Source of the DNA: Corallococcus macrosporus
Lineage (GTDB): Bacteria > Myxococcota > Myxococcia > Myxococcales > Myxococcaceae
Assembly (NCBI RefSeq): GCF_017302985.1
Contig: NZ_JAFIMU010000013.1
Location: 62,001 to 126,000, forward strand
Reading direction: 5' to 3'
DNA length: 64,000 nt
Shown in pieces: positions 1 through 64,000 of this stretch (within the stretch, counting starts at the first letter, position 1; every line of letters begins with the position of its first letter). The position numbers were made by a program, and so were the translations under genes. Below the pieces are notes generated by a model, which saw nothing but the letters and a program-made list of their open reading frames with translations, was not told where the DNA came from and ran no database searches.

Positions 1-506
1 GCGACGGAGCCGTGCGCGAAGCAATCGCCGGGGCCGGGATCGAAGCTCTCGGGCTTCAGGTAATGCGGCACCTTCAGGTCGACGCTGGTGGGCGCGGTCT
101 CGCAAAGCTCGCGGCGCCAGGGCGCGAACAGCGGGTGCTCGGGGAGCGTGGGGCGAGGCGCCTTGCGCGCGCAGGGCACGCACGTCTCTGCGACGTCGCT
201 CCAGCGCGGGTGCTCGCGCACGAAGGTCGCCCATGGGGTCTTCTTCCGCGCGCGGCGCGGCTCGGCCTTGGGCTGCTCGGTGGCCTCGGACGCGCCGACG
301 AGCGGCGTCACCATCACCGCCTTGGGCACGCCCTGGTAACCCGGCGCGATGCCGTGCACCTCGACCCGGGTGCCGACCGAGGGGTTCACGGCGAAGCTCT
401 TGAGCGAGGTGCCGCCGAAGCGCACCCGCCCGCCATCGTCGAGCTCGATCCACCCAAGGGCATCCATCGGGTTGAGCTCGACGATCGTCCCTTTTTGCCC
501 ACTCAT
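1..506 (-). CDS. Cold-shock-like N-terminal domain protein, 3' end outside window
   Basis: The gene starts at an ATG at 506 and runs off the left edge, leaving 168 codons visible. The first ~70 residues (starting MSGQKGTIVELNPMDALGW) look like a small beta-barrel of the cold-shock/OB type that recurs in myxobacterial proteins. A basic linker with an RRARKK run follows, then a Cys-containing region (CVPC near residue 115) that I do not recognise. Nucleic-acid binding is suggested only by the barrel-like N-terminus. The gene is divergent from nothing and lies 31 bp downstream of the F420-reductase fusion, so the two could be co-transcribed. The missing C-terminus prevents a firm name. Confidence 0.6.
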   Translation of the reverse strand, partial: MSGQKGTIVELNPMDALGWIELDDGGRVRFGGTSLKSFAVNPSVGTRVEVHGIAPGYQGVPKAVMVTPLVGASEATEQPKAEPRRARKKTPWATFVREHPRWSDVAETCVPCARKAPRPTLPEHPLFAPWRRELCETAPTSVDLKVPHYLKPESFDPGPGDCFAHGSV

Positions 507-537
507 TGCGTGGAACGCTAACACGCCGGCCTACGGG

Positions 538-2433
538 TCAGAGGAGGCCCGGGTCGATGCCTGCCGCGAAGATCGCGAGGAGCGCGCGGAAGTCCCTGGC
601 GACCACCCGCGTCTCATCTCCTTCTTCATGAAGCCAGAGATGGACGCGCCCCTCCTGGTCCAGCAGCAAGAGGTCGCCATCGCGGCCGAACAAAGGGGCC
701 ATGTCGGCAAGGTGCGCCCTCGAGACGTCCTGCCGAAGCCCCTCTCGGAGGTCCATATCGTCCTGGGGCTCGAACATCCCCCAGCCGCCAATATCAATCA
801 GCACCTCCCCCGCGCCGTCCGCGAGCTCGGCGAGTCCCTCCGGACACGGAAGCCTCCACTCGGCGAACTGCCGGCGCCAGGCATCCCCGAATGGATGGAA
901 GTCCTCCTCCTCCTCGAAGTCGTCCTCGAGCGCCTCCTTCGGCATGGCCAGGGCGAGCACGGCTTCGACCAGCGTGCGGGTCTGGAGCTGTTCGTGCGAT
1001 GGCCGCGCGGGGGCCTCGACGCCAAGCGTGGCGCATACCTGTGCGTGGCTGGCGAGCGTGCCCCAGAGCGCTGTCCCGCGGTCGAAGCGCGCCGAGGCGG
1101 AGAGCGGCCCGACGACGACGGGGTCGAAGCCCGCATCACGCGCGAGCCGCGCCGCCGTGGCCGCGGCCTCCGGGTCATCCGAGGCGATTGGAACCGCGGG
1201 GGGCACGAGCGCGACCGTCGGGCCGAACAAGGCTCGCTCGTCGAGCGTGTTGAAGGCCTTCACCATTCGCGCGCCCGGGAACAACGACCCGGTCAACGAT
1301 CCAGAGCCGCACTGGGAATTGCCCAACCTGGCTGCGTAGTAGGGATCCTCGGGGTTCGTCACGTCGATCACGACCCCCCCGGACAGCGCCTGTCGCGCGG
1401 CTTTGGCGACGTCCTTGAGGGCCGAGACGGGCGTCGCCAGCACGATGACCTCCCCGTGAGACAGCGCCCGTGAAACATCGCCCACCGCGACCGGTGGCTC
1501 CACGGACACCTGCCACGGCCGCCGGACCCCGATGCGGACGGTGTGCCCTGCCCTCGCCCACAGCGCGCCGAGCCGCGAGCCAATGCGCCCCCCGCCGATG
1601 ATCCCGATGCGGAGCGGCTTGTCGGTGCGCTGCGCAGGCACGTCGCCAGGGGCCATGCCCTGCGGCGCGTCGGTGGCGCCGAGTTGCGCTTCGAGCCCTG
1701 CGGCCGCCTCGGAGGCGCGACGGCGCAGCTCGGCGAGGATGCGCGACGCCTCCTCGCGATCCTTCCAGTACTGGTACGGCGCCAGACCGGTCACGTGCTT
1801 CAGGAGCTGGCGCTCAGGCCACCAGGAGAGCTCGATTTGCCAGCGCACGAGCTGTTCCGCGGGCTGCCGCTCGAACCACGCCAGGTACTCCGGACGAAGG
1901 GCCTCACGGCCTTCCGGCGGCAGCCAGGCGAAGAACTCCGCGACGGCAGGCGCATCCTCCGCTTCGACTCCACGCTGAAAGGCATGACGCGCATCCTCGA
2001 CGCTGCCCGCCATCTCGCCCGCCTTCAATCGCGACCGGGCACGGGCGAGAAGAAGCCATGCCCGCGCCGCGATGAAGTCCTCCGGCAACAGCGCGGTGAC
2101 GTTCGCGAGTCCCCGCTGGCGCTCGCAGAGCTCGACCGCGATCAGGTGCGAGACGTTGTAGTGCCGTCCCGGGGCGACCCGGCAAAGATAGGCGAGCTCG
2201 ACACCGTCAGGCAGCCGCTCCAGGATCCCGCGAAGACGTTCGTGGATCGCGTGGATCGGGTGCACGCCACCGGAGTTGACGAGCTCGAGCAGGCAGCCCC
2301 CATCCGAATCACGACGCAGCCGCAGGGACCACCACTCGCGCCTGGGGTCTGGCGCGGACTCTCCTCCAACGAAGGGCAGGCTCACGAACCCCGACAGTAG
2401 GCCAACGCGCGCCGGATCGCCCGGGATTGCCAC
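538..2433 (-). CDS. Fusion protein: unknown N-domain, NADPH:F420 reductase-like Rossmann domain, SUKH-like C-domain
   Basis: This 631-residue protein starts at a GTG directly after the TGA of the upstream DUF4267 gene, so the two are probably translationally coupled. Residues ~30-250 are an unrecognised helical domain. Residues ~273-465 form a Rossmann fold with a GIIGGGRIGSRLG dinucleotide loop and later VIDVTNPED and VKAFNT motifs, typical of the coenzyme F420-dependent NADP oxidoreductase family. Residues ~490-631 have an acidic start, PCPEGLAELADGAG and GDLLLLDQEGRVHLW, which resembles the SMI1/KNR4 (SUKH) fold known from immunity proteins and cell-wall regulators. It is cytoplasmic, with no signal peptide. 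F420 reductases are normally ~210-230 residues and stand-alone, so the architecture is unusual. Redox function is inferred from the middle domain only. Confidence 0.7.
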   Translation of the reverse strand: MAIPGDPARVGLLSGFVSLPFVGGESAPDPRREWWSLRLRRDSDGGCLLELVNSGGVHPIHAIHERLRGILERLPDGVELAYLCRVAPGRHYNVSHLIAVELCERQRGLANVTALLPEDFIAARAWLLLARARSRLKAGEMAGSVEDARHAFQRGVEAEDAPAVAEFFAWLPPEGREALRPEYLAWFERQPAEQLVRWQIELSWWPERQLLKHVTGLAPYQYWKDREEASRILAELRRRASEAAAGLEAQLGATDAPQGMAPGDVPAQRTDKPLRIGIIGGGRIGSRLGALWARAGHTVRIGVRRPWQVSVEPPVAVGDVSRALSHGEVIVLATPVSALKDVAKAARQALSGGVVIDVTNPEDPYYAARLGNSQCGSGSLTGSLFPGARMVKAFNTLDERALFGPTVALVPPAVPIASDDPEAAATAARLARDAGFDPVVVGPLSASARFDRGTALWGTLASHAQVCATLGVEAPARPSHEQLQTRTLVEAVLALAMPKEALEDDFEEEEDFHPFGDAWRRQFAEWRLPCPEGLAELADGAGEVLIDIGGWGMFEPQDDMDLREGLRQDVSRAHLADMAPLFGRDGDLLLLDQEGRVHLWLHEEGDETRVVARDFRALLAIFAAGIDPGLL

Positions 2434-2889
2434 TCAAGCTGCTTGCCGCGGCCTCCCGGGGCGCAGCAGCGCGGCGGCCAGCACGACTCCGTAGACCACC
2501 AAGCTTCCATGGACCGCGAGCGCGAAGGCGAGCGAGGCACCGCCGTGCATCACGGTCAATGCGTCCACGGTGGGCATCACGACGCAGGCGAGGACGAAGA
2601 CGCCCGCGGCCTGTCGCTGCCGGATGGCCACCAGGGCGAACATCGCCAGCGCCAGGCCCAGGTCCCTGCCTGCCTTGACGTGCAGCCAGGGGATGACCTC
2701 GCCCCCGGAGTCGGGCAGACCGAAGCCCCGCGCCGCGCTGATCGGGTCCGCCACGGCGCGGAGGCTGAGGAACAGCATGAAGGCCCCCAGAAGCAACGTG
2801 AACAGGGCCGTGGGCGAGGTGAGCTTCCAGGACAACGGAGCGGCGTTCGGGTTCATGAGGCCTCCAACTGAAGCGGGGGTGTCGTTCAT
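2434..2889 (-). CDS. DUF4267-family small membrane protein
   Basis: The start is taken at the ATG at 2889 (MNDTPASVGGLMNPN), giving 151 residues; an upstream in-frame ATG at 2934 would extend it into the divergent promoter region. It has about four hydrophobic segments (TALFTLLLGAFMLFLSL, GLALAMFALVAI, VFVLACVVMPTVDALTV, LVVYGVVLAAALL). The arrangement and the central conserved Gly-Arg-Asp segment fit the DUF4267 family of inner-membrane proteins of unknown function. Its stop abuts the next gene's GTG with no gap. It faces the AraC regulator across 114 bp, a layout that often means the regulator controls the membrane protein. Confidence 0.75.
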   Translation of the reverse strand: MNDTPASVGGLMNPNAAPLSWKLTSPTALFTLLLGAFMLFLSLRAVADPISAARGFGLPDSGGEVIPWLHVKAGRDLGLALAMFALVAIRQRQAAGVFVLACVVMPTVDALTVMHGGASLAFALAVHGSLVVYGVVLAAALLRPGRPRQAA

Positions 2890-3003
2890 GGCTGGAAATG
2901 TGACGTGCGGGCCTCGAAGCCGCCATTCGCGCACGGCTCAACTTTTTGTCTGAAACGCTCAGGCCGTGAGCGCCGCGGGCAGTCCGCTGCTAGCCTCGAA
3001 GGC

Positions 3004-3948
3004 ATGGACCTCTCGCATGCTTCCGACCTGCTGGGGCAGATCCTCGAGCGAACCCGCTTACGGGGGCAGCTCTACTGCCGCACCGTGGCGCGGGCCCCCT
3101 GGGGGTTGCGCTTCGCTCCCACGACCACGGCGACCCTGCATCTGGTCATCGCGGGCTCCTGTCATCTCACGCAGGGCCGGGACGCCGTCGCGCTCGGGCC
3201 AGGGGATGTCGTGCTGCTACCGCGCGGAGACGGGCATGCCGTGGCGGACTCGCCCCGCAGCCCCAAGCAGCGGGTGGAGGATTGGCTGGCGACACGCGGC
3301 GAAGGGGCCTCTGGGTATGTGCTGGGCGGGACCGGCGTGGAGTCGCGGATGCTCTGCGGCTTCTTCGCGTTCGACGAGCCGGGAGCGCATCCCGTGTTGC
3401 GGCTGCTTCCCGAGCGGGTCCACCTGCGGGGGGCTTCCGAGGACGCGCGTGCCCTGCTGCCCACGGTGTCGCTGCTCGAACAGGAGTACGCGCGGGGGGA
3501 GCGGGGCTCCTCGGTCATCGTCTCCCGGCTGCTCGACATCCTCCTGGTACAGGTGCTTCGTGCCTGGGCGGACGCGCAGCCGCCGGGTGGCGCGGGCTGG
3601 TTGGGCGCGCTCGGCGACCGGACGCTCGCCAGCGCCCTGGGCTGGATGCACGCGGAGCCGGGCCGGAGCTGGACCGTGAGCGAGCTGGCGCAGCGCTCGG
3701 GGACATCGCGGGCGACGCTCGCGCGGCGCTTCGCGAGCGAGGTGGGCGCGGCGCCGCATGAGTACCTCACGCGGCTTCGGATGCAGGAGGCCGCGCACGC
3801 GCTGCGTGAGGGACAGGACGGGCTCGCGGCCATCGCGGCCCGCGTGGGCTACGAGTCCGAGTTCGCCTTCAATCGGGCCTTCCGGCGGGAGATGGGAGTG
3901 CCGCCCGGCGAGTACCGGCGCAAGGCGCGTGAGGTCCAGGGGCCCTGA
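3004..3948 (+). CDS. AraC-family transcriptional regulator with cupin N-terminus
   Basis: A 314-residue regulator starting at the ATG at 3004, preceded by GAAGG. The N-terminal half is a cupin-type sensor (AraC-binding-like, with GPGDVVLLPRGDGHAVAD near residue 60) followed by a region typical of the cupin_6/AraC arrangement. The C-terminal ~100 residues are a double helix-turn-helix: WTVSELAQRSGTSRATLARR and LAAIAARVGYESEFAFNRAF, ending in GVPPGEYRR. It probably controls the divergent DUF4267/F420-reductase-like pair. The ligand is unknown. Confidence 0.9.
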   Translation: MDLSHASDLLGQILERTRLRGQLYCRTVARAPWGLRFAPTTTATLHLVIAGSCHLTQGRDAVALGPGDVVLLPRGDGHAVADSPRSPKQRVEDWLATRGEGASGYVLGGTGVESRMLCGFFAFDEPGAHPVLRLLPERVHLRGASEDARALLPTVSLLEQEYARGERGSSVIVSRLLDILLVQVLRAWADAQPPGGAGWLGALGDRTLASALGWMHAEPGRSWTVSELAQRSGTSRATLARRFASEVGAAPHEYLTRLRMQEAAHALREGQDGLAAIAARVGYESEFAFNRAFRREMGVPPGEYRRKAREVQGP

Positions 3949-3979
3949 CATCCGCGTCCCCTGGGGCGCCCCCTCGCGA

Positions 3980-3995
3980 GTGCCAGCCCTGGCAC
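3980..3995. repeat. Perfect 7-bp inverted repeat downstream of the AraC gene
   Basis: GTGCCAG and CTGGCAC are separated by CC. It lies 32 bp after the AraC stop and ~140 bp before the GON-domain gene. It could be part of a terminator or an operator. No U-run follows, so its role is open. Confidence 0.4.
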
Positions 3996-4135
3996 GTTCG
4001 CGCGGGAGGCGCATCCGCGTGGAGCGCGTCCACCCGCGCAACACCGCGAAATCCCGGCTGGAGCCCGCGCGTATCGCCGCTGGCCCCGCCCTTGCCATGG
4101 AAGGGCTCCGCAGCCAACGCCAAGGAGCCCCACCC

Positions 4136-5491
4136 ATGAAGCCCACCCCGAAGTCCTTCGCCGCCCCCACCTCGAAGCGCCGCGCGACCCGCGCCCTGGC
4201 CTGGAGCCTCACCGTGCTCGCCGTGGGCTGCGGCGCGAACGACGCCGCGTCCCAGGCAGGGACGACCTCCGCGTCCCAGGCGCTCGGCACACTGCCCGCG
4301 ACGTGCGCGGACGTGCATGCCCTCCACCCGGATGCTCCGGATGGCACCTACGCCCTGTACGTGGGCGGTGACCCCAACGCCTCCTGGGGCGCGTACTGCC
4401 ACGACATGGCCGGCACGCCCCGGGAGTACCTCACCCTCCCCTTGCAGCAGGAAGACACCAATGTCTCGCGCTACCTCGCGGGCGGCGCCTCACCCGGCAC
4501 CAGCGTCGTCACGCGCTACACCCGCGTGCGCCTGCACCCGGACACGTTCCAGGTGGATACCGGCGACCAGACCTTCGCGACGTCCATGGGTGAGCTGACG
4601 CACTCGCCGGACACCGTGCGTGCCATGCCCTTCGGCGTCGCCATGTCCTGCGATGGCGAGCAGGCCCAGGCCAACATCAACCTCATCGGCACGAACTTCG
4701 AGGTGGATCCGGCCCTGTTCGGCGTGGGGGGCTTCGACGCCTCCGGCACCGCCGTCGCCAGCGGCGATGGACAGGTCGTCAACCTCTCTGGCGGAGGCTT
4801 CTGCGGCTGGACCGGCCCCCTGGGCAGCTACAACCCCTACAACCAGACCGGTTCGCTGCTGCAGCTGAAGTACCGGCCCCCGCTCCTCCTGCCGGCCACC
4901 TGCAAGGCCCTCCAGACCGACTACTCCCTCCACCACGACGGCGAGTACACGCTGTGCGTCGGGAGCGACCCCAACAAGTGCTGGTCCGCCTGGTGCCACG
5001 GCATGGATGGAGCGTCGCCCCGGGAGTACCTCACGCTCCAGCACACGGAGGACGGCGCCAACTTCTCGCAGTACCTCGCGGGTGGATCCTCGCCCGGCAC
5101 CACGGTGCGCACTCGCTACACCCGCGTGCGCGTGCTCCCGGACACGCTCCAACTGGACACCGGGGATCAGACCTTCTCCACGTCCACCGGGCAGTTGACC
5201 CACTCGCCGCACACGGTGAAGGCCATGACCTACGGCGCCGCCATGTCCTGCAACGGCACCCAGACCCAGGCCAACGTGGACCTGCGCGGCACGCGCTTCT
5301 CCGTGCAGCCCTCCCGCTTCGGCGTGGGCGGCTACCTCGCCGCCGGCTCCGTCAACCCCAGCGCGTCCAACCAGGTCTTCAGCCTGTCGGGCGGCGGCAA
5401 CTGCGGCTGGGTGGGCGCCGTGGGCAGCTACAATCCCTACAACCAGTACGGCACCCTGCTGCAGCTGACGCTCAACCCGCCGCAGCAGTAG
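4136..5491 (+). CDS. Lipoprotein with two tandem GON domains
   Basis: A 451-residue protein starting at ATG 4136. A long charged N-region, hydrophobic stretch and LAVGC lipobox (Cys32) mark it as an exported lipoprotein. Two homologous units follow (~53-245 and ~250-451). Each begins with LPATC, continues with DG-Y-L-VG-DPN, a W-YCH / W-WCHGMDG segment and PREYLTL, and ends with NCGW-type and GSYNPYNQ motifs. These match the GON domain first described at the C-terminus of ADAMTS9/20/GON-1 metalloproteases. Each unit has several conserved cysteines consistent with disulfides outside the cytoplasm. No protease domain is attached. Its function is unknown, with surface adhesion or glycan binding as possibilities. 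Confidence 0.8.
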
Positions 5492-5576
5492 GTCCTCCTG
5501 CCCGCGCGATGAAGTGCACCGGCCCTCGCGTGGGGCCGGTGGTATCGTCGTGCGAATGCGCCAGGGGGCAATCGGC

Positions 5577-6617
5577 ATGAAGCGGTGGATGTTCGTCGTG
5601 ATCAGCATGGTGATGGTGGGCTGTTCCACTCGCGACGATGATGATGACGCGGACGGTGGCGTGAGCGTCGTGGTCGATGCGGGCACGGACGGGGGCCTCG
5701 ACGGGGGCCTCGATGCAGGCCCCGACGGAGGCTTCGATGCGGGCTTCGATGCGGGCACGGATGGGGGGCTGGACGCGGGCGCGGACGGCGGCTTCGACGG
5801 GGGCCTCGATACGGGCCGGTGCACGCAGGACACGGACTGTCTGGCTTTGGAGTTCTGCCATCCCACGGCGAAGGTGTGTGTCCAGACCTGCACGACCGGC
5901 GCGGACTGTCCGGACACGGCGAAGCAATGCGACGCGCTGAGCTCCACCGATTCACGGCGGATCTGCAAGTGCGCCACGGACGCGCTGTGCAACGTGGAGG
6001 ATGGCAGCTCCAACCGGGTGTGCTCGATCCAGGATTCGGTCTGCACGCCCAGGTGCACGGAGGATGCGCAGTGCGGTGAGTGGCAGCGCTGCGATACCGC
6101 GTCGGGGCATTGCAAGGCGCGGGGTGACACCGGAGCCCCCTGCACGGAAGAGGGGCAGTCGAACTGCGATTACGGCACGCACTACTGCAGCTCGAACGTG
6201 TGCACGGCCCTCTGGGAGCCCACCTGCCCCAACTACACGAACTTCCCGAACAAGGACTGGTTGGGCACCACCGGTCCCATCCTCTACGGCTTCCGCCTGT
6301 TGAGCGTCACGACCGACACGGCGATCTGCGGGAGCGCGAGCCCCAATCGCTGGGATATCGCCCTCTCCGCGTACTCCAGCACCCCCTTCCCGGCGCTCAA
6401 GTCGCAGCTGAGCGGCTTCTTCCGGGTGCTGGTGGATGGTTCGACCCGGGATGGCCTCTCGCATCTGCTCCCGGGGAACAGCTACACCGTGTCAGGCGAG
6501 AACCGGGAGCGCGCGGAGCTCGTCGTGGGTGTCTGCCTTCCGACGACAGGCACCGCCCTCTCAGGCGGCTTCTACTTCACGAACGGCAACTTCTTCTGCT
6601 TCCAGGCCTACCGCTAG
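5577..6617 (+). CDS. Cys-rich lipoprotein with Asp-Gly-Gly/Asp-Ala-Gly linker
   Basis: A 346-residue protein starting at ATG 5577 (MKRWMFVVISMVMVGCS). The lipobox Cys is followed by an acidic run and then eleven 4-residue units of the D[GA]G[LFTPA] type. Cys-rich segments come next (CTQDTDC, CHPTAKVC, CPDTAKQC, CKCATDALC and similar), spaced like the short disulfide-knotted repeats common in myxobacterial surface proteins. The last ~130 residues (from CPNYTNFPNKDW) form a separate domain with paired cysteines that I do not recognise. It is probably outer-membrane or surface-exposed. It lies 85 bp after the GON gene on the same strand. Confidence 0.75.
   Translation: MKRWMFVVISMVMVGCSTRDDDDDADGGVSVVVDAGTDGGLDGGLDAGPDGGFDAGFDAGTDGGLDAGADGGFDGGLDTGRCTQDTDCLALEFCHPTAKVCVQTCTTGADCPDTAKQCDALSSTDSRRICKCATDALCNVEDGSSNRVCSIQDSVCTPRCTEDAQCGEWQRCDTASGHCKARGDTGAPCTEEGQSNCDYGTHYCSSNVCTALWEPTCPNYTNFPNKDWLGTTGPILYGFRLLSVTTDTAICGSASPNRWDIALSAYSSTPFPALKSQLSGFFRVLVDGSTRDGLSHLLPGNSYTVSGENRERAELVVGVCLPTTGTALSGGFYFTNGNFFCFQAYR
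5676..5816 (+). repeat. 12-bp tandem repeats encoding the D-x-G-x linker
   Basis: About eleven degenerate 12-bp units encode 4-residue repeats such as DGGL, DAGF and DAGT. The units are not identical, so the array is probably fairly stable. Confidence 0.75.
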
Positions 6618-6688
6618 GAAGCCGTTCCGACCAAGGCCTGAGCGACCGGTCCGTTGTGCCGGTGGGCCTCGCCAGTATCCTGCCCACC

Positions 6689-6997
6689 ATGCCCCAGACC
6701 CCTGCTCCGAAGTCCGTCGCATTGACCCTGGTCACGGCGGTGGGACAGGAGATTCCCGTCACGGGGACCTCCTTCACCATTGGCCGGCAGTTCGACTGTC
6801 ATTACCGGCCTGACTCCGTGCAGGTCTCGCGCCGGCACACCCTGCTGCTCCACGAACCGGAGGGTTGGTTCGTGGAGGACATGGGCTCCGCGATGGGGAC
6901 CTTCCACAACGAGCGTCCCCTCACCCACCGCCAGCGGCTGACCGATGGCGACGAGCTCAGGGTCGCGGACGTCAAGCTCCGGATCCGGCTTCGCTAG
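6689..6997 (+). CDS. Stand-alone FHA domain protein
   Basis: A 102-residue protein starting at ATG 6689. It consists almost entirely of a forkhead-associated fold: FTIGRQFDCHY, VQVSRRHTLLL, GWFVEDMGSAMGTFHNERPL and LTDGDELRVADVKLRI are the conserved GR, S-R-H, and N-G-like strands that bind phosphothreonine peptides. Single FHA proteins act as adaptors for Ser/Thr kinases, which are abundant in myxobacteria. No kinase lies next to it. It is convergent with the REC-PAS-kinase gene 46 bp away. Confidence 0.85.
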   Translation: MPQTPAPKSVALTLVTAVGQEIPVTGTSFTIGRQFDCHYRPDSVQVSRRHTLLLHEPEGWFVEDMGSAMGTFHNERPLTHRQRLTDGDELRVADVKLRIRLR

Positions 6998-7043
6998 CGC
7001 CGGAGCACCTGGAGTCCGTCCGCGGAAGTCCGCGCACGCGCGT

Positions 7044-8582
7044 CTACCGGGAGGCGGGCTCCCGGACGCGCGGCAGCTTCACCACGAAGGTCGTGCCCTC
7101 TTCGTGCGAGGAGCGCACCATGACCTGGCCGCCGTGGGCGCGCGCGATCTGGTGGACGATGTAGAGCCCCAACCCCACGTTGCGCCCGCTGCGGTCCTGC
7201 TCCGCGCTGGCCCGCTGGAAGGGCTCGAAGAGCCTCGCGAGCACCTCCGCCGGGATGGGCGCGCCCTCGTTGTGCACCGTGAGCACCACCGCCTCGGGCA
7301 ACCCCTCCAGCCGCACCCGCACCTCCGATTCCGGCGGGCTGTATTGCAAGGCATTGGCGAGCAGGTTCGTCGCGAGCTGGGCCAGCCGCTCACCGTCCGC
7401 CACGAGCCCCGTCTCCCCCTCCACCTCCCAGCGCAACCGGCGGTCGGGGCGCGCGTTGCGCGACTCCTCCAGCACCTGCGACACCACGTCGCGCAGGTCC
7501 TGATGACTCATCACGAGCGGCAACCCTCCGCCCAGGCGCGTCCGCGTGAAGTCCAGCAGGTCGCTCACCAGCCCCGTGGCCCGGGTTGCCGTCCGGCGGA
7601 TGCGCTCCAGGATGTCGCGGGTGCCCGCGTCCTCTCGGGCTCGACGCAGCCCCACCGACGCCTGCATCAGGATGGCCGCCAGCGGGTTCTTCAGGTCATG
7701 GCTGACAATGCCAATCAGGTGCCGCTCGTACTCGGCCCGCATCCGCTCATCGGTGACGTCCCGGGCAATGGACAACACCGACAGCACGTTGCCCCGCGCA
7801 TCACGCTCCGGAAGCAGTCGGGACTCCATCACCCGCCGCCCCTCCAGACCGGGAAGCTCGAACTCAATTGACACCTCGCGGCCGGTGAAGGCTTCGTCGA
7901 TGGCGGCGTCCCACTGATGGACCCGCTCCGCGGGCATCCCCAGCTCGGCGTTGGTCTTCCCCAGGAAGTGCTCCACCGGCTCAGTCGTGAATCGCTGGAT
8001 GCTGGGGCTGACGAAGGTGTGACGGTGCTGCCGGTCGAACCGGGCCACGACGTCCGGCAGGTGCGCCGCCAGCCGGCGAAACCCCTCCTCCGCGTGTTGA
8101 AGCCGCTGGTGGAGCTGCTGGGTGCGCAGCTGCGACGTGACGCGGGCGATCAGCTCCGAAGGGTCATACGGCTTCGTCACGTAGTCGTTCGCCCCGGCCA
8201 GGAGGCTCTCCACCACGTCCGCCTTGCTCCCCGCCACCGTGAGCATCAACACCGGCAGCTCCGCCGCGTCCAACTGGGCGCGAAGGAAGCGCAGCAGCTC
8301 GATGCCCGAAATCCCCGGCAGGTTCAGGTCGAGCAGCACCAGCGCGGGACGTGCCCCGAGCGCCAGCTTCTCCAGCATCGTCGGGCCTTCGGCGAAGGCC
8401 TCCAGCACGCAATGCCCCTCCAACACCCTCCGGGCACGCTCCCGTTCAAGCGCGCTGTCCTCCACCAGCCACACCACCGGCAGCGCGTCTTCTCCTCCCT
8501 CGCGGGAGCGTCTTCCGCCATCCAAGGATGCCAGCGACGACGGCGGCGACACAGGCGGTGATGCCGAAAGAGACGCCTGCAC
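7044..8582 (-). CDS. Hybrid sensor histidine kinase (REC-PAS-HisKA-HATPase)
   Basis: A 512-residue cytoplasmic protein starting at a GTG (8582), supported by GGAGG seven bases upstream. An N-terminal receiver domain (~36-150) has the phospho-acceptor in VLLDLNLPG (Asp85) and Lys137 in VTKPYDP. A PAS domain (~165-285) ends in SVLSIARDVTDER. The HisKA H-box is GIVSHDLKNPLAAIL (His295). The ATP-binding domain has NLLANALQYSP, LFEPFQRAS and GLGLYIVHQIARAHGG. No membrane segment is present. Having the receiver in front suggests it takes a phosphoryl signal from another kinase. No partner regulator is adjacent, so it is an orphan. Confidence 0.93.
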   Translation of the reverse strand: MQASLSASPPVSPPSSLASLDGGRRSREGGEDALPVVWLVEDSALERERARRVLEGHCVLEAFAEGPTMLEKLALGARPALVLLDLNLPGISGIELLRFLRAQLDAAELPVLMLTVAGSKADVVESLLAGANDYVTKPYDPSELIARVTSQLRTQQLHQRLQHAEEGFRRLAAHLPDVVARFDRQHRHTFVSPSIQRFTTEPVEHFLGKTNAELGMPAERVHQWDAAIDEAFTGREVSIEFELPGLEGRRVMESRLLPERDARGNVLSVLSIARDVTDERMRAEYERHLIGIVSHDLKNPLAAILMQASVGLRRAREDAGTRDILERIRRTATRATGLVSDLLDFTRTRLGGGLPLVMSHQDLRDVVSQVLEESRNARPDRRLRWEVEGETGLVADGERLAQLATNLLANALQYSPPESEVRVRLEGLPEAVVLTVHNEGAPIPAEVLARLFEPFQRASAEQDRSGRNVGLGLYIVHQIARAHGGQVMVRSSHEEGTTFVVKLPRVREPASR

Positions 8583-8589
8583 AGGACTT

Positions 8590-8594
8590 CCTCC
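8590..8594 (-). promoter_or_regulatory. Shine-Dalgarno site fixing a GTG start
   Basis: GGAGG on the minus strand lies seven bases before the GTG at 8582 and supports that codon as the start of the histidine kinase. Confidence 0.7.
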
Positions 8595-8818
8595 GTGACC
8601 TTGTGACCGGCTGCGCCTCGGGCGGTTTACTGGCGGCCCCGGTTACAGGTCAATTGTGTCCTCGCCAGCGGCAGTGGATAGGTCGTCCCCCCTCCCCCCG
8701 ACAACCCGCTCGGCCCCTGCTGTAGCGGACGCCCAAGCCTCCGCAGCCCTACCCGCCCCATGGGTTGCGACTCGACCTGCTTCCAGGGGGTGAGTGCCTG
8801 AGCCGGGCAGGAGGAAGC

Positions 8819-8842
8819 GGGGACCTGCCGACTGCAGGCCCC
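8819..8842 (-). terminator. Strong hairpin after the ten-gene sugar operon
   Basis: On the minus strand GGGG-CCTGC pairs with GCAGG-T-CCCC across a 5-base loop, 20 bases after the uridylyltransferase stop. No U-run follows, so it may act as a Rho-assisted terminator or an mRNA 3'-end stabiliser. The rest of the 8583-8861 interval shows nothing recognisable. Confidence 0.5.
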
Positions 8843-8861
8843 TATCGCTTCGCGAAAGCCC

Positions 8862-10037
8862 CTAACGCAAGGCTTCCAGCCGCGTCCGCAGGCGCTCCGC
8901 CACGCGGGGAAGGTCATCCGGGGCCTTCACCGGTTCGAAGCGGCTCGTCGCGGGGTCCGTGCGCCCCACTTCAATGAAGGCGACCGACAGGAGCGGCTGG
9001 CCATCTGGCCGGGTGAGGCTGCTGGCCTCCGCGGTCACCTGCTCGAACTGGAGCACGGGCGCGCCGTCCACCTTCTTGGGGACCACCCGGTAGGGAATGG
9101 GCAGCGCTTCGCTCAGCATGGCCTCCAGCCGGAAGGTGATGTTGTTGGTGGAGATGAAGGCGTGCTGTTTTGCGTCCACCTTCTCCACGAGCTGGAGCTG
9201 GCCGTTCACGCGCACCGGCGCCGCGCCCGCGTCCAGCGCGCCACTGGGGTTGGCTCGCGGCGTCACCTCCACCGTCATGTCGCAGCCCCGTTGCAGGTGC
9301 ATCCCGATGACGACCGGGTCGAGCGTCGCCGCCAGGTTGTCCACGTTGGAGAAGTACATGCAGCGCACCCCGCGCTGGCGCAGCGTCTCCCCCACCCCGC
9401 TCTCGCGCAGGGCGCGGAACACGTCCCCATGGCCCGAAGGGGCGAAGGACAGCTGCCCGTCCGCCTCCCGGAACAAGGCGCCCTCCGGCGTGAGCCGGGG
9501 AAGCATCTGCTGCCGGAAGAGGACCACGTCCCGCCCCAGCCCCCGGGCTTCCAGGTGCGCGGCGATGAGATCGTGCGTGAGGAAGGAGGTCATCACCGCC
9601 ACCGGCACCGGGCGGCCCAGCCGCTCGCCCAAACGGCGTGCCTCGGCGAGCTTGAGGTCCAGGAAGGTGTGCTCCCCCAGGACGGGGACCAGCCCCTTCA
9701 CGCCCCCGCCAAAGCGCGTCCCCGCCCCACCGGCCACCACCAGGGCGGCCACGGCGCCCTCGCGGAAGGCCTGCTCCCCCGCCGCACGGCAGGCTTCGTG
9801 GGTAGGGGTGCCCTCGGCAGGCAGCGGCTGCACATCCCCCGGCCGTGGCGGTTCGAGCGGGCCCGCCAGGGCCTGGGACTCCGTCAGCTCCCCGCGCTGG
9901 TAGCGGCCGAGCAGCGCCCGGAAGTTGGCCGCGTCGAAGCCGTCACGCGCGAGCCGGGGGTCATTCAGTTCTCCATCCACATCCGCGGTCTGGGTTTTCA
10001 CGCACGGGAGGATAGAGCGCCCTTCACCGAAACGCAT
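8862..10037 (-). CDS. UTP--glucose-1-phosphate uridylyltransferase (UDPGP family)
   Basis: A 391-residue protein of the eukaryote-type UDPGP nucleotidyltransferase family, not the bacterial GalU type. The nucleotide-binding loop is [17 protein letters not shown] at residues ~99-115. Other family signatures are [21 protein letters not shown] (metal/uridine site), EVTPRANP and FISTNNITF. It makes UDP-sugar from UTP and a sugar 1-phosphate. It is the last gene of the galM-galK-ABC-GH43 operon, 17 bp after the dioxygenase-like gene. With no galT in the window it may supply UDP-glucose for the Leloir pathway or act directly on galactose 1-phosphate; the latter is inference. The ATG at 10037 lacks a clear Shine-Dalgarno site. 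Confidence 0.85.
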
Positions 10038-10054
10038 GGGCCAGACAGCCAGGG

Positions 10055-10891
10055 TCAGTACGCGGGCTTCAGCAGCCCTTCGATGGTGTGATGCTGGACC
10101 ACCGTCGTGAGCGCATCCACCACCCGGCAGGTGAGGTGGTCCCTGACGCGGGGTGGCAGGGACTCCAGGTAGCGCCGCGTCACCTGCAGGTCATGGTGGT
10201 TGGCGTTCGTCGCGTCCGGCGCATCCACGCCCACCACCAGCACCGGACGCGACTGATCCGAGCGGTTGGCCGTGCCCCGGTGGATGGTCAGGGCGGAGCG
10301 GGCGGAGATGTCGCCCATGCGCGGCAGCTTTGGGACCGCGCGGGAGATGTAGCGCGGCCAGAGCTCGCGAGGCGGGAACATGCCCCTGGCGCAGCCTTCG
10401 AACACGTCCCACTGGGTCCCGGGCGCGACCTCGAATGGCCCCATCTCCGGGAGGGTGTCCACGGCGGTCAGGTTGAAGGCCAACGAGTTGAGGCGACGGC
10501 CCTTCGTCGTGGCCTCCGGCGCGGCGAAGTCGCGGTGCCAGGGCTGGTCAGCCGCGCCCGGGAAGGGAACGTCGAAGCCCACCTCGACGATGCGGTAGTC
10601 GGGCCCGAGCACCGCCTCGCAGACGGCGACGAACCACGGGTGGGTGGCGATGTCGACAAAGCCCCGGATGCGCTCCGGGTGCACCTCCACGTACCAGCGC
10701 TGCGGCCCGCGAGGCAGCGCCCCGCCAGGGACCTGCTGGGCCTCGGCGAAGAGCGTCTCGATGTCCTCGCGCATCCGCACCACCCAGTCGCGTGGGAAGG
10801 CGCCCTTGAGCCCGATGATGCCGTCGCCGTAGAGGCCGCGCAGCAGGTCGGCCGGTTCGTGGGTTTCCTGTAGTGCGTGCACGGTGGTCAT
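10055..10891 (-). CDS. Phytanoyl-CoA dioxygenase (PhyH) family protein
   Basis: A 278-residue Fe(II)/2-oxoglutarate dioxygenase-like protein. The facial triad is visible: the H-x-D of QPWHRDFA (His119, Asp121) and the distal His204 of [11 protein letters not shown], with Arg210 placed for 2-oxoglutarate. [11 protein letters not shown] is the usual strand before the distal half. No signal peptide is present. The start ATG is preceded by GAGGAAAG, and the gene lies 10 bp after a GH43 gene inside a sugar-utilisation operon. The substrate is unknown. Members of this family hydroxylate lipids, amino acids and natural products, so a link to sugar metabolism would be new or the gene may be a passenger. 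Confidence 0.85.
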
Positions 10892-10901
10892 CTTTCCTCG
10901 C

Positions 10902-11981
10902 TCACTTGCCAGTCAGCGCCGGCGCGGCCACAGGGCCCGCCGAGGGTGTCCCGCCCTCGACGCGCGGCCATCCGTCCTTCCACGTGAGCCGGTCCATCAG
11001 CATCGGGCGGCGCACCGAGCGGTCCTTGCCGATGACCTCCTCGACGTAGGGACGCCGCACGTCGATGGCGTGATAGGCAATCCAGTCCTGTCCCTTGCGG
11101 TCGGTGAAGACGGAGTTGTGGCCCGGTGCGATCCACGCCTCGCTCCGGCGCAGCACGGCGCTGTCGGGTGCGCCCGTCGCCTGTGCCAGCGTCTCGAAGG
11201 GCCCGGTGGGCGTGCGCGAGCGCGCCACCAGGGCGGCGTACTTCACGTCCTGCAGCGGGCCGTGGCAGCAGTTCTCCCCCGAATAGAAGAGGTAGTAGTA
11301 GCCGCCGCGCTGGACGACCCACGCGCCTTCGACCAGGGCCTGGAACGGGACGCCCTTGTCCGCGCGCACCAGCTCCGTGGGAGCGCTCCCCTTCTTGAAG
11401 GAGAGCCCGTCCGCCGCCAGCTCCTGCACGCGGATGGGTTGGAAGCCCGACCCCCAGTAGAGGTACTTGCGCCCCGTGCGCGCGTCATCGAAGGCCATCG
11501 GGTCGATGTTCACGAAGGACAGCCCGCACACGAGCGGACGCCCGCTGTCGCGGAACGGGCCCTCGGGCTTGGACGACGTGGCGACGCCCAGGCAGAAGAC
11601 CTCTTCCGGGCTGTCCACCGCGCCCCGTTCCTTCTTGAAGCTCGCCGCACGCTCGGCGTCCAGGGTGGCGGAGAAGTACAGGAAGAAGCCGCGCTCGCGA
11701 CGGTGGACGTCCGGCGCCCAGAACATCTGCGTCGTCGAGGCCCACGTGGGCTTCACGGGCATCGCGTCGCCCATGCGCTCCCACTTCACGAGGTCGCGCG
11801 TGCGAGCCACCTGGACGTTCTGCACCTTGCCGGCGACGGTGCCCTGCGTCGCGTAGGCGTAGTACCACCCACCGCCCGCGTCGAGGACGGTGGGGTCCGG
11901 GAAGTCCTCGTCGAAGACGGGGTTGGTGTAGGTCGCGGCCGTCAGTCCGGCGCCGAGGATCAGCAGCGGCAGCAGTGGCAT
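10902..11981 (-). CDS. Secreted GH43 glycoside hydrolase (A)
   Basis: A 359-residue protein starting at ATG 11981 with a short signal peptide (MPLLPLLILGAGLTAATY). The five-bladed beta-propeller family GH43 is shown by the general base Asp in NPVFDEDFPDPTVL, the pKa-modulating Asp in FVNIDPMAF and the acid Glu in LVEGAWVVQ, with WIAPGHNSVF as the conserved His region. It probably removes arabinofuranosyl, xylosyl or galactosyl units from a plant glycan outside the cytoplasmic membrane. It lies 11 bp after GH43 B. The exact specificity cannot be read from the motifs. Confidence 0.9.
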   Translation of the reverse strand: MPLLPLLILGAGLTAATYTNPVFDEDFPDPTVLDAGGGWYYAYATQGTVAGKVQNVQVARTRDLVKWERMGDAMPVKPTWASTTQMFWAPDVHRRERGFFLYFSATLDAERAASFKKERGAVDSPEEVFCLGVATSSKPEGPFRDSGRPLVCGLSFVNIDPMAFDDARTGRKYLYWGSGFQPIRVQELAADGLSFKKGSAPTELVRADKGVPFQALVEGAWVVQRGGYYYLFYSGENCCHGPLQDVKYAALVARSRTPTGPFETLAQATGAPDSAVLRRSEAWIAPGHNSVFTDRKGQDWIAYHAIDVRRPYVEEVIGKDRSVRRPMLMDRLTWKDGWPRVEGGTPSAGPVAAPALTGK

Positions 11982-11992
11982 CCGATGCTCCG

Positions 11993-13171
11993 TCAGGCCG
12001 GGGTGGAGTAACGCGCTTCCACGACGAACGGCGCACACGGGCGGCCCTCCAGGTCCCGGAAGGCGACATGGCACTGGATGGCCCTGCGCTGGTCTCCGTC
12101 CTTGGAGTAGTCGGTGCCGTTGCGCCACACGTGCAGGTACATCGCGTAGAGGCCCTCGCCCACCCGGACGAACGAGGGGTGCCCCGGGCCATTCCATTGC
12201 CCGCCGAGCGCCGGGCTCTGGCTGTCGATGAGGAGCCGCTCGTCCCAGACCTTGTGCGCCAGCAGGTCCAGCTTCGCGATGTACGTGCGGTACTCGGCGT
12301 TGCCGAAGAAGCCCGCGCTGTAGACGAGGTAGGACTGACCGTCCTCGTGCACCACGAACTGGCCTTCAACCAGGCCGTCGTGATGCGGGCCATTGGTGAG
12401 CAGGACCTTCGCCGGGCCCAGGAGCGTGATACGGCCGTCGGCCCCCTGATGGAACTCGTGCGACAGGATGGGCGTGGGCGCCTTGTGGCGCTGCCCCGTC
12501 ACCGGGTCCGTCCACTGCAGCCCGTTGCCGTCCACCTTGGTGAGCAGGAACGTCCGCTCCCTCCCCTGCGCGTCGACAGCCGTGGCCACGTGGCCGTCAA
12601 TCATCCCGACCACCGGGTTCCCGCCGGCGGGCCCGCCCGGATAGCCGGGCGCCAGGTCCTTCACGCGGACGTTGATGTCCAGGAAGCCATGGTCCGTCCA
12701 CTCACCGTCGATGGCGGTAGCCGTGGCGTAGGCGGAGCGCAGGATGCCGGCGCGGTCGCGCGCGGTGTAGTGCAGCGTGAGCATCCCGTGGCGCACGTCG
12801 ATTTCAGGGGCCCAGCGGGCCACGACGAGGTCCCGGGGCAGGCCCGGCGAGAGCGGATCCAGCTCGCCGGCGTTCCACCACGCGGGGAGCCGCCCTTCGG
12901 GGAAGATGGCGCAATGCCTGCCATCTCTCAGGTGCGGCACCCAGCGGCCGCCGTCGAAGCGATACAGCCGGAAGGCGAACGGCTGGTCATTGGTGGTGGC
13001 CACCATCCAGAGGCCCGCGGTGCGCGCGCCTCCGGGGCTCGCCGCCGTCAAGCGCAGCACGAAGGGGTCCGCCATCGTCTCGTCGAGGAGCGGCTCGGGA
13101 ACCCGCGGCAGGTTCGCGACGATGTCGCCGAGCGTGAGCGTCGCGTCCGGCGGAAGAACGGAAGAAGTCAT
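11993..13171 (-). CDS. GH43-like glycoside hydrolase (B), no signal peptide
   Basis: A 392-residue protein starting at ATG 13171. Beta-propeller motifs of GH43 are present: ETMADPFVLR (general base Asp), WTDHGFLDINV (second Asp), DGLVEGQFVVHEDG (acid Glu) and WNGPGHPSFVRV. It has no obvious signal peptide, so it may act in the cytoplasm on imported oligosaccharides, unlike GH43 A, C and E. It is in the same operon, 44 bp after the solute-binding protein. The substrate is unknown. Confidence 0.85.
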   Translation of the reverse strand: MTSSVLPPDATLTLGDIVANLPRVPEPLLDETMADPFVLRLTAASPGGARTAGLWMVATTNDQPFAFRLYRFDGGRWVPHLRDGRHCAIFPEGRLPAWWNAGELDPLSPGLPRDLVVARWAPEIDVRHGMLTLHYTARDRAGILRSAYATATAIDGEWTDHGFLDINVRVKDLAPGYPGGPAGGNPVVGMIDGHVATAVDAQGRERTFLLTKVDGNGLQWTDPVTGQRHKAPTPILSHEFHQGADGRITLLGPAKVLLTNGPHHDGLVEGQFVVHEDGQSYLVYSAGFFGNAEYRTYIAKLDLLAHKVWDERLLIDSQSPALGGQWNGPGHPSFVRVGEGLYAMYLHVWRNGTDYSKDGDQRRAIQCHVAFRDLEGRPCAPFVVEARYSTPA

Positions 13172-13215
13172 AGGGGCGCGTGATGCGAGTAGAGGCAAGG
13201 GAGCATGGAGGGCGG

Positions 13216-14538
13216 CTATCGGCGTCGGGAGCGGCGCAGGATGCTCGCTGCCGCCCGTTGGGAATCCGCCAGGGCCTTGTCCGGATCCTTCTGGACCAGC
13301 CAGGTGGAGTTCAGCTCGTTGACCAGCAGGTCGCCCAGGGCGCGCTGGTACTGGATGGGCGGCAGCGCCGTGGCGATGGTAGCGGTGCGCGTGTACTCCG
13401 CCCGGTGCGGCAGGGCCTGCATCCGCGCGCTCTGGAGCACCGAGGCGCGCACCGGCAGATGCCCCGTGCGGGCCCACTGGAGGCTGTTGTCGTTGAGGAA
13501 CTTCAGGAAGGTGAGCGCCGCCTTCTGCTTCGCGGGGTCCGGCCTCGACTGCTTCGGCATGACCCACGTGTGGCTGTCGGACCAGACGGCGTCCTTGCCA
13601 TAGAGGGTGGGCATGTCCCGCACGACGTAGTTCTTGAGGCCGGACTTCCCTGTCGCGGCCTGGGCCGCGTACGTGTCCACGCCCCAGGTGCCGTTCACCA
13701 GCACCGCTGCCTCTCCGGCGAGGAAGGCCTGCTGCGCGGCCGCGTAGTCGTGTTGCGGATTGGCGGCGCCTGACGCGTAGAGCGCGTCGAGCAGGCGCAG
13801 CGCCTCGCGGCTCTCCTTCGACTCCAGCAGCGCCTCCTTCTTCTGTGCGTCCACGATGTTGCCGCCCTGCTGCCAGACCCAGGTGAGGTACTGCCAGGAG
13901 GGCATCGGATCCGCGCCGGAGGGGATGGCGAAGTAGGCCTTGCCCGTCTTCGCCTTCATCGTCGCGGCGTGTTGCATCAGCTCGGCGGGGCTGCGGGGCA
14001 TCTTCGGCTGGCCCTTGTCGTCCACGAGCCCCGCCTTGATGAACAGGTCGGCGTTGACGTGCCACAGCAGGGCATGGAGGTCGAACGGCAGGGCCCAGAC
14101 TTCACCGTTCGCGGTGACGCCCTCGCGCGCCGCCGGCACGAAGTCCGCGACGTCGATGCCCACCGCCGCGAAGTCCTTGCCCAGCGGCAGCAGGAGGTTG
14201 CGCACCTGGTAGTTCGGCAGGACGCTGCGGTGCATGACGGCGATGTCCGGCGGGGTGCGGCCCGCGACGTTGGCGCTCAGCCGGTCGTAGTAGACGCCCC
14301 ACTCCACCGACTGCGTCTTGACCGTGATGCCGTCCGTGTTCTCCGCGTTGAACTTGTTGGTCAGCACCTGGACGATGCCGCACTCGCCCACCGCCTTCGC
14401 CACGTCCGTGACGTTGGCGTACGCGTCGCTGCACCCGCCAAAGAAGCGGAACAGGGTGATCTCCGTCCCGGCCCGCGCGGCAGTGGCGCCGAACATCGCG
14501 GCCAGCAGCAGTGCCGGCAGTAGCGTCTTCATCTTCAT
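13216..14538 (-). CDS. ABC transporter sugar-binding protein
   Basis: A 440-residue family 1 extracellular solute-binding protein with a Sec signal peptide (MKMKTLLPALLLAAMFGATAARA). Hallmarks are KFNAENTDGITV, the hinge-like ANGEVWALPFDLHALLWHVN and the C-terminal KFLNDNSLQWARTGHLPVR. It captures a mono- or oligosaccharide in the periplasm and delivers it to the two permeases encoded 18 bp upstream in the operon. The ligand is presumably a product of the surrounding GH43 enzymes. Confidence 0.93.
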   Translation of the reverse strand: MKMKTLLPALLLAAMFGATAARAGTEITLFRFFGGCSDAYANVTDVAKAVGECGIVQVLTNKFNAENTDGITVKTQSVEWGVYYDRLSANVAGRTPPDIAVMHRSVLPNYQVRNLLLPLGKDFAAVGIDVADFVPAAREGVTANGEVWALPFDLHALLWHVNADLFIKAGLVDDKGQPKMPRSPAELMQHAATMKAKTGKAYFAIPSGADPMPSWQYLTWVWQQGGNIVDAQKKEALLESKESREALRLLDALYASGAANPQHDYAAAQQAFLAGEAAVLVNGTWGVDTYAAQAATGKSGLKNYVVRDMPTLYGKDAVWSDSHTWVMPKQSRPDPAKQKAALTFLKFLNDNSLQWARTGHLPVRASVLQSARMQALPHRAEYTRTATIATALPPIQYQRALGDLLVNELNSTWLVQKDPDKALADSQRAAASILRRSRRR

Positions 14539-14556
14539 GGGAGCGGCTCCAGGGGG

Positions 14557-15381
14557 CTACTTGCCGCCGGTGATGGCAATGCCTTGCACGATGTAGCGTT
14601 GGAACACGACGTAGAGGAGGAGCATGGGGGCGCTGGCGAACACGGCGGACGCCATCAGGAAGCCCAGCCCCTCCGACATCGCGAAGTTGCCCTGCAGCGA
14701 GCCCAGTCCGACGCTGAGCGTGTACATCTCCGGCTGTGTCGCGGTGACGACGGGCCAGAGGAAGTCGTTCCACGCGAACAGGAAGGTAAAGATGCCCAAC
14801 GTCGTCAGCGCGGGGCGCGACAGCGGCAACATCACCGACCAGAAGATCTTGAAGCGGCCCGCGTTGTCGAGCTCCGCGGCCTCCTCCAGCTCGCGGGGAA
14901 CCGCCTTGAAGAACTGTGTCATCAGGAACACGCCCATGGGCCCCGCCAGGCGCGGAGCGATGAGGGAGAAGTACGTGTTGTGCAGCTCCCAGTCCGCGAA
15001 CATGGCGTGCAGGGGCACGAGGATGGCCTGCTCGGGCACCATGAGCCCGGCCATCACCAGCAGGAAGACGGCGCGCCGCCCGGGAAAGTCGATGCGGGCG
15101 AACGCGTAGCCGGCGAGCGACGACAGCAGCAGCGTGGACACCGTCATGCCCACGGCGACCACCACGCTGTTGAGCAGCCAGCGCGGCGTCAGCGACACCC
15201 GCAGCAGCGTGGCGAAGTGCTCCAGGGTTCGCGGCCAGGGGATGATGCCATTCGTGGAGCGCACCAGCTCCTCGTTGGGCTTGAGCGACAGGGTCAGCAC
15301 CCACAGCATCGGCATCATCCACACGAAGGCGGCGGCCACCACCAGGGCGAGGATGAAGCGGTCCGTCAGGGTCCGGTTCAT
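14557..15381 (-). CDS. ABC sugar permease, MalG/UgpE type
   Basis: A 274-residue inner-membrane protein starting at ATG 15381 (MNRTLTDRFILAL), with about six transmembrane helices. The cytoplasmic EAA loop reads EEAAELDNAGRFKIFWSVML and contacts the ATPase. This is the second (MalG-like) half of the carbohydrate uptake type-1 permease. It starts 4 bp after the MalF-like gene, so translation is probably coupled. Confidence 0.93.
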   Translation of the reverse strand: MNRTLTDRFILALVVAAAFVWMMPMLWVLTLSLKPNEELVRSTNGIIPWPRTLEHFATLLRVSLTPRWLLNSVVVAVGMTVSTLLLSSLAGYAFARIDFPGRRAVFLLVMAGLMVPEQAILVPLHAMFADWELHNTYFSLIAPRLAGPMGVFLMTQFFKAVPRELEEAAELDNAGRFKIFWSVMLPLSRPALTTLGIFTFLFAWNDFLWPVVTATQPEMYTLSVGLGSLQGNFAMSEGLGFLMASAVFASAPMLLLYVVFQRYIVQGIAITGGK

Positions 15382-15385
15382 CGCG

Positions 15386-16273
15386 TCACTCCCCTTCCTG
15401 CCGCGACAAGCGGAACTGCAGCAGCGCCACACCGAACATCAGGACGAACAACACCGTGGAGACGGCGGAGGCGTAGCCGGAGCGCCAGTCGCGGAAGCTC
15501 GTCTCGTAGATGAGCTGCACCAGCGGCCGGGTGGAGTTGGCGGGCCCGCCGCGCGTCATCAGCAGCGGCTGGCCGAACACCTGGAGGTGCATCACCGTCT
15601 GGAGCACCACCACGAGCAGCGTGGTGCGCGCGAGCGCCGGGAGCGTGATGTGCCGCAGCACCGCCCACCGCGAGGCCTTGTCCAGCCGGGCCGCCTCGTA
15701 GACCTCCGGAGGAATCTGCTGGAGACCGGCGAGGAAGAGCGCCATCGGGAGGCCAGCGGTCCACCACAGGGAGGTCACCATCAGCGCCGGCATGGCCCAG
15801 TCCTTGTCGGCCAGGAAGGCGATGGGCTGGAGGCCCACCGCGCGCAGGCCGTTGGCGATGAGGCCCCGGTCGGGGTTGAGCACCATGGCCCACACCAGGG
15901 TGACGACGGTGACGGAGAAGATGTTGGACGCGAAGAAGACGGCCCGCAGCGCGGCGTAGATGCGCAGCGGCTTCTGGAGCGCCAGGGCCAGCACCAGGCC
16001 CAGCAACGTCGCGGCCGGGGCCGTCATGGCGGCGAACTGCAGGGTGCGCTTGAGGGCCTCCCAGAAGTACGGGTCGTCCCACAGCTCCGCGTAGTTCAAG
16101 AAGCCGATGTACTCGCGATAGTCCCCGACGATCTCCCAGTCGTGCAGGCTCATCCACAGGCCCAGCGCGAAGGGATAGAGCAGGAAGACGCCGTAGAAGA
16201 GGAGGAAGGGCGCCAGGAAGGCGTAGCCGGCGACGGCGTTGCGGCGGTTGGCGCTCGGAGCCTGGGCACTCAT
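15386..16273 (-). CDS. ABC sugar permease, MalF/UgpA type
   Basis: A 295-residue inner-membrane protein with about six helices, starting [20 protein letters not shown]. The EAA loop is [20 protein letters not shown]. It overlaps the ATPase gene by 4 bp (ATGA) and pairs with the downstream MalG-like permease. It belongs to the carbohydrate uptake type-1 family. Confidence 0.93.
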
Positions 16274-17367
16274 GCGGCGCTCGCGGCGGTGGACGGCAGG
16301 GCCATTCCATCCGCGCCAAAAAGCCGGCCATGGCCGGGTTCGATCGCCAGCGTCACCGTGTCGCCGAGGCGCACGGCGCTGTCGCCCGCGTCGGTGGCGA
16401 TGAGCGTGGCCCCATCCGCCCCCACCACGTGCAGCAGCGTTTCGCGCCCCAGCCGTTCAATGGCCCGCGCCTGTCCCCGGAAGACGCCCTCCCCCGACGT
16501 CGGCCGGACGTGCTCGGGGCGGACGCCGAAGGTGACGGACGCGCCCGCCGTCAGCGCGCGGCCATCCGCCGCGATCCGGGCCTGGCCGCCCGGCAGGGCG
16601 ACCTCCACCTGGCCAGGGCTGACGGCCGCCACCCGCGCATCGAGGAGGTTCATCTTGGGGGCGCCCATGAAGCCGGCGACGAAGGTGTTCGCGGGCGAGC
16701 GGTAGATCTCCAGCGGCGTGCCCACCTGTTCGATGCGCCCGTCGCGGAAGACGACGATGCGGTCCGCCATCGTCATCGCCTCGACCTGGTCGTGGGTGAC
16801 GTAGATGGAGGTGGCCTCCAGCCGCTGGTGGAGCTGCACCAACTCCACGCGCATCTGCACCCGCAGCGCCGCGTCCAGGTTGGAGAGCGGCTCGTCGAAG
16901 AGGAAGACGTCGGGCCGGCGGACGATGGCGCGGCCGATGGCGATTCTCTGGCGCTGGCCGCCGGACATCTGCGACGGACGGCGGTTGAGCAGGTGTTCGA
17001 TCTGCAGCGTCTTCGCGGCGGCCGCCACGCGCGCGTCGATTTCAGCGCGCGGCGTGCCGACGTTGCGCAGGCCGAAGGCCATGTTGTCGGCCGCCGTCAT
17101 GTGCGGATAGAGGGCGTAGTTCTGGAAGACCATGGCGATGCCGCGGTCCCCCGCCGGCGTGTCGTTGACCCGGCGCCCGCCAATGGAAATCTCTCCGCCG
17201 CTCACCTGCTCCAGGCCGGCGATCATCCGCAGCAGCGTGGACTTGCCGCACCCCGAGGGGCCGACGAAGACGATGAACTCGCGGTGTCGCAGCTCGAGCG
17301 AGACACCATGAATCACCGCCTGCGAGCCATATTGCTTCCGCACATCCCGAAGCAGCACATCCGCCAT
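16270..17367 (-). CDS. ABC sugar transporter ATPase, UgpC/MsmK/MalK type
   Basis: A 365-residue cytoplasmic ATPase. The Walker A motif is [10 protein letters not shown], the Q-loop [10 protein letters not shown], the signature MSGGQRQR, Walker [14 protein letters not shown] and the switch His is in VTHDQVEAM. The C-terminal TOBE/OB region (~250-365, with FGVRPEHV) is typical of ATPases that energise carbohydrate importers and can be shared between systems. Here it is encoded with its own permeases, overlapping the first by 4 bp. Confidence 0.95.
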
Positions 17368-17447
17368 CGTTCACATTCCTGGGGGCGGCAAACGCCCCTT
17401 CACGGCTGGACTGACAAGAAGGATTCAGGACACCACGCGGGGACGCG

Positions 17448-18584
17448 TCACACGACGCTCGTCCCCTCCGCGGCCTGGCACACGTAGCACTGCGGGGTGT
17501 TCCCCGTGGCCTGCGTGTACTTCGCGTGGACGCTCTGGACGAACGCTTCCGCCTGGCCGGGGGCGACGAGCGCCACCGCGCAGCCGCCGAAGCCCGCGCC
17601 CGTCATCCGGGCTCCGAAGCAGCCCGGCTCCGCCCGCGCCAGCAGGACGATGGTGTTGAGCGCTTCGTTGGTGACCTCGAAGTCGTCGCGCAGGCTGTCA
17701 TGGCTTGCGTCCATCAACCGGCCCAGTTGCTGGAGGTCTCCGGCGCGCATTGCGTCGGCGGCCCGCAGGGTGCGGTCGTTCTCCGTGATGACGTGCCGCG
17801 CGCGGCGGCGCACCAGCGGGTCCAGCTCCTGCTCCCGCTTCGTGAAGGTCTGCACGTCCACGTCCCGCAGCGCCTTGACGCCGAAGAAGCGCGCGGCGGC
17901 CTCGCACTGGCTCCGGCGCTCGTTGTAGGCGGAGTCCACCAGCCCCCGGCGCGTCCCCGTGTCGAGCACGACGACCACGGCGCCCGCGGGAAGGGGCACG
18001 GGCTGGAGCGACAGGTCGCGGCAGTCGATGAGCAGCGCGTGGCCCTCGCGTCCGCCCGCGACGATCATCTGGTCCATGATGCCGGTGTGGAGGCCCATCC
18101 ACTGGTTCTCCACGCGCTGGCCGAGCAGCGCCATGGTGGCGGGCTGCCACGCCAAGCCGCTCACCGTGGCGAAGGCGCGCTCGGTGGCCAGCTCCACGGC
18201 GGCGGACGAGGAGAGCCCCGCACCGCGCGGCACGTTCCCGCCCATCACCCCTTCCCAGCCCTTCAGCGTGTGGCCGGCCTCCCGCAGCACCCAGGCGACA
18301 CCCTTGAGGTATTCCCCCCACTCCGTGCCGACGCGCGACAGCGGCCCGATCTCAAAGGACAGGGACGCGCTGTAGTCGAGCGAGTGGACGACGACGCGGC
18401 CGTCCTCGCGCGGACGCAAGGCGATCCACACCTCGCGGTCGATGGCGATGGGGAGCACGAAGCCGTCGTTGTAGTCGGTGTGCTCACCGATGAGGTTGAC
18501 GCGGCCCGGGGCCCGCACGACGGCGGTGGGGGCCGCGCCGAAGCGCCGGTGGAAGTCCTGCTCGACCTGTTCGCGAAGCGTCAT
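17448..18584 (-). CDS. galK: Galactokinase
   Basis: A 378-residue GHMP kinase of normal galactokinase length. The N-terminal galactose signature is RVNLIGEHTDYNDGFVLP (~29-46), the GHMP ATP loop is VPRGAGLSSSAAVE (~118-132), and the C-terminal motif is GARMTGAGFGGCAVAL. It phosphorylates galactose at O1 in the cytoplasm, the first committed Leloir step. It lies 34 bp after galM and 80 bp before the ABC ATPase gene in the same operon, so imported galactose or galactose from glycan breakdown is the likely substrate. Confidence 0.95.
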   Translation of the reverse strand: MTLREQVEQDFHRRFGAAPTAVVRAPGRVNLIGEHTDYNDGFVLPIAIDREVWIALRPREDGRVVVHSLDYSASLSFEIGPLSRVGTEWGEYLKGVAWVLREAGHTLKGWEGVMGGNVPRGAGLSSSAAVELATERAFATVSGLAWQPATMALLGQRVENQWMGLHTGIMDQMIVAGGREGHALLIDCRDLSLQPVPLPAGAVVVVLDTGTRRGLVDSAYNERRSQCEAAARFFGVKALRDVDVQTFTKREQELDPLVRRRARHVITENDRTLRAADAMRAGDLQQLGRLMDASHDSLRDDFEVTNEALNTIVLLARAEPGCFGARMTGAGFGGCAVALVAPGQAEAFVQSVHAKYTQATGNTPQCYVCQAAEGTSVV

Positions 18585-18618
18585 CGATGTGTTTACCAGG
18601 GTGGGGGCGCGGCGGAGC

Positions 18619-19683
18619 TCACGCTCCGGAGACGGAGAAGCGGTAGACGGTGCGCGAGCGGTACTCTTCGCCAGGGCGCAGGATGGTGGAGGGGAAGGCC
18701 GGCTGGTTCGGCGAATCCGGCAGGTGCTGGGTCTCCAGCGCGAGGCCGAAGCGGTGGTGGTAGACGGCGCCCCGCTTCCCCTTCAGCGTGCCGTCGAGGA
18801 AGTTGCCGGAATAGAACTGCATGCCCGGCTCGGTGGTGTGGACCTCCATCACCCGGCCGGTGCCAGGCTCCAGCACGTGCGCGGCCAGCGTCAGCGCGCC
18901 GGGCTGGCCCCCCTTGTCGAGCACGAGGCTGTGGTCATAGCCAATGCCGTTGCGCAGCTGCTCGTCGTCCTGCTGGATGCGCGCGCCAATGGCCGTGGGC
19001 CGCCGGAAGTCGAACGGCGTGCCCGCAACGTCGCGCAGCATGCCCAGCGGGATGGACGTCGCGTCAATCGGGACGAAGCGGTCCGCGTTGAACGTGACGA
19101 CATGGCCCAGGACGTCGCGCCGCCCGTCGCCCGCGAGGTTGAAGTAGCTGTGCTGCGTGAGGTTGACCGGCGTGGGCTTGTCCGTGGTGCCGTGGTAGTC
19201 GAAGACGAGCGCGTTGTCGGCGGTCAGCGTGTAGGTCACCCGCGCCGTCAGCGTCCCCGGATAGCCCTCCTCGCCGTCAGGGCTGACGTAGGTGAGGACC
19301 AGTCCCATGCCCTGGTCGTTCTCGAAGGGCGCCGCCGTCCACACCACCTTGTCGAAGCCCTTGAGCCCGCCGTGCAGGTGGTTCACCCCGTTGTTCGTCG
19401 CCAGCGTGTACTGCCGGCCATCGAGCGTGAAGCGGCCCCGCGCGATGCGGTTGCCATAGCGGCCCACGAGCGCGCCGAAGTACGGGGACTCCGCCACGTA
19501 GTCCGCCAGCGCGTCGTAGCCCAGCACCACGTCGTCGAAGCGGCCATCCCGGTCCGGCACACGCAGGCTGAGGATGATGCCGCCGTAGTTGGTGACGCGG
19601 GCCTCCATCCCCTGCCGGTTGGTGAGGGTGTAGACATCAACGGGCTGCCCGCCCGGGGCCGTACCGAAGGAACTCCGCTCCAC
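18619..19683 (-). CDS. galM: Aldose 1-epimerase (galactose mutarotase)
   Basis: A 354-residue protein starting at a GTG with AGGAGG four bases upstream. Mutarotase motifs are visible: GRYGNRIARGRF, NGVNHLHGGLKGFDKVVW (first catalytic His), NLTQHSYFNL (second His) and the C-terminal ETQHLPDSPNQPAFPS containing the product-binding region. It interconverts alpha and beta anomers of galactose or glucose. No clear signal peptide is present. It is the first gene of the ten-gene minus-strand operon and faces the TonB-dependent receptor across a 240-bp divergent control region. Confidence 0.93.
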   Translation of the reverse strand: MERSSFGTAPGGQPVDVYTLTNRQGMEARVTNYGGIILSLRVPDRDGRFDDVVLGYDALADYVAESPYFGALVGRYGNRIARGRFTLDGRQYTLATNNGVNHLHGGLKGFDKVVWTAAPFENDQGMGLVLTYVSPDGEEGYPGTLTARVTYTLTADNALVFDYHGTTDKPTPVNLTQHSYFNLAGDGRRDVLGHVVTFNADRFVPIDATSIPLGMLRDVAGTPFDFRRPTAIGARIQQDDEQLRNGIGYDHSLVLDKGGQPGALTLAAHVLEPGTGRVMEVHTTEPGMQFYSGNFLDGTLKGKRGAVYHHRFGLALETQHLPDSPNQPAFPSTILRPGEEYRSRTVYRFSVSGA

Positions 19684-19923
19684 GCGGCCTCCTGCAATGA
19701 AGATGGGCGCGCGAGCCTATGTCAGTGCGCGAGCCTCCGCGCCTTGAATCACAAACAAGTGGACCTGGGTACAACCGCGCCCATTTGACGCAGGAAGTCT
19801 TACGCGCCCCTCGGGAACTGTGCGCGGCGAAACACTGATAACTCGTCTTGACACCCTCCAGTCCCATAAGGCAGATGCCAACCGAACAAAGCTGGAATGC
19901 ATGAAATTTTAGGAGAGCACTGG
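19684..19923. promoter_or_regulatory. Divergent control region between galM operon and TonB receptor
   Basis: This 240-bp region must hold the promoters of both the ten-gene operon and the receptor. A 10-bp direct repeat GCGCGAGCCT occurs at 19709-19718 and 19727-19736 with an 18-bp period, close to the galM start. A TTGACA at 19848-19853 lies upstream of the receptor, but no good -10 hexamer follows at 16-18 bp. The region is visibly more AT-rich than its flanks. The operator assignment is a guess. Confidence 0.45.
19911..19915 (+). promoter_or_regulatory. Shine-Dalgarno site choosing the receptor start
   Basis: AGGAG lies eight bases before the ATG at 19924 and inside the reading frame that begins at an upstream ATG (19897). 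It therefore favours 19924, which also gives a proper signal peptide. Confidence 0.7.
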
Positions 19924-22779
19924 ATGCGCTTGAAGAAGCTTCTTCTTTGTCCGACCTCCCTCGCGCTACTGATGCTCTCCACCGCCCCGTCTGGAGCCCT
20001 GGCCGCCCAGGCGGATGCGCCCCTGCGGACCGCGGAGGACACGCCGCCCGCTCCTGACGCGGGGACGGCACCGGACGCCGGGACGGTGGTGCAGGCCCCT
20101 CCGCAGCAGGCGGACGCGGGCACGTACGCCGAAGCCACCGAGCCCTACGACGTTGGCGCTGACGAGTTCTACGAGGAGGTCGTCGTCGTCGGCCTGCAGC
20201 GCAGCATGCAGCAGGCGCAGACCATCAAGCGCGAGTCCGACCAGATTGTCGACACGGTGGTGGCGCAGGACATCGGCAAGCTGCCGGACGTGACGGTCTC
20301 CGAGACGGCGGCGCGCATCCCTGGCGTCCAGGTGGACCGCGCCCGCGGCGAGGCGAACGGCCAGGTGCTGGTGCGCGGCCTGCCCGACCTCACGACGACC
20401 TACAACGGCCGTGAGATCTTCACCGCCGAGACGCGCAGCGTCGCGCTCGCGGACTTCCCGTCGGGAGGCATCGCGGCGCTGGAGGTCTACAAGACCACGA
20501 CCGCCGAGCAGGTCGAGGGGGGCCTCGCCGGCCTCATCGACGTGCGCTCGCGCCGGCCGTTCGACTTCGACGGCTTCGAGGTCTCCGGCTCCGTGCGGGG
20601 CAGCTACGCCAACCAGTCCGGCCGGTATGATCCGAACGCCAACCTGCTCATCACCGACCGCTTCAAGACCGGTGCGGGCGAGTTCGGCGCGCTGGTCAAC
20701 TTCTCCTACACCCGCCTCAACTACCTGGACTCCGCGCGCTGGAACACGGGCTTCATCAATCCCGGCGTGGACGCGGTCACGGGCCAGCAGTTCGTCTCTC
20801 CGGACGTCGTCGGCATCTTCTACGGCGGAGGCCAGCGCGAGCGGCCGTCCATCAACGGCTCGGTGCAGTGGAAGCCGAACGACAAGCTCGAGTTCTATGT
20901 CGACGGACTCTGGCAGGGGTACCGCGACCGGGTGTCGGACCGCCAGCTGGAGATGCGGCTGTGGGGTGATGGCCACCGCTACACCAACGTGACGCTGCGT
21001 CCGGGCACGACGGATCAGGCGCAGAGCATGACGGTGGAGAACGCCGCCCGGCCGTTCATGTTCCAGGGCGCCACCACCCGCGAGACGGACACCATCCAGC
21101 TCGCCGTCGGTGGCATCTACGAAGCGGGGCCGCTGCGCGTCTCCGCCGACGTCGCGCGGACGAACAGCCGGTTCGACCTGTCGCTCTACAGCTTCGACCA
21201 GGAGTTCGCCACCTCCCCCACCTTCGACGTCAACTTCGACGTGCCGCGCGGGCCCGGGGGCATGGAGTTCGCGGTGCGGGACTTCGACCTGACGGATCCC
21301 GCCAACTACCGCTACGTCGGCTTCTTCGACCGCTCCTACGTCGCGGCGGGTGACGACTGGCAGGCCCGTGCGGACGCCGACCTGAAGACGGGCCTCTCCG
21401 TCATCCCCAAGCTGGAGTTCGGCCTCCGGGCCACGACGCGCGACGCCTACCAGGAGAACGGGCAGCGCTACTGCGCCGACGATGACGGCGGCAACCCCGG
21501 CGCGCCCTGCGGCCTGGCGGCCGGGACGCCGCTGTCCGAGATGCCGGTGGACCTGCATGTGTTCCGCCCCGGCTTCCGCGGCGGCGGCGACATCCAGGGC
21601 CAGCGCACCTGGGTGGTGCCCACCTATGACAGCCTCCGCAACAACGTGGAGCAGCTGCGCGCCATCCAGGGCTTCAACCCGGGCGACCCCGAGCGGCTGC
21701 GCATCTTCGATGCGAGCGAGCAGACCTACGCGGGGTACGGACAGGGCCGCTACGACTTCAAGGTCGGCAGCGTGCGGGTGGACGGCGTCGTCGGCGCCCG
21801 CATCGTGAACACGCAGACCGAGGTCAGCATCACGCCGGTGGGCGGTGCCCTCCAGAAGGGCAGCGGCAGCTACACCGACCTGCTCCCCAACGCCACCGCG
21901 CGCGTCCGCTTCATCCCGGACCTGCACCTGCGTCTGTCCGCCAACCAGACCCGCACGCGGCCGGGCTTCGACCAACTGCGCCCCGAGACGCTCGGCTCGC
22001 CCCCGCCCTGTCTGTCCGAGCCGAACCCGCCGCCGGGCTGTCAGATCACCGGCAGCGGCGGCAACCCGGACCTCAAGCCCGTGCGCTCGAACAACTTCGA
22101 CGCGTCGCTGGAGTACTACTTCCTGCAGACCGGCATGGCGTCACTCGCCCTGTTCCACCGTGACATCAAGGGCTTCATCACGAACCTGGACGTGACGCGG
22201 GACGACCCCACCTACGGCGAGGGCCGGGTGCGCGTGAACATCCCGGTGAACGGCGGCGAGGGCAGCCTCCAGGGCTTCGAGGCGTCGCTCGGCACCTTCT
22301 TCGACTTCCTCCCGGAGGGCTGGCTGAAGGGCTTCGGCGCCTACGCCAACCTCACGTACCTGGACGACGAGCAGGCCTTCCCCACGGGCTTCAACCTGGC
22401 GCTGGGCGAGACGGGCCGCATCCCCGGCGTGTCCAAGTGGTCCTACAACCTCGTCGCCATGTACGAGCGCGACGGGCTCTCCGCGCGGCTGGCGTACAAC
22501 CGCCGCTCGCGGTGGATCACCAGCTACGTCCAGAACCCCGACGGCGACGGCTTCACCGGCGAGTACGTGGACGGCGTCGCGCGGCTCGACTTCTCGGCGA
22601 GCTACGCGCCCTGGACGTCGAAGCCGCTGGACGGCCTCTCCTTCACGTTCGACGCGTCCAACATCCTCGGCAATCCCTACCGGAGCTTCCGGCAGTTCAC
22701 GCCCGAGGGTGACACCTACCCTCGCGACGTGCGCTACGAGGAGAGCATCTTCGCGCTGGGCCTGCGCTTCCGCATCTAG
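19924..22779 (+). CDS. TonB-dependent outer-membrane receptor, glycan type
   Basis: A 951-residue receptor starting at ATG 19924 with a Sec signal peptide (MRLKKLLLCPTSLALLMLS...). A proline/Asp-Ala-Gly linker follows, then a TonB-box-like EEVVVVG. The plug has KLPDVTVSETAARIPGVQV, GQVLVRGLPDLTT and GGLAGLIDVRSRRP, as in the TonB-Xanth-Caul subgroup often linked to plant-polysaccharide uptake. The rest is a 22-strand barrel with aromatic/basic ends, including YANLTYLDDEQAFP and a terminal LGLRFRI. It imports oligosaccharides across the outer membrane with TonB-ExbBD energy. It stands divergent to the galactose/ABC operon and beside GH43 genes, which together indicate a glycan-uptake locus. 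The ligand is inferred only from these neighbours. Confidence 0.93.
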   Translation: MRLKKLLLCPTSLALLMLSTAPSGALAAQADAPLRTAEDTPPAPDAGTAPDAGTVVQAPPQQADAGTYAEATEPYDVGADEFYEEVVVVGLQRSMQQAQTIKRESDQIVDTVVAQDIGKLPDVTVSETAARIPGVQVDRARGEANGQVLVRGLPDLTTTYNGREIFTAETRSVALADFPSGGIAALEVYKTTTAEQVEGGLAGLIDVRSRRPFDFDGFEVSGSVRGSYANQSGRYDPNANLLITDRFKTGAGEFGALVNFSYTRLNYLDSARWNTGFINPGVDAVTGQQFVSPDVVGIFYGGGQRERPSINGSVQWKPNDKLEFYVDGLWQGYRDRVSDRQLEMRLWGDGHRYTNVTLRPGTTDQAQSMTVENAARPFMFQGATTRETDTIQLAVGGIYEAGPLRVSADVARTNSRFDLSLYSFDQEFATSPTFDVNFDVPRGPGGMEFAVRDFDLTDPANYRYVGFFDRSYVAAGDDWQARADADLKTGLSVIPKLEFGLRATTRDAYQENGQRYCADDDGGNPGAPCGLAAGTPLSEMPVDLHVFRPGFRGGGDIQGQRTWVVPTYDSLRNNVEQLRAIQGFNPGDPERLRIFDASEQTYAGYGQGRYDFKVGSVRVDGVVGARIVNTQTEVSITPVGGALQKGSGSYTDLLPNATARVRFIPDLHLRLSANQTRTRPGFDQLRPETLGSPPPCLSEPNPPPGCQITGSGGNPDLKPVRSNNFDASLEYYFLQTGMASLALFHRDIKGFITNLDVTRDDPTYGEGRVRVNIPVNGGEGSLQGFEASLGTFFDFLPEGWLKGFGAYANLTYLDDEQAFPTGFNLALGETGRIPGVSKWSYNLVAMYERDGLSARLAYNRRSRWITSYVQNPDGDGFTGEYVDGVARLDFSASYAPWTSKPLDGLSFTFDASNILGNPYRSFRQFTPEGDTYPRDVRYEESIFALGLRFRI

Positions 22780-22789
22780 CGCAGGCGGG

Positions 22790-22822
22790 GCCGCGCTGGG
22801 GCCTCTGGAGCCTCAGCGCGGC
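22790..22822. terminator. Bidirectional hairpin between convergent genes
   Basis: GCCGCGCTG (22790-22798) pairs perfectly with CAGCGCGGC (22814-22822). The loop has further self-pairing (GGCC/GGAGCC). It lies between the receptor and the convergent GH43 C gene, and its right arm overlaps the GH43 C stop codon. It has no long U-run. Confidence 0.55.
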
Positions 22823-23853
22823 GCGAGCGGGGTGATGCGGGGCACGCTGTCCTGCCACGTCAGCTGGGCGATGTGCATGAAGCGGCCCTGCTTCGCGGGA
22901 GCGCACGACGGGGTCGCCGACCAGGAGTGGAAGGCGATCAGGTCCTGGCCGCCGGCCTGGAACACGGTCTGATGACCGGGCCCGCTGAGGCAGGGCTGGG
23001 ACGTGCTGGCGAGGAACGGATTGGTGGGCGCATCCACGCAGGGGCCCAGCGGTCCCTCGCAGGTGGCGTAGCCGATGGCATAGCTCGACACGCGCTCGGA
23101 GTCCTGCCAGCCATAGTCACCGGCGGAGAAGAACAGCACGTAGGCGCCGCCCCGCTCCACCATGGTGGGCGCCTCCACCACGTGCCGCTCCCAGGGTTTG
23201 TCATTGCGCACGAGCGACACGGGCTCGCCTACGAGGCTGAGTCCGTCAGGGGACAGCCGCTGGGCGAAGAGCTCCGTCGGCTTGTTGAAGGCGGAGTGGT
23301 TCCCGTCATTCTTGAAGTACAGGTAGAGCTGCCCGTCCGGGGCCCGGAAGGGGCTCGCGTCGATGGTGCCACCGAGCGCCTGCTGACAGACGAGGGGCTC
23401 TGTCGCCTCCGACGTGAAGGGCCCGAGCGGATCCTGGCTGGTCGCGGCGCCAATGCACTGCAGGCCGCTGGCCGCGTGGCGCGCGGTGAAATAGAGCACG
23501 AAGCCGGCGTCGGTCTTCAGCACCTCGGGGGCCCAGGTGAAGCCTTCCTTCGCCCAGGGGGGCAGGACCGGCATGGCGTCGTGCTTGCGCCCGGACGCGC
23601 CCTCCTCCGTGAGCAGCCGCCAGTTCATCAGGTCGGTGGAGGCCGCCATCTGCACGTTGGCGCCGTCATTCGTCGCATAGGCCAGATAGCGCCCGTCGTG
23701 CTCGAGGATGAACGGGTCCGGGAAGTTGGCCCGGAACACGGGCGCGAAGGGGACGTCGGCCCGTGGGGGCGTCTCGCTCTTCGTGGCACAGCCATTCAGG
23801 ACCAGGGCCGCGGTGAGAAGGCCGCGAAACGATGCGCTACCGATGCCGGACAA
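22813..23853 (-). CDS. GH43 glycoside hydrolase lipoprotein (C)
   Basis: I choose a TTG start at 23853, because AGGAG lies seven bases upstream and the resulting N-terminus is a clean lipoprotein signal (SASFRGLLTAALVLNGCATK). An upstream ATG at 23931 would add 26 non-signal residues. This gives 346 residues. GH43 triad: RANFPDPFILE (base Asp), GTIDASPFR (second Asp) and HVVEAPTMVERGG (acid Glu), with CLSGPGHQTVF as the His region. It is anchored at a membrane and probably cleaves side chains of the glycan imported by the neighbouring receptor. It is convergent with that receptor gene and divergent from GH43 D. Confidence 0.88.
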   Translation of the reverse strand: MSGIGSASFRGLLTAALVLNGCATKSETPPRADVPFAPVFRANFPDPFILEHDGRYLAYATNDGANVQMAASTDLMNWRLLTEEGASGRKHDAMPVLPPWAKEGFTWAPEVLKTDAGFVLYFTARHAASGLQCIGAATSQDPLGPFTSEATEPLVCQQALGGTIDASPFRAPDGQLYLYFKNDGNHSAFNKPTELFAQRLSPDGLSLVGEPVSLVRNDKPWERHVVEAPTMVERGGAYVLFFSAGDYGWQDSERVSSYAIGYATCEGPLGPCVDAPTNPFLASTSQPCLSGPGHQTVFQAGGQDLIAFHSWSATPSCAPAKQGRFMHIAQLTWQDSVPRITPLAPR

Positions 23854-23860
23854 GGAAGGT

Positions 23861-23865
23861 CTCCT
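23861..23865 (-). promoter_or_regulatory. Shine-Dalgarno site fixing a TTG start
   Basis: AGGAG on the minus strand sits seven bases before the TTG at 23853. It is the main reason for using this rare start codon for GH43 C. Confidence 0.7.
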
Positions 23866-23937
23866 GACGCCCTCGCCCGGGGTGGGCGCGGACTGAAAGT
23901 CATCCGCTGGAAGGGTAGCAGTCGTCACCACGGTCGT

Positions 23938-23941
23938 GGAG
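23938..23941 (+). promoter_or_regulatory. Shine-Dalgarno site supporting a GTG start
   Basis: GGAG lies seven bases before the GTG at 23949. The alternative ATG at 23967 has no Shine-Dalgarno sequence. Confidence 0.55.
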
Positions 23942-23948
23942 TCACGCC

Positions 23949-24908
23949 GTGATATCCAACCGTCCCATGTCGATCCGTTATCGCAATCCTGTTCATCCCA
24001 CCTATTTCGCGGACCCGTTCGTGTTGCGCACGGGGAGTGGATACGTCGCCTATGGCACCGGGAAGGTCGTCGATGGACGCCCCTTCGAGGTGCTCACCTC
24101 CCCTGACCTCGTGCACTGGACCTCGGTGGGCGGCGCACTCGAGCCGCTGCCGCCCGAGCAGGGCACGGACTACTGGGCGCCGGAGGTCGCGGAGCACGAG
24201 GGGCGCTGGTGGATGTATTACTCGGTGGGGTTCGAGGACCGGGGCCATCACCTGCGCGTCGCGGTCGCGGACACGCCCACGGGCCCTTTCCGGGACCAGG
24301 GCGTCAACCTGACCCCGAACGAGCGGTTCGCCATCGACGCCTCGCCGTTCCGGGATGACGACGGGACCTGGTACCTCTTCCACGCCCGGGACGTGCTGGA
24401 GGGAGCACGCGTCGGAACGATGCTCGCGGTCGACGTGCTCGACGGGATGACGGCCCTGCGCGGGGGACCGCGCACGATGCTCACGCCGTCGGATGACTGG
24501 CAGATCTACCAGCGTCAGCGCCCGATGTACGGCCAGGTCTACGACTGGCACACGCTGGAGGGGCCGTCCGTCGTGAAACGGCACGGGCGGTACTGGTGCT
24601 TCTACTCGGGAGGCTCCTGGCTCACTCCGTCGTATGGCGTCGCGTATGCCGTCGCCGACCACCCGCTCGGCCCGTGGACGGAGCCCAAGGGCGTACCGCC
24701 GCTGCTGCGCACGGTCCCCGGTCGCGTCATCGGGCCCGGGCACAACAGCGTCGTCGTCGGGCCAGACGGCCAGGACGTGATGGTCTACCACGCGTGGGAC
24801 GTGGGCCAGACGGCACGGCGGATGTGCATCGACCCCATCGTGTGGACGCCGGAAGGTCCGCGGGTGCTCGGCCCGACGGATGACGACATCGAGCTGCCAA
24901 GGCGTTGA
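23949..24908 (+). CDS. GH43 glycoside hydrolase (D), probably cytoplasmic
   Basis: A 319-residue single-domain GH43 enzyme starting at GTG 23949 (or ATG 23967, six residues shorter). Triad: HPTYFADPFVLR (base Asp), FAIDASPFRDDDG (second Asp) and HTLEGPSVVKRHG (acid Glu); GPGHNSVVVGPDG carries the conserved His. No signal peptide is visible, so it probably finishes imported oligosaccharides in the cytoplasm. It lies 50 bp before GH43 E on the same strand and is likely co-transcribed with it. Confidence 0.9.
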   Translation: MISNRPMSIRYRNPVHPTYFADPFVLRTGSGYVAYGTGKVVDGRPFEVLTSPDLVHWTSVGGALEPLPPEQGTDYWAPEVAEHEGRWWMYYSVGFEDRGHHLRVAVADTPTGPFRDQGVNLTPNERFAIDASPFRDDDGTWYLFHARDVLEGARVGTMLAVDVLDGMTALRGGPRTMLTPSDDWQIYQRQRPMYGQVYDWHTLEGPSVVKRHGRYWCFYSGGSWLTPSYGVAYAVADHPLGPWTEPKGVPPLLRTVPGRVIGPGHNSVVVGPDGQDVMVYHAWDVGQTARRMCIDPIVWTPEGPRVLGPTDDDIELPRR

Positions 24909-24958
24909 AGCAAAGACAGAATCACAACCAGCGACACCCACCCAGAAGGGTAGAAAAC

Positions 24959-26881
24959 ATGCGTGGCAGGCCGTCTTCATTCCGAAGTTGGAGCCAGAGG
25001 AGCGCAATGCTCCTGATGCTCGCAGTGCTGAGTGCCACGGCGTGCAAGAACGACCCGGTGAAGCCGCCAGGCGAGCCGGTGGTGGAAGAACCGCCGCCGC
25101 CCCCTCCTCCGCCGCCCCCTCCCCCACCGCCCCCGCCGCCCGGGCCCGTCACGAAGAGCTTCACCAATCCCTTGCGGATCGCGGCCCCCGAGGGTGGGCG
25201 TGTCGAGACGTGCGCGGACCCCACGATCATCCGCGGTCAGCAGCAGGGCGACGCGGGCTGGTACATGTACTGTACGACCGACCCCCTCAACGATCAGGAC
25301 AAGGACTCGGCGGGCCGCTACAGAAGGCACCTGATCCCCACCCTCCAATCCTATGACCTGGTGAGCTGGACCTACGTCGGAGACGCGTTCTCCGCGCCTC
25401 CGGCCTGGGCAAAGCCGGAGACGGCGCTCTGGGCGCCTGAAATCACCTTCTTCGGCGGTAAATACTATCTGTATTACACGGTGGTGGACACGCGGGCCGG
25501 CGGCAGCGCCATTGGCGTGGCCACGAGCGCCAGCCCGATGGGGCCCTGGACCCATGCCGACCAGGCCACCGTGGAGCCCCATGACGCGCCCTGCTGCAAG
25601 GGCGAGCGCCGGTGGGTGTTCGATCCCGAGGTGATCATCGCCGCCGACGGTGCCAGGTATATCTATTACGGGAGCTATTTCGGCGGCATCTCCGTGCGCC
25701 AGCTCTCGGAGGATGGCCTGACTTCGGTTGCCGCCTCGCAGGTGGAGGTCACCATCCCCAACCGTTACGAGGCCGCCAACGTCATCAAGCACGGGGACTA
25801 CTATTATCTGCTTGGCTCCTCGACGAACTGCTGCAACGGGCCGCTCAGCGGCTACAGCGTGTTCGCCGGGCGCTCCCTGAGTCCGCTGGGTCCCTTCGTG
25901 GATCGCGAGGGTGTCCCGCTGACCGCGGGCCGCGTGGGTGGCACCCCGGTGCTCAGCCTCAATGGCAACCGCTGGGTGGGCCCGGGCCACAACACGTTCC
26001 TCACGGACCTGGGCGGCCAGGACTGGATTCTCTATCACGCCATTGACACCGCGAATCCCTACATGGCTCCGACAGAGAATGGCGATCTGCTCCCCAGGCG
26101 CCCGGTGTTGATGGATGCGCTGGACTGGGTGGACGAATGGCCCGTGGCGCGCGGCGGCCAGGGGCCCTCGGACACCGAGCAGCCCGCGCCAGCGGGCGAG
26201 GCGGAGAACACGAAGAGCCGCTACACGATGGTGCCGGCGAAGCAGGACGAGCCCGGCGCGCTCATCCCCGCGGCCTCGGATGAGTTCACCGGCACGGTGC
26301 TCGGCGGGCAGTGGACCTGGGTGCGCCCGCCTCCTCCGTCCGACTTCGCGCTGGAGGATGGCACCTTCCGCTTCAACACCCAGGCGGCCGACCTCTTCGA
26401 GGATGTCGACAACGCCTCCATCCTCTGGGAGCAGGCCCCCGCCGGAAACTACCTGGTCGAGACGAAGCTCAAGATGAACCTGCCTCCGGAGGGCTGCTGC
26501 CACAACTACGTCCAGGCGGGCCTCGTCCTCCACAGCGACGAGGACAACTACGTGAAGCTCGTTCAGTTCTCGTACTGGGATACGCGCCAGGTCGCCTTCG
26601 CGAAGGAAGTGGGCCCGGGCGTGCCCGCGCGCTACCCGCGCTACGGCGAGACCGCGGGAGGCCCGGCCGATGAGACGCTGTGGCTGCGGGTGGCCCGGCG
26701 CATCGTGGGGCAGGAGGAGTCCTTCACCGCGTACTCCAGCCGGGACGGCAGCCACTGGAGCCGCGCGGGGACGTGGGCGCACAAGCTGGGAACAGGGGCG
26801 CGCATCGGCCTGGTGTCCCAGGCGGGAGCTGGCTTCGTCGCCAACTTCGACCATGTCCGCGTCTACGAACTGAAGGACTGA
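24959..26881 (+). CDS. GH43 lipoprotein (E) with C-terminal concanavalin-like domain
   Basis: A 640-residue protein starting at ATG 24959 with GAAGGG upstream. The signal ends in a lipobox (LAVLSATACKN). An uninterrupted run of seventeen prolines follows as a rigid spacer. The GH43 propeller (~70-400) has ETCADPTIIR (base Asp), WVFDPEVIIAADG (second Asp), PNRYEAANVIKHGDYYY (acid Glu) and WVGPGHNTFL. From about residue 430 a second beta-sandwich (DEFTGTVLGGQWTWVRP, AGLVLHSDEDNYVKL, ends NFDHVRVYEL) resembles the DUF1349/GH43 C-terminal concanavalin-like domain. Paired CC dipeptides occur in both domains. It is a surface or periplasmic glycan-trimming enzyme. Confidence 0.92.
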   Translation: MRGRPSSFRSWSQRSAMLLMLAVLSATACKNDPVKPPGEPVVEEPPPPPPPPPPPPPPPPPGPVTKSFTNPLRIAAPEGGRVETCADPTIIRGQQQGDAGWYMYCTTDPLNDQDKDSAGRYRRHLIPTLQSYDLVSWTYVGDAFSAPPAWAKPETALWAPEITFFGGKYYLYYTVVDTRAGGSAIGVATSASPMGPWTHADQATVEPHDAPCCKGERRWVFDPEVIIAADGARYIYYGSYFGGISVRQLSEDGLTSVAASQVEVTIPNRYEAANVIKHGDYYYLLGSSTNCCNGPLSGYSVFAGRSLSPLGPFVDREGVPLTAGRVGGTPVLSLNGNRWVGPGHNTFLTDLGGQDWILYHAIDTANPYMAPTENGDLLPRRPVLMDALDWVDEWPVARGGQGPSDTEQPAPAGEAENTKSRYTMVPAKQDEPGALIPAASDEFTGTVLGGQWTWVRPPPPSDFALEDGTFRFNTQAADLFEDVDNASILWEQAPAGNYLVETKLKMNLPPEGCCHNYVQAGLVLHSDEDNYVKLVQFSYWDTRQVAFAKEVGPGVPARYPRYGETAGGPADETLWLRVARRIVGQEESFTAYSSRDGSHWSRAGTWAHKLGTGARIGLVSQAGAGFVANFDHVRVYELKD

Positions 26882-26899
26882 GCCGTCACCCGCGCGAGC

Positions 26900-26940
26900 G
26901 GCGAGCTCCCCCACGCGGGGGCTCGCCTCTCGGTGGTTTT
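26900..26940. terminator. Terminator between GH43 E and convergent lipoprotein gene
   Basis: GGCGAGC-T-CCCCC pairs with GGGGG-CTCGCC across a short loop (26900-26927), with one bulged base. TTTT follows at 26937-26940. It closes the GH43 D-E transcript and may serve the opposing gene as well. Confidence 0.7.
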
Positions 26941-26957
26941 CCAGGAAGCTTCCGGAC

Positions 26958-27470
26958 TCAGAAGGCGGCAGCGCCCGCGTCGTCGGCGCCCGCATCCGCG
27001 ACACCGGCATCCGCGGTGCCCGCGTCCGGCGTCCCCGCGTCAGGCTCGCGCACCGACTTCTTCGTGCAGGTCCCTTTGCAGTCATTCCCCCGGCACCTGA
27101 GCTGGGTGCAACCGTTGCCGAAGAGTTCGCAGCCCTGCGGCGGTTCACAAGTGGAGTCACCCGTACAGCTTCCCGTACATTCAACAATCACTTGCGCCGC
27201 GGCTGTGGCCTCCACCTGGAATCGCCGGGACGAAATCCGCTTCCCGTCCACATTCCGCACCGTGATCGGACCCAAGGGCGTCAATCTCGCGCCCTCAAGA
27301 CTTCGCGCGACCTCGGGTTCGGTCAAATCGACATTCCTGCAATTCGTTTCCGCCTGTGTTTGGGGCTCGGTTTCGCGAGGGACGCCCCGCTCGTCTCCAC
27401 AACCGAGCAGCGTGGCGACCATCAACCCTGCGACCCATCCACGGATGCCTGCATGCTTTTGCGATTTCAT
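26958..27470 (-). CDS. Small Cys-rich lipoprotein with Asp-Ala-Gly tail
   Basis: A 170-residue protein with signal and lipobox (GWVAGLMVATLLGCGDE). The middle has paired cysteines (CTGSCTGDSTCEPPQGC, CTQLRCRGNDCKGTC) consistent with disulfide bonds. The C-terminus is a run of Asp-Ala-Gly repeats on 12-bp DNA units. It is a surface lipoprotein of unknown role. The DNA is less GC-rich than its neighbours. It is convergent with the glycan locus and not obviously part of it. Confidence 0.7.
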   Translation of the reverse strand: MKSQKHAGIRGWVAGLMVATLLGCGDERGVPRETEPQTQAETNCRNVDLTEPEVARSLEGARLTPLGPITVRNVDGKRISSRRFQVEATAAAQVIVECTGSCTGDSTCEPPQGCELFGNGCTQLRCRGNDCKGTCTKKSVREPDAGTPDAGTADAGVADAGADDAGAAAF

Positions 27471-27737
27471 CTGTCAGTGCCCCTCGCGGTGAAATCACGA
27501 ATCTATCCGGGGAGGGTGGCGGCGCGTGGCCCGCCCCCCTGATGACCGGACTCATCAGCCCGTGACGGCAGTCACCAGGTCCAGCCCCGGGAACGGAGGC
27601 CAGGTCACAAGCGAGTCCAAGAAAATCAATGGGTTGGGCATGCAATGGGGCTTCGGTGGGGGTGGCACGCCCGCTGCTATGGGTGGACTCAACGCAGAAC
27701 GCGGCTCCCACCCTCTTCCTCCGAAACGAGCTCCCCC

Positions 27738-28442
27738 ATGAAGATCTCCTCCCGCGGCTCCTCCACCAACGCCATCCGCCGTCCCCCCGCGCAGGACCTC
27801 CCGTCTTCCAAGCCGAGCACCCCCAACGCCTCCCAGAAGCCGGACGCCACCAAGCCGTCCACGCCCAACGCGCCGAACGCCACCCAGAAGCCGGACGCCA
27901 CCAAGCCCTCCACGCCGAACGCTCCGAACGCGCCCCAGAAGCCTGACTCCAGGTTCTCCAAGTCCTCGCTGCTCGACGCCGCCACCGCGTTGCCGGACCT
28001 CGCCTCGCCCTTCCTGGCCGGCGCCGGCCAGGTGTCGGACCTTGCCTCGTCCTTCCAGGCCGGCGCCGGCCAGCTGCCGGGCGCCATGCCCTTCTCGCCC
28101 TCGCTGCCTGGCGGCGCCCAGCTGCCTGGCTCCACGGCCTCCTCGCCCCTGATGCAGTCGCTCCAGACGGACGGCTTCTCGCCGGCCGGTGGCAGCAAGA
28201 CCGAGAGCCTCGGCAAGCTGCTGGAGGGCGTCGTCTCGGTCATCAGCAGCCTCACCGAGCTGGTGCAGGCCGCGACCCAGGGCGTGCAGGCCGTCAGCCA
28301 GGGCGTGCAGGGCGTGGCCCAGGGCGTGACGGGTGTCGTCGGCGCCGTTGGCACCGCGGGCAGCTCGCTGCTGGGCGGCGCGCTCGGCCAGGGTAGCGCG
28401 GATCCCACGGCCAACATGAACCAGGCCCCGACCATCGAGTAG
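27738..28442 (+). CDS. Repeat-rich low-complexity protein, unknown function
   Basis: A 234-residue protein starting at ATG 27738 (MKISSRGSSTNAIRRPPAQ). No signal peptide is visible. Residues ~32-70 contain a 17-residue repeat (QKPDATKPSTPNAPNAT type). The middle has two copies of an Ala-Gly-Ala-Gly-Gln unit (FLAGAGQVSDLA and FQAGAGQLPGA). The C-terminal ~80 residues are a weakly hydrophobic helix with regularly spaced Gly-Val-Gln (TQGVQAVSQGVQGVAQGV) and glycine-rich VVGAVGTAGSSLLGGALG. I do not recognise the family. The layout (disordered N-terminus, glycine-zipper-like C-terminus, no signal) resembles the proteins starting at 43461 and 63375. Confidence 0.65.
   Translation: MKISSRGSSTNAIRRPPAQDLPSSKPSTPNASQKPDATKPSTPNAPNATQKPDATKPSTPNAPNAPQKPDSRFSKSSLLDAATALPDLASPFLAGAGQVSDLASSFQAGAGQLPGAMPFSPSLPGGAQLPGSTASSPLMQSLQTDGFSPAGGSKTESLGKLLEGVVSVISSLTELVQAATQGVQAVSQGVQGVAQGVTGVVGAVGTAGSSLLGGALGQGSADPTANMNQAPTIE
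27834..27950 (+). repeat. 51-bp tandem repeat
   Basis: Copies begin CAGAAGCC at 27834, 27885 and 27936 (period exactly 51 bp, 17 residues). The first two are nearly identical and the third is cut short. A degenerate partial unit precedes them. The high identity suggests recent duplication. Confidence 0.8.
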
Positions 28443-28567
28443 CTTTGGGCGAGGCGCCAAACTCTTTCTGGATGGGAATAGACGGGGCGGGCAATACAGA
28501 CGGTGAAGCTCCATGTCAGTCAGGGCAAGCCAACGCGTTTGGCAATGCCCTGTCCAGGAGCGCCAGG

Positions 28568-29480
28568 ATGTTCCGCAATCGTTTGCAAGCCCTGTCTTCC
28601 CTTTCGCTTCTCCTCGCCGTGGCGGGAGGCGCGACGTCCGCCGAGGCCGCGACCACCGGCACGGTCACCGTGCTGTTCAAGAACACCGGCGTGGGGAAGT
28701 TTGGCCCGTCTGATCAGGTGTATGTCTATGCGGACGCGGACTTCCACTCCTACGACAAGACCCTGTACGGGCCCACGACGACCGTAGGCCCGGGGCAGAC
28801 GTTCACGGTCCAGTTCAGCGGCCTCTACGTGTGGAGCGGTTTCCAGGGCATCTACCGCTTCGAGGTCCGGTACCCGGACACGACCCCCACCACGACCACG
28901 GTCATCTCGGGCCTCAAGTTCACGGGCACGGGGAACTGGTTCGTCTCCACGCTGGGCGTGACGTCCTACAACCCGGGCGCGGCCTATGCCCTGCCCATCG
29001 CCAACCAGGCGCCGCCCGCGCCCACGCTGACCTACTGCTACCCGGACCATCCGGACCGGACGACCATGCTCTACACGGCGTGGTCACTGCCTCCCCGACC
29101 GACCGAACTACAACCCGGACCCCGGCCGTGCCCCCGGCAGCACGTACCAGTACCGGGTGGCCCTCTACGATCGCTATGACGCGGGCTCCTACAGCAACGT
29201 GAAGCAGTGCACCCCCCTGACCGGTGACTCCGACCTGGATGGGTATGTGTCGACCAGCTACGGCGGCGACGACTGCAACGACAACGACGCCAGCATCCAC
29301 CCGGGAGCCACCGAGACGCCGGGAGACGGCATCGACCAGGATTGCGACGGCTCCGACCTGCCCGCCGTCGTGGATTCGGATGGTGATGGCGTCGCGGACG
29401 ACGTCGACAACTGCCCCGCCGTGCCCAATCCCGACCAGACCGACACAGACCAGGACGGGGTGGGCGACGCCTGCACGTAG
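28568..29480 (+). pseudogene. MopE-like/thrombospondin-3 repeat secreted protein, frameshifted
   Basis: It starts at ATG 28568 with a Sec signal (ALSSLSLLLAVAGGATSAEA) and a ~150-residue beta-rich domain that I do not recognise. The frame then changes near 29080-29095. The first frame ends at 29179. The continuation in another frame reads NYNPDPGRAPGSTYQYRVAL and runs to 29480, with a MopE metal-binding-type motif (GGDDCNDNDASIHPGATET, GIDQDCDG) and thrombospondin type-3 calcium repeats (DSDGDGVADDVDNCP, DTDQDGVGDACT). The frame change equals one extra base. A single base change or sequencing error would restore a ~300-residue secreted protein. MopE-type domains bind copper or calcium at the cell surface. 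Confidence 0.75.
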
Positions 29481-29569
29481 ACCCGGCCTGAAGAGAACCC
29501 ACGCCGGAGGCCTTCAGCCGAGTTCGGAGCACTGAACGCTCCGGACAGGCCACGGGTCGAACAGAGCGC

Positions 29570-30901
29570 TCAGCGTGCCCTCGGAACCCACGCGCCGTGA
29601 AAGCCGGCTGGCACCCGACGCGGCAGGTGAACGGTCGCGACGGGCTCCTCGTGGATCGCGCGCGCGTCGAGGATGACGAGGTCGCTGGAGTCCGTCGCCG
29701 CGCGATACACCATCACCATCAGCCAGCCGTCGTCCTCGTCGACGCCTCCCGGGCGCGGCACGAAAACGGGCTCGCTGTTCTGGTCACCGGCCGGCACCGC
29801 GTAGCGCGTCGTCGCGCCCCGCTCGACATCGAAGCGGACCACACCGCGCATTTCAGCGGAGGTCGGCTGCTCGGTCGCATACAGGTAACGGTACCGGCGC
29901 CCGGTACGGCTCTCGTTGATGCGCGGCAGTTCGAGTCCGCCATCGGTGAGCGGCCCTTCGTCGACCCGGCCGTTCGCCGTATCGATCACGTAGCGCCACA
30001 GCATGGCGACAGGATTGTCGGCGAGCCTGCCCGTGCTCGCGTCGAGCCGCAGGTACCACGGGTAGCGGATCGCATCGAGCACGACACACGCTTCGTCGCG
30101 GTCATACGCGTTGACGACGTGCAGGATGAAGCAAGGCTCGATGCCAAACCAGCGCACGTCGCCGCCGTGCCTCGGAATCACGCCGATGCGCGCCGGCCGG
30201 TCGTCGTACCAGCGCAACGGCATCCGGTGGCCCTGCTTCAGCATCGAGAAGTCGTACCCGACGTTCAGGTCGAGCAGCAGGCTGCGGGTCGCGGTGATCG
30301 CGAGGTCGTGCATCATTGACGGCGCCGGCACGTCGACGACGACGTCGACGCGCTGCACGCCCTGCGCGTCCGCGACGCCATAGCGCAGCCACGGTGCGCG
30401 CCAGTCCGCGCGAAACGAGATGAGCTCGCCCGTCAGCGGATCGACCTTCGGATGCGCGGTCATCCCGCCACCGCCCCCTGCGTGCCGTCGGGGTACGCCG
30501 AGCGAATCGAGCTCGGCGGTAATCGCGAGCGGCGCCCCACCCTCCGCCAACGCCAGCAATTCGCCCGCGTGCAGCACCACGTTCACGTTCGGGTTGGTGT
30601 CAGTCAGATGCGGCGCCTGCTCGGGCGCGTACACGTCAGCCCACCGGCGCGTGCGCGCCCAGCGGTTCCGGTAGCGGGCCGCGCGGCCGTCCTCGAATGA
30701 GATCGCGTGCAGCATCGCCGCTTCCGGCCACCACGCCAGCACGTCGTTGCCCTCGAAGCGGCCGCGCAGGGGGTTCGGCCCGTTGCGCAGCAGCGTTCCG
30801 TCGAGTCCGCGCGGGAGGTCCCCCGTGACACGCAGTTCGACGAAGTCGATCTCGTCGGCAACCGGAGCGCCCGCGCCACGGCTCAAATCGAATGCGGTCA
30901 T
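29570..30901 (-). CDS. Carotenoid oxygenase (RPE65/CCD family), copy 1
   Basis: A 443-residue cytoplasmic enzyme with AGGAG before its ATG. The family opening LPRGLDGTLLRNGPNP is present. The four iron-binding histidines are visible: TAHPKVD (His150), MMHDLAIT (His198), FILHVVNAYD (His261) and GFHGAW (His435). It oxidatively cleaves a conjugated double bond of carotenoids, apocarotenoids or stilbenes. TCG, GCG and CGC codons look more frequent than in surrounding genes, suggesting a foreign origin; this is an impression, not a calculation. It has no operon partners. A second family member lies at 54154. Confidence 0.93.
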   Translation of the reverse strand: MTAFDLSRGAGAPVADEIDFVELRVTGDLPRGLDGTLLRNGPNPLRGRFEGNDVLAWWPEAAMLHAISFEDGRAARYRNRWARTRRWADVYAPEQAPHLTDTNPNVNVVLHAGELLALAEGGAPLAITAELDSLGVPRRHAGGGGGMTAHPKVDPLTGELISFRADWRAPWLRYGVADAQGVQRVDVVVDVPAPSMMHDLAITATRSLLLDLNVGYDFSMLKQGHRMPLRWYDDRPARIGVIPRHGGDVRWFGIEPCFILHVVNAYDRDEACVVLDAIRYPWYLRLDASTGRLADNPVAMLWRYVIDTANGRVDEGPLTDGGLELPRINESRTGRRYRYLYATEQPTSAEMRGVVRFDVERGATTRYAVPAGDQNSEPVFVPRPGGVDEDDGWLMVMVYRAATDSSDLVILDARAIHEEPVATVHLPRRVPAGFHGAWVPRAR

Positions 30902-31106
30902 GACATCACTCCTGTGAGTGCCCCTGCCCGGGCAGGAATCAGAATGACGCCATTTCTATCCGGGTATAAATGCCCCGTCAATATCACCCGGGTAAAACCC
31001 AGACCCAGCGACCGGGAAGCTGCTGCTGGAGGGCCAGTGAAGGCAACCCTGCATCGTTTTCCCTGTCGTGGACTTCTCCCCAGGCAAACTGAAGCGGAGG
31101 AATCAC

Positions 31107-31590
31107 TTGACGAAGAATTCCATGCCCCTGGTACGCGGCGCGCTTGCACTGACCTTGGTCTGCGGAGGCTGCGGCGACACGCCAGACGCGGCGCGTGGGG
31201 CGCGCAGGCGTCCATCCAGTTCGTCTATCGCCCGGATCAGGACGCGAACTGCACCAACACGAATGGGAACGTCGTCTTCAACGTCGCCCCCTTCACCAGC
31301 ACGACCACCCTCGCGTCGGCCTTCGTACCCCGCAGTGCTCGCGATCGGCGCACGCTCTACATCTCGAACATGGCGTTCGTCAGCGGCACTGGCTGGCCCC
31401 TGCTGTCAGGCCTCCTGGCGCACGAGCTGGGGCATACGCTCGGCTTCGTTCACGAGTTCGTCCGGACCGGCACGTGCGCCGACGACTTCGGCGGATTCTG
31501 GCTCGCCGTCACGCCCTACGATGCCGGCTCCATGTCATCGCCTCGCCGCAGGGGCAGGTGCTGTGGAGCACGGGGACGGCGGGGTAACGA
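31107..31590 (+). pseudogene. Broken M57-type (HEIGH-class) zinc metalloprotease
   Basis: A TTG start at 31107 with GGAGG seven bases upstream begins a lipoprotein-like signal (RGALALTLVCGGCGDTP). The frame then shifts at ~31190 into ASIQFVYRPDQDANC and NTNGNVVFNVAPF, with the catalytic HELGHTLGFVHE at ~31420 and the end TPYDAGSM where the Met-turn and zinc-site loop should be. It shifts again into SPQGQVLWSTGTAG. These strings match myxobacterial M57 dual-action HEIGH metallopeptidases. At least two frameshifts and the short N-terminus mean it cannot make the full enzyme. Confidence 0.75.
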
Positions 31591-31625
31591 GACGGCCATG
31601 TGGCCTCTTGGGCCATGTATTCATT

Positions 31626-34600
31626 TCATCGAACTGAATGGAGTTCGGATGTGAGCCAACGCAAAGGGGCCTCCCTGCCCAGCACGAGGAAGGGGGCCCA
31701 GTAGTGCGGATGGGGCCGGGCGGCCCGGAGCTTGCGCATGGCCTCGCGCAGCGCGGCGGCCCTCCCCTGCCCCGCCAGCAGGTTACGGTAGTAGGCCTCC
31801 ATCAATGCGCTCGTCGTCTGGTCATCCACCTTCCACAGGCTGGTGACCACGGTCTCGGCGCCGGCCACGAGGAAGGCCCGCCGCAGCCCATACACGCCCT
31901 GCCCCCGGCGGACGTCGCCCCGGCCGGTGTCGCAGGCGGAGAGGACCACCAACTGTGTGCCCCACAGGTCCAGCCCCGCCAACTCCAGCGCCGTCACCAG
32001 CGCGCTATCAGGTGGAGCCCCCGAGGTACTTGCCATGGCGGGCGTCCGCGCATTCGCGCCCGCGAAGAGCAGGCCCGCCCGCAGCAGGGGATCCGGCGCG
32101 CGGGAAGCGAGCGCGTTCTCCCCCAGCGCGCCGAAGTGGGCGACGGCGCGGGAGCCGACGGCAGCGACGTCGTCATCCAGGAAGAAGCCGTGAGTGGCCA
32201 GGTGGAGGATGCCGGGACGGGTCAGGTGCAGCAGCCGCTCCTTGGTCGCCTCCGGCCCCAGGAAGAGCTGGGCCTGCGGGAACAGGCGCTGGATGGCCTC
32301 CGCCTCCTGCCGGGATCCTGGCAAGGGGACGAGGTTCCAGTCCCGGCTCGCCAGTTCCTGACTCCGCGACGAGAAGGAGCGCTCGGCTCGCTCCGGAATC
32401 CCCACCGCGACCGCGGCAGGCACCGGGAGCGGCGTGTTGAATGCAGGGTCCGCCAGGACGACCACGGAAGAAGCCGGCTGGAGCTGCTGGAGCCGGGACA
32501 GCAGATCCTTGCCGGAGGTGAGATAGGTGAAGTCATAGGCGTCCACGAGGAACCGCTCGCCGTCGTGCAGGGCGGCGAAGGGGACCAGGGACAGCTGCCC
32601 ATCCGGTGAAAGGAAGAGACGGTGGGCCTTCCCCAACAACGCAAGCAGCGGCTGGAACGCGAGCCGGTAGAGCGCCTGGGCGTGGGACTGGAAGGCGGCA
32701 TCCCGGCTGGCCAGGGCGTCCCGCAGCCGTGAGGCGGCTGCTTCGAGGGGGCCGGCGGGGCCCAGGTCGACGGCGCGAAGGCTCGCGTCGGGCAGGAGCA
32801 CCAGCGCCAGGCACCGCAGCTGGGAACCGGGAGCACCGGCCCCTGGCACGAGGGGGCGGTCCTCGTAGGTGAGGAACTCCACCAGGGCGCCGTCCCCAGG
32901 GAGGGCCGCGGCGACGCGGTCGACGATGTCGGCGGGAGCGGGCAGCGCGGCCAGCGTGCGCAGCGGAGCCGAGCGCCGGGCGAGGGTGGCTTCGAGAGCA
33001 TCCCCCTGCTCCGCGAGGGCCTGAAGCTGCTGCTGATACGCCCTCAGGGAGAGCGTGCCGGGCCCGTGCAGTGAGAGGCTCGCCAGTTGGGTACGCAGTC
33101 CGCGCAACTGCTTGAAGGTGCCGCGCTCCTCCGCGCCCAGGCTCCGGTAGACCGCGCGGGAGATGTCGGCGGTCTCCTCGACGGAGCGCCCCTTGAGGAG
33201 CAGCGCGGCGCTCAGGGCCAGGCGCCGGACGTCGGCGGACTCCGGGTGCGCGCGCAGCAGTGCATAGAGGCGCTCCTCGTCGGTGCGCAGCAACTGGAGG
33301 AAGCTGGCGAGCCGCGCTTCGGAGAAATCCAGCGCCTCCTTGCGAAGGCGCTGCTCGGACACGACGAAGGCGCGCGTGAACAACGGAACGGCCGCGTCCA
33401 GGCGGTGTTGAGCCAGCTGGAGGACGGCCAGGCTGTTGAGCGAAGCGGCGAGGTCCGGATGGTTCTTGCCGAGCACCGACTCCCGGATGGCAAGCGCGCG
33501 TCGGTAGAGCGGCTCGGCCCGGCTGTACCGCCCCTGGTCCCGGTAGAGGGTGGCCAGGTTGTTCAGCGAACCGGCGACATCGGGATGATGGGGGCCGAAG
33601 GCGTCCTCCCAAATCGAGAGGGCTCGCAGGTAGAGCCGCTCCGCCGGGTCGTCCTGTCCCTGGTTCCGATGGAGGGTGGCCAGGTTGTTCAGCAAGGCCG
33701 CGATATGGGGATGCCGCTTGCCGAGTGTCCCCTCGCAGATGGCCAGCGCGCGCACGTACAGCGGCTCCGCCTGGCCATGCCTCCCCTGGGCGAGGTAGAG
33801 GCTGGCGAGGTTGTTGAGCAGTGCGGCGAGTTCGAGAGGGCTCTTGCCAGGGGCCGCTTCCCGTATGGCCAGCGCGCGCACGAACAGCGGCTCCGCCCGG
33901 CCGTACAAGCCCTGGTCCTGGTAGAGGGTGGCCAGGTTGCTGAGCGATGCCGCGACGCTGGGATGGTTCCTGCCAAGCGTCGTCTCCCGAATGGCAAGCG
34001 CGCGCACGTACAGTGGCTCCGCCTGACCGTACAAGCCCTGGTCCTGGTAGAGGGTGGCCAGGTTGCTGAGCGATGCCGCGACGTGCGGGTGGCTCCCACC
34101 GAGGGCCGCTTCCCGGAGGGCCAGCGCGCGCACATACAGCGGCTCCGCCTGGCCGTACAATCCCTGCTGCCGGTAGAGCAGCGCCAGATTGTTGAGAGAA
34201 TCCGCGAAGGCGGGGTGGTCCTTGCCGAACGTCTCCTCCCAGAGACCGAGCGCGCGCACGTAGAGCGGTTCCGCCCGACTGTACAATCCCTGCTCTTGAT
34301 AGAGATTGGCGAGATTGTCGAGGGACTCGGCGACGGCAGTCCGGTTCCTGCCAAGGACCTTGTCCTGAGGAGCGAACCCCGGCTCCTGGTAGAATTCGAC
34401 AGTGCTGGACAGTTGTTGGTTCCCGAAAGGAGCAATCAGGGACTGCTCGAACTGGATTGATTCGGTCATCCCGCCAGTGTGAATGGCCGCGACCTCGAAC
34501 CTGGACTCATTCGCGTGGAGCTGCGGGGCCCGGCTGTATGACTCCAGGGCCGTGGAGTGGCCGAGGGCGTAGCGCGAGCCAGCGGTTTCCAGAAGGGTCG

Positions 34601-34919
34601 CTTCTCGAATGGCAAGCCCGCGTCGTAGCAGGGGCTCCGCCCGGCCGAAGTCTCCCTGGAGTTGGTAGAACACGCCGAGCCGGTTCAAACAGTCGGCGAC
34701 TTCGGGATGCATGCTCCCGAGCACCGCCTCTTGCAGCACGAGTGCATGTTCGCCCTGCGCCAGGGCCTCCGCGTACCTGCCCGCGCCGTAGAGCTCCAGC
34801 ATCCGGACATAGGCCTTCCGAGCCTCGCTCAGCCGTGCCTCTTGCTGCCCCCCTTCCGCAGGCATTCTCGCGGCACAGCCCAGGGCCAGCACCACCATCC
34901 ATCCGACAATCCACCGCAT
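31626..34919 (-). CDS. CHAT-domain protein with tetratricopeptide repeats, lipoprotein
   Basis: A 1097-residue protein starting at ATG 34919 with a lipobox (GWMVVLALGCAAR). Residues ~35-500 are about nine 42-residue kinesin-light-chain-type TPRs (pattern SLNNLALLYRQQG-Y-AEPLYVRAL). The repeats are interrupted after the second by ~75 unrelated residues. A helical linker follows, and the last ~340 residues form a CHAT caspase-like protease domain with the catalytic His in LHLATHGFF (~909) and Cys in VLSACDTGRGD (~990). The usual WAPFLVLG ending is present. CHAT proteases cut specific partners. The signal sequence puts this one outside the cytoplasm. No separase-like substrate or gasdermin gene is adjacent. 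Confidence 0.92.
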   Translation of the reverse strand: MRWIVGWMVVLALGCAARMPAEGGQQEARLSEARKAYVRMLELYGAGRYAEALAQGEHALVLQEAVLGSMHPEVADCLNRLGVFYQLQGDFGRAEPLLRRGLAIREATLLETAGSRYALGHSTALESYSRAPQLHANESRFEVAAIHTGGMTESIQFEQSLIAPFGNQQLSSTVEFYQEPGFAPQDKVLGRNRTAVAESLDNLANLYQEQGLYSRAEPLYVRALGLWEETFGKDHPAFADSLNNLALLYRQQGLYGQAEPLYVRALALREAALGGSHPHVAASLSNLATLYQDQGLYGQAEPLYVRALAIRETTLGRNHPSVAASLSNLATLYQDQGLYGRAEPLFVRALAIREAAPGKSPLELAALLNNLASLYLAQGRHGQAEPLYVRALAICEGTLGKRHPHIAALLNNLATLHRNQGQDDPAERLYLRALSIWEDAFGPHHPDVAGSLNNLATLYRDQGRYSRAEPLYRRALAIRESVLGKNHPDLAASLNSLAVLQLAQHRLDAAVPLFTRAFVVSEQRLRKEALDFSEARLASFLQLLRTDEERLYALLRAHPESADVRRLALSAALLLKGRSVEETADISRAVYRSLGAEERGTFKQLRGLRTQLASLSLHGPGTLSLRAYQQQLQALAEQGDALEATLARRSAPLRTLAALPAPADIVDRVAAALPGDGALVEFLTYEDRPLVPGAGAPGSQLRCLALVLLPDASLRAVDLGPAGPLEAAASRLRDALASRDAAFQSHAQALYRLAFQPLLALLGKAHRLFLSPDGQLSLVPFAALHDGERFLVDAYDFTYLTSGKDLLSRLQQLQPASSVVVLADPAFNTPLPVPAAVAVGIPERAERSFSSRSQELASRDWNLVPLPGSRQEAEAIQRLFPQAQLFLGPEATKERLLHLTRPGILHLATHGFFLDDDVAAVGSRAVAHFGALGENALASRAPDPLLRAGLLFAGANARTPAMASTSGAPPDSALVTALELAGLDLWGTQLVVLSACDTGRGDVRRGQGVYGLRRAFLVAGAETVVTSLWKVDDQTTSALMEAYYRNLLAGQGRAAALREAMRKLRAARPHPHYWAPFLVLGREAPLRWLTSELHSVR
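33430..34335 (-). repeat. 126-bp tandem repeats of the TPR region
   Basis: The motif GAGGGTGGCCAGGTTG recurs at about 33546, 33672, 33924 and 34050, all multiples of 126 bp apart, with diverged copies between. Neighbouring copies near 33900-34100 are almost identical, which makes unequal recombination or assembly collapse possible. Confidence 0.8.
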
Positions 34920-35036
34920 GTCGCCCCCGTTAGGTCCTGAAAGGGGGCCATGACCCTCCCCCTCCAGTCCAGGAGCCGGGGACCAGGAAAGTCATGCGGA
35001 AAACCCAAGCGGGACGAGCCCGCCTGCTACCGGGCC

Positions 35037-35474
35037 CTAGATGGCGGGGCTGGCGAGCGTGAACGGATCGGGGACGACGCCACGGATCGCCTCGGCGAGC
35101 TTGGGCCCGAGCTGCGACCGCTCGGTGTCGTCGAACGGCTGCAGGGCACTGCGCATCCGCTGGTAGAGCGCGATGAAGTAGAACGGAGACCGACCATTGA
35201 AGTTCATGCCGCTGCGGCGGCGACTCATCAGGTGTGCTTCGTACCGCATGGGCTCGAAGAACGACATCCGGGTCGCCAGCTCGATGCACATCGCCTCTTC
35301 GCGTCGGGGATGAACCGCCGCGAGCAGGAGCAGCATCGCGACCGGATCGTCGCTCGTCAGCCAGGCGGCCGTGACCGTAGGGCGTTCGACGCCGAGGTCC
35401 TGCGGCGATGCCCATTCGTGGGCGCGGCGATGCACTTCCGCCATCAGGTCCGTGAGCGTGCGCTGCGTCGTCAT
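35037..35474 (-). CDS. Hypothetical protein, 145 residues
   Basis: It starts at ATG 35474 (MTTQRTLTDLMAEVHRRAHEW). It is predicted soluble and mostly helical, with no signal peptide. Notable conserved-looking strings are LLLAAVHPRREEAMCIELA and GMNFNGRSPFYFIALYQRM. I do not recognise the family. It stands between the CHAT gene and a Nudix fragment, 81 bp from the latter, so it may have arrived in the event that cut the Nudix gene. Confidence 0.6.
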   Translation of the reverse strand: MTTQRTLTDLMAEVHRRAHEWASPQDLGVERPTVTAAWLTSDDPVAMLLLLAAVHPRREEAMCIELATRMSFFEPMRYEAHLMSRRRSGMNFNGRSPFYFIALYQRMRSALQPFDDTERSQLGPKLAEAIRGVVPDPFTLASPAI

Positions 35475-35554
35475 GCGCCGATAGTACGGCATCGCGCGGT
35501 GTGCAGCTGGTAACGACAAGTCCAAGGTCGACTCCATCGCCTATTCGGCGGGAT

Positions 35555-35668
35555 TCACCAGGGTCCTCCCAGGTTCCCTGGAGAACTCCAGATGCGGATG
35601 ACGTCCTCGCGCACGGTCATCCAGCGGTTCCGGTAGACCTCCTTCGAGGAGAGTGTCTCGATGGCCAT
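35555..35668 (-). pseudogene. 5' remnant of a Nudix hydrolase gene
   Basis: An ATG at 35668 with AGGAGGG upstream opens MAIETLSSKEVYRNRWMTVR, followed by EDVIR. This is the characteristic N-terminal strand of ADP-ribose-pyrophosphatase-type Nudix proteins. After EDVIR the sequence becomes unrelated and stops at 35555, leaving 37 codons with no Nudix box. It overlaps the last 52 bp of the DUF2306 gene, as two adjacent operon genes might. Confidence 0.6.
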
Positions 35669-36306
35669 GGGCTTGTCCCTCCTGGGGGTTGGAGACGAAT
35701 GACCCGCTCGGCGACGGCGAGGTTGATGACCCAGCCGGCGCCCAGCAGCAGCGCCCTGGCGAGCTCGCCGGGCGTTCCGGCGATGAGGAACCAGGGCACG
35801 GTGACCAGCACCTGCGTGCCCGCGCCCACACCGACAGCGTAGCCTCGAATCATCCAGGCCCGGTGGCCCACAACGTCCCGCCGCCGGAGCGCGGTCAGCC
35901 CCAGGACAAGGGACAGGACCATCGCCGAGCCGAACAGGAGCCGCAGGCCGTCGAGGAGCTCACCGTCACCTTCGGCGCGCGGATAGAACAGCGTCATCCA
36001 CAAGCCCGAGAGCCCGGCCACGAGGCCGCACGCGACCAGGAGCCGCCCGGCGACGCGGTGCCAGCCGGGCCGCCGACGGCGGAAGTCCGGGGCGAACTGG
36101 AAGGCACCCAGCACGCAATACACGCTGGCGCAGAGGACGTGCAGCACCACCGGCAGGGGCGATGCGAAGAACCGCGCATTGTGCGGCGTGAGCTCAGCGC
36201 CGCCCGCCAGCTCGGTCAGACGGCCGGCGCCGGCCAGGATGGGTACGAGCGAGAGCGCGACCAGCGCAGCGGACACGAGCCGCTCGGCCTTGGGGGTAGA
36301 GGTCAT
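35617..36306 (-). CDS. DUF2306-type membrane protein
   Basis: A 229-residue inner-membrane protein starting at ATG 36306 (MTSTPKAERLVSAALVALS). It has about six hydrophobic segments, a conserved HVLCASVYCVLGAFQF segment, RRRPGWHRVAGRLLVACG and GHRAWMIRGYAVGVGAGTQ, as in predicted membrane proteins of the DUF2306 group. The last ~12 residues (PSRHSPRRRSTGTAG) look like out-of-frame reading of the adjoining Nudix start, so the natural C-terminus may be altered. It is divergent from a LysR regulator 58 bp away. Confidence 0.8.
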   Translation of the reverse strand: MTSTPKAERLVSAALVALSLVPILAGAGRLTELAGGAELTPHNARFFASPLPVVLHVLCASVYCVLGAFQFAPDFRRRRPGWHRVAGRLLVACGLVAGLSGLWMTLFYPRAEGDGELLDGLRLLFGSAMVLSLVLGLTALRRRDVVGHRAWMIRGYAVGVGAGTQVLVTVPWFLIAGTPGELARALLLGAGWVINLAVAERVIRLQPPGGTSPWPSRHSPRRRSTGTAG

Positions 36307-36364
36307 GGGCGAACAGATAGCCCTCTGTGCCCCTGTCGTAATTGACTGAGTTCCTTCTACTGAT

Positions 36365-37264
36365 ATGCACAAATGCATGGATTGGCGGTCGGTCAAGTTC
36401 GACTGGAATCGAGCGCGGGCTTTTCTGGTCACCGCGGAGGAGGGCTCGCTCACGGCGGCGGCGCGTGCGCTCGGAATGGCGCAGCCGACACTCGGGCGTC
36501 AGGTGAGCGCGCTCGAGGACGAGCTGGGCGTGGTCCTGTTCGAGCGTGTGGGACGGAGCCTCTCTCTGACGCCGAGCGGGCGCGAGCTGCTCGACCACGT
36601 TCGAGCCATGGGCGACGCCGCGGGACGCGTCTCGCTCGTGGCCGGCGGACAGTCGCAGAGCATCACCGGGCTGGTCCGCATCTCGGCCAACGAGATCTAC
36701 TCGGCGTTCCTGCTGCCACCCATCGTGGAGAAGCTCCGGCGTGAAGCGCCGGGCGTCGAAATCGAGCTTGTCGCAACCAACACCGCGGTCGATCTGCGCA
36801 GGCGGGAGGCGGACATCGCCCTCCGGAACTTCCGCCCCACCCAGCCCGACCTCATCGCCACGAGGCTCAGGGACGACCCGATGCGGCTGTATGCCGCGAC
36901 CGGCTACCTTGCGAGCATCGGCAACCCACGGACGCCGAAGGCACTGAGCCGCGCCGACTTCATCGGGCTTGGCGGAACGGACGCCATGCTCCACGGGCTG
37001 AACGGGCTGGGCTTGAGCCTGACGCAACGGAACTTCCCGGTGCTGACGGGGAACCACCTCGTGCACTGGGAGATGGTCAAGCGGGGCATCGGCGTGGGCG
37101 TCGCTCCCGAGCGCGTGGGCGACACCGAGCCGCGGGTCCGGCGGGCCCTCCCCAGCCTCACCCCGTTGCTCCTTCCCATCTGGCTGACGACCCACCGCGA
37201 GCTGAACACCAGCAAGCGCATCCGGCGGGTGTTCGATCTGCTCGCGACCGAACTCGGGAGGTGA
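36365..37264 (+). CDS. LysR-family transcriptional regulator
   Basis: A 299-residue regulator starting at ATG 36365; an ATG four codons later is an alternative. The N-terminal winged helix-turn-helix reads FLVTAEEGSLTAAARALGMA and QPTLGRQVSALEDELGVVLF. The effector domain (~95-295) has ISANEIYSAFLLPPIV and the C-terminal THRELNTSKRIRRVFDLLA. Its divergent position suggests it regulates the DUF2306 gene through the 58-bp intergenic region. The inducer is unknown. Confidence 0.93.
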   Translation: MHKCMDWRSVKFDWNRARAFLVTAEEGSLTAAARALGMAQPTLGRQVSALEDELGVVLFERVGRSLSLTPSGRELLDHVRAMGDAAGRVSLVAGGQSQSITGLVRISANEIYSAFLLPPIVEKLRREAPGVEIELVATNTAVDLRRREADIALRNFRPTQPDLIATRLRDDPMRLYAATGYLASIGNPRTPKALSRADFIGLGGTDAMLHGLNGLGLSLTQRNFPVLTGNHLVHWEMVKRGIGVGVAPERVGDTEPRVRRALPSLTPLLLPIWLTTHRELNTSKRIRRVFDLLATELGR

Positions 37265-37335
37265 GTGACGGCGGCGCCTGTGGAGCCCGGCGCGGGCGGT
37301 GACGGACGCCACCGCCCGCTTCGATCCTTCAGGGA

Positions 37336-38637
37336 CTACTGGACGGTGTACGCCACCGTGCCGCTGCAGCTCCCGGTGTTGTAGCAGCCGGCGCGGATCT
37401 GGTACGTGCCCGCCGTCGTGGCCTTGAAGCTCGCGAAGGACAGCGTGCCGCAGGCGTCGTCGTTGAAGGCCACCTGGGTGGAGCCGTTGTACAGGCGCAG
37501 GTACGTGTCACCCGTGCCGGAGGCGCCCGCCACCGAGCAGGTGCCGAACTTGAGGGTCTGCCCGGCGGCCAGGGTGACGTTCCGGTTGACGGTGTTCTGG
37601 TTGGCGCTGTTGGTGTTGGTGGCAGTGAAGGTGAACGTCACCGGCGTCGGGGGCGGCGGGTAGCCCGCGCACAGGCGCGTGCTGGTCGCCACGCCGCAGT
37701 ACTCGTCGATGGCCGGCCGGACGTAGGTGATGTCCTCGCCGCGGCAGCCCGTCTCCGTGCAGGTGTTGACGACGTTGCAGCTCCCGCTGGCCTTGTAGTC
37801 GGTTTCGCCGCGCACCAGGATGCCGGCCACCGTGTAGCCGTTGTTCTCATACACGCCCGAGCCCGAGTTGCCGCCGAACGTGTCCGTGGTGCCCACGAAG
37901 TAGTCCAGCGTGCCCGCGCGCGCGTCACGCACCGAGCCGCCCGAATCGATCTTGAAGGGGATGCCGCTGCCCGAGCCGATGACCGTCACGTTGGTGCCCA
38001 CGGGCAGCGCGGCATTGCCCGCGCGAATGGGGGCGGGCGTGAAGCGCGGGGTGGCCGGCCGGTCCAGCCGGACGACGGCGAAGTCCAGGTTGCGGCCGCC
38101 CACCGTGCCCTGCTGGCGCGCGACGATCTCCTTGCAGGAGAAGATGTCCGCGGTCGTCACCGTCTGCAGGGTGCCGGCGGCGGTGCGGTAGAAGTTGAAG
38201 ACGAAGCGCGTGCTGGTGCAGGCCGACGCGCTGGTGATGCAGTGGCCCGCCGTGAGCACCAGGTCATCGTCGATGAGCGTGCCGGAGCAGAAGGCCGGAG
38301 TCGGGTCGTCCAGGAAGCGCTCGGAGGTGCAGAGGTTGTACGCGGAGCGCAGCGTGGAGGCGTTGAAGGTGACGTTGTTGATGTTGGTCGCGTTGAAGTC
38401 CGAAGGGTTCATCAGCGCGACGGTGGACTGCTGAGCACGGGCGCGCAGCGTGGCGTTCGCGTGCGCGTACACGTCCGTGCGGTTGTCGGTCCCGTAGACG
38501 ACGGGCTGCTTTTCCGTGCCCAGGGGAGTGGTGTCGGTGGGCTCGGCCTCCGGGGCCGGACCACAGGCCACGAGGGACAGGGTACACAGCAGCGTTCCGA
38601 GCAGCGTCCTACGGCTGGAAGTCCGGGGGCTTCGCAT
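37336..38637 (-). CDS. Secreted trypsin-like serine protease with C-terminal PPC-like domain
   Basis: A 433-residue lipoprotein starting at ATG 38637 with AGGAG upstream; the signal ends at LVACG (Cys25). The S1 triad is His132 in LVLTAGHC, Asp185 in NLDFAVVRLDR and Ser258 in FGGNSGSGV. After a PPPPTP linker, residues ~328-433 form a bacterial pre-peptidase C-terminal-like beta-domain (GQTLKFGTCSV, GDTYLRLYNG, GTYQIRAGC). It is an extracellular protease fitting a predatory lifestyle. It stands alone, convergent with the LysR gene and divergent from hrpA. Confidence 0.92.
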   Translation of the reverse strand: MRSPRTSSRRTLLGTLLCTLSLVACGPAPEAEPTDTTPLGTEKQPVVYGTDNRTDVYAHANATLRARAQQSTVALMNPSDFNATNINNVTFNASTLRSAYNLCTSERFLDDPTPAFCSGTLIDDDLVLTAGHCITSASACTSTRFVFNFYRTAAGTLQTVTTADIFSCKEIVARQQGTVGGRNLDFAVVRLDRPATPRFTPAPIRAGNAALPVGTNVTVIGSGSGIPFKIDSGGSVRDARAGTLDYFVGTTDTFGGNSGSGVYENNGYTVAGILVRGETDYKASGSCNVVNTCTETGCRGEDITYVRPAIDEYCGVATSTRLCAGYPPPPTPVTFTFTATNTNSANQNTVNRNVTLAAGQTLKFGTCSVAGASGTGDTYLRLYNGSTQVAFNDDACGTLSFASFKATTAGTYQIRAGCYNTGSCSGTVAYTVQ

Positions 38638-38800
38638 GGGCGAACACTCCTTGAGGGTGAGGACCGCATGCTCGCGCCAACCACGCACTCTCCGCAACGT
38701 TCACTTAACGAGACTTCAACGCTTTCTCTGACTCCTGGGCGTGGACGCCCCGGCGCGCACTAGGGGCGAAGCGCACGCATCAGTGCTAGTCCATGGGACC

Positions 38801-41800
38801 ATGTCCGGCGACTCACCCTCCCCTACGACCCCCGGCGGCGTGCCCACCCTGCGCTTCCCCCCCGAGCTCCCCATCTCGAGCCGGGTGGAGGACATCACCG
38901 CCGCCATCTCCGCCCATCAGGTGGTCATCGTCGCGGGGGCCACCGGCTCTGGGAAGACGACGCAGCTTCCGAAGGTCCTGCTCGCCATGGGGCGCGGCCG
39001 CCCGCGCCAGATTGGCGTCACCCAGCCCCGGCGGATCGCCGCGACGAGCGTGGCGGCGCGCGTGGCTCGCGAGCTCGGCACGGAGCTGGGCACGGACGTC
39101 GGCTATCAGATCCGCTTCGAGGATCGCTCGTCCAAGCGGACGGCCGTGAAGTTCATGACCGACGGCGTCCTGCTCGCGCAGATCCACAGCGATCCGCTGC
39201 TGAGCCGCTACGACACCATCGTGCTCGACGAGGCCCACGAGCGCAGCCTCACCATCGACTTCCTGCTCGGGTGGCTCAAGCGCATCCTCCCCAGGCGCCC
39301 CGACCTCAAGGTGGTGGTGAGCTCGGCCACCATCGAGACCGAGCGCTTCTCCCAGTTCTTCGGCGGGGCTCCGGTCATCCAGGTGGAGGGCCGGACCTTC
39401 CCGGTGGACGTGCTCTACGAGCCGCCCCCCGAGGACGCCGAGCTCGCGGACGCCGTCGCCGATTCGGTGGCGAACGTCATCTCGCTCGACCCGGACGGGG
39501 ACGTCCTCGTGTTCCTCCCCGGAGAGCGGGAGATCCGCGAGGCCGAGAACGCCCTGAACGCGCGCGAGCTGCGCGGCACGGTGGTGCAGCCGCTGTATGC
39601 GCGCCTGTCCGCCGCGGAGCAGTCGCGCGTCTTCGCCACCATCCCCCAGCGCCGCGTCATCCTCGCCACCAACGTCGCGGAGACGTCGGTCACCATCCCC
39701 GGCATCGTGTACGTCGTGGACACGGGGGTGGCGCGCCTGTCGCGCTACGACCCGCGCTCGGGCACCACGCGCCTGCACATCGAGCCGGTCTCGCAGGCCA
39801 GCGCCGACCAGCGCAAGGGGCGCTGCGGCCGCGTGCGCGAGGGCATCTGCGTGCGCCTCTACGACGAGGAGGGCTTCACCTCGCGGCCCGCCTTCACCGA
39901 CCCGGAGATCAAGCGCACCGGGCTCGCGGGGGTCATCCTGCGCATGAAGTCCCTCGGCCTCGGTGACGTCGAGGACTTCCCCTTCCTCGACCCGCCCCAG
40001 CCGAAGGCCATCGCCGAGGGCTGGCGGGTGCTCGAGGAGCTGGGGGCCATCGAGGGCAAGGAGCGCACCTTGACGCAGCTCGGGCACCAGCTCGCGCGCT
40101 TCCCGGTGGACCCGCGCATCGCTCGGATGATCCTCGCCGGCGCCGAGTACGGGTGCCTGGAGGAGGTGCTCGTCGTCGCCGCGGCGCTCAACCTTCAGGA
40201 CCCGCGCGAGCGGCCACGGGAGCTCGCGCAGAAGGCGGACGAGTCGCACGCGCGCTTCCGTGACGAGCACTCGGACTTCGCGGGGCTGCTCAAGCTGTGG
40301 GCCTTCGTGCGCGAGGCCGAGGGCCGGGGCACGTCCCATCTGCGGCGCGTGTGCCGGGACAACTTCCTGTCCTTCCTGCGCGTGCGTGAGTGGCGCGACG
40401 TCCAGCGCCAGCTCGAGGAGACCGTCCGCGAGCTGCGCCTGCCGCGCAAGGGCCGGGGTGCGCCGGCACGTGGAGACGTGCTGCACCAGGCGCTCCTCAC
40501 GGGGCTGCTGTCCCGCATCGGCCAGTGGAATCCGGAGCAGCGCTTCTTCACGGGCGCGAAGCAGACGCGCTTCATGGTGCACCCCTCGTCGGCGCTCGCG
40601 AAGAAGCCGCCTGCCTGGGTGATGGCCTTCGAGCTCGTGGAGACGTCCCAACTGTTCGCGCGCACCGTGGCGAAGCTCGACCCGGAGTGGCTCGCGTCGG
40701 CGGCCCCCCACCTGCTCAAGCGCAGCTACTCCGATCCGCACTGGTCGGAGAAGTCCGCGCGCGCCATCGTGAAGGAGAACGCGACCCTGTTCGGGCTCCA
40801 GGTCTTCAAGGAGCGCCCCGTGCCGCTGGCCAACACGGACCCCACCGAGGCACGGCTGATGTTCCTCGAGCATGCCCTGGTGCGCGGCGAGTACCGCACC
40901 CGGGGGGCGTTCCAGGAGAAGAACCGCCAGGTGCTCGAGCGCGTGGCGCGCCTTCGGGACAAGGCCCGGCGCAGCGAGCTGCTCGACAGCGAGGCGCTGC
41001 TGACGTTCTTCGACCACCGCGTCCCGGAGGACGTGACGGACGGAGCGGCCTTCGAGGTCTGGCGCCGCAAGGCCGAGGCGGACGACCCCGACGTGCTCGT
41101 CCTCTCCATGGAGGATGCCCTCTCGCACGACCCGGGCCTGTCCCCGGCGCACTACCCGGATGCCATCTCGCTGCATGGCGCGTCCGTGCCGGTGACGTAC
41201 ACCTTCGACCCCTCGGCCGAGGACGACGGCATCACCGTGAGCGTGCCGCTGCTGCTGCTCGCCCAGCTGGTCCCGGGTGAGCTCGACTGGACCATCCCCG
41301 GGTGGCAGCGGGAGAAGCTCACCGCCCTGCTCGAGCAGGTCCCCCGCGCCCAGCGCAAGCAGCTGGGGCCGGTGCCGGAGCTGGTCGACCGTCTCGAGAA
41401 GGAACTCACGCCCTTCCGCGGGCCGATGATTCCAGCGCTCACGCGTGCGGTGTCCCGGCTGTGCGGCCTGGACCTGCCCGAGGAGTCGTTCCGCGCGGAT
41501 GCCGTGCCGCCGTACCTGCGCACCACGCTCCGGGTGCTCGACGAGCGGGGCAAGGAGATCGCGCGCAGCCGCGACGCCGACGCGCTGCTCGAGCAGCACG
41601 GGGGACATGCACGGGCGGCGCTGCGCAGCGTGGCACCGACCTCGGACTGGGAGCGCAAGGGGCTGACCGCCTGGACCTTCGGCGAGCTGCCGGCCGTGGT
41701 CACCCGGCGGGTCGGCGGGCTCGAGGTCCGCAGCTATCCCGCGCTCGTCGACCGGGGCGCGACCGTGGACCTGGTGCTGCTGGAGACCGCCGCCGCCGCC

Positions 41801-42514
41801 GAAGCGGCCTCGCGCACGGGAATCCGCCGGCTCCTGATGCTCGCCGCGCGCGGACACGTGGCCGTCAGCGCCGCGCGCATGCCGATGCCCTTCCCTTCCC
41901 TGGACGGCGCGCCGCCCGCGCGCGGCCAGGCGGACGCCTTCAAGGCGCTCGTCCTCGCCCGCAGCGTCGATGATGCGTTCAAGCTCGCACCGGGTGCGCC
42001 GCTGCCCCGCACGAAGGCAGCCTTCGAGACGCTGCTCCGAGAGGGCTCCCCGCGCATCGAGCAGGCGGCCCGGGACTGGGCGAACGTCGTCGTCGCCACT
42101 TCCGGGGATCTCGCCGAGACGCTCGCCGCGCTCAAGGCCGCCTCCAAGGGGCCGAGCGGCGCGGCGGCCGTGAGGGACATCCGCGCGCAGCTCGGGCACC
42201 TGTTCCCCGCGAAGCTCATCGAGTGGATTCCCCTCACGCGCCTGCTGAACTACTCGCGCTACCTCCGTGCGGCCCAGGCACGGCTGGCGCGCGCGGTGGC
42301 GAACCCCGCCAAGGACGCAGCGAAGGCCGCCCCCTTCACGCCCCTGTGGGAGTCCTTCCTCGCCAGGCGAGCCAGCGTGCGTGACCAGGACGCGGCGCAG
42401 GAGCTGCGGTGGACCTTCGAGGAGCTCCGCGTAGCCATCTTTGCTCCGGAGGTGACGACGCCCGTGTCGGTGACGGCGGCGAAGGTCAGCGCGGCCCTCG
42501 CGGCGCTTCGTTAG
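38801..42514 (+). CDS. hrpA: ATP-dependent RNA helicase HrpA
   Basis: A 1237-residue DEAH-box helicase starting at ATG 38801, near the usual ~1300-residue length. Walker A is GATGSGKTTQ (46-55), motif II DEAH (143-146), motif III SSAT, and motif VI includes QRKGRCGRVREG. HA2 and OB-fold regions follow, and the C-terminal half carries the DUF3418 region typical of HrpA. It is cytoplasmic and acts on structured RNA and stalled or colliding ribosomes. The DUF488 gene begins 4 bp after the stop. Confidence 0.95.
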   Translation: MSGDSPSPTTPGGVPTLRFPPELPISSRVEDITAAISAHQVVIVAGATGSGKTTQLPKVLLAMGRGRPRQIGVTQPRRIAATSVAARVARELGTELGTDVGYQIRFEDRSSKRTAVKFMTDGVLLAQIHSDPLLSRYDTIVLDEAHERSLTIDFLLGWLKRILPRRPDLKVVVSSATIETERFSQFFGGAPVIQVEGRTFPVDVLYEPPPEDAELADAVADSVANVISLDPDGDVLVFLPGEREIREAENALNARELRGTVVQPLYARLSAAEQSRVFATIPQRRVILATNVAETSVTIPGIVYVVDTGVARLSRYDPRSGTTRLHIEPVSQASADQRKGRCGRVREGICVRLYDEEGFTSRPAFTDPEIKRTGLAGVILRMKSLGLGDVEDFPFLDPPQPKAIAEGWRVLEELGAIEGKERTLTQLGHQLARFPVDPRIARMILAGAEYGCLEEVLVVAAALNLQDPRERPRELAQKADESHARFRDEHSDFAGLLKLWAFVREAEGRGTSHLRRVCRDNFLSFLRVREWRDVQRQLEETVRELRLPRKGRGAPARGDVLHQALLTGLLSRIGQWNPEQRFFTGAKQTRFMVHPSSALAKKPPAWVMAFELVETSQLFARTVAKLDPEWLASAAPHLLKRSYSDPHWSEKSARAIVKENATLFGLQVFKERPVPLANTDPTEARLMFLEHALVRGEYRTRGAFQEKNRQVLERVARLRDKARRSELLDSEALLTFFDHRVPEDVTDGAAFEVWRRKAEADDPDVLVLSMEDALSHDPGLSPAHYPDAISLHGASVPVTYTFDPSAEDDGITVSVPLLLLAQLVPGELDWTIPGWQREKLTALLEQVPRAQRKQLGPVPELVDRLEKELTPFRGPMIPALTRAVSRLCGLDLPEESFRADAVPPYLRTTLRVLDERGKEIARSRDADALLEQHGGHARAALRSVAPTSDWERKGLTAWTFGELPAVVTRRVGGLEVRSYPALVDRGATVDLVLLETAAAAEAASRTGIRRLLMLAARGHVAVSAARMPMPFPSLDGAPPARGQADAFKALVLARSVDDAFKLAPGAPLPRTKAAFETLLREGSPRIEQAARDWANVVVATSGDLAETLAALKAASKGPSGAAAVRDIRAQLGHLFPAKLIEWIPLTRLLNYSRYLRAAQARLARAVANPAKDAAKAAPFTPLWESFLARRASVRDQDAAQELRWTFEELRVAIFAPEVTTPVSVTAAKVSAALAALR

Positions 42515-42518
42515 AACG

Positions 42519-43073
42519 ATGATGGAGATGCCCAGGCGAGCGAGGGGGTGGAGCGGCGTCCAGGTGTTCGCGCTGGGCCACTCCACGCGCCCCATCGAGG
42601 AGCTGGTGGAGATGCTGTGGGCGAACGGCGTGCGGACGCTGGTGGACATCCGCACGGTGCCGCGCTCCCGCAAGAACCCGCAGTTCAACGTGGACGTGCT
42701 GGGAAAGACGCTGGCCCAGGTGGGCGTCGAGCACCTGCACCTGGCAGCGCTCGGCGGGCTGCGGCGTCCGCGCAAGGACTCGCCCAACGCGGCCTGGCGC
42801 AACCTGAGCTTTCGCGGCTACGCGGACTACATGCTGACGAAGGACTTCGCGCAGGGGCTGGAGTCGCTGCGCGGGGTGGCACTGCGGGGGCCGGTGGCCG
42901 TGATGTGCGCGGAGGCGCTGCGCTGGCGCTGCCATCGCTCGCTGGTGGCGGATGCGCTCTGGGCGAGGGGCGTCCTGGTGACGCACATCACGAGCCCCAC
43001 CCGCACGGAGCCGCACCGGCTCACGGCCTTCGCGGTGGTACGGGGGCGAGAGGTGCTGTACCCGGCGACGTAG
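42519..43073 (+). CDS. DUF488 family protein
   Basis: A 184-residue protein starting at ATG 42519. It has the family's FALGHSTRPIEELVEMLW, TLVDIRTVPRSRKNPQFN, GYADYM and CAEALRWRCHRSLVADAL motifs; the Cys/His cluster is conserved in DUF488. The molecular function is unknown. The 4-bp gap to hrpA suggests co-translation. A following remnant begins right after its stop. Confidence 0.88.
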   Translation: MMEMPRRARGWSGVQVFALGHSTRPIEELVEMLWANGVRTLVDIRTVPRSRKNPQFNVDVLGKTLAQVGVEHLHLAALGGLRRPRKDSPNAAWRNLSFRGYADYMLTKDFAQGLESLRGVALRGPVAVMCAEALRWRCHRSLVADALWARGVLVTHITSPTRTEPHRLTAFAVVRGREVLYPAT

Positions 43074-43076
43074 GCA

Positions 43077-43236
43077 AGTCGTCCCGGACTCTTTCATCGC
43101 CAGCACGTGCTCCACGAACTGATTGATGGCGATCTCGGTCCCCTGCTGCCAACTCGACGTCTTGTCCTTCTCAAAGTCCGCTTCGTCCCGGTGCAGCGCC
43201 GTGAAGACGTAGCGCGCTCCGGGCCCCACGCTCTTC
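43077..43236 (-). pseudogene. Possible coding remnant, unidentified
   Basis: On the minus strand a coherent stretch reads GARYVFTALHRDEADFEK, then TSSWQQGTEIAINQFVEHVL and AMKES. It has the codon bias of a real gene, but no start on one side and no proper stop on the other before it runs into the antisense of the DUF488 gene. It may be the C-terminal end of a lost gene. The rest of the 43074-43460 interval shows no other gene; GC-rich sequence of unclear origin fills 43240-43430. Confidence 0.3.
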
Positions 43237-43460
43237 TGATGCGCAGGAGAATCCGACGAGACGCACAAGAGGCATGGGGGCCCTGTTGAGGGGAGAGGCG
43301 TCCCGCGAGGAGCCCCGCCGCAATCGATTCGCGCTGGTTGCGTACCCCCAGCGCCGGTCCGGGTCGTCTTCACGAGAGGTGCGGCGGGGCAACTTCCCGT
43401 CACCCCCGCGGACAATCCAAAGAGAAGAATCTCGGATGTATCAGAGGGGGGCAGCACGTC

Positions 43461-46400
43461 ATGCGAGTCGATGGTCCGTCGTATCCAACCCAGACAATCT
43501 CTTCCTCAGAAAATGGCAAGGCCGAGGCCCGTGAGGGCTCCGAGGCCAACGTCCTCCGGGAGGAAGGCGCTCCCGGTGCGCAAGGCCCGGATTCAGCCTC
43601 CCGCTTCGAGGACGCGCCCCCGGCACACCGGGAGCGCCTGACGCCCCCGCCGCCGCCGCTTCCTCCCGAGCCGGAGCCGGAGCCCCGGCCCGTGCCGGAG
43701 AAGAACCTCAAGCGCGGCGACACCGGCGTGGACGTGAAGCAGCTCCAGGACTCACTGGTGGAGCTGGGCTATCTCACGCGCGAGCAGGTCGCCACCGGGC
43801 CGGGCCAGTTCGGTCCGCAGACGGAGGCCGCGCTGCAGAAGTTCCAGAAGGACAACGGCGTCCCCGCGAATGGCCGCTACGAGGCCGCCACCCGCGAGGC
43901 GCTGTCGAAGTCGCTCGCGCGCTCCGCGCAGACGGCCGGCAAGACGCAAGGCCCCGCCATGTCCGCCGAGGCCGCGTTCATCACCCAGTTCACCTCCGAG
44001 TACAACCCGCACGGTCCGTCCGGCAGCACCAACTGCGGCCCCGCCAGCCTCGCCATGTCCCTGGCGTACACGGGCCACATGCCCCCGGGCCTCACGAAGG
44101 AGCAGCAGGTGGACCATGCGCGCGCGCTGATGTGCCCGCGCCGCACGTCGGAGTTCACCTTCGTGAACGCGTCGGACGGCACGCGGGTGCCGCTGCTGGA
44201 CCGGGACCATGAGTTCACGGGCGGCACCATGGTGGCCGACGGCATCAAGGGTGCGGGCCTCACGTCTCGCTACGGGCAGGGCTGGGAGTCGCTGGATCAG
44301 CAGCTCGCGGCGGGCAACCCCGTCATCGCCAATGGCGCCACCAACGCGGCCTGGCGCTCGCAGTTCCCCGAGCGCATGGGCCGGGGCGACGTCGCTCACC
44401 TCAACGCCATCCTCGCGAAGACTCCGGACGGGAAGTACCTCGTCGCGGATCCGCTCCACACCGGGGGCCCGGTGGCGATGACGCGCCAGCAGCTCAGCGT
44501 CTTCTTCTCCCCCACCGGAGGCCAGCCGTCCTTCAACGCCCTTCAAGGGGCCTCGAGAGGCGCCGGGGCCGCGGAGGCCGGAGCCAGCGCGGGAGCCAGC
44601 GCGGGCACCACCACCGCGCGCCTGTTGGACGAGGCCGCCGCGCGCTTCCCGCCGTTCCAGCCGGAGCCCTTCACGCTGCCCGCGATGGGCGTGGGGGTCG
44701 CCAACGTCACCGGGGCGGGCGCGACGGGCGCGGACGTCAAGACGCGCGCGCAGCAGGACGCGAAGGCCCTGGCGGGCACGCTCCAGAACAGCCTGGAACA
44801 GGGGGCCGCGCAGTTCGAGCAGCTCATCGCCAGCAACCCGGATCCCGCCTACCAGGAGGCGTTCGTCCGCGCCGCGGAGCCGTCGCTCGCGAAGATGGGC
44901 CAGCTCTTCGCCGGCGTGTCACCGGAGACGGACCGCCAGCTGCACCCGCGTCCGCCGCTGCGCGCCCCCGACCTCCAGCGTGACCAGCCGCTGCTCGACA
45001 AGCTGGCGAAGGCGGAGACCGACATCGAGCAGAAGACGTACCTCAGCCTGGCGCGGGCCACGGAGCGGCTGGGGGAGCCGACCGCGGGCCTCGTGGGCCG
45101 GGCCTTCACGCGGGACACGCCTCCGGGCTTCGCCAAGCTCTCGCTGAGCCACGCCATCCGGACCGCCGTCAACACGGGCATCGGCTCGCGCCTCGCGTTC
45201 GACATGGAGCGCGCGCTGAACGTGAGCGAGGCCCTCCCGCCCGGCTTCAAGGGGCCCACCCGCGCCCTGGATGCCAAGGCCATCCACCAGACGCTGTGGA
45301 GCGCCATCGAAGGGCTGCGAGCCCCGTTCGCGGCGGTCGCGGACAAGGCGGAGGAGCACCAGAAGCAGCTCACGGAGCTGCTCAGCGGCCCGGCGAAGAT
45401 CCTCACCCCGGAGCAGCAGCAGGCCTTCACCGCCACCTACCTGAACGACCCCGCGCGCAAGCATGACCTCGCGGAGTTCGAGCGATACAGCAAGCTGTTG
45501 GCCCGCGCGGCCCCGGATGGCCCGCCCTCGGGCAAGCAGGGTCCGGAGGTGGTGGCGCTGGCCCGCGAGCTGCCGCGCATGGCGGCGACGCAGTCCGGCG
45601 CCGAGTACCTCGCCTCCCAGCTCACCGCCCAGGGCGAGAACCGCCCCACGTTCCTCGACACCCTCGGCAAGCTGAAGGACCTCAAGGACTTCGATGAGAA
45701 GCTCGCCGTCGCGCTCGTGAAGAGCGCGGGCTCAGGCGCCATCCTCGCGGCCGGCTTCAAGTCGAAGGGAGGCGCCGAGGCCATCTTCAACGGGCTCGCG
45801 AAGAACGCCCACCTCTTCGGGATGGCTCCGAAGGACATGCAGCAGTACGTCAAGCTGCTGCGCGGCATCAAGCCGGACTCCACGCAGGAGCAGGTCCAGG
45901 GCATCACCCAGTCCCTCAGGGGCCTCCTGAAGGAGCAGGAGACGGGACTGCCGGGCAGCCCGGATTCCCCTCGGGGCCAGGCGCTGCGCGGGCTGGGCGT
46001 CCTCGTCACCGCGTCAGCGGCCGTGGGGGACGCCGCGGGCTGGAACCAGGCGGACTTCGCCGCGAAGCTGAAGATCGTCGGCGACGGGCTCAGCGTCGGC
46101 GGGGACGGCGCGACGTTCGTCCTCGATGCGCTCGGCAAGGCGGCGCCGGTCCTCTCCAAGGTGTTCGACAAGGCGTCCGGCGTGGGCACGCTGCTGGGCG
46201 CGGTGGGCGACGGCATCCAGACCTTCCAGGCCGTGCAGGAGGGCAAGTACTGGAAGGCGAGCGCATCCGGCGCCCAGGCGCTGGGCGCCCTCCTCATGGC
46301 AGGAGGCGCCGCGACCGAGTGGATCCCCGGCGGACAGCTCATCGGCGCCGCGCTGTTCCTGGGCGGGCTCACGGTGAAGTACCTGGACCCGGACCAGTAC

Positions 46401-46844
46401 GCCACGCGCGGCGCCCAGGTGCGCCTGCTCACCGAGAGCGGCATGGACGCGAAGCTGGCGCAGAACCTCATCGACCTGGGCCCCGACCTCCTCGACAAGC
46501 GGCTGCGGCAGGAGGCACGCATGTCGCCGGAGCAGGTGCAGCGGTTCATCACCGACCACCCGGAGCTCGCGCGGGCCCCCCTGCACTTCGACAGCCTGAG
46601 CCAGGGCGCCAACGCCATGGGGATGAAGGGCGCGGACTACCCGGCATTCCTGGAGCGGCTGGCGAAGGCCCACGGCGTGGAGGTCGGCACGCTCGCGGCC
46701 GAGGTCCACACCCGGTTCTTCGGCCATCCGCCCTCCGCGGGCGCGAGCCAGGGGCAGCTGTCCCCGGAGGACGAGTTCCGCCAGTGGGTGGAGACGCGCA
46801 CGCCGGAAGTCGCCGCGTGGGCGAAGCAGCACCGGACGCCCTGA
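43461..46844 (+). CDS. Large protein with peptidoglycan-binding and C39-like peptidase domains, helical C-terminus
   Basis: A 1127-residue protein starting at ATG 43461, preceded by GAGGGGG. No signal peptide is present; residues 1-80 are disordered, ending in a Pro/Glu run. A peptidoglycan_binding_1 domain (~82-150) has LKRGDTGVDVKQLQDSLVEL and QFGPQTEAALQKFQ. A papain-fold C39-like peptidase (~170-345) has Cys192 in TNCGPASLAMSLAY, His313 in GDVAHLNAI and Asp330 in YLVADPLH. The remaining ~780 residues are mostly helical. Around 900-980 they contain a glycine-rich hydrophobic stretch (VGTLLGAVGDGIQTF, GALLMAGGAATEWIPGGQ) that could insert in membranes. It may be a wall- or membrane-acting effector exported without a Sec signal. 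That role is inference. Confidence 0.75.
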   Translation: MRVDGPSYPTQTISSSENGKAEAREGSEANVLREEGAPGAQGPDSASRFEDAPPAHRERLTPPPPPLPPEPEPEPRPVPEKNLKRGDTGVDVKQLQDSLVELGYLTREQVATGPGQFGPQTEAALQKFQKDNGVPANGRYEAATREALSKSLARSAQTAGKTQGPAMSAEAAFITQFTSEYNPHGPSGSTNCGPASLAMSLAYTGHMPPGLTKEQQVDHARALMCPRRTSEFTFVNASDGTRVPLLDRDHEFTGGTMVADGIKGAGLTSRYGQGWESLDQQLAAGNPVIANGATNAAWRSQFPERMGRGDVAHLNAILAKTPDGKYLVADPLHTGGPVAMTRQQLSVFFSPTGGQPSFNALQGASRGAGAAEAGASAGASAGTTTARLLDEAAARFPPFQPEPFTLPAMGVGVANVTGAGATGADVKTRAQQDAKALAGTLQNSLEQGAAQFEQLIASNPDPAYQEAFVRAAEPSLAKMGQLFAGVSPETDRQLHPRPPLRAPDLQRDQPLLDKLAKAETDIEQKTYLSLARATERLGEPTAGLVGRAFTRDTPPGFAKLSLSHAIRTAVNTGIGSRLAFDMERALNVSEALPPGFKGPTRALDAKAIHQTLWSAIEGLRAPFAAVADKAEEHQKQLTELLSGPAKILTPEQQQAFTATYLNDPARKHDLAEFERYSKLLARAAPDGPPSGKQGPEVVALARELPRMAATQSGAEYLASQLTAQGENRPTFLDTLGKLKDLKDFDEKLAVALVKSAGSGAILAAGFKSKGGAEAIFNGLAKNAHLFGMAPKDMQQYVKLLRGIKPDSTQEQVQGITQSLRGLLKEQETGLPGSPDSPRGQALRGLGVLVTASAAVGDAAGWNQADFAAKLKIVGDGLSVGGDGATFVLDALGKAAPVLSKVFDKASGVGTLLGAVGDGIQTFQAVQEGKYWKASASGAQALGALLMAGGAATEWIPGGQLIGAALFLGGLTVKYLDPDQYATRGAQVRLLTESGMDAKLAQNLIDLGPDLLDKRLRQEARMSPEQVQRFITDHPELARAPLHFDSLSQGANAMGMKGADYPAFLERLAKAHGVEVGTLAAEVHTRFFGHPPSAGASQGQLSPEDEFRQWVETRTPEVAAWAKQHRTP

Positions 46845-46861
46845 GCGCGTCCCGCGAGCAC

Positions 46862-46906
46862 GGGCGCGCGGCCGCTCACCGCCGCGCGCCCTGCGACGTT
46901 GCAGGG
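46862..46906 (+). terminator. Double hairpin after the C39-like gene
   Basis: GGGCGCGCGGC (46862-46872) pairs perfectly with GCCGCGCGCCC (46881-46891). An overlapping second hairpin is CCCTGC (46889-46894) with GCAGGG (46901-46906). No U-run follows. It starts 18 bp after the stop. Confidence 0.55.
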
Positions 46907-47068
46907 CAAACAGCGCTCGCAGGAAGAGGGCCCCTGACGTCAGCCGAGGACGGGGGGCGTCCTCCCTGGACGCGAGCCCGGCCGGCGAATCCACCTCTTC
47001 GACATGATTCCTGCCATGAATCGCTGTCACCGGCGAGGCTCCCATCCAAGGAACGACGACGCACCCCA

Positions 47069-47329
47069 GGTGCGCTGTCGTTCTCCCCAACCTCCTCCGG
47101 GCGCCTGCCCCTCCGCGGCCCCGAGCACACGGCGGCGCTCGTACTCGCGAACCTCCACGACACGCACGAACTCCTTCCCCTCGTCGGTTCCGTGCCTGCG
47201 GTGAAGATGCCTTCGGGGCGCTATCGAGCGAGCCGCACGGGTGACTTCACGACGGCCAATTCCACCCTGCGGACGCTGCTCGGTCGCGCGCCGACGGACA
47301 TGCGCGAGGTGCTCTCCAGGCCTCGGTGA
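47069..47329 (+). pseudogene. Possible gene remnant between wall-active genes
   Basis: The frame ending at TGA 47329 reads ALSFSPTSSGRLPLRGPEHT, then AALVLANLHDTHELLPLVGS and a basic tail GRYRASRTGDF, with good third-position GC. No start codon or Shine-Dalgarno site precedes it in frame, so it looks like the 3' end of a lost gene. I do not recognise the family. Elsewhere in 46845-47343 I see only the hairpins just after 46844. Confidence 0.35.
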
Positions 47330-47343
47330 ACAGGCGTGGTGCC

Positions 47344-49497
47344 CTACGCCACTCTCTTGAGCTCATTGGACTTCATCCAGACCATGGCGTGATCCGCGAT
47401 GGCGGACGCCCTGTCCGTGCCATTGATGATGGCGCGTGCACGGCGGAAGGCGTCGTGCAGGTTGGCGTGGGACGCCGTGAGGTAGTCCGACAGCTTCTTC
47501 GAGGTGAAAGCCCCCGTCTTCATCCCATGCACCAGGATAAAGAGCGACACATTGGGCTGCAGGAGCAGTTCCGGGTGACGGACCAGGTCCAGGCCGAGGA
47601 GGTCACTGTACTTCTGGTAGTTGCGCTTCCACGTCAACTGCACGTATCCGCGCCCGTGATAGGGATGGTATTTCTTGCCCCGAAGGTACGCGGCGGCCTC
47701 CTTCGTGGTCATGTAGCTGGCCTCTTCGATGGGCTTGAAGGTGTCGCCCGTCTCGTGCTCCACCGTGGCGAGCACATAGGCAATCTGGGTCGGAAGCCTT
47801 ACTCCCTGGCGGAGGCACTCCTCCCGGATGGCCCGGACAGTCCCCGCGCGGTCCGCCCCCTGGAACGAAGGCAGGGCGACCTTGGACGTGGCAGGGCGGA
47901 CCAGGGGGGATGCGGGCTGCCGGGCGACTGAAGCCTTGACCTTGGGCTTGAACTGCCCGGCCGCGCGCCCCACGGCGGCCGCGACTGCCACGGCGGCCGC
48001 GACCGTCGCCGGGACGACCCTCCCTCGGGCCGGGCCCCGGCTGAACGTGACGGCGTTGCCGACGGTGCGGTAGCGGGTGCCGTGTTTGGTGAGGCCGTCG
48101 CCTTCCAGCCGGCCATCCTTCATCGCATGCAACGTGAGGAACTTGCCACCGGCGGGATCGCTGGCCTGGTAGCAATTGGCCGAGGTTCGGCTGGTGATGA
48201 GGATCCAGTGATCTCCTTCGCCATCGTACCTGCCAGGGTTCTTTCCACCGCTTCGAGTGTAATAGTCCACATGGACCACCACGGGCCGTCCCGCGGCCAG
48301 TTCGCGGTCTATCTCCGGGGCCTTGAAACCCGTCAGACGCTTGAGGTCCACCTCTGGATTCGCGATCCGGCCCAACTTGTCCCAGTCGACGATGCTTCCA
48401 CCTGAGTTGAAGCCATGGTTCTTGAGCATGAAGTGGGCCATGTCGTCCGGTGTATACATTTGCCCGGTGATGCCACTGACCGCCATGGTGACCGCGGTCA
48501 TGGCGCAGCCAATCTGGGCGACACTCTTCTCACTCTTGCTCGCGATGACGATGGCGCTCCAGGTTTCGTTCTTCCTCGTGGCGCTGTTGTATCCCTGGGC
48601 AAAGAGCGGGTATCCATCACGGCTGGGAAAGTGACGGCCGTTCTTGGTGAAGTCCCTGCCCGCGACCGCGCGCCCCACCGGAGCCGCGACATCCGGCGGC
48701 GTGATCTGTTGCAGCGGGCGAGTCTTGGGATCCTGACTCGGGGGGCTGCTCGCGAACCGTGACTGACCGCTCAGGAGCGCCTTCCAGGTCAGGGGTCCCA
48801 CGAGCCCGTCCGCCACCAAGCCATGTGTGCGTTGCCACTCGTGGACGGAATCATCCGTGACGGGCCCGAAGAGACCATCAGCGCGGACCCCCAGCTTCGC
48901 CTGGAGCCATTTGACATCGTTGCCCGCGAGCCCCTCCTTCAGCGTTCGCGCGCCCAGGGTCATGCCCTCGCGATACGCCTCGAATGTATGCGCCGTGGCC
49001 GGCCGCGCAGTCGACGAGGGCTGTGGCTGAAGCGGGAGGGCAACGCTCTGGGTGCCCTCGATCTTCGACAGCCGCGTGATGCCCCAGGACGTGGTCAAAT
49101 CGTACAGTGCCTTCTTCTCACTCACGGAGACGTGAGCGTGCTTCGTGTGGCGGTTCTCCCCTGTGTAGCGCTGCGGGGCCCATGCGGACACGCCACGCCT
49201 GGCATAGGAGCGCCAGATCTTCTCGTTCCAGATGATGTACTTGATGCGGGGATCGCGGCGCTCGACCAGTTGCGCCACGAAGTGGTCCATGTTCGCTCCG
49301 CCCGCGGGATCGTGTGTGAAGTCACACGCGGTGACGATCCCCGTGGCACCATCCTTCACCCAGGGGTTGTGGTCACTCTCGCGAGCTGCATGGGCAGCAT
49401 CGCCAATCCAGCCATCACATGATTTTCCGCGTGAGGGCGCACACCGGTTCAATTCGTTTCGCAGCTGGTCGAGCGAGTTCGCGATCCTATAGGTCAC
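47344..49497 (-). CDS. Four-module muralytic protein: M15-like peptidase, PG-binding, C39-like peptidase, GH19-like
   Basis: A 717-residue protein starting at a GTG (49497) with GGGAGGGG six bases upstream. Residues 1-130 resemble phage-type M15 D-Ala/L-Ala peptidases, with likely zinc ligands His43 (SDHNPW), Asp59 (TACDF) and His122 (KHAHVSVS). Residues ~185-242 are a peptidoglycan-binding repeat (DVKWLQAKLGVRADGLFGP). Residues ~285-475 are a C39-like papain fold with Cys331 (QIGCAMTAVTMAV), His430 (GDHWILITS) and Asp447. After an Ala/Val linker, ~550-705 resemble GH19 chitinase/lysozyme (AYVLATVEHETG with Glu582, HGRGYVQLTWKRNYQKY). No signal peptide is visible. The likely target is bacterial cell wall. 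It lies 62 bp after a CBM9-like gene on the same strand. Confidence 0.8.
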   Translation of the reverse strand: MTYRIANSLDQLRNELNRCAPSRGKSCDGWIGDAAHAARESDHNPWVKDGATGIVTACDFTHDPAGGANMDHFVAQLVERRDPRIKYIIWNEKIWRSYARRGVSAWAPQRYTGENRHTKHAHVSVSEKKALYDLTTSWGITRLSKIEGTQSVALPLQPQPSSTARPATAHTFEAYREGMTLGARTLKEGLAGNDVKWLQAKLGVRADGLFGPVTDDSVHEWQRTHGLVADGLVGPLTWKALLSGQSRFASSPPSQDPKTRPLQQITPPDVAAPVGRAVAGRDFTKNGRHFPSRDGYPLFAQGYNSATRKNETWSAIVIASKSEKSVAQIGCAMTAVTMAVSGITGQMYTPDDMAHFMLKNHGFNSGGSIVDWDKLGRIANPEVDLKRLTGFKAPEIDRELAAGRPVVVHVDYYTRSGGKNPGRYDGEGDHWILITSRTSANCYQASDPAGGKFLTLHAMKDGRLEGDGLTKHGTRYRTVGNAVTFSRGPARGRVVPATVAAAVAVAAAVGRAAGQFKPKVKASVARQPASPLVRPATSKVALPSFQGADRAGTVRAIREECLRQGVRLPTQIAYVLATVEHETGDTFKPIEEASYMTTKEAAAYLRGKKYHPYHGRGYVQLTWKRNYQKYSDLLGLDLVRHPELLLQPNVSLFILVHGMKTGAFTSKKLSDYLTASHANLHDAFRRARAIINGTDRASAIADHAMVWMKSNELKRVA

Positions 49498-49503
49498 TGC
49501 AGT

Positions 49504-49511
49504 CCCCTCCC
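49504..49511 (-). promoter_or_regulatory. Shine-Dalgarno site fixing a GTG start
   Basis: GGGAGGGG on the minus strand lies six bases before the GTG at 49497. It excludes the 41-residue upstream extension, which would overlap the previous gene. Confidence 0.65.
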
Positions 49512-49559
49512 TTGTATTGCTGCATGACTTCCGTCGGAACTTCCAAACTTCCGGACGCG

Positions 49560-51026
49560 CTACGGCGTGGCAGGCGGCGCGAAGCGCTTCTCGTCGTAGC
49601 GGCCCGTCTTGGCGTTCCACGTATAGCGAGCGTCGAGCTGCCTGGACTTGCCTTCCGCTGGCACGATGAAGGCGTCAATGCGCGACAGGTCCACCGACGC
49701 ATCCCATTCCACCTTGTCCCCCTGGCTCGCGGCGCCCTCCAGCGACATGGATTGCGCGAACTTGCCGCGCTCGTCCATGGGCACGACCTCGAAGGACACC
49801 ATGGGGCAGGCACCACATGTCCCGGTCCCCAGCAGGGATTGAGTCCCTTCGGTCACCAGCAGCAGGTGCAGTCCGGGCGGCCGTCGCGTGTTGAGCACGG
49901 TTCGCGTGCCACTGTATCGCGTGTCCAGCAAGGCCTTGTCGCGGCGGGACACCAGCCAGTGGCCCAGGCTCCCGGTGGGTTCCACCTGCGCGGGCACCGT
50001 CAGGACCTCGATGTCATTGAGCGAGGCCTGGGGCTCCATCTTGGAGAGGTCAACGCTCACCACCTCGGGGCTCGGGGCCTCTGGCGAGTATTGATAGCCC
50101 CTGGCGGGGTTGAGCCAGACCTCGAACGTTCGCACGTCCGGTCCCGGTTGATAGGAACCGCGCTCGTTGGCCTTCAACGCCCGCTCGAACAACTCCGGCC
50201 AGGCCCCGAAACGCAGTGGCTGGGCAAGCTTCACCGCCTGGAACGTGCTGGGATCGCCGAAGCGCTGGCCCGCGACAGACGACAAGAATGTTTCGAGCTT
50301 GTTCTTGTTCTCGTCGTTATCGACCAGGCTCACCAGGACCTTGAGGTTGCGCAGCGGGGCCTCGGCCGAGCGGGGAAAGGCGCTCGCGGGAATGAGCGCC
50401 TCGAAGCGGTAGCCGCCGTCCATCAACTCGTAGCGAATAGGGCCTACCGTCCCCTTCTTTCCGAATTGCACCACCCCTCCGGACATCAGCCCATACTGGG
50501 CGATGAAGGGGCGCACCAACTGCTTGCGGCGCTCCGTCTGCTTCTTCCACCACGCGCGGCACGCCGCGGGGTCGCCCGAGGTCACGACCTCCGCATCATC
50601 GCAGGCGTCAGCGGTCGCGAGCGGGTGCTCACCAAACTGGTTGACGAAGGCAAGCGGCGGCATTTCGGGCTGGGGCAGCGCCAGCCACAGTTCCAGATGG
50701 TCATGGTGGATCTGCTCGGGCGTGGCGGACAGGAACACGCGGTCATCGCGTACCTCGCCCGCCATGGCGAGTCCTTCAGGCCCCACCGCCACCCACAACT
50801 GGGCGGAAAGATCCTGCGGCGAGGTGACCTGGGAGGTTCCTGCCACCCGCTGCTCCCCCCCGAGGGACAGCGAAGGAGGCAACGCCTTCCACTCACTGAG
50901 CGCGCCGTCCACCTTGAAGCCCGCGGGATGGCCCTCGTGCAGCCGTAGACCTGGGGACGAAGAGTCCGCCATGGCGGGCGCGGCGGCCAGCAGGAACAGT
51001 GATATGGACGTATTGAGTAGAGTCAT
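49560..51026 (-). CDS. Periplasmic protein with CBM9-like domain
   Basis: A 488-residue protein starting at ATG 51026 with a Sec signal (MTLLNTSISLFLLAAAPAMA). Residues ~30-250 fit a CBM9/DOMON-like carbohydrate-binding sandwich: FKVDGALSEWKALPPSLSL, LWVAVGPEGLAMAGEVRDDR, HHDHLELWLALP and GYRFEALIPASAFP. The C-terminal half is unrecognised, with a CGAC pair (GTGTCGACPMVSFEVV). It is upstream of and co-directional with the four-module muralytic gene, and divergent from a lipoprotein gene 88 bp away. It could bind wall glycan, or protect the producer from its neighbour; neither is shown by sequence. Confidence 0.7.
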   Translation of the reverse strand: MTLLNTSISLFLLAAAPAMADSSSPGLRLHEGHPAGFKVDGALSEWKALPPSLSLGGEQRVAGTSQVTSPQDLSAQLWVAVGPEGLAMAGEVRDDRVFLSATPEQIHHDHLELWLALPQPEMPPLAFVNQFGEHPLATADACDDAEVVTSGDPAACRAWWKKQTERRKQLVRPFIAQYGLMSGGVVQFGKKGTVGPIRYELMDGGYRFEALIPASAFPRSAEAPLRNLKVLVSLVDNDENKNKLETFLSSVAGQRFGDPSTFQAVKLAQPLRFGAWPELFERALKANERGSYQPGPDVRTFEVWLNPARGYQYSPEAPSPEVVSVDLSKMEPQASLNDIEVLTVPAQVEPTGSLGHWLVSRRDKALLDTRYSGTRTVLNTRRPPGLHLLLVTEGTQSLLGTGTCGACPMVSFEVVPMDERGKFAQSMSLEGAASQGDKVEWDASVDLSRIDAFIVPAEGKSRQLDARYTWNAKTGRYDEKRFAPPATP

Positions 51027-51114
51027 ACAACGCCCTCGCTGAATTTTTGCTAGCATAACATCAATTCGCAATCCCTGGCCAGACGCGGAAGCGCTTTCTG
51101 GATGGAGGAAATCC

Positions 51115-52266
51115 ATGTCTTTGAATCGCTGGTCTCACATGTTGGTTGCCTTCACATTTGCCGTGTCCGGATGCAAATCCAACCCACCCTCCACGGCGGA
51201 CGCGAACGCTCCCGCGCCTGCCAAGGCCTCCGCTCCCGCGCCCGCGAACAAAGCGGAGCTGGGTCCAGCCTTGTCATACCTTGTATCCGTGGGACCCCAG
51301 CGCTGTGAATGGGTGCGACAGCCACTCCCCACGGGGGAGCCCCAGCGCTTCGCCTTTGACGCGGCATGCGACGAGACCGGGTTGTCCTGGAACCCCGCGG
51401 CGACCGAGGGAATTGCGTTCAGCGCCGCCATGGGCGAGCGGACCGCGCCCCTTGCCTGGCGCGTGGACTTCACGACCAAGAGCATCAAGAAGCTGGAGCT
51501 CTCCTCACTGCCTGGGGGAGCCCCCGTCGAGGGCAAGGAGGGGCCGTCGCTGGTGCAGCTGGGGTTCGATACACAGGGCCGGCCCCAGGCACTTGTTGCG
51601 GACGTCTACGTTCAGCGCACACCGGAATCTGGAGAAGGCGGCAGGCAATTCCTTGCGTTTGAAGGGCAGCGCTACCCGGTCGCGGATGGAAGTTCCAATG
51701 CCGAGAACGCTCCGGGGCTCGCGTTCGCCTACCGGATGGAGGGGGCAGCGTGGAAGCGCATCGAGACCAAGGTGAGCAGCTTCGGCTCGCAGGATGCTCC
51801 CGACGTCAGCGAACTCGATGCCGCGAAGAAGATGCTTGATCAAACGGTGTCGTCGGCCGACGCGCTGCCAGGAAAGCCTTCGGACAAGGCCATGGCCCAC
51901 ACGTTGGAGACCACCCTGATCGAGGACCCGACCGACGAGGAGGCCTGGCGGACCTTGCCGACACCGGGAGCTGTCCTGCATTACCGAGTCGCGAAGGACC
52001 CTGAGGATGATTCGAACTTCGCGAGCCTGCCCCTGCGCTGGGAACGGGACGGTGCTCTGGTGCCGCCGGAGCCACTGGCGGCTCAGCAGGGAGAGCGCCT
52101 CATGCTTCAAGCGCGGGGCGCGATGGTGCTCATCGTGTCCCTGAGCGAAGCGGGCCGCACGGCCCAGGTGTTCGACAGCCAGACGCAGAAGAGTCTGGTG
52201 CGCGTCCAGGGCGTCGACGCCCCGACGCTGTGGCCCCAGCCCACCAGCTCCGCAGCCACTCCCTGA
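51115..52266 (+). CDS. Lipoprotein of unknown function
   Basis: A 383-residue protein starting at ATG 51115 with GGAGGAAA upstream. The signal and lipobox (MLVAFTFAVSGCKS) are followed by an Ala/Pro linker. The mature part has no recognised domain; notable strings are QRCEWVRQPLPTGEPQRFAF, FLAFEGQRYPVADGSS and QARGAMVLIVSLSEAGRTA. It is divergent from the CBM9-like gene. Its stop coincides with the point where the opposing alpha/beta hydrolase loses homology, marking the edge of an insertion. Confidence 0.7.
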   Translation: MSLNRWSHMLVAFTFAVSGCKSNPPSTADANAPAPAKASAPAPANKAELGPALSYLVSVGPQRCEWVRQPLPTGEPQRFAFDAACDETGLSWNPAATEGIAFSAAMGERTAPLAWRVDFTTKSIKKLELSSLPGGAPVEGKEGPSLVQLGFDTQGRPQALVADVYVQRTPESGEGGRQFLAFEGQRYPVADGSSNAENAPGLAFAYRMEGAAWKRIETKVSSFGSQDAPDVSELDAAKKMLDQTVSSADALPGKPSDKAMAHTLETTLIEDPTDEEAWRTLPTPGAVLHYRVAKDPEDDSNFASLPLRWERDGALVPPEPLAAQQGERLMLQARGAMVLIVSLSEAGRTAQVFDSQTQKSLVRVQGVDAPTLWPQPTSSAATP

Positions 52267-52636
52267 TGACGGGCGGCTCATAGACGACCAGCTTCGAGAT
52301 CAGGAGTCCTCGCGCCGCCGCATCCAGGGCCAGGAGGCCGCCGGACGAATTGCCAAACACGGCGGCGGATCCGCCAGCGGCGGTGATGAGCGCCGCGAGG
52401 TCCTCCACCTCCCTCTCGAGCGCATGGGACGGTGTGTCCCCGCTGTCTCCTCGGCCGCGCCGGTCGTAGCTGAACACGGTGAAGCGATGGGCCAGCAGGG
52501 CCGCCAGCGGGGTTCCCGAGGTCGGCGCCGTGCGGTCACAGAACGAGCCACCCACCAGGATGAGCGGTGAACCCTTGCCGGTGGTCTCGAACGCGATGGA
52601 CGTTCCGTCAGCGGACCTGACTGTCTGGGTTGTCAT
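52130..52636 (-). pseudogene. Truncated alpha/beta hydrolase
   Basis: It starts at ATG 52636 (MTTQTVRSADGTSIAFETTG). The typical first half of the fold is intact: LILVGGSFCDR (oxyanion loop), FSYDRRGRGDSGDTP and the nucleophile elbow AVFGNSSGGLLAL with its Ser. At about 52268, right after VVYEPPVI, homology stops. The frame runs on antisense to the convergent lipoprotein gene until 52130. The acid and His of the triad are missing, so the 168-residue product cannot be active (family length is ~260-280). It is 10 bp after the ECF sigma gene, its old operon partner. Confidence 0.8.
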
Positions 52637-52646
52637 GGCAGTTCCT

Positions 52647-53588
52647 TCAGTGCTGGGCAGCAGGCTGGTAGCCGTGCGTGCGAAAGGGGACGTCGAGCTC
52701 GCGGCAGATCTCCGTCAGGACCTCGGGCGAGTGGTAGTAGCTCCGCAGCCGCGTGATGCGGTCGCCGTCCAGCTCGACCCGCACGACGGCATGCACTTCG
52801 TCTCCGGACCACCACAGGAAGAGCGATTCGCCGCGGTGCGCGCGGAGTTCGCAACGCGGCGGATCCACGAGCACGTAGCCCCCCTCGGGACAGCCGAAGA
52901 GCGTTCCCTGGAGCGAGCCGTCGCGGACCGCCTGGGCCCCGGACTCGATCTTGAAGCCCGGGTATTCCAGGGTCGCCGTATCGAGCAGGAGCGCCGTGAG
53001 ACGATCCAGGTCACGCGCGTTGAAGGCGTCGCAGAAGGCGTTGAGGACGGCGGGCGCCACCGGAGCCGGCTCAGCCGGTTCCGGCGTCACCAGCTTCGCC
53101 CTCCCCCGGTGCAGCGCGGCCTTGATGGCCCCGGTCGTGGTGGAGAGCGCTTCCGCGGTCTCCTCCAGTGACATCCCGAAGGCGTCCTTGAGCACGACCG
53201 CGGCTCGCTCCTGCGGTGAGAGTTGCGAGAGCAGCGTTCCCGCGGCCTCACGCGTCGCGCGCGGCTCGGCGCGCGTCGCAGGCTCCGGGACCTCGACTCC
53301 TTCGAGAGCCGGGACCTCCCGGGCCTGTCGCATCCGGTTGAGCCACAGGTTGCTCGCGACCCGGAAGAGCCACGCGCGCGGGCTGCGCGGCGGCTCCGCC
53401 ATGATGCCGAGGCTCGCGAACGCACGGGCCATCGTCTCCTGGGCCATGTCCTCGGCATCCCAGGGGCTGCGCGTCAACTGCCGGCAGTACCGGTAGAGCT
53501 CCGGGCGCAGCGGCTCATAGGTTTCGATGAAACGGCGCCAGGACGCCTTGACGGCGTCTCCCAGCGGGTCTTGGGATTCAGTGCTCAT
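52647..53588 (-). CDS. ECF sigma factor with SnoaL-like C-terminal domain (SigJ-type)
   Basis: A 313-residue sigma-70-family protein starting at ATG 53588. Region 2 is YRYCRQLTRSPWDAEDMAQE and region 4 is LSPQERAAVVLKDAFGMSLE with TTTGAIKAALHRGR. Residues ~185-313 form an NTF2/SnoaL-like domain (FCDAFNARDLDRLTALL, VVRVELDGDRITRLRSYYH) that replaces an anti-sigma partner in ECF41/SigJ-type factors. Such factors usually sit beside the enzyme gene they control. Here that gene is the truncated hydrolase 10 bp downstream. Confidence 0.9.
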   Translation of the reverse strand: MSTESQDPLGDAVKASWRRFIETYEPLRPELYRYCRQLTRSPWDAEDMAQETMARAFASLGIMAEPPRSPRAWLFRVASNLWLNRMRQAREVPALEGVEVPEPATRAEPRATREAAGTLLSQLSPQERAAVVLKDAFGMSLEETAEALSTTTGAIKAALHRGRAKLVTPEPAEPAPVAPAVLNAFCDAFNARDLDRLTALLLDTATLEYPGFKIESGAQAVRDGSLQGTLFGCPEGGYVLVDPPRCELRAHRGESLFLWWSGDEVHAVVRVELDGDRITRLRSYYHSPEVLTEICRELDVPFRTHGYQPAAQH

Positions 53589-53731
53589 GCCGGAGAGACA
53601 CGCGACGGGCGAAAAAGGATACGCCCGGGAGGCGCGGAGAGAAAGCGTCCGCATGTGACTTCAGGCACATGTGCCCCCGGGCACGGCCCTTCATATTGCC
53701 TCGCATCCACCCGCCACACCCGAGGCCCCTC

Positions 53732-54142
53732 ATGAAGACCCTGTTCGCCGCTTCCCTGCTGCTGCTGGCCGCCAATGCTCACGCCGCGACGCTCACCCTG
53801 GACATCCAGGGCCTGACGAAGAAGACGGGCCACCTCCTCATCGCCGTGCACGCCGACGCCGCGTCGTTCAACGACAAGGGCAAGCCCGTGGCCATTCGCA
53901 CCGTGGAGGTGAAGGACGCGAAGGTGACCGTCACCATCCCGGACCTCGCGCCGGGCACCTACGCCGTGAGCCTCTTCCATGATGCCAATGACAACAACAA
54001 GCTCGACACCAACTTCATTGGCATCCCCAAGGAAGGCTACGGCTTCAGCAACAACGTGGGCGCGCGCGGAAAGCCCAAGTTCGATGAGGCGAAGTTCACG
54101 CTGGCCGCCGATGGCACGCTGCTCACCTTGACGGTGTTCTGA
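53732..54142 (+). CDS. DUF2141 secreted protein
   Basis: A 136-residue protein starting at ATG 53732 with a Sec signal (MKTLFAASLLLLAANAHAA). The mature part is one DUF2141 beta-sandwich: GHLLIAVHADAASFNDKG, PDLAPGTYAVSLFHDANDNN, LDTNFIGIPKEGYGFSNN. It is periplasmic or secreted, with unknown function. It is followed 11 bp later by a carotenoid oxygenase, a recurring pairing in other bacteria to my knowledge, and is divergent from the ECF sigma gene. Confidence 0.88.
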   Translation: MKTLFAASLLLLAANAHAATLTLDIQGLTKKTGHLLIAVHADAASFNDKGKPVAIRTVEVKDAKVTVTIPDLAPGTYAVSLFHDANDNNKLDTNFIGIPKEGYGFSNNVGARGKPKFDEAKFTLAADGTLLTLTVF

Positions 54143-54153
54143 GGACCCGCGCC

Positions 54154-55608
54154 ATGGACCGCCGCACACTGTTGAAGGGGATGGGTGCCGCGCTGCTCAC
54201 CGGCTGCGCCTCGGGCCCGCGTTCCGCCGCCACGCCGCCCCTGGCCCCTGACTGGGCCCTGGGGTGGCGCTCCGTGACGTCCGCGGCGCTGGCACCCGTG
54301 GACGCGCAGGTGAAGGGCCGCTTCCCGGACGCGCTGCACGGCACGCTGTTCCGCAATGGCCCCGCCCGCCTGGAGCGCGCGGGCCAGCGTGTCCGTCACT
54401 GGTTCGACGGTGACGGCATGGTGCAGTCCTTCCGCGTCTCGTCCCGTGGCGTCACCCACCACGGGCGCTTCGTGTCGACCTTCAAGTTCCAGAACGAGGA
54501 GCGGCTGGGCCACTACGCGCTGGGCACCGCCGAGCTGCCCGCGCGCGGCAACGATGCCAACAACGTGGCCAATACATCGGTGCTCATGGTGGGCGGCGAG
54601 CTGCTCGCGCTCTGGGAGGCGGGCTCCGCGTACCGGCTGGACCCGGAGACGCTCGAGACGCGCGGCACGAAGGACTGGTCCGAGGAGCTGACCGGAGTGC
54701 CCTTCTCCGCGCACCCGTTGCCCGAGCGCGACGGCAGCTATTGGAACTACGGGCTCGCGCCGTACGCCGGTGAGCAGGGCCTGATGATGCTGTACCACTT
54801 CAGCGCCGACGGGCGGATGCTCCAGTTCGCGTCCCTGCCCATGCCCATCCCCGGCTATGCGCACGCCTTCGCGCAGACCGAGCGCCATCTCATCGTGGTG
54901 CTCGCGCCGCTGCTGTGGGACGACACGCAGAACCTGACGTGGTTCGACAAGGAGGCCTGGCAGCCGTCGCTGGGCACGACGGTGCTCGTGGTGGAGAAGG
55001 CGGACCTGACGCGCGTCGTGCGGCGGGAGCTGCCCGCGGGCTTCGTCTTCCACTTCGGCCATGCGTGGGAGGACGGAGACCGCCTGCGCGCCTACGCCTG
55101 CTGGTATGAGGACGCGCACTTCATGCACCTGACGGTGGACCAGGACATCCAGGGCCGGGTGAAGGATCGCCCACCGGCGCGGCTGGCCCAGTTGGAGATT
55201 CCCCTCGGCGCCGGTCAGGGCCGCATCCTGCGCAGCTCCCACGGCGCGGAGTTCCCGGTCGTGGACGCCCGCGTCCCGGGACGAAGCGGGAGTGCGCACT
55301 TCGTCGTGATGGAGGACAAGGACGCCGTGCTCCCGCATGGGGGCGTCATCGCGCGCATCGACGTCGAGCGCGACAGGGTGCAGCGCTTCGACTACGGCCC
55401 GGGAGTCATCGCCGAGGAGCACCTCTTCGTGCCCACCGGTTCAAGGGAGGGCCAGGGCTGGTTGCTGGGCACGTCGCTGGACTGCACGCGCGGACACACG
55501 CGCCTGGCGGCCTTTGACGCGGAGCACCTGGACGATGGACCCGTGGCGCTCGCCACCCTGCCCCGCGCGCTGCCGCTGGGCTTCCACGGCACCTTCCTGA
55601 AGGGGTAG
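54154..55608 (+). CDS. Carotenoid oxygenase (RPE65/CCD family), copy 2, exported
   Basis: A 484-residue enzyme starting at ATG 54154 (MDRRTLLKGMGAALLTGCAS), whose twin-Arg-like signal ends in a lipobox. Family motifs include ALHGTLFRNGPARLER and HWFDGDGMVQSFR. Candidate iron histidines are in FSAHPLPERDG, GYAHAFAQ, FHFGHAWEDGD and the terminal LGFHGTFLKG. Unlike copy 1 it seems to act outside the cytoplasm. It is co-transcribed with the DUF2141 gene. The substrate could be a carotenoid or lignostilbene-like compound. Confidence 0.92.
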   Translation: MDRRTLLKGMGAALLTGCASGPRSAATPPLAPDWALGWRSVTSAALAPVDAQVKGRFPDALHGTLFRNGPARLERAGQRVRHWFDGDGMVQSFRVSSRGVTHHGRFVSTFKFQNEERLGHYALGTAELPARGNDANNVANTSVLMVGGELLALWEAGSAYRLDPETLETRGTKDWSEELTGVPFSAHPLPERDGSYWNYGLAPYAGEQGLMMLYHFSADGRMLQFASLPMPIPGYAHAFAQTERHLIVVLAPLLWDDTQNLTWFDKEAWQPSLGTTVLVVEKADLTRVVRRELPAGFVFHFGHAWEDGDRLRAYACWYEDAHFMHLTVDQDIQGRVKDRPPARLAQLEIPLGAGQGRILRSSHGAEFPVVDARVPGRSGSAHFVVMEDKDAVLPHGGVIARIDVERDRVQRFDYGPGVIAEEHLFVPTGSREGQGWLLGTSLDCTRGHTRLAAFDAEHLDDGPVALATLPRALPLGFHGTFLKG

Positions 55609-55710
55609 TCGGCCGGCTGTTCAGGCAGGCGGAGGAGCAGCCCTCGTCACCCTGCCTGCTACGTCCCATCACCGCGTCGAGCGTCAGAGGCGGTGGGTAG
55701 GGTTGCCTTC

Positions 55711-56961
55711 ATGGACGTGCGCAAGAAGCTGGAGATCCTCGCCGACGCCGCCAAGTACGACGCCTCGTGTTCGAGCAGCGGCGGCAAACGCAAGGCGGCG
55801 AAGGATGGGCTCGGCAGTGTCGAGGGCATGGGCATCTGCCACAGCTACACGCCGGATGGCCGGTGCGTGTCCCTGCTCAAGATCCTGCTCACCAACTTCT
55901 GCATCTACGACTGCCAGTACTGCATCAACCGCATCTCCAGCGACACCGCCCGGGCGCGCTTCACGCCCGCGGAGGTCGTGCGGCTCACGCTCGACTTCTA
56001 CAAGCGCAACTACATCGAAGGCCTGTTCCTGAGCTCCGGCGTCATCAAGAGCCCGGACTACACGATGGAGCAGCTCATCGAGGTGACGCGCACGCTGCGC
56101 GAGGTGCACGGCTTCCAGGGCTACATCCACCTCAAGGCGGTGCCGGGCGCGTCCACGGAGCTCATCGAGCAGGCGGGACGGTACGCGGACCGGCTGAGCG
56201 CCAACATCGAGCTGCCGACGGACGGCGACCTGAAGAAGCTCGCGCCGGAGAAGAGCTTCGCCGTCACGGGCGGGACGATGAAGGACATCACCGCCCGCGT
56301 GGAGCAATCCAAGGCCGAGCGCAAGGAGAGCCCCAAGGCACCGAAGTTCGCACCCGCGGGCCAGAGCACGCAGATGATCGTCGGCGCCACCCCCACGCCG
56401 GACGCGTCCATCCTCGACACGGCGAACCGCCTCTACACGCGCTTCAAGCTCAAGCGCGTGTACTACTCGGCCTACAGCCCCATTCCGATCGTCGACGCCC
56501 GCCTGCCCGCGAAGGCGCCGCCGCTCGTGCGCGAGCACCGGCTGTACCAGGCGGACTGGCTCCTGCGCTTCTACGGCTTTCGCGTGGACGAGCTCACGCC
56601 GCCCGAGAAGCCGGACCTGTCGCTGGAGCTGGACCCGAAGCTCGCGTGGGCGCTGCGCCGGCGGGAGCTGTTCCCCATGGACGTGAACCGCGCCCCGCGC
56701 GAGGACCTGCTGCGCGTGCCGGGCATGGGCGTGCGCACGGTGGACCGGATCCTCCGCATCCGCCGCTGGCACCGCGTCACGCTCGCGGACCTCGCGCGGC
56801 TGCACGTCCCGCTCGCGCGCATGAAGCCCTTCATCGTGACGGCGGACCACCGGCCCACGGGGCTCCTCGACTCGGCCCGGCTCGTGGAGCGGGTGACGCC
56901 TCCCGCCACCCAGCTCTCCCTCTTCGCCTCCGCCCGGGAAGCCCTCACCGGAGAGCTCTGA
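55711..56961 (+). CDS. Radical SAM protein paired with UdgX (putative DNA repair)
   Basis: A 416-residue protein starting at ATG 55711. The [4Fe-4S] radical SAM motif is CIYDCQYC (Cys64, Cys68, Cys71) after LLKILLTNF. A C-terminal helix-hairpin-helix (MDVNRAPREDLLRVPGMGVR) suggests DNA contact. This matches the radical SAM family found linked to uracil-DNA glycosylase-like proteins. Its stop overlaps the start of the UdgX gene (TGATG), so the two are translated together. The repaired lesion is not established. Confidence 0.92.
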   Translation: MDVRKKLEILADAAKYDASCSSSGGKRKAAKDGLGSVEGMGICHSYTPDGRCVSLLKILLTNFCIYDCQYCINRISSDTARARFTPAEVVRLTLDFYKRNYIEGLFLSSGVIKSPDYTMEQLIEVTRTLREVHGFQGYIHLKAVPGASTELIEQAGRYADRLSANIELPTDGDLKKLAPEKSFAVTGGTMKDITARVEQSKAERKESPKAPKFAPAGQSTQMIVGATPTPDASILDTANRLYTRFKLKRVYYSAYSPIPIVDARLPAKAPPLVREHRLYQADWLLRFYGFRVDELTPPEKPDLSLELDPKLAWALRRRELFPMDVNRAPREDLLRVPGMGVRTVDRILRIRRWHRVTLADLARLHVPLARMKPFIVTADHRPTGLLDSARLVERVTPPATQLSLFASAREALTGEL

Positions 56962-58364
56962 TGCGGGTGGAGGTGGGGCCGGACCTGGACTCGTTCCGCA
57001 CCGCCGCGCGAGGACTGCTCGCCCGAGGGGTGTCTCCGGAGCAGGTGCTGTTCACCGAGGAGGGGCACGGCCAGGGTTCACTGCTCGCGCCGGACGCGGT
57101 GCCCGCGAGCGCGCCCATCGCTGCCCTGTCGGTGCCTCCGGCGTTCCTGGAGCTGGCACGGAAGGTGGCGTGTCACCGCTCGCCGGAGCGTTGGGGGCTG
57201 CTCTACCGGGTGCTGTGGCGGCTCGTGCAAGGCGAGCGCAAGCTGCTGGAGATCGAAAGCGACGCGGACGTGCACCGCGTGCTCATGATGGCCAAGGCCG
57301 TGCAGCGGGACGCGCACAAGATGAAGGCCTTCGTGCGCTTCCGGCGGGTGGAGCAGGACGGCGAGGAGTTCTTCATCGCGTGGCACCGGCCCGAGCACCT
57401 CATCGTGCGCTACGTGGCGCCCTTCTTCGCGCGGCGCTTTCCGTCCATGCGCTGGAGCATCCTCACGCCGGACGCGAGCGTGTCCTGGGACCAGGAGCAG
57501 CTCACGTACGGCCCCGGCGTGCCGCGCTCGCAAGCGCCCGAGGGCGATGCGCTGGAGGAGATGTGGGGGACGTACTACGCGTCGACCTTCAATCCAGCGC
57601 GGCTCAACGTGCGGGCCATGCGCGCGGAGATGCCCAAGAAGCACTGGGCCACCCTGCCCGAGGCCCGGCTCATCCCGGAGCTGGTGCGCCAGGCGCCCCA
57701 GCGCACCTCGCGCATGGTGACCCCGAAGCTGGAGCGCTCCGAAGCGGGCCGCTTCCTGCCCGAGCACCGGGACCTCGCCTCGCTCGCCCAGGCGGCGCAA
57801 GGCTGCCGGGCCTGTCCGCTGCACGAGCGGGCCACGCGCACGGTGTTCGGTGAGGGGCCCATGGGGGCCCGGCTGATGCTCGTGGGCGAGCAACCCGGAG
57901 ACCAGGAGGACCGCATGGGCCGGCCCTTCATCGGTCCCGCGGGCCAGCTGCTCGACACGGTGCTCGCCCAGGTGGGCCTCGAGCGCGAGCAGCTCTACGT
58001 CACCAACGCGGTGAAGCACTTCGGGTGGGTGGCGGGCGAGGAGAAGCAGCGCCTGCACGCGAAGCCCGGACGGAGCGAGGTGCTCGCGTGCAAGGCGTGG
58101 CTGGACGCCGAAGTGGCGCAGGTGAAGCCGAGGATGATCCTCTGCCTGGGGGCCACGGCGGCGCAGGCCTTCCTCGGGCCCGGCTTTCGCATCAACCTGA
58201 GCCGGGGCCAGGTGTTCGAGACGCCGTGGGCGAAGGCATGGATGGCGACCTTCCACCCCTCGGCGCTCCTGCGCATGCCGGACGAGCGCGCGCGGGCCCA
58301 GGCGCGGGTCCACTTCGAGGAGGACCTGCGCCGGGCGGCGGACACGCTGCGCGCGCTCGGGTGA
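56961..58364 (+). CDS. UdgX-type uracil-DNA binding protein with N-terminal DUF4130
   Basis: A 467-residue fusion starting at ATG 56961. Residues 1-~250 fit DUF4130 (ARKVACHRSPERWGLLYRVL, DAHKMKAFVRFRR, MRWSILTPDASVSWD). Residues ~270-467 are a family-4/UdgX glycosylase fold with four cluster cysteines (CRACPLH and later) and VGEQPGDQEDRMGRPFIGPA. The loop VKHFGWVAGEEKQRLHAKPG keeps a His where UdgX forms a covalent bond with uracil-containing DNA, and TFHPSALLR is motif B. The loop lacks the classical KRRIH spelling, so covalent trapping is likely but not certain. Confidence 0.92.
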   Translation: MRVEVGPDLDSFRTAARGLLARGVSPEQVLFTEEGHGQGSLLAPDAVPASAPIAALSVPPAFLELARKVACHRSPERWGLLYRVLWRLVQGERKLLEIESDADVHRVLMMAKAVQRDAHKMKAFVRFRRVEQDGEEFFIAWHRPEHLIVRYVAPFFARRFPSMRWSILTPDASVSWDQEQLTYGPGVPRSQAPEGDALEEMWGTYYASTFNPARLNVRAMRAEMPKKHWATLPEARLIPELVRQAPQRTSRMVTPKLERSEAGRFLPEHRDLASLAQAAQGCRACPLHERATRTVFGEGPMGARLMLVGEQPGDQEDRMGRPFIGPAGQLLDTVLAQVGLEREQLYVTNAVKHFGWVAGEEKQRLHAKPGRSEVLACKAWLDAEVAQVKPRMILCLGATAAQAFLGPGFRINLSRGQVFETPWAKAWMATFHPSALLRMPDERARAQARVHFEEDLRRAADTLRALG

Positions 58365-58385
58365 GTCCGGGCTGGAGACGCCCCG

Positions 58386-58907
58386 CTACCTCGCGCAGGT
58401 GTACTGGTTGTTGCCGAGGTGGATGCCACTCATGGCGTACCCACCCGCCCCGCACACATGCATGGGGTAGCTGTCCGTGGTCGTTCCGTCCACGTACTCC
58501 AAGACGACGGCGGTCCCCGGCGCCTGGCACGCCAGGTAGTTCTTGCTGGCGTTCATTCCCACCATGACGGTGCCCTGGGGACAGGCGTGCATGTTATTGC
58601 GCGTGAGCCCGGTATCGAGGAAGCGGACGCCGCCCGTGGATGAGAGCTGGGCGCACTTGAAGACGTTATTGGCGACGTGCGCGCCAATCATCGCGTAGCC
58701 GGTAGGGCAACAATGCATGGTGCTGCCATTGACGGTGCATTGCGTTCCCGAGTCATAGAGCGTCGCCCCCGTAAACAAGAGCGAGGACTTCGACTGCTCG
58801 ACGTCGAGCTCCTCCACGGTTTCAGGCGGACCCCCACAGCCACCCAGGATGGTGACAGCCGCCAGCACCAGGACCGCAGAAGACACCGCTTCGATTGCAC
58901 GCTTCAT
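58386..58907 (-). CDS. Small lipoprotein with three Met-His-Cys/Asn-Asn repeats
   Basis: I use the ATG at 58907 (MKRAIEAVSS), six bases after GAGGGGG; two upstream ATGs are less well placed. The signal ends in ILGGC. The mature part has three ~40-residue units of pattern M-H-x-C-x-x-G-x-x-M-x-G-x(4,5)-N-x(3)-C (MHCCPTGYAMIG, MHACPQGTVMVG, MHVCGAGGYAMSG), with six or more cysteines likely to be disulfide-bonded. The Met-His-Cys clusters could bind metal. I do not recognise the family. Confidence 0.7.
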   Translation of the reverse strand: MKRAIEAVSSAVLVLAAVTILGGCGGPPETVEELDVEQSKSSLLFTGATLYDSGTQCTVNGSTMHCCPTGYAMIGAHVANNVFKCAQLSSTGGVRFLDTGLTRNNMHACPQGTVMVGMNASKNYLACQAPGTAVVLEYVDGTTTDSYPMHVCGAGGYAMSGIHLGNNQYTCAR

Positions 58908-58937
58908 GTTCATCCCCCTCATTCGAGTTAAGGCGCT

Positions 58938-58983
58938 TTACTGATATTACGGAATTTTCACGCTGGCAAGACAGTTTCAGTAA
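58938..58983. repeat. TTACTGA/TCAGTAA inverted repeat in AT-rich intergenic DNA
   Basis: TTACTGA (58938-58944) and TCAGTAA (58977-58983) are perfect inverted copies 32 bp apart. They lie in the AT-rich region between the divergent genes at 58907 and 59106. Possible operator half-sites. Confidence 0.35.
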
Positions 58984-59105
58984 TTCTTTTTTTACGTGGA
59001 TGGATAATCATTGTGGCCTTTCCGGCTACAATCCCTCCTGGCCGCGAGTCCCCGTCCTCCGTCCCTCCTCTGAGCGGCCCCCGTCATCCCCGCATCGGAG
59101 GCTCC

Positions 59106-59648
59106 GTGAAACGTCTTGCATGGCCCTTCGTGCTGCTCACCGCGTTCTCGACCGCGGCCCTGGGCAGCACGAATCCGGAAGGCAGTCCTCCCCAGCTCAT
59201 CCAATCCGCCAGCCGGGCGGCTGTCTTCACCCCGGTGGACGACCGGGGGCAGGCGATTGACGTCCTGCCCGTGGGTGATTCGCTCACCGTCGGCGCCCAG
59301 GGGCTGGAGCCCAACACCGTCTACGAGCTGCGCTTCGCGCTGGACGCGGAGCGCATCCCCACGCTGAAGGAGGCCGTCGGCTTCGCCCGCGCGACGGATG
59401 CGATCGCCATCGAGGTGCAGACCCAGGAGCCCCTGGGCTCGCTGGAGCGCTCGTCCTCGCCGGAGATCTACCTCAACGGAGAGCGCGTCGGAGACACCTG
59501 GGCGGTGCCACCCGACCGCCTCTTCGTCTTCCTGCCGGACGCCACGTCGCTCAAGGACGCGAACGAGGTGACGGTGGCCTGGCTGGGCAACGAGGCCCAG
59601 ACGCGCTCCACCCGCCCCGCCACGCTGACGCGCCAGATGCTGCCCTGA
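59106..59648 (+). CDS. Putative secreted protein, 180 residues
   Basis: It starts at a GTG at 59106 with GGAGG four bases upstream; the signal peptide is VKRLAWPFVLLTAFSTAALG. The mature part appears as one or two beta-sandwich units (AIDVLPVGDSLTVGAQGLEP, EIYLNGERVGDTWAVPP) with no cysteines. The family is not recognised. It is divergent from the Met-His-Cys lipoprotein gene. Confidence 0.65.
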   Translation: MKRLAWPFVLLTAFSTAALGSTNPEGSPPQLIQSASRAAVFTPVDDRGQAIDVLPVGDSLTVGAQGLEPNTVYELRFALDAERIPTLKEAVGFARATDAIAIEVQTQEPLGSLERSSSPEIYLNGERVGDTWAVPPDRLFVFLPDATSLKDANEVTVAWLGNEAQTRSTRPATLTRQMLP

Positions 59649-59815
59649 GCATGGAGCAGTGCTGACCCCGGGCGCGGGCGCTCCCCTCATGGGGGAGGGC
59701 TCGCGCCCTTCGGGTTCCGCCACCGCCAGTGCATCGTGAAATACAATGCGTGGCAGGTGGAAGTCCGTTCGCCGCGATATTTCCAGCACACCCGACCCGC
59801 TCATCGAGGACACCC

Positions 59816-60337
59816 ATGCGCTTGAACCTCCTTCCCGTCATCGGATTGCTCTTCCTTCCTGCCTGTGACTCCAAGTCCGAACAGACGGAGGGCGTGGGGA
59901 CCTTGAAGGGAGACAAGGCCTTCCCGGTGACCTGGTCCGGCGAACTGCTGCCGCGCAGCCCCGACGGCGGGACTTCCTTCTCGATCGCCGTCCTGTCCGA
60001 CAGCGACTTCTCCGGGCTCTGCACGACCCCCGCGGACGCCGGCTATGAACTTCCGCCGTCCCGCTTCGTGACGGTCTCGGTCCTCGGCCCCCCTGCGGCA
60101 GGGACGTTCGAGGTCGGCAGCGCCAACGGCCCTGGCTTCGTCCAGCTCCAGCAGCGCCTCACGGACGGAGGGACGGAGACGATTGGCGTGGCCACCAGCG
60201 GGAGCATCCAGCTGACGACCGCCACGACGGACCAGCTCGTTGGAAGCTTCGATGTCCAGCTCCTGGGGAGATCCGACGGAGTGGCGACAGGGTTGTCGGG
60301 AACCTTCGACGCCCCTTTCTGCGCGAACCGGAAGTGA
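59816..60337 (+). CDS. Lipoprotein of unknown function, 173 residues
   Basis: It starts at ATG 59816 with GAGGACA upstream. The signal ends at LLFLPACDS. The mature protein is beta-rich (FPVTWSGELLPRSPDGGTSF, VGSFDVQLLGRSDGVATGL) with two cysteines. The family is not recognised. The upstream 167 bp hold no gene. Confidence 0.65.
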   Translation: MRLNLLPVIGLLFLPACDSKSEQTEGVGTLKGDKAFPVTWSGELLPRSPDGGTSFSIAVLSDSDFSGLCTTPADAGYELPPSRFVTVSVLGPPAAGTFEVGSANGPGFVQLQQRLTDGGTETIGVATSGSIQLTTATTDQLVGSFDVQLLGRSDGVATGLSGTFDAPFCANRK

Positions 60338-60482
60338 GGTCTTTGTATTCTGGCCCACATTTCTTGTTTTTCAGCTATATCCGCATTTGACTTGTTCTTA
60401 GGATGCCGGGTGTGGAGGCCGTTCATCCACATGCGACGCCCCCTCAGGCGTTCTTGATTTCTCTGAGGGAGAAAGAACAACC

Positions 60483-60821
60483 ATGAAGAAGTTGCTCCTG
60501 GGGCTCATGCTGGCCGCGGTTCCTCTCATCGGCTGTGGTGCGGGCGCGGAGGACGCCTCGTCTGACAACGTGCAGACGGTGACGACCGAGTCCGGCCAGA
60601 GCATCAACCTGGACTTCGGCCCCATGAGCTCGGAAGAGCCGCTGGCGTCGATGGAGGACTCGAGCGGCGACGTCTCCGCGATGGGCGCCGGCTGCTGGGT
60701 CACGCTCCTGTACTGTCGGGACCCGCGCTACAACGGTTGGGCCACCTGTCAGCAGAACGGCCAGTGCACCTACCAGCAGTTCAAGGACAACTGCATCGCG
60801 CTCTACAACAAGACCTGCTAG
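60483..60821 (+). CDS. Small six-cysteine lipoprotein
   Basis: A 112-residue protein starting at ATG 60483 with GGGAGAAAG upstream. The lipobox is PLIGCGAG. An acidic, disordered spacer leads to a compact C-terminal ~43-residue module with six cysteines (CWVTLLYCRDPRYNGWATC and CTYQQFKDNC, then terminal C), probably three disulfides. The family is not recognised. A strong terminator follows and the leader is AT-rich, so it looks like a single-gene transcript. Confidence 0.7.
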   Translation: MKKLLLGLMLAAVPLIGCGAGAEDASSDNVQTVTTESGQSINLDFGPMSSEEPLASMEDSSGDVSAMGAGCWVTLLYCRDPRYNGWATCQQNGQCTYQQFKDNCIALYNKTC

Positions 60822-60850
60822 GCCTCTCAGCGCCCAGGTCTCATCCTGAG

Positions 60851-60886
60851 AAAGCCCGGCCTCCGCGAGCGAGGGCCGGGCTTTTT
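60851..60886 (+). terminator. Rho-independent terminator
   Basis: GCCCGGCCTC (60854-60863) pairs with GAGGGCCGGGC (60871-60881, one bulge), flanked by AAA on the left and TTTTT on the right. This is a canonical bidirectional terminator between the small lipoprotein and the convergent amylase gene. Confidence 0.85.
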
Positions 60887-60906
60887 CGTGCCGCCGTGTC
60901 AGCGCA

Positions 60907-60972
60907 TCAGGGGCACTTGCTCACCATCAGCTCGCCGCCGTCGTTGGTGGCATTGATGCGGAAGCTGAACAC
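60907..60972 (-). other. Orphaned last 21 codons of the amylase gene
   Basis: Directly after the TAA at 60975-60973, the same frame continues VFSFRINATNDGGELMVSKC plus Pro and ends at a second stop (60909-60907). These residues look like the last beta-strands of the C-terminal domain and include a Cys that could pair with one in the preceding domain. Confidence 0.7.
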
Positions 60973-63102
60973 TTAGTCGCCGGCCTCCGGGATGGCGAGC
61001 GAGGACTCCTTGCCGGGCCCCGCGGCGAGCGACATGGGCTGCTCCGAGGCAATCACCACCGGAGCCCCGCCCGACACCGCGAGTTCCTTCGACCAGTCCG
61101 CGCTGGCGAACTTGAAGGTGTACGCGGTGACGTCCGGCTCGTTGACCACCACCTGGTAGATGTTGTCGCCCTTGTAGGCGAAGCGGCGGTTGGCGGGCGT
61201 CGCACCGAAGTTGTCTCCTCCGACGTAGCTGCCCCGGATGAAGAGCTCCTTCCCGAGCGGGCCGAGCCCGTCGACCGTCGGAGCGTCGCAACGGGCCAGG
61301 GGGCCCTGACCGGAGAGTCCGCCGCCAGGGCCTGTCTGCGGGCCCTCGGCTGTCGGCGAGGCGATGGTGAGGAACCGGCCCTCGAACGGCTTCAGCGCAA
61401 TCTCATGCTGCCCTTCCACGAGGGCCACCTCCGCGCCTCCCAGCAGGTCGACGAGCGCCCCCGCGCTGCCAATGGCCGTCCCGGCCACGGTGACGACCGC
61501 GGGCGTCGCCTTCGCGTTCAACACATACAGGACGTGGTCGGTGCCCTTGTCCTTGCGGTCGAGGTAGACGCTGTCGTCCGAGTAGATGTGCGTCCGGCTG
61601 CCATTCGCCAGCGCCGGATGCGCGTCGCGCAGCGCCATCAGGGACGCGACGTAGTGCCTCAGGTCCGCCTGCGCGGGCGAGAGCACCGTGGCGGGCGCCC
61701 CGACCGTGGTCGGGATGCCCTCCACGATGGCGGAGGTCCGGGAGACATGGTCGTCGCAGACGCCCCGGAGGGCGCAGGTCGCGTTGTCCTCCTTCGCCGC
61801 GAAGCCCGGCAGCTCCTGCCCCACCTCATCCCCGTAGTAGAGGGTGATGGGGCCGCTGTACCCGACCATGACGCTGAAGGCCGCCTTGTGCCGCGCCCAC
61901 CAGGCGCTGTCCTGGGGATCCGCCAGGTTTCCTCGCTGGAGCAGATCGCCGAAGCGGACCAGGTCGTGGTTGGTCAGCATCAGGTTCGGCATGGCGTGGG
62001 CCGGATACGCCAGTTGGTTCTGATACCCGGCCTGGAGGTTGCTCGCGCCGCGGTTTCCCGTGCCGGACTCCTCGACCGCCAGGGTCTGCACCAGGCTGTA
62101 GCGCATCGGGAAGTCGAACGCGGACCGCAGCGCGGGGCTCGCGGTGGTGCCATAGCCCTTGCTGGCGATGTCCGCCGGCCCGCTCCAGATCTCCGCCACC
62201 ATGTACCCCAGCGGATGGACGCTCTGGCCGGCCGCGTTCGTGTAGCTCACGTCCGCCGCGGCACCGGCGACGGCGGTCCTCAGGTCATCCCAGTACTGCA
62301 CCGGAACCTGATTGGCCTGATCCAGACGCCACCCGTCGATCTTGTACTCCGTCACCCAGTGCGTCGCGACCTCCTTGAAGAAGTCGAGGTCGTCTGGATA
62401 GACCGCCGACCGCCCGGTGCCGCCCTGCTGCCCCGAGGTGGAGAGCTTGCGGCCCTGCGGCGAGGCGTAATCACTGGCATTGACCTTGTAGTGGCCGAAC
62501 ACGCCATCCAGGAAGACATACAGCCCCCGGGCATGCGCGGCGTCCACCAGCTCCTGGAGCTTCGCGTTGGTGCCGAACTTCGGGTCGACGCTGAAGTAGT
62601 CCGACGCGAAATAGCCCGTGGCATCCAGGCGATGGGCCCAGTCGTCCTGGCCGCTCACGGGCACGCTGTGGAAGATGGGGGTCAGCCAGAGCGCGTTGAC
62701 GCCCGTGGACTTGATGGCGTCGAGGCTGTTGATGACGCCCTGCAGGTCTCCCTTGTGGTGGCTGGTGCCATAACCGGTGTTGGAGTCCGCGCTGCTGTCG
62801 GCGTCGACGAAGGCCTCGACCATGACCTGGTACAGGCGCAGGCCGCACTCGGGTTCGCCGTTGCCCCTGAAGCAGGCCAGACGGCTGTCGGCCCGTGTCG
62901 CGGAGACGCTGACGGTCGCGGTGTAGGAGACGCCCGCGTCCACTCCGGCGTCCACCCCTGCATCCTCCTCCACGCCCGCGTCCACGCCCCCGTCCACCGG
63001 CGGCGGAGGCGGGGTGCCTCCATCGCTACCACTGCTCCCACCCTGGCAGGCGACCAGGACACCCGCCGTGACCAGCGTGAGAAGGGACTTCCGCCAATGC
63101 AT
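60973..63102 (-). CDS. GH13 alpha-amylase lipoprotein, probably truncated by a nonsense codon
   Basis: A 709-residue protein starting at ATG 63102 with lipobox LVACQ (Cys19) and a Pro and Asp-Ala-Gly linker. The GH13 barrel (~88-560) has GLYVFLDGVFGHY (region I), IDGWRLDQANQ (nucleophile Asp261), YMVAEIWSG (acid Glu304) and MLTNHDLVRFG (Asp380). A C-terminal beta-sandwich (~610-709) ends at ...IPEAGD followed by TAA. The frame continues for 21 sensible codons, so the codon was probably TAC (Tyr). The catalytic domain is intact, but the last strands of the accessory domain are lost. It hydrolyses alpha-1,4-glucans at the cell surface. Confidence 0.92.
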   Translation of the reverse strand: MHWRKSLLTLVTAGVLVACQGGSSGSDGGTPPPPPVDGGVDAGVEEDAGVDAGVDAGVSYTATVSVSATRADSRLACFRGNGEPECGLRLYQVMVEAFVDADSSADSNTGYGTSHHKGDLQGVINSLDAIKSTGVNALWLTPIFHSVPVSGQDDWAHRLDATGYFASDYFSVDPKFGTNAKLQELVDAAHARGLYVFLDGVFGHYKVNASDYASPQGRKLSTSGQQGGTGRSAVYPDDLDFFKEVATHWVTEYKIDGWRLDQANQVPVQYWDDLRTAVAGAAADVSYTNAAGQSVHPLGYMVAEIWSGPADIASKGYGTTASPALRSAFDFPMRYSLVQTLAVEESGTGNRGASNLQAGYQNQLAYPAHAMPNLMLTNHDLVRFGDLLQRGNLADPQDSAWWARHKAAFSVMVGYSGPITLYYGDEVGQELPGFAAKEDNATCALRGVCDDHVSRTSAIVEGIPTTVGAPATVLSPAQADLRHYVASLMALRDAHPALANGSRTHIYSDDSVYLDRKDKGTDHVLYVLNAKATPAVVTVAGTAIGSAGALVDLLGGAEVALVEGQHEIALKPFEGRFLTIASPTAEGPQTGPGGGLSGQGPLARCDAPTVDGLGPLGKELFIRGSYVGGDNFGATPANRRFAYKGDNIYQVVVNEPDVTAYTFKFASADWSKELAVSGGAPVVIASEQPMSLAAGPGKESSLAIPEAGD

Positions 63103-63374
63103 GACACGCGCTCCCCTGGGGTCGATGCCCCATGAAAATCCACGGGGCAGAATACTCGCTCAGCGACGCTCAACCCGTCCCCGCGGAGTGGGGCTCGCCA
63201 TCAGCCCCGCGCCACGCCCCGGCCCAGGAAAACGCAATGATTCCAGCGACTTGGCGCTTTGACCCGCTGGCCCCGGGCGTGCCATCCTGAAAATCAGGTC
63301 CCAAGCAACTCGCGCGCTGCGCGTCCGATAATCCGTTCAAGTTCCACCTCCTTTCCGAATCCACGAGGCCCACC
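63103..63374. promoter_or_regulatory. Divergent intergenic region
   Basis: These 272 bp separate the divergent amylase gene and the next plus-strand gene and must contain both promoters. I see no convincing -35/-10 pair or palindrome. Confidence 0.35.
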
Positions 63375-64000
63375 ATGGGTTTCCCCGACATCAAGCGCAC
63401 CTTCAACGCCGTCCGCACCAACGTCCAGCAGACCTTCGAGGCCAACAAGCAGCTCGTGAAGGGCGGCATCGCGGTCGCGACCCAGGCGTCCAAGGCGATC
63501 AACTTCAGCAAGGACGCCTTCCAGCAGATCAAGAACATCGGCACCGGCGCCCAGGGCATCCTCGGGAAGACGAACCTGGACTTCGTGCGCAACCCCACGT
63601 TCTCCCAGGGCTTCAAGGGGCTGACCAAGTTCGGCGCGCAGATGGGCGCCGCCATGCGCTACGCGGGCATCCCCGGCGCGGTGGCCGCGGGCGCCACGGC
63701 GTTCAAGGACATCCGCCAGGCCATCCGCTCCGGCAGCAAGGACGACATCATCACCGCGACGCGCTCCTCGCTGGACGCGGCCAGGTCCACCATCAACGCC
63801 GCGACGGGCGGCATCGTGGGCAGCAAGGTGATGGGCGGCGTGCTGGGCGGCAGCATCTTCAAGGGCAAGCTGGACGCCGGCAAGGCGGCCTTCGACACCT
63901 TCAAGAAGGCGCTCCCCAACGCCAGCGATGACGTGCTCAAGGCCGTCAAGGGCGCCGCCACCAAGGGCATCATGGAGGGCGCGTCGCTGAAGAACGTGGG
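63375..64000 (+). CDS. Signal-less glycine/alanine-rich helical protein, 3' end outside window
   Basis: It starts at ATG 63375 (MGFPDIKRTFNAVRTNVQQ) with GAGG six bases upstream. It is open for 208 codons to the window edge. It has no signal peptide. The visible part is helical, with repeated Phe-Lys-Asp/Ile turns and glycine-zipper-like stretches (YAGIPGAVAAGATAF, GIVGSKVMGGVLGGSIF). I do not recognise the family. The style resembles the C-terminal part of the protein at 43461 and the one at 27738. A membrane-active or secreted role is possible but unproven. Confidence 0.65.
   Translation, partial: MGFPDIKRTFNAVRTNVQQTFEANKQLVKGGIAVATQASKAINFSKDAFQQIKNIGTGAQGILGKTNLDFVRNPTFSQGFKGLTKFGAQMGAAMRYAGIPGAVAAGATAFKDIRQAIRSGSKDDIITATRSSLDAARSTINAATGGIVGSKVMGGVLGGSIFKGKLDAGKAAFDTFKKALPNASDDVLKAVKGAATKGIMEGASLKNV

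Follow-up and report, generated by a model that had tools for sequence, protein, structure and literature searches.

The window analysed here, a 64,000-nucleotide stretch of the Corallococcus macrosporus genome (contig NZ_JAFIMU010000013.1, positions 62,001 to 126,000), contains on its minus strand a gene, P0001, whose product joins an M15-like peptidase, a PG_binding_1 repeat (PGB), a C39-like cysteine peptidase and a GH19 domain, in that order. The open reading frame has 717 codons plus a stop and begins with GTG; both orthologues of P0001 carry an ATG no more than two residues from this start position. The features of the locus, in window coordinates, are as follows.

43073-52264, no strand: strain-variable block holding P0001-P0004, from flank comparison with genome G009
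43461-46844, plus strand: P0004, 1127 aa, convergent neighbour of P0001, inside the variable block
47344-49497, minus strand: P0001, focal gene, 717 aa, signal-less M15-like / PGB / C39-like / GH19 protein
47347-47892, minus strand: module 4, phage-endolysin-type GH19 (residues 536-717; E582, E592)
48022-48669, minus strand: module 3, C39-like cysteine peptidase (residues 277-492; C331, H430, D447)
48775-48924, minus strand: module 2, PG_binding_1 (residues 192-241; Pfam)
49063-49497, minus strand: module 1, VldE-like (M15-type, clan MD) zinc peptidase fold, predicted (residues 1-145; H43, D59, H120, H122)
49511-49504, minus strand: Shine-Dalgarno-like GGGAGGGG, read directly, six bases ahead of the P0001 GTG
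49560-51026, minus strand: P0003, 488 aa, secreted-looking, 62 bp upstream of P0001 on the same strand
51115-52266, plus strand: P0002, 383 aa, divergent lipoprotein, predicted beta-propeller

An HMM search of the segments against Pfam placed PG_binding_1 (residues 192-241, 5.1e-10) and Peptidase_C39_2 (residues 328-441, 1.8e-6, 29 bits against a cut-off of 24) above the curated cut-offs and GH19 (residues 608-647, 5.8e-4) below its cut-off, and left the M15 families unmatched. In PHROGs, the C-terminus (residues 570-709) was matched at 6.6e-39 by a best family of unknown function and by other families named endolysin, and the N-terminus (residues 19-129) at 1.3e-13, again by a family of unknown function. 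A profile of 28 C39 rows matched two C39-like entries in the PDB (3.5e-10 and 2.4e-9), and the Cys-His-Asp triad of C331, H430 and D447 is invariant in that alignment. The 26-row GH19 profile matched GH19 chitinases in the PDB (best 1.2e-11) as well as the phage proteins 4ok7 and 7r6s, and the two catalytic glutamates, E582 and E592, are invariant in all its rows.

Of the module labels, M15 has the weakest backing from sequence: no M15 family in Pfam matched any of the 45 members of the module 1 family, and the module 1 profile gave a weak PDB match to VldE (0.0084). AlphaFold models were made of module 1 and of P0002, the former with a pLDDT of 92.5. The module 1 model returned three Foldseek entries with E no greater than 0.001, all of them VldE, an L,D-endopeptidase described in the passages of PMC11667670 cited here as having an M15-type zinc site. 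Alignment of the model with pneumococcal VldE in VIA-align 2 gave a Z of 11.5 and an rmsd of 2.5 Å over 107 residues; the best rows other than VldE were GyrB (Z 4.2) and MepA (Z 4.1, rmsd 5.2). Five residues, H43, D59, H117, H120 and H122, are invariant in the 45-row alignment. By analogy to H301, D308, H375 and H373 of VldE, H43, D59 and H122 were assigned as putative zinc ligands and the nearby H120 as the putative catalytic residue; this assignment comes from the alignment, and the spacing between H43 and D59 exceeds that in VldE. On its predicted structure, the module is best described as 'VldE-like, clan MD' rather than as plain M15.

The best 11-residue mean hydropathy within the first 45 residues of P0001 is 0.05, compared with 2.0 and 2.14 for its exported neighbours, so that, as judged by hydropathy only, the protein has no Sec-like leader. 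Taken together, the Pfam, PHROGs and PDB profile searches, the module 1 model and the hydropathy bear out the initial annotation, which had described four modules joined in a single signal-less protein of 717 residues. Its view that the catalytic residues are retained agrees with their invariance in the alignments of all three enzyme modules, and the M15 fold that it had left to structure prediction was recovered as a match to VldE, an M15-type peptidase (Z 11.5). It had also regarded the combination as undescribed, and no M15-PGB-C39-GH19 protein was described in the open-access titles and abstracts that the literature searches listed. Its further proposal, of simultaneous cuts in stem peptide, cross-bridge and glycan strand, is a conjecture. 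The two exported neighbours with their recurrent linkage, and the phage-endolysin character of modules 1-2 and 4, did not figure in that annotation.

The distribution of the architecture was determined in 195 genomes of the phylum, with five candidates scored per genome. The result showed that the full architecture is present in three of them, the genome of the window included; the full-length relatives are in G026 (58%) and in G105, Archangium violaceum Cb vi76 (59%), which shares its GTDB family with the organism of the window. In G009, a genome of the same genus, the flanks at 42517-43072 (93%) and 52265-53623 (91%) are both kept, and the DNA between them differs, being about 5.6 kb long and yielding no homologue of any of the genes P0001-P0004. 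G009 was the one genome with both flanks among the five of the genus compared, the other four having the left flank only. P0004 encodes a PG_binding_1 and a C39-like domain followed by a long stretch that matched nothing in Pfam; its start is not signal-like, and it is a second possible wall-directed protein of the variable block.

Modules 1-2 and 4 are of phage-endolysin types. In IMG/VR, relatives of module 1 were encoded by 157 of 173 candidate stretches, many together with module 2, and relatives of module 4 by 341 of 473. The focal GH19 domain is closer in identity to phage endolysins (38-48%) than to GH19 domains encoded elsewhere in the same genome (26-36%). The architecture of viral open reading frames was examined in 160 loci, made up of the best 80 of the 157 and the best 80 of the 341. 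These contained M15 alone (48), M15-PGB (30), M15-PGB-PGB (2), GH19 alone (78), GH19-PGB (2) and PGB alone (1); no open reading frame carried an M15-GH19 fusion or a C39 module, and capture of a ready-made phage gene was therefore dropped as an explanation. Furthermore, none of the 382 annotated phage records with a match covered at least 80% of P0001, and a viral scan with P0001 alone as the query gave no match. Module 1 is common in bacterial contigs too, where 47 of 48 loci matched modules 1-2 only. A stand-alone M15-PGB gene of 218 aa, isolated and endolysin-like, was also seen on the G022 chromosome (L109:7086-7739), its product 45% identical to the N-terminus of P0001.

Module 3 is of a myxobacterial type; the family to which it belongs consists of LysM-C39 proteins that lack a signal and vary in their wall cutters. 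The module profile found this family at 67 places in 47 of the 195 genomes of the phylum. In eight of its proteins that were analysed with Pfam, LysM was present in all eight and Peptidase_C39_2 was above the cut-off in seven, the exception being L026, where the domain was found by the module profile. The further domains were SLT in five, glucosaminidase in one and GH19 in one, with none in one; in L027, SLT fell below the cut-off and was accompanied by M23. Given this composition, P0001 stands out from a background of signal-less proteins in which a LysM-C39 core is combined with interchangeable wall cutters, in that it carries M15-PGB where its relatives carry LysM. Wall-binding or wall-cutting modules thus accompany C39 in P0001 and in all eight relatives.

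Neither P0002 nor P0003 matched any Pfam or NCBIfam model above its cut-off. P0003 gave a weak CBM9-like match (E 0.094). For P0002, a profile search, 196 Foldseek matches with E no greater than 0.001 and VIA-align 2 Z values of up to 11.6 all point to a beta-propeller; a closer family could not be named because the TM-scores are low (0.2-0.4). Read by eye, 26 of 27 aligned rows of the P0002 family have K or Q after a lipobox-like cysteine; the exception is the second copy in G026, which lacks the cysteine.

The P0002 family was found at 88 places in 62 genomes. A member lies within 6 kb of a C39 place at 12 of the 67 C39 places, in 12 genomes, against 0.12 expected; both families occur together in 30 genomes, which hold 48 of the C39 places. 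Eight of the twelve linked places fall in one genus and probably represent one ancestral event, and on account of this concentration three or four independent arrangements were counted. The results also showed that the hydrolases paired with the P0002 family differ in architecture, being M15-PGB-C39-GH19 in three genomes, LysM-C39-SLT-M23 in G102 and LysM-C39-PGB-SLT in genus g41 (Pfam domains from L034 only). Tandem copies occur at some of these places: two beside the G102 gene, and three adjoining the P0001 orthologue of G026 (L045:4832-8208). In addition, a P0002-family gene lies upstream of a signal-less PGB-NlpC/P60 gene in G022. These pairings speak for P0002 as a candidate immunity protein. 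Counting against that reading, a P0002-family neighbour is missing at 55 of the 67 C39 places, many genes of the family stand alone, such as the second copy of the window's own genome, and the beta-propeller is a very common fold. Moreover, the hydrolase genes and the candidate immunity genes are arranged divergently or convergently rather than in one operon, which counts against an effector-immunity relationship.

The P0003 family has 17 places at E below 1e-40, one of them a fragment. Its members lie directly upstream of a GH19 gene on the same strand at eight of the 17 (G000, G026 and six others) and do not at another eight, the remaining place being the fragment. The GH19 domains at the six other places are of a different subtype, five of them 26-34% identical to the focal domain over 77-104 residues and the sixth 42% over 31 residues. 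The six genes encode a PGB-GH19 protein, as determined with Pfam for one of them (L100), with which the others align at 62-80%. At L095 and L100-L104, the gene immediately downstream of the P0003-family member is signal-less and its product has a long N-terminus rich in Ala and Glu, which makes each a candidate pair of effector and partner. In G105 the GH19 module is present and P0003 is absent, which counts against a partnership between the two.

The initial annotation had proposed type VI release, among other routes, for P0001. Two TssK loci occur in the window's genome, one on contig 3 and one on contig 12; P0001, on contig 13, is near neither, and a location of P0001 inside a T6SS locus was accordingly dropped. 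The type VI proposal nevertheless draws indirect support from a closely related C39-lipoprotein pair at the end of a T6SS gene cluster in G102. There, a LysM-C39-SLT-M23 gene, two P0002-family genes and a gene of 656 residues (L048:11093-13060) stand in a row that adjoins genes for IcmF, DotU, TssF, TssK, VipB and VipA, all above the Pfam cut-offs. In G119 (L335:2266-6101), a P0002-family gene (E 8.8e-64) and a LysM-VanY-glucosaminidase-PGB gene, its VanY just below the Pfam cut-off, lie beside a copy of the same 656-residue gene, about 12 kb from TssK. The G119 partner contains VanY and glucosaminidase, which rules out a restriction of the P0002 family to cysteine peptidases. It is itself a further candidate effector that would combine several wall hydrolases.

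Relatives of the 656-residue gene occur in 53 of the 195 genomes. In 28 typed cases it shares a contig with TssK, each time at a distance of no more than 13 kb, and it was therefore taken to be a T6SS-cluster gene. It had been read by eye as VgrG, and that reading was abandoned, as searches of Pfam, NCBIfam, PHROGs and the PDB with its profile and 14 members gave no VgrG match, which slightly weakens the effector account given below; its best PDB match is PdpA (E 0.13), and it is possibly a divergent spike protein. A P0002-family gene flanks it at two of 21 positions (G102 and G119; 20 genomes besides G102 were covered). The copy in Archangium violaceum is 89% identical to that of G102 and has neither a P0002-family gene nor such a hydrolase gene in its flank, the P0001 orthologue sitting elsewhere in that genome. 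Of all 67 C39 places, those of G102 and G121 (the latter at 22 kb) are the two with a listed T6SS marker no further than 30 kb away. These low counts, two of 21 and two of 67, speak against the T6SS reading.

Phylogenetic trees link the focal locus with these clusters. The lipoprotein group associated with P0001 joins the G102 lipoproteins at 0.95, and the third lipoprotein copy of G026 groups with the T6SS-cluster lipoprotein of G119 at 1.0. The focal C39 group joins G102, G135a, G006 and G002 at 0.97; the last three have no P0002-family gene beside the C39 gene, which counts against the association. As stated in the cited part of PMC5801462, linkage of effector genes to a T6SS is usual and not required.

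The account that covers most of the observations is that P0001 is an antibacterial wall-hydrolase effector with several enzymes, P0002 its immunity protein and the T6SS its delivery route. We infer activity, immunity, delivery and target alike, and consider the account to have about an even chance of being correct. P0001, made without a Sec signal, would most likely enter the periplasm of a neighbouring cell as a cargo-type T6SS effector, a route inferred from its relatives only. The VldE-like zinc endopeptidase module is predicted to cut the stem peptide, and the wall-binding repeat, the C39-like cysteine peptidase and the lysozyme-like GH19 domain would join in the destruction of peptidoglycan. 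P0002, as a predicted beta-propeller lipoprotein, is the most likely immunity protein for P0001, and P0003 may protect against the GH19 activity as a candidate partner of that module. A more tentative and rather doubtful extension is that immunity is itself modular, the P0002 family serving mainly against peptidase modules of papain fold (C39, NlpC/P60), with GH19 modules countered by the P0003 family; the building of effectors from phage-type parts would then gather the protection genes in one island, as with the tandem lipoproteins of G026.

The chief rival, which we regard as unlikely yet a serious competitor, is that P0001 is a lysin for predation or scavenging that leaves the cell without an injector, by lysis of some cells of the population, in vesicles or otherwise non-classically, and then acts on walls from the outside, with P0002 and P0003 as envelope shields or as unrelated proteins. 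The 65 of 67 C39 places that are not near T6SS markers fit this. So do two Corallococcus enzymes as presented in the cited passages: C25GH19C, a signal-less LysM-GH19 enzyme with predicted non-classical secretion (PMC10875029), and C25GH19B, a related lysozyme that, on addition to cells, lyses bacteria of either Gram type (PMC9098779). It leaves unexplained, however, the pairing of the lipoprotein with hydrolases of different architectures and the presence of a lipoprotein-hydrolase pair inside a T6SS cluster.

It is improbable that P0001 is a domesticated phage endolysin acting on its own cell, in programmed lysis, sporulation or wall remodelling, with P0002 and P0003 as periplasmic regulators. 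The endolysin type of modules 1-2 and 4 would be expected of such a protein, and endolysins in general have no Sec signals; against this, the very patchy presence of the architecture (three of 195 genomes) argues against a housekeeping role, and the fusion is missing from the 160 viral loci (best 80 of 157 and best 80 of 341). Also against it, a PHROGs scan of the neighbours P0002-P0004 gave no convincing holin or spanin match, with one weak match for P0002 (E 0.004) over its leader; among these three neighbours no phage lysis cassette was seen. We give very little weight to a last reading, in which the C39 module does not cut wall and would instead process P0001 itself or a carrier, leaving a lysin of two enzymes around a centre that cleaves itself. 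In its favour, the Tox-PL-C39 domains found in polymorphic toxins are described as relatives of C39/ComA-like peptidases, which remove leader peptides from exported proteins (PMC3482391, cited part), and no tested wall substrate was found for this C39 subtype. Against it, wall-binding or wall-cutting modules co-occur with C39 in P0001 and the eight family proteins, and among the domains of mycobacteriophage lysins is N5, a C39-like wall peptidase by prediction (PMC3314691, cited part).

If the preferred account of P0001 as a delivered effector is correct, a predatory bacterium builds a wall-killing effector out of parts of the phage-lysin type, with three wall-directed catalytic modules per molecule against one or two in the studied analogues compared here. 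Two candidate immunity families, those of P0002 and P0003, which have no Pfam or NCBIfam match above cut-off, are thereby named. The account would also offer a route to further myxobacterial effectors, the existence of which was suspected by the authors of the TsxEI study in the passage cited (PMC5801462).

Antibacterial wall-hydrolase effectors with an exported immunity protein are a known kind, represented by Tae17, X-Tfe-XAC2609/X-Tfi-XAC2610 and TsxEI; the comparisons below refer to the cited parts of each report. That wall hydrolases of the signal-less, multi-enzyme sort form an established class of effectors (Tae17, X-Tfe-XAC2609) had been overlooked in the initial annotation. Tae17 of Acinetobacter baumannii, a bifunctional T6SS peptidoglycan hydrolase (PMC11796386), is modular like P0001, with several domains on linkers, a wall-binding domain (LysM in Tae17) and more than one wall-cutting enzyme per protein; Tae17 has two and is toxic only on reaching the periplasm. 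It differs in combining a transglycosylase with an amidase, in having an Ig-like domain that binds VgrG17 and in its proven delivery, whereas the three enzymes of P0001 come from other families and no delivery part was recognised in it. The Xanthomonas citri pair X-Tfe-XAC2609/X-Tfi-XAC2610 is a T4SS effector with its immunity protein (PMC10933484). The effector, like P0001, has no signal peptide and contains GH19 and a peptidoglycan-binding domain, and the inhibitor, like P0002 as predicted, is exported with a lipobox and has a beta-propeller-like topology, which resembles that of Tsi1 and PliI (PMC10933484); the likeness drawn to P0002 is one of topology. X-Tfe-XAC2609 differs from P0001 in its single enzyme, against three, and in its C-terminal XVIPCD delivery domain. 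No XVIPCD match was found in P0001 with Pfam or NCBIfam, libraries that may hold no XVIPCD model, and its C-terminus is filled by GH19. The T6SS pair TsxE/TsxI of Myxococcus xanthus (PMC5801462) is likewise myxobacterial, TsxE carrying LysM and TsxI being featureless and thought to be periplasmic; unlike P0001, TsxE has an amidohydrolase domain and lies beside vgrG2, and no C39, M15 or GH19 appears in the description cited.

Among phage proteins, the mycobacteriophage Lysin A enzymes are combinatorial, drawing on an M15-like L-Ala-D-Glu peptidase (N1), a C39-like peptidase (N5) and GH19, and a four-domain form exists in Timshel (N1-N2-GH19-C1) (PMC3314691). Unlike P0001, these are phage lysis genes, and N1, N5 and GH19 in one protein are not described in the cited part of that report. 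C25GH19B and C25GH19C of Corallococcus silvisoli are endolysin-like GH19 lysozymes (PMC9098779, PMC10875029); C25GH19C, which also has LysM, resembles P0001 in being a signal-less GH19 protein, and the cited passages describe no M15 or C39 module for either enzyme. Corallococcus GH19 enzymes thus have precedents both with a signal and without one. Compared with these systems, P0001 is new in its enzyme set and in the phage-type parts from which it is composed, and the two partner families, P0002 and P0003, are new as well.
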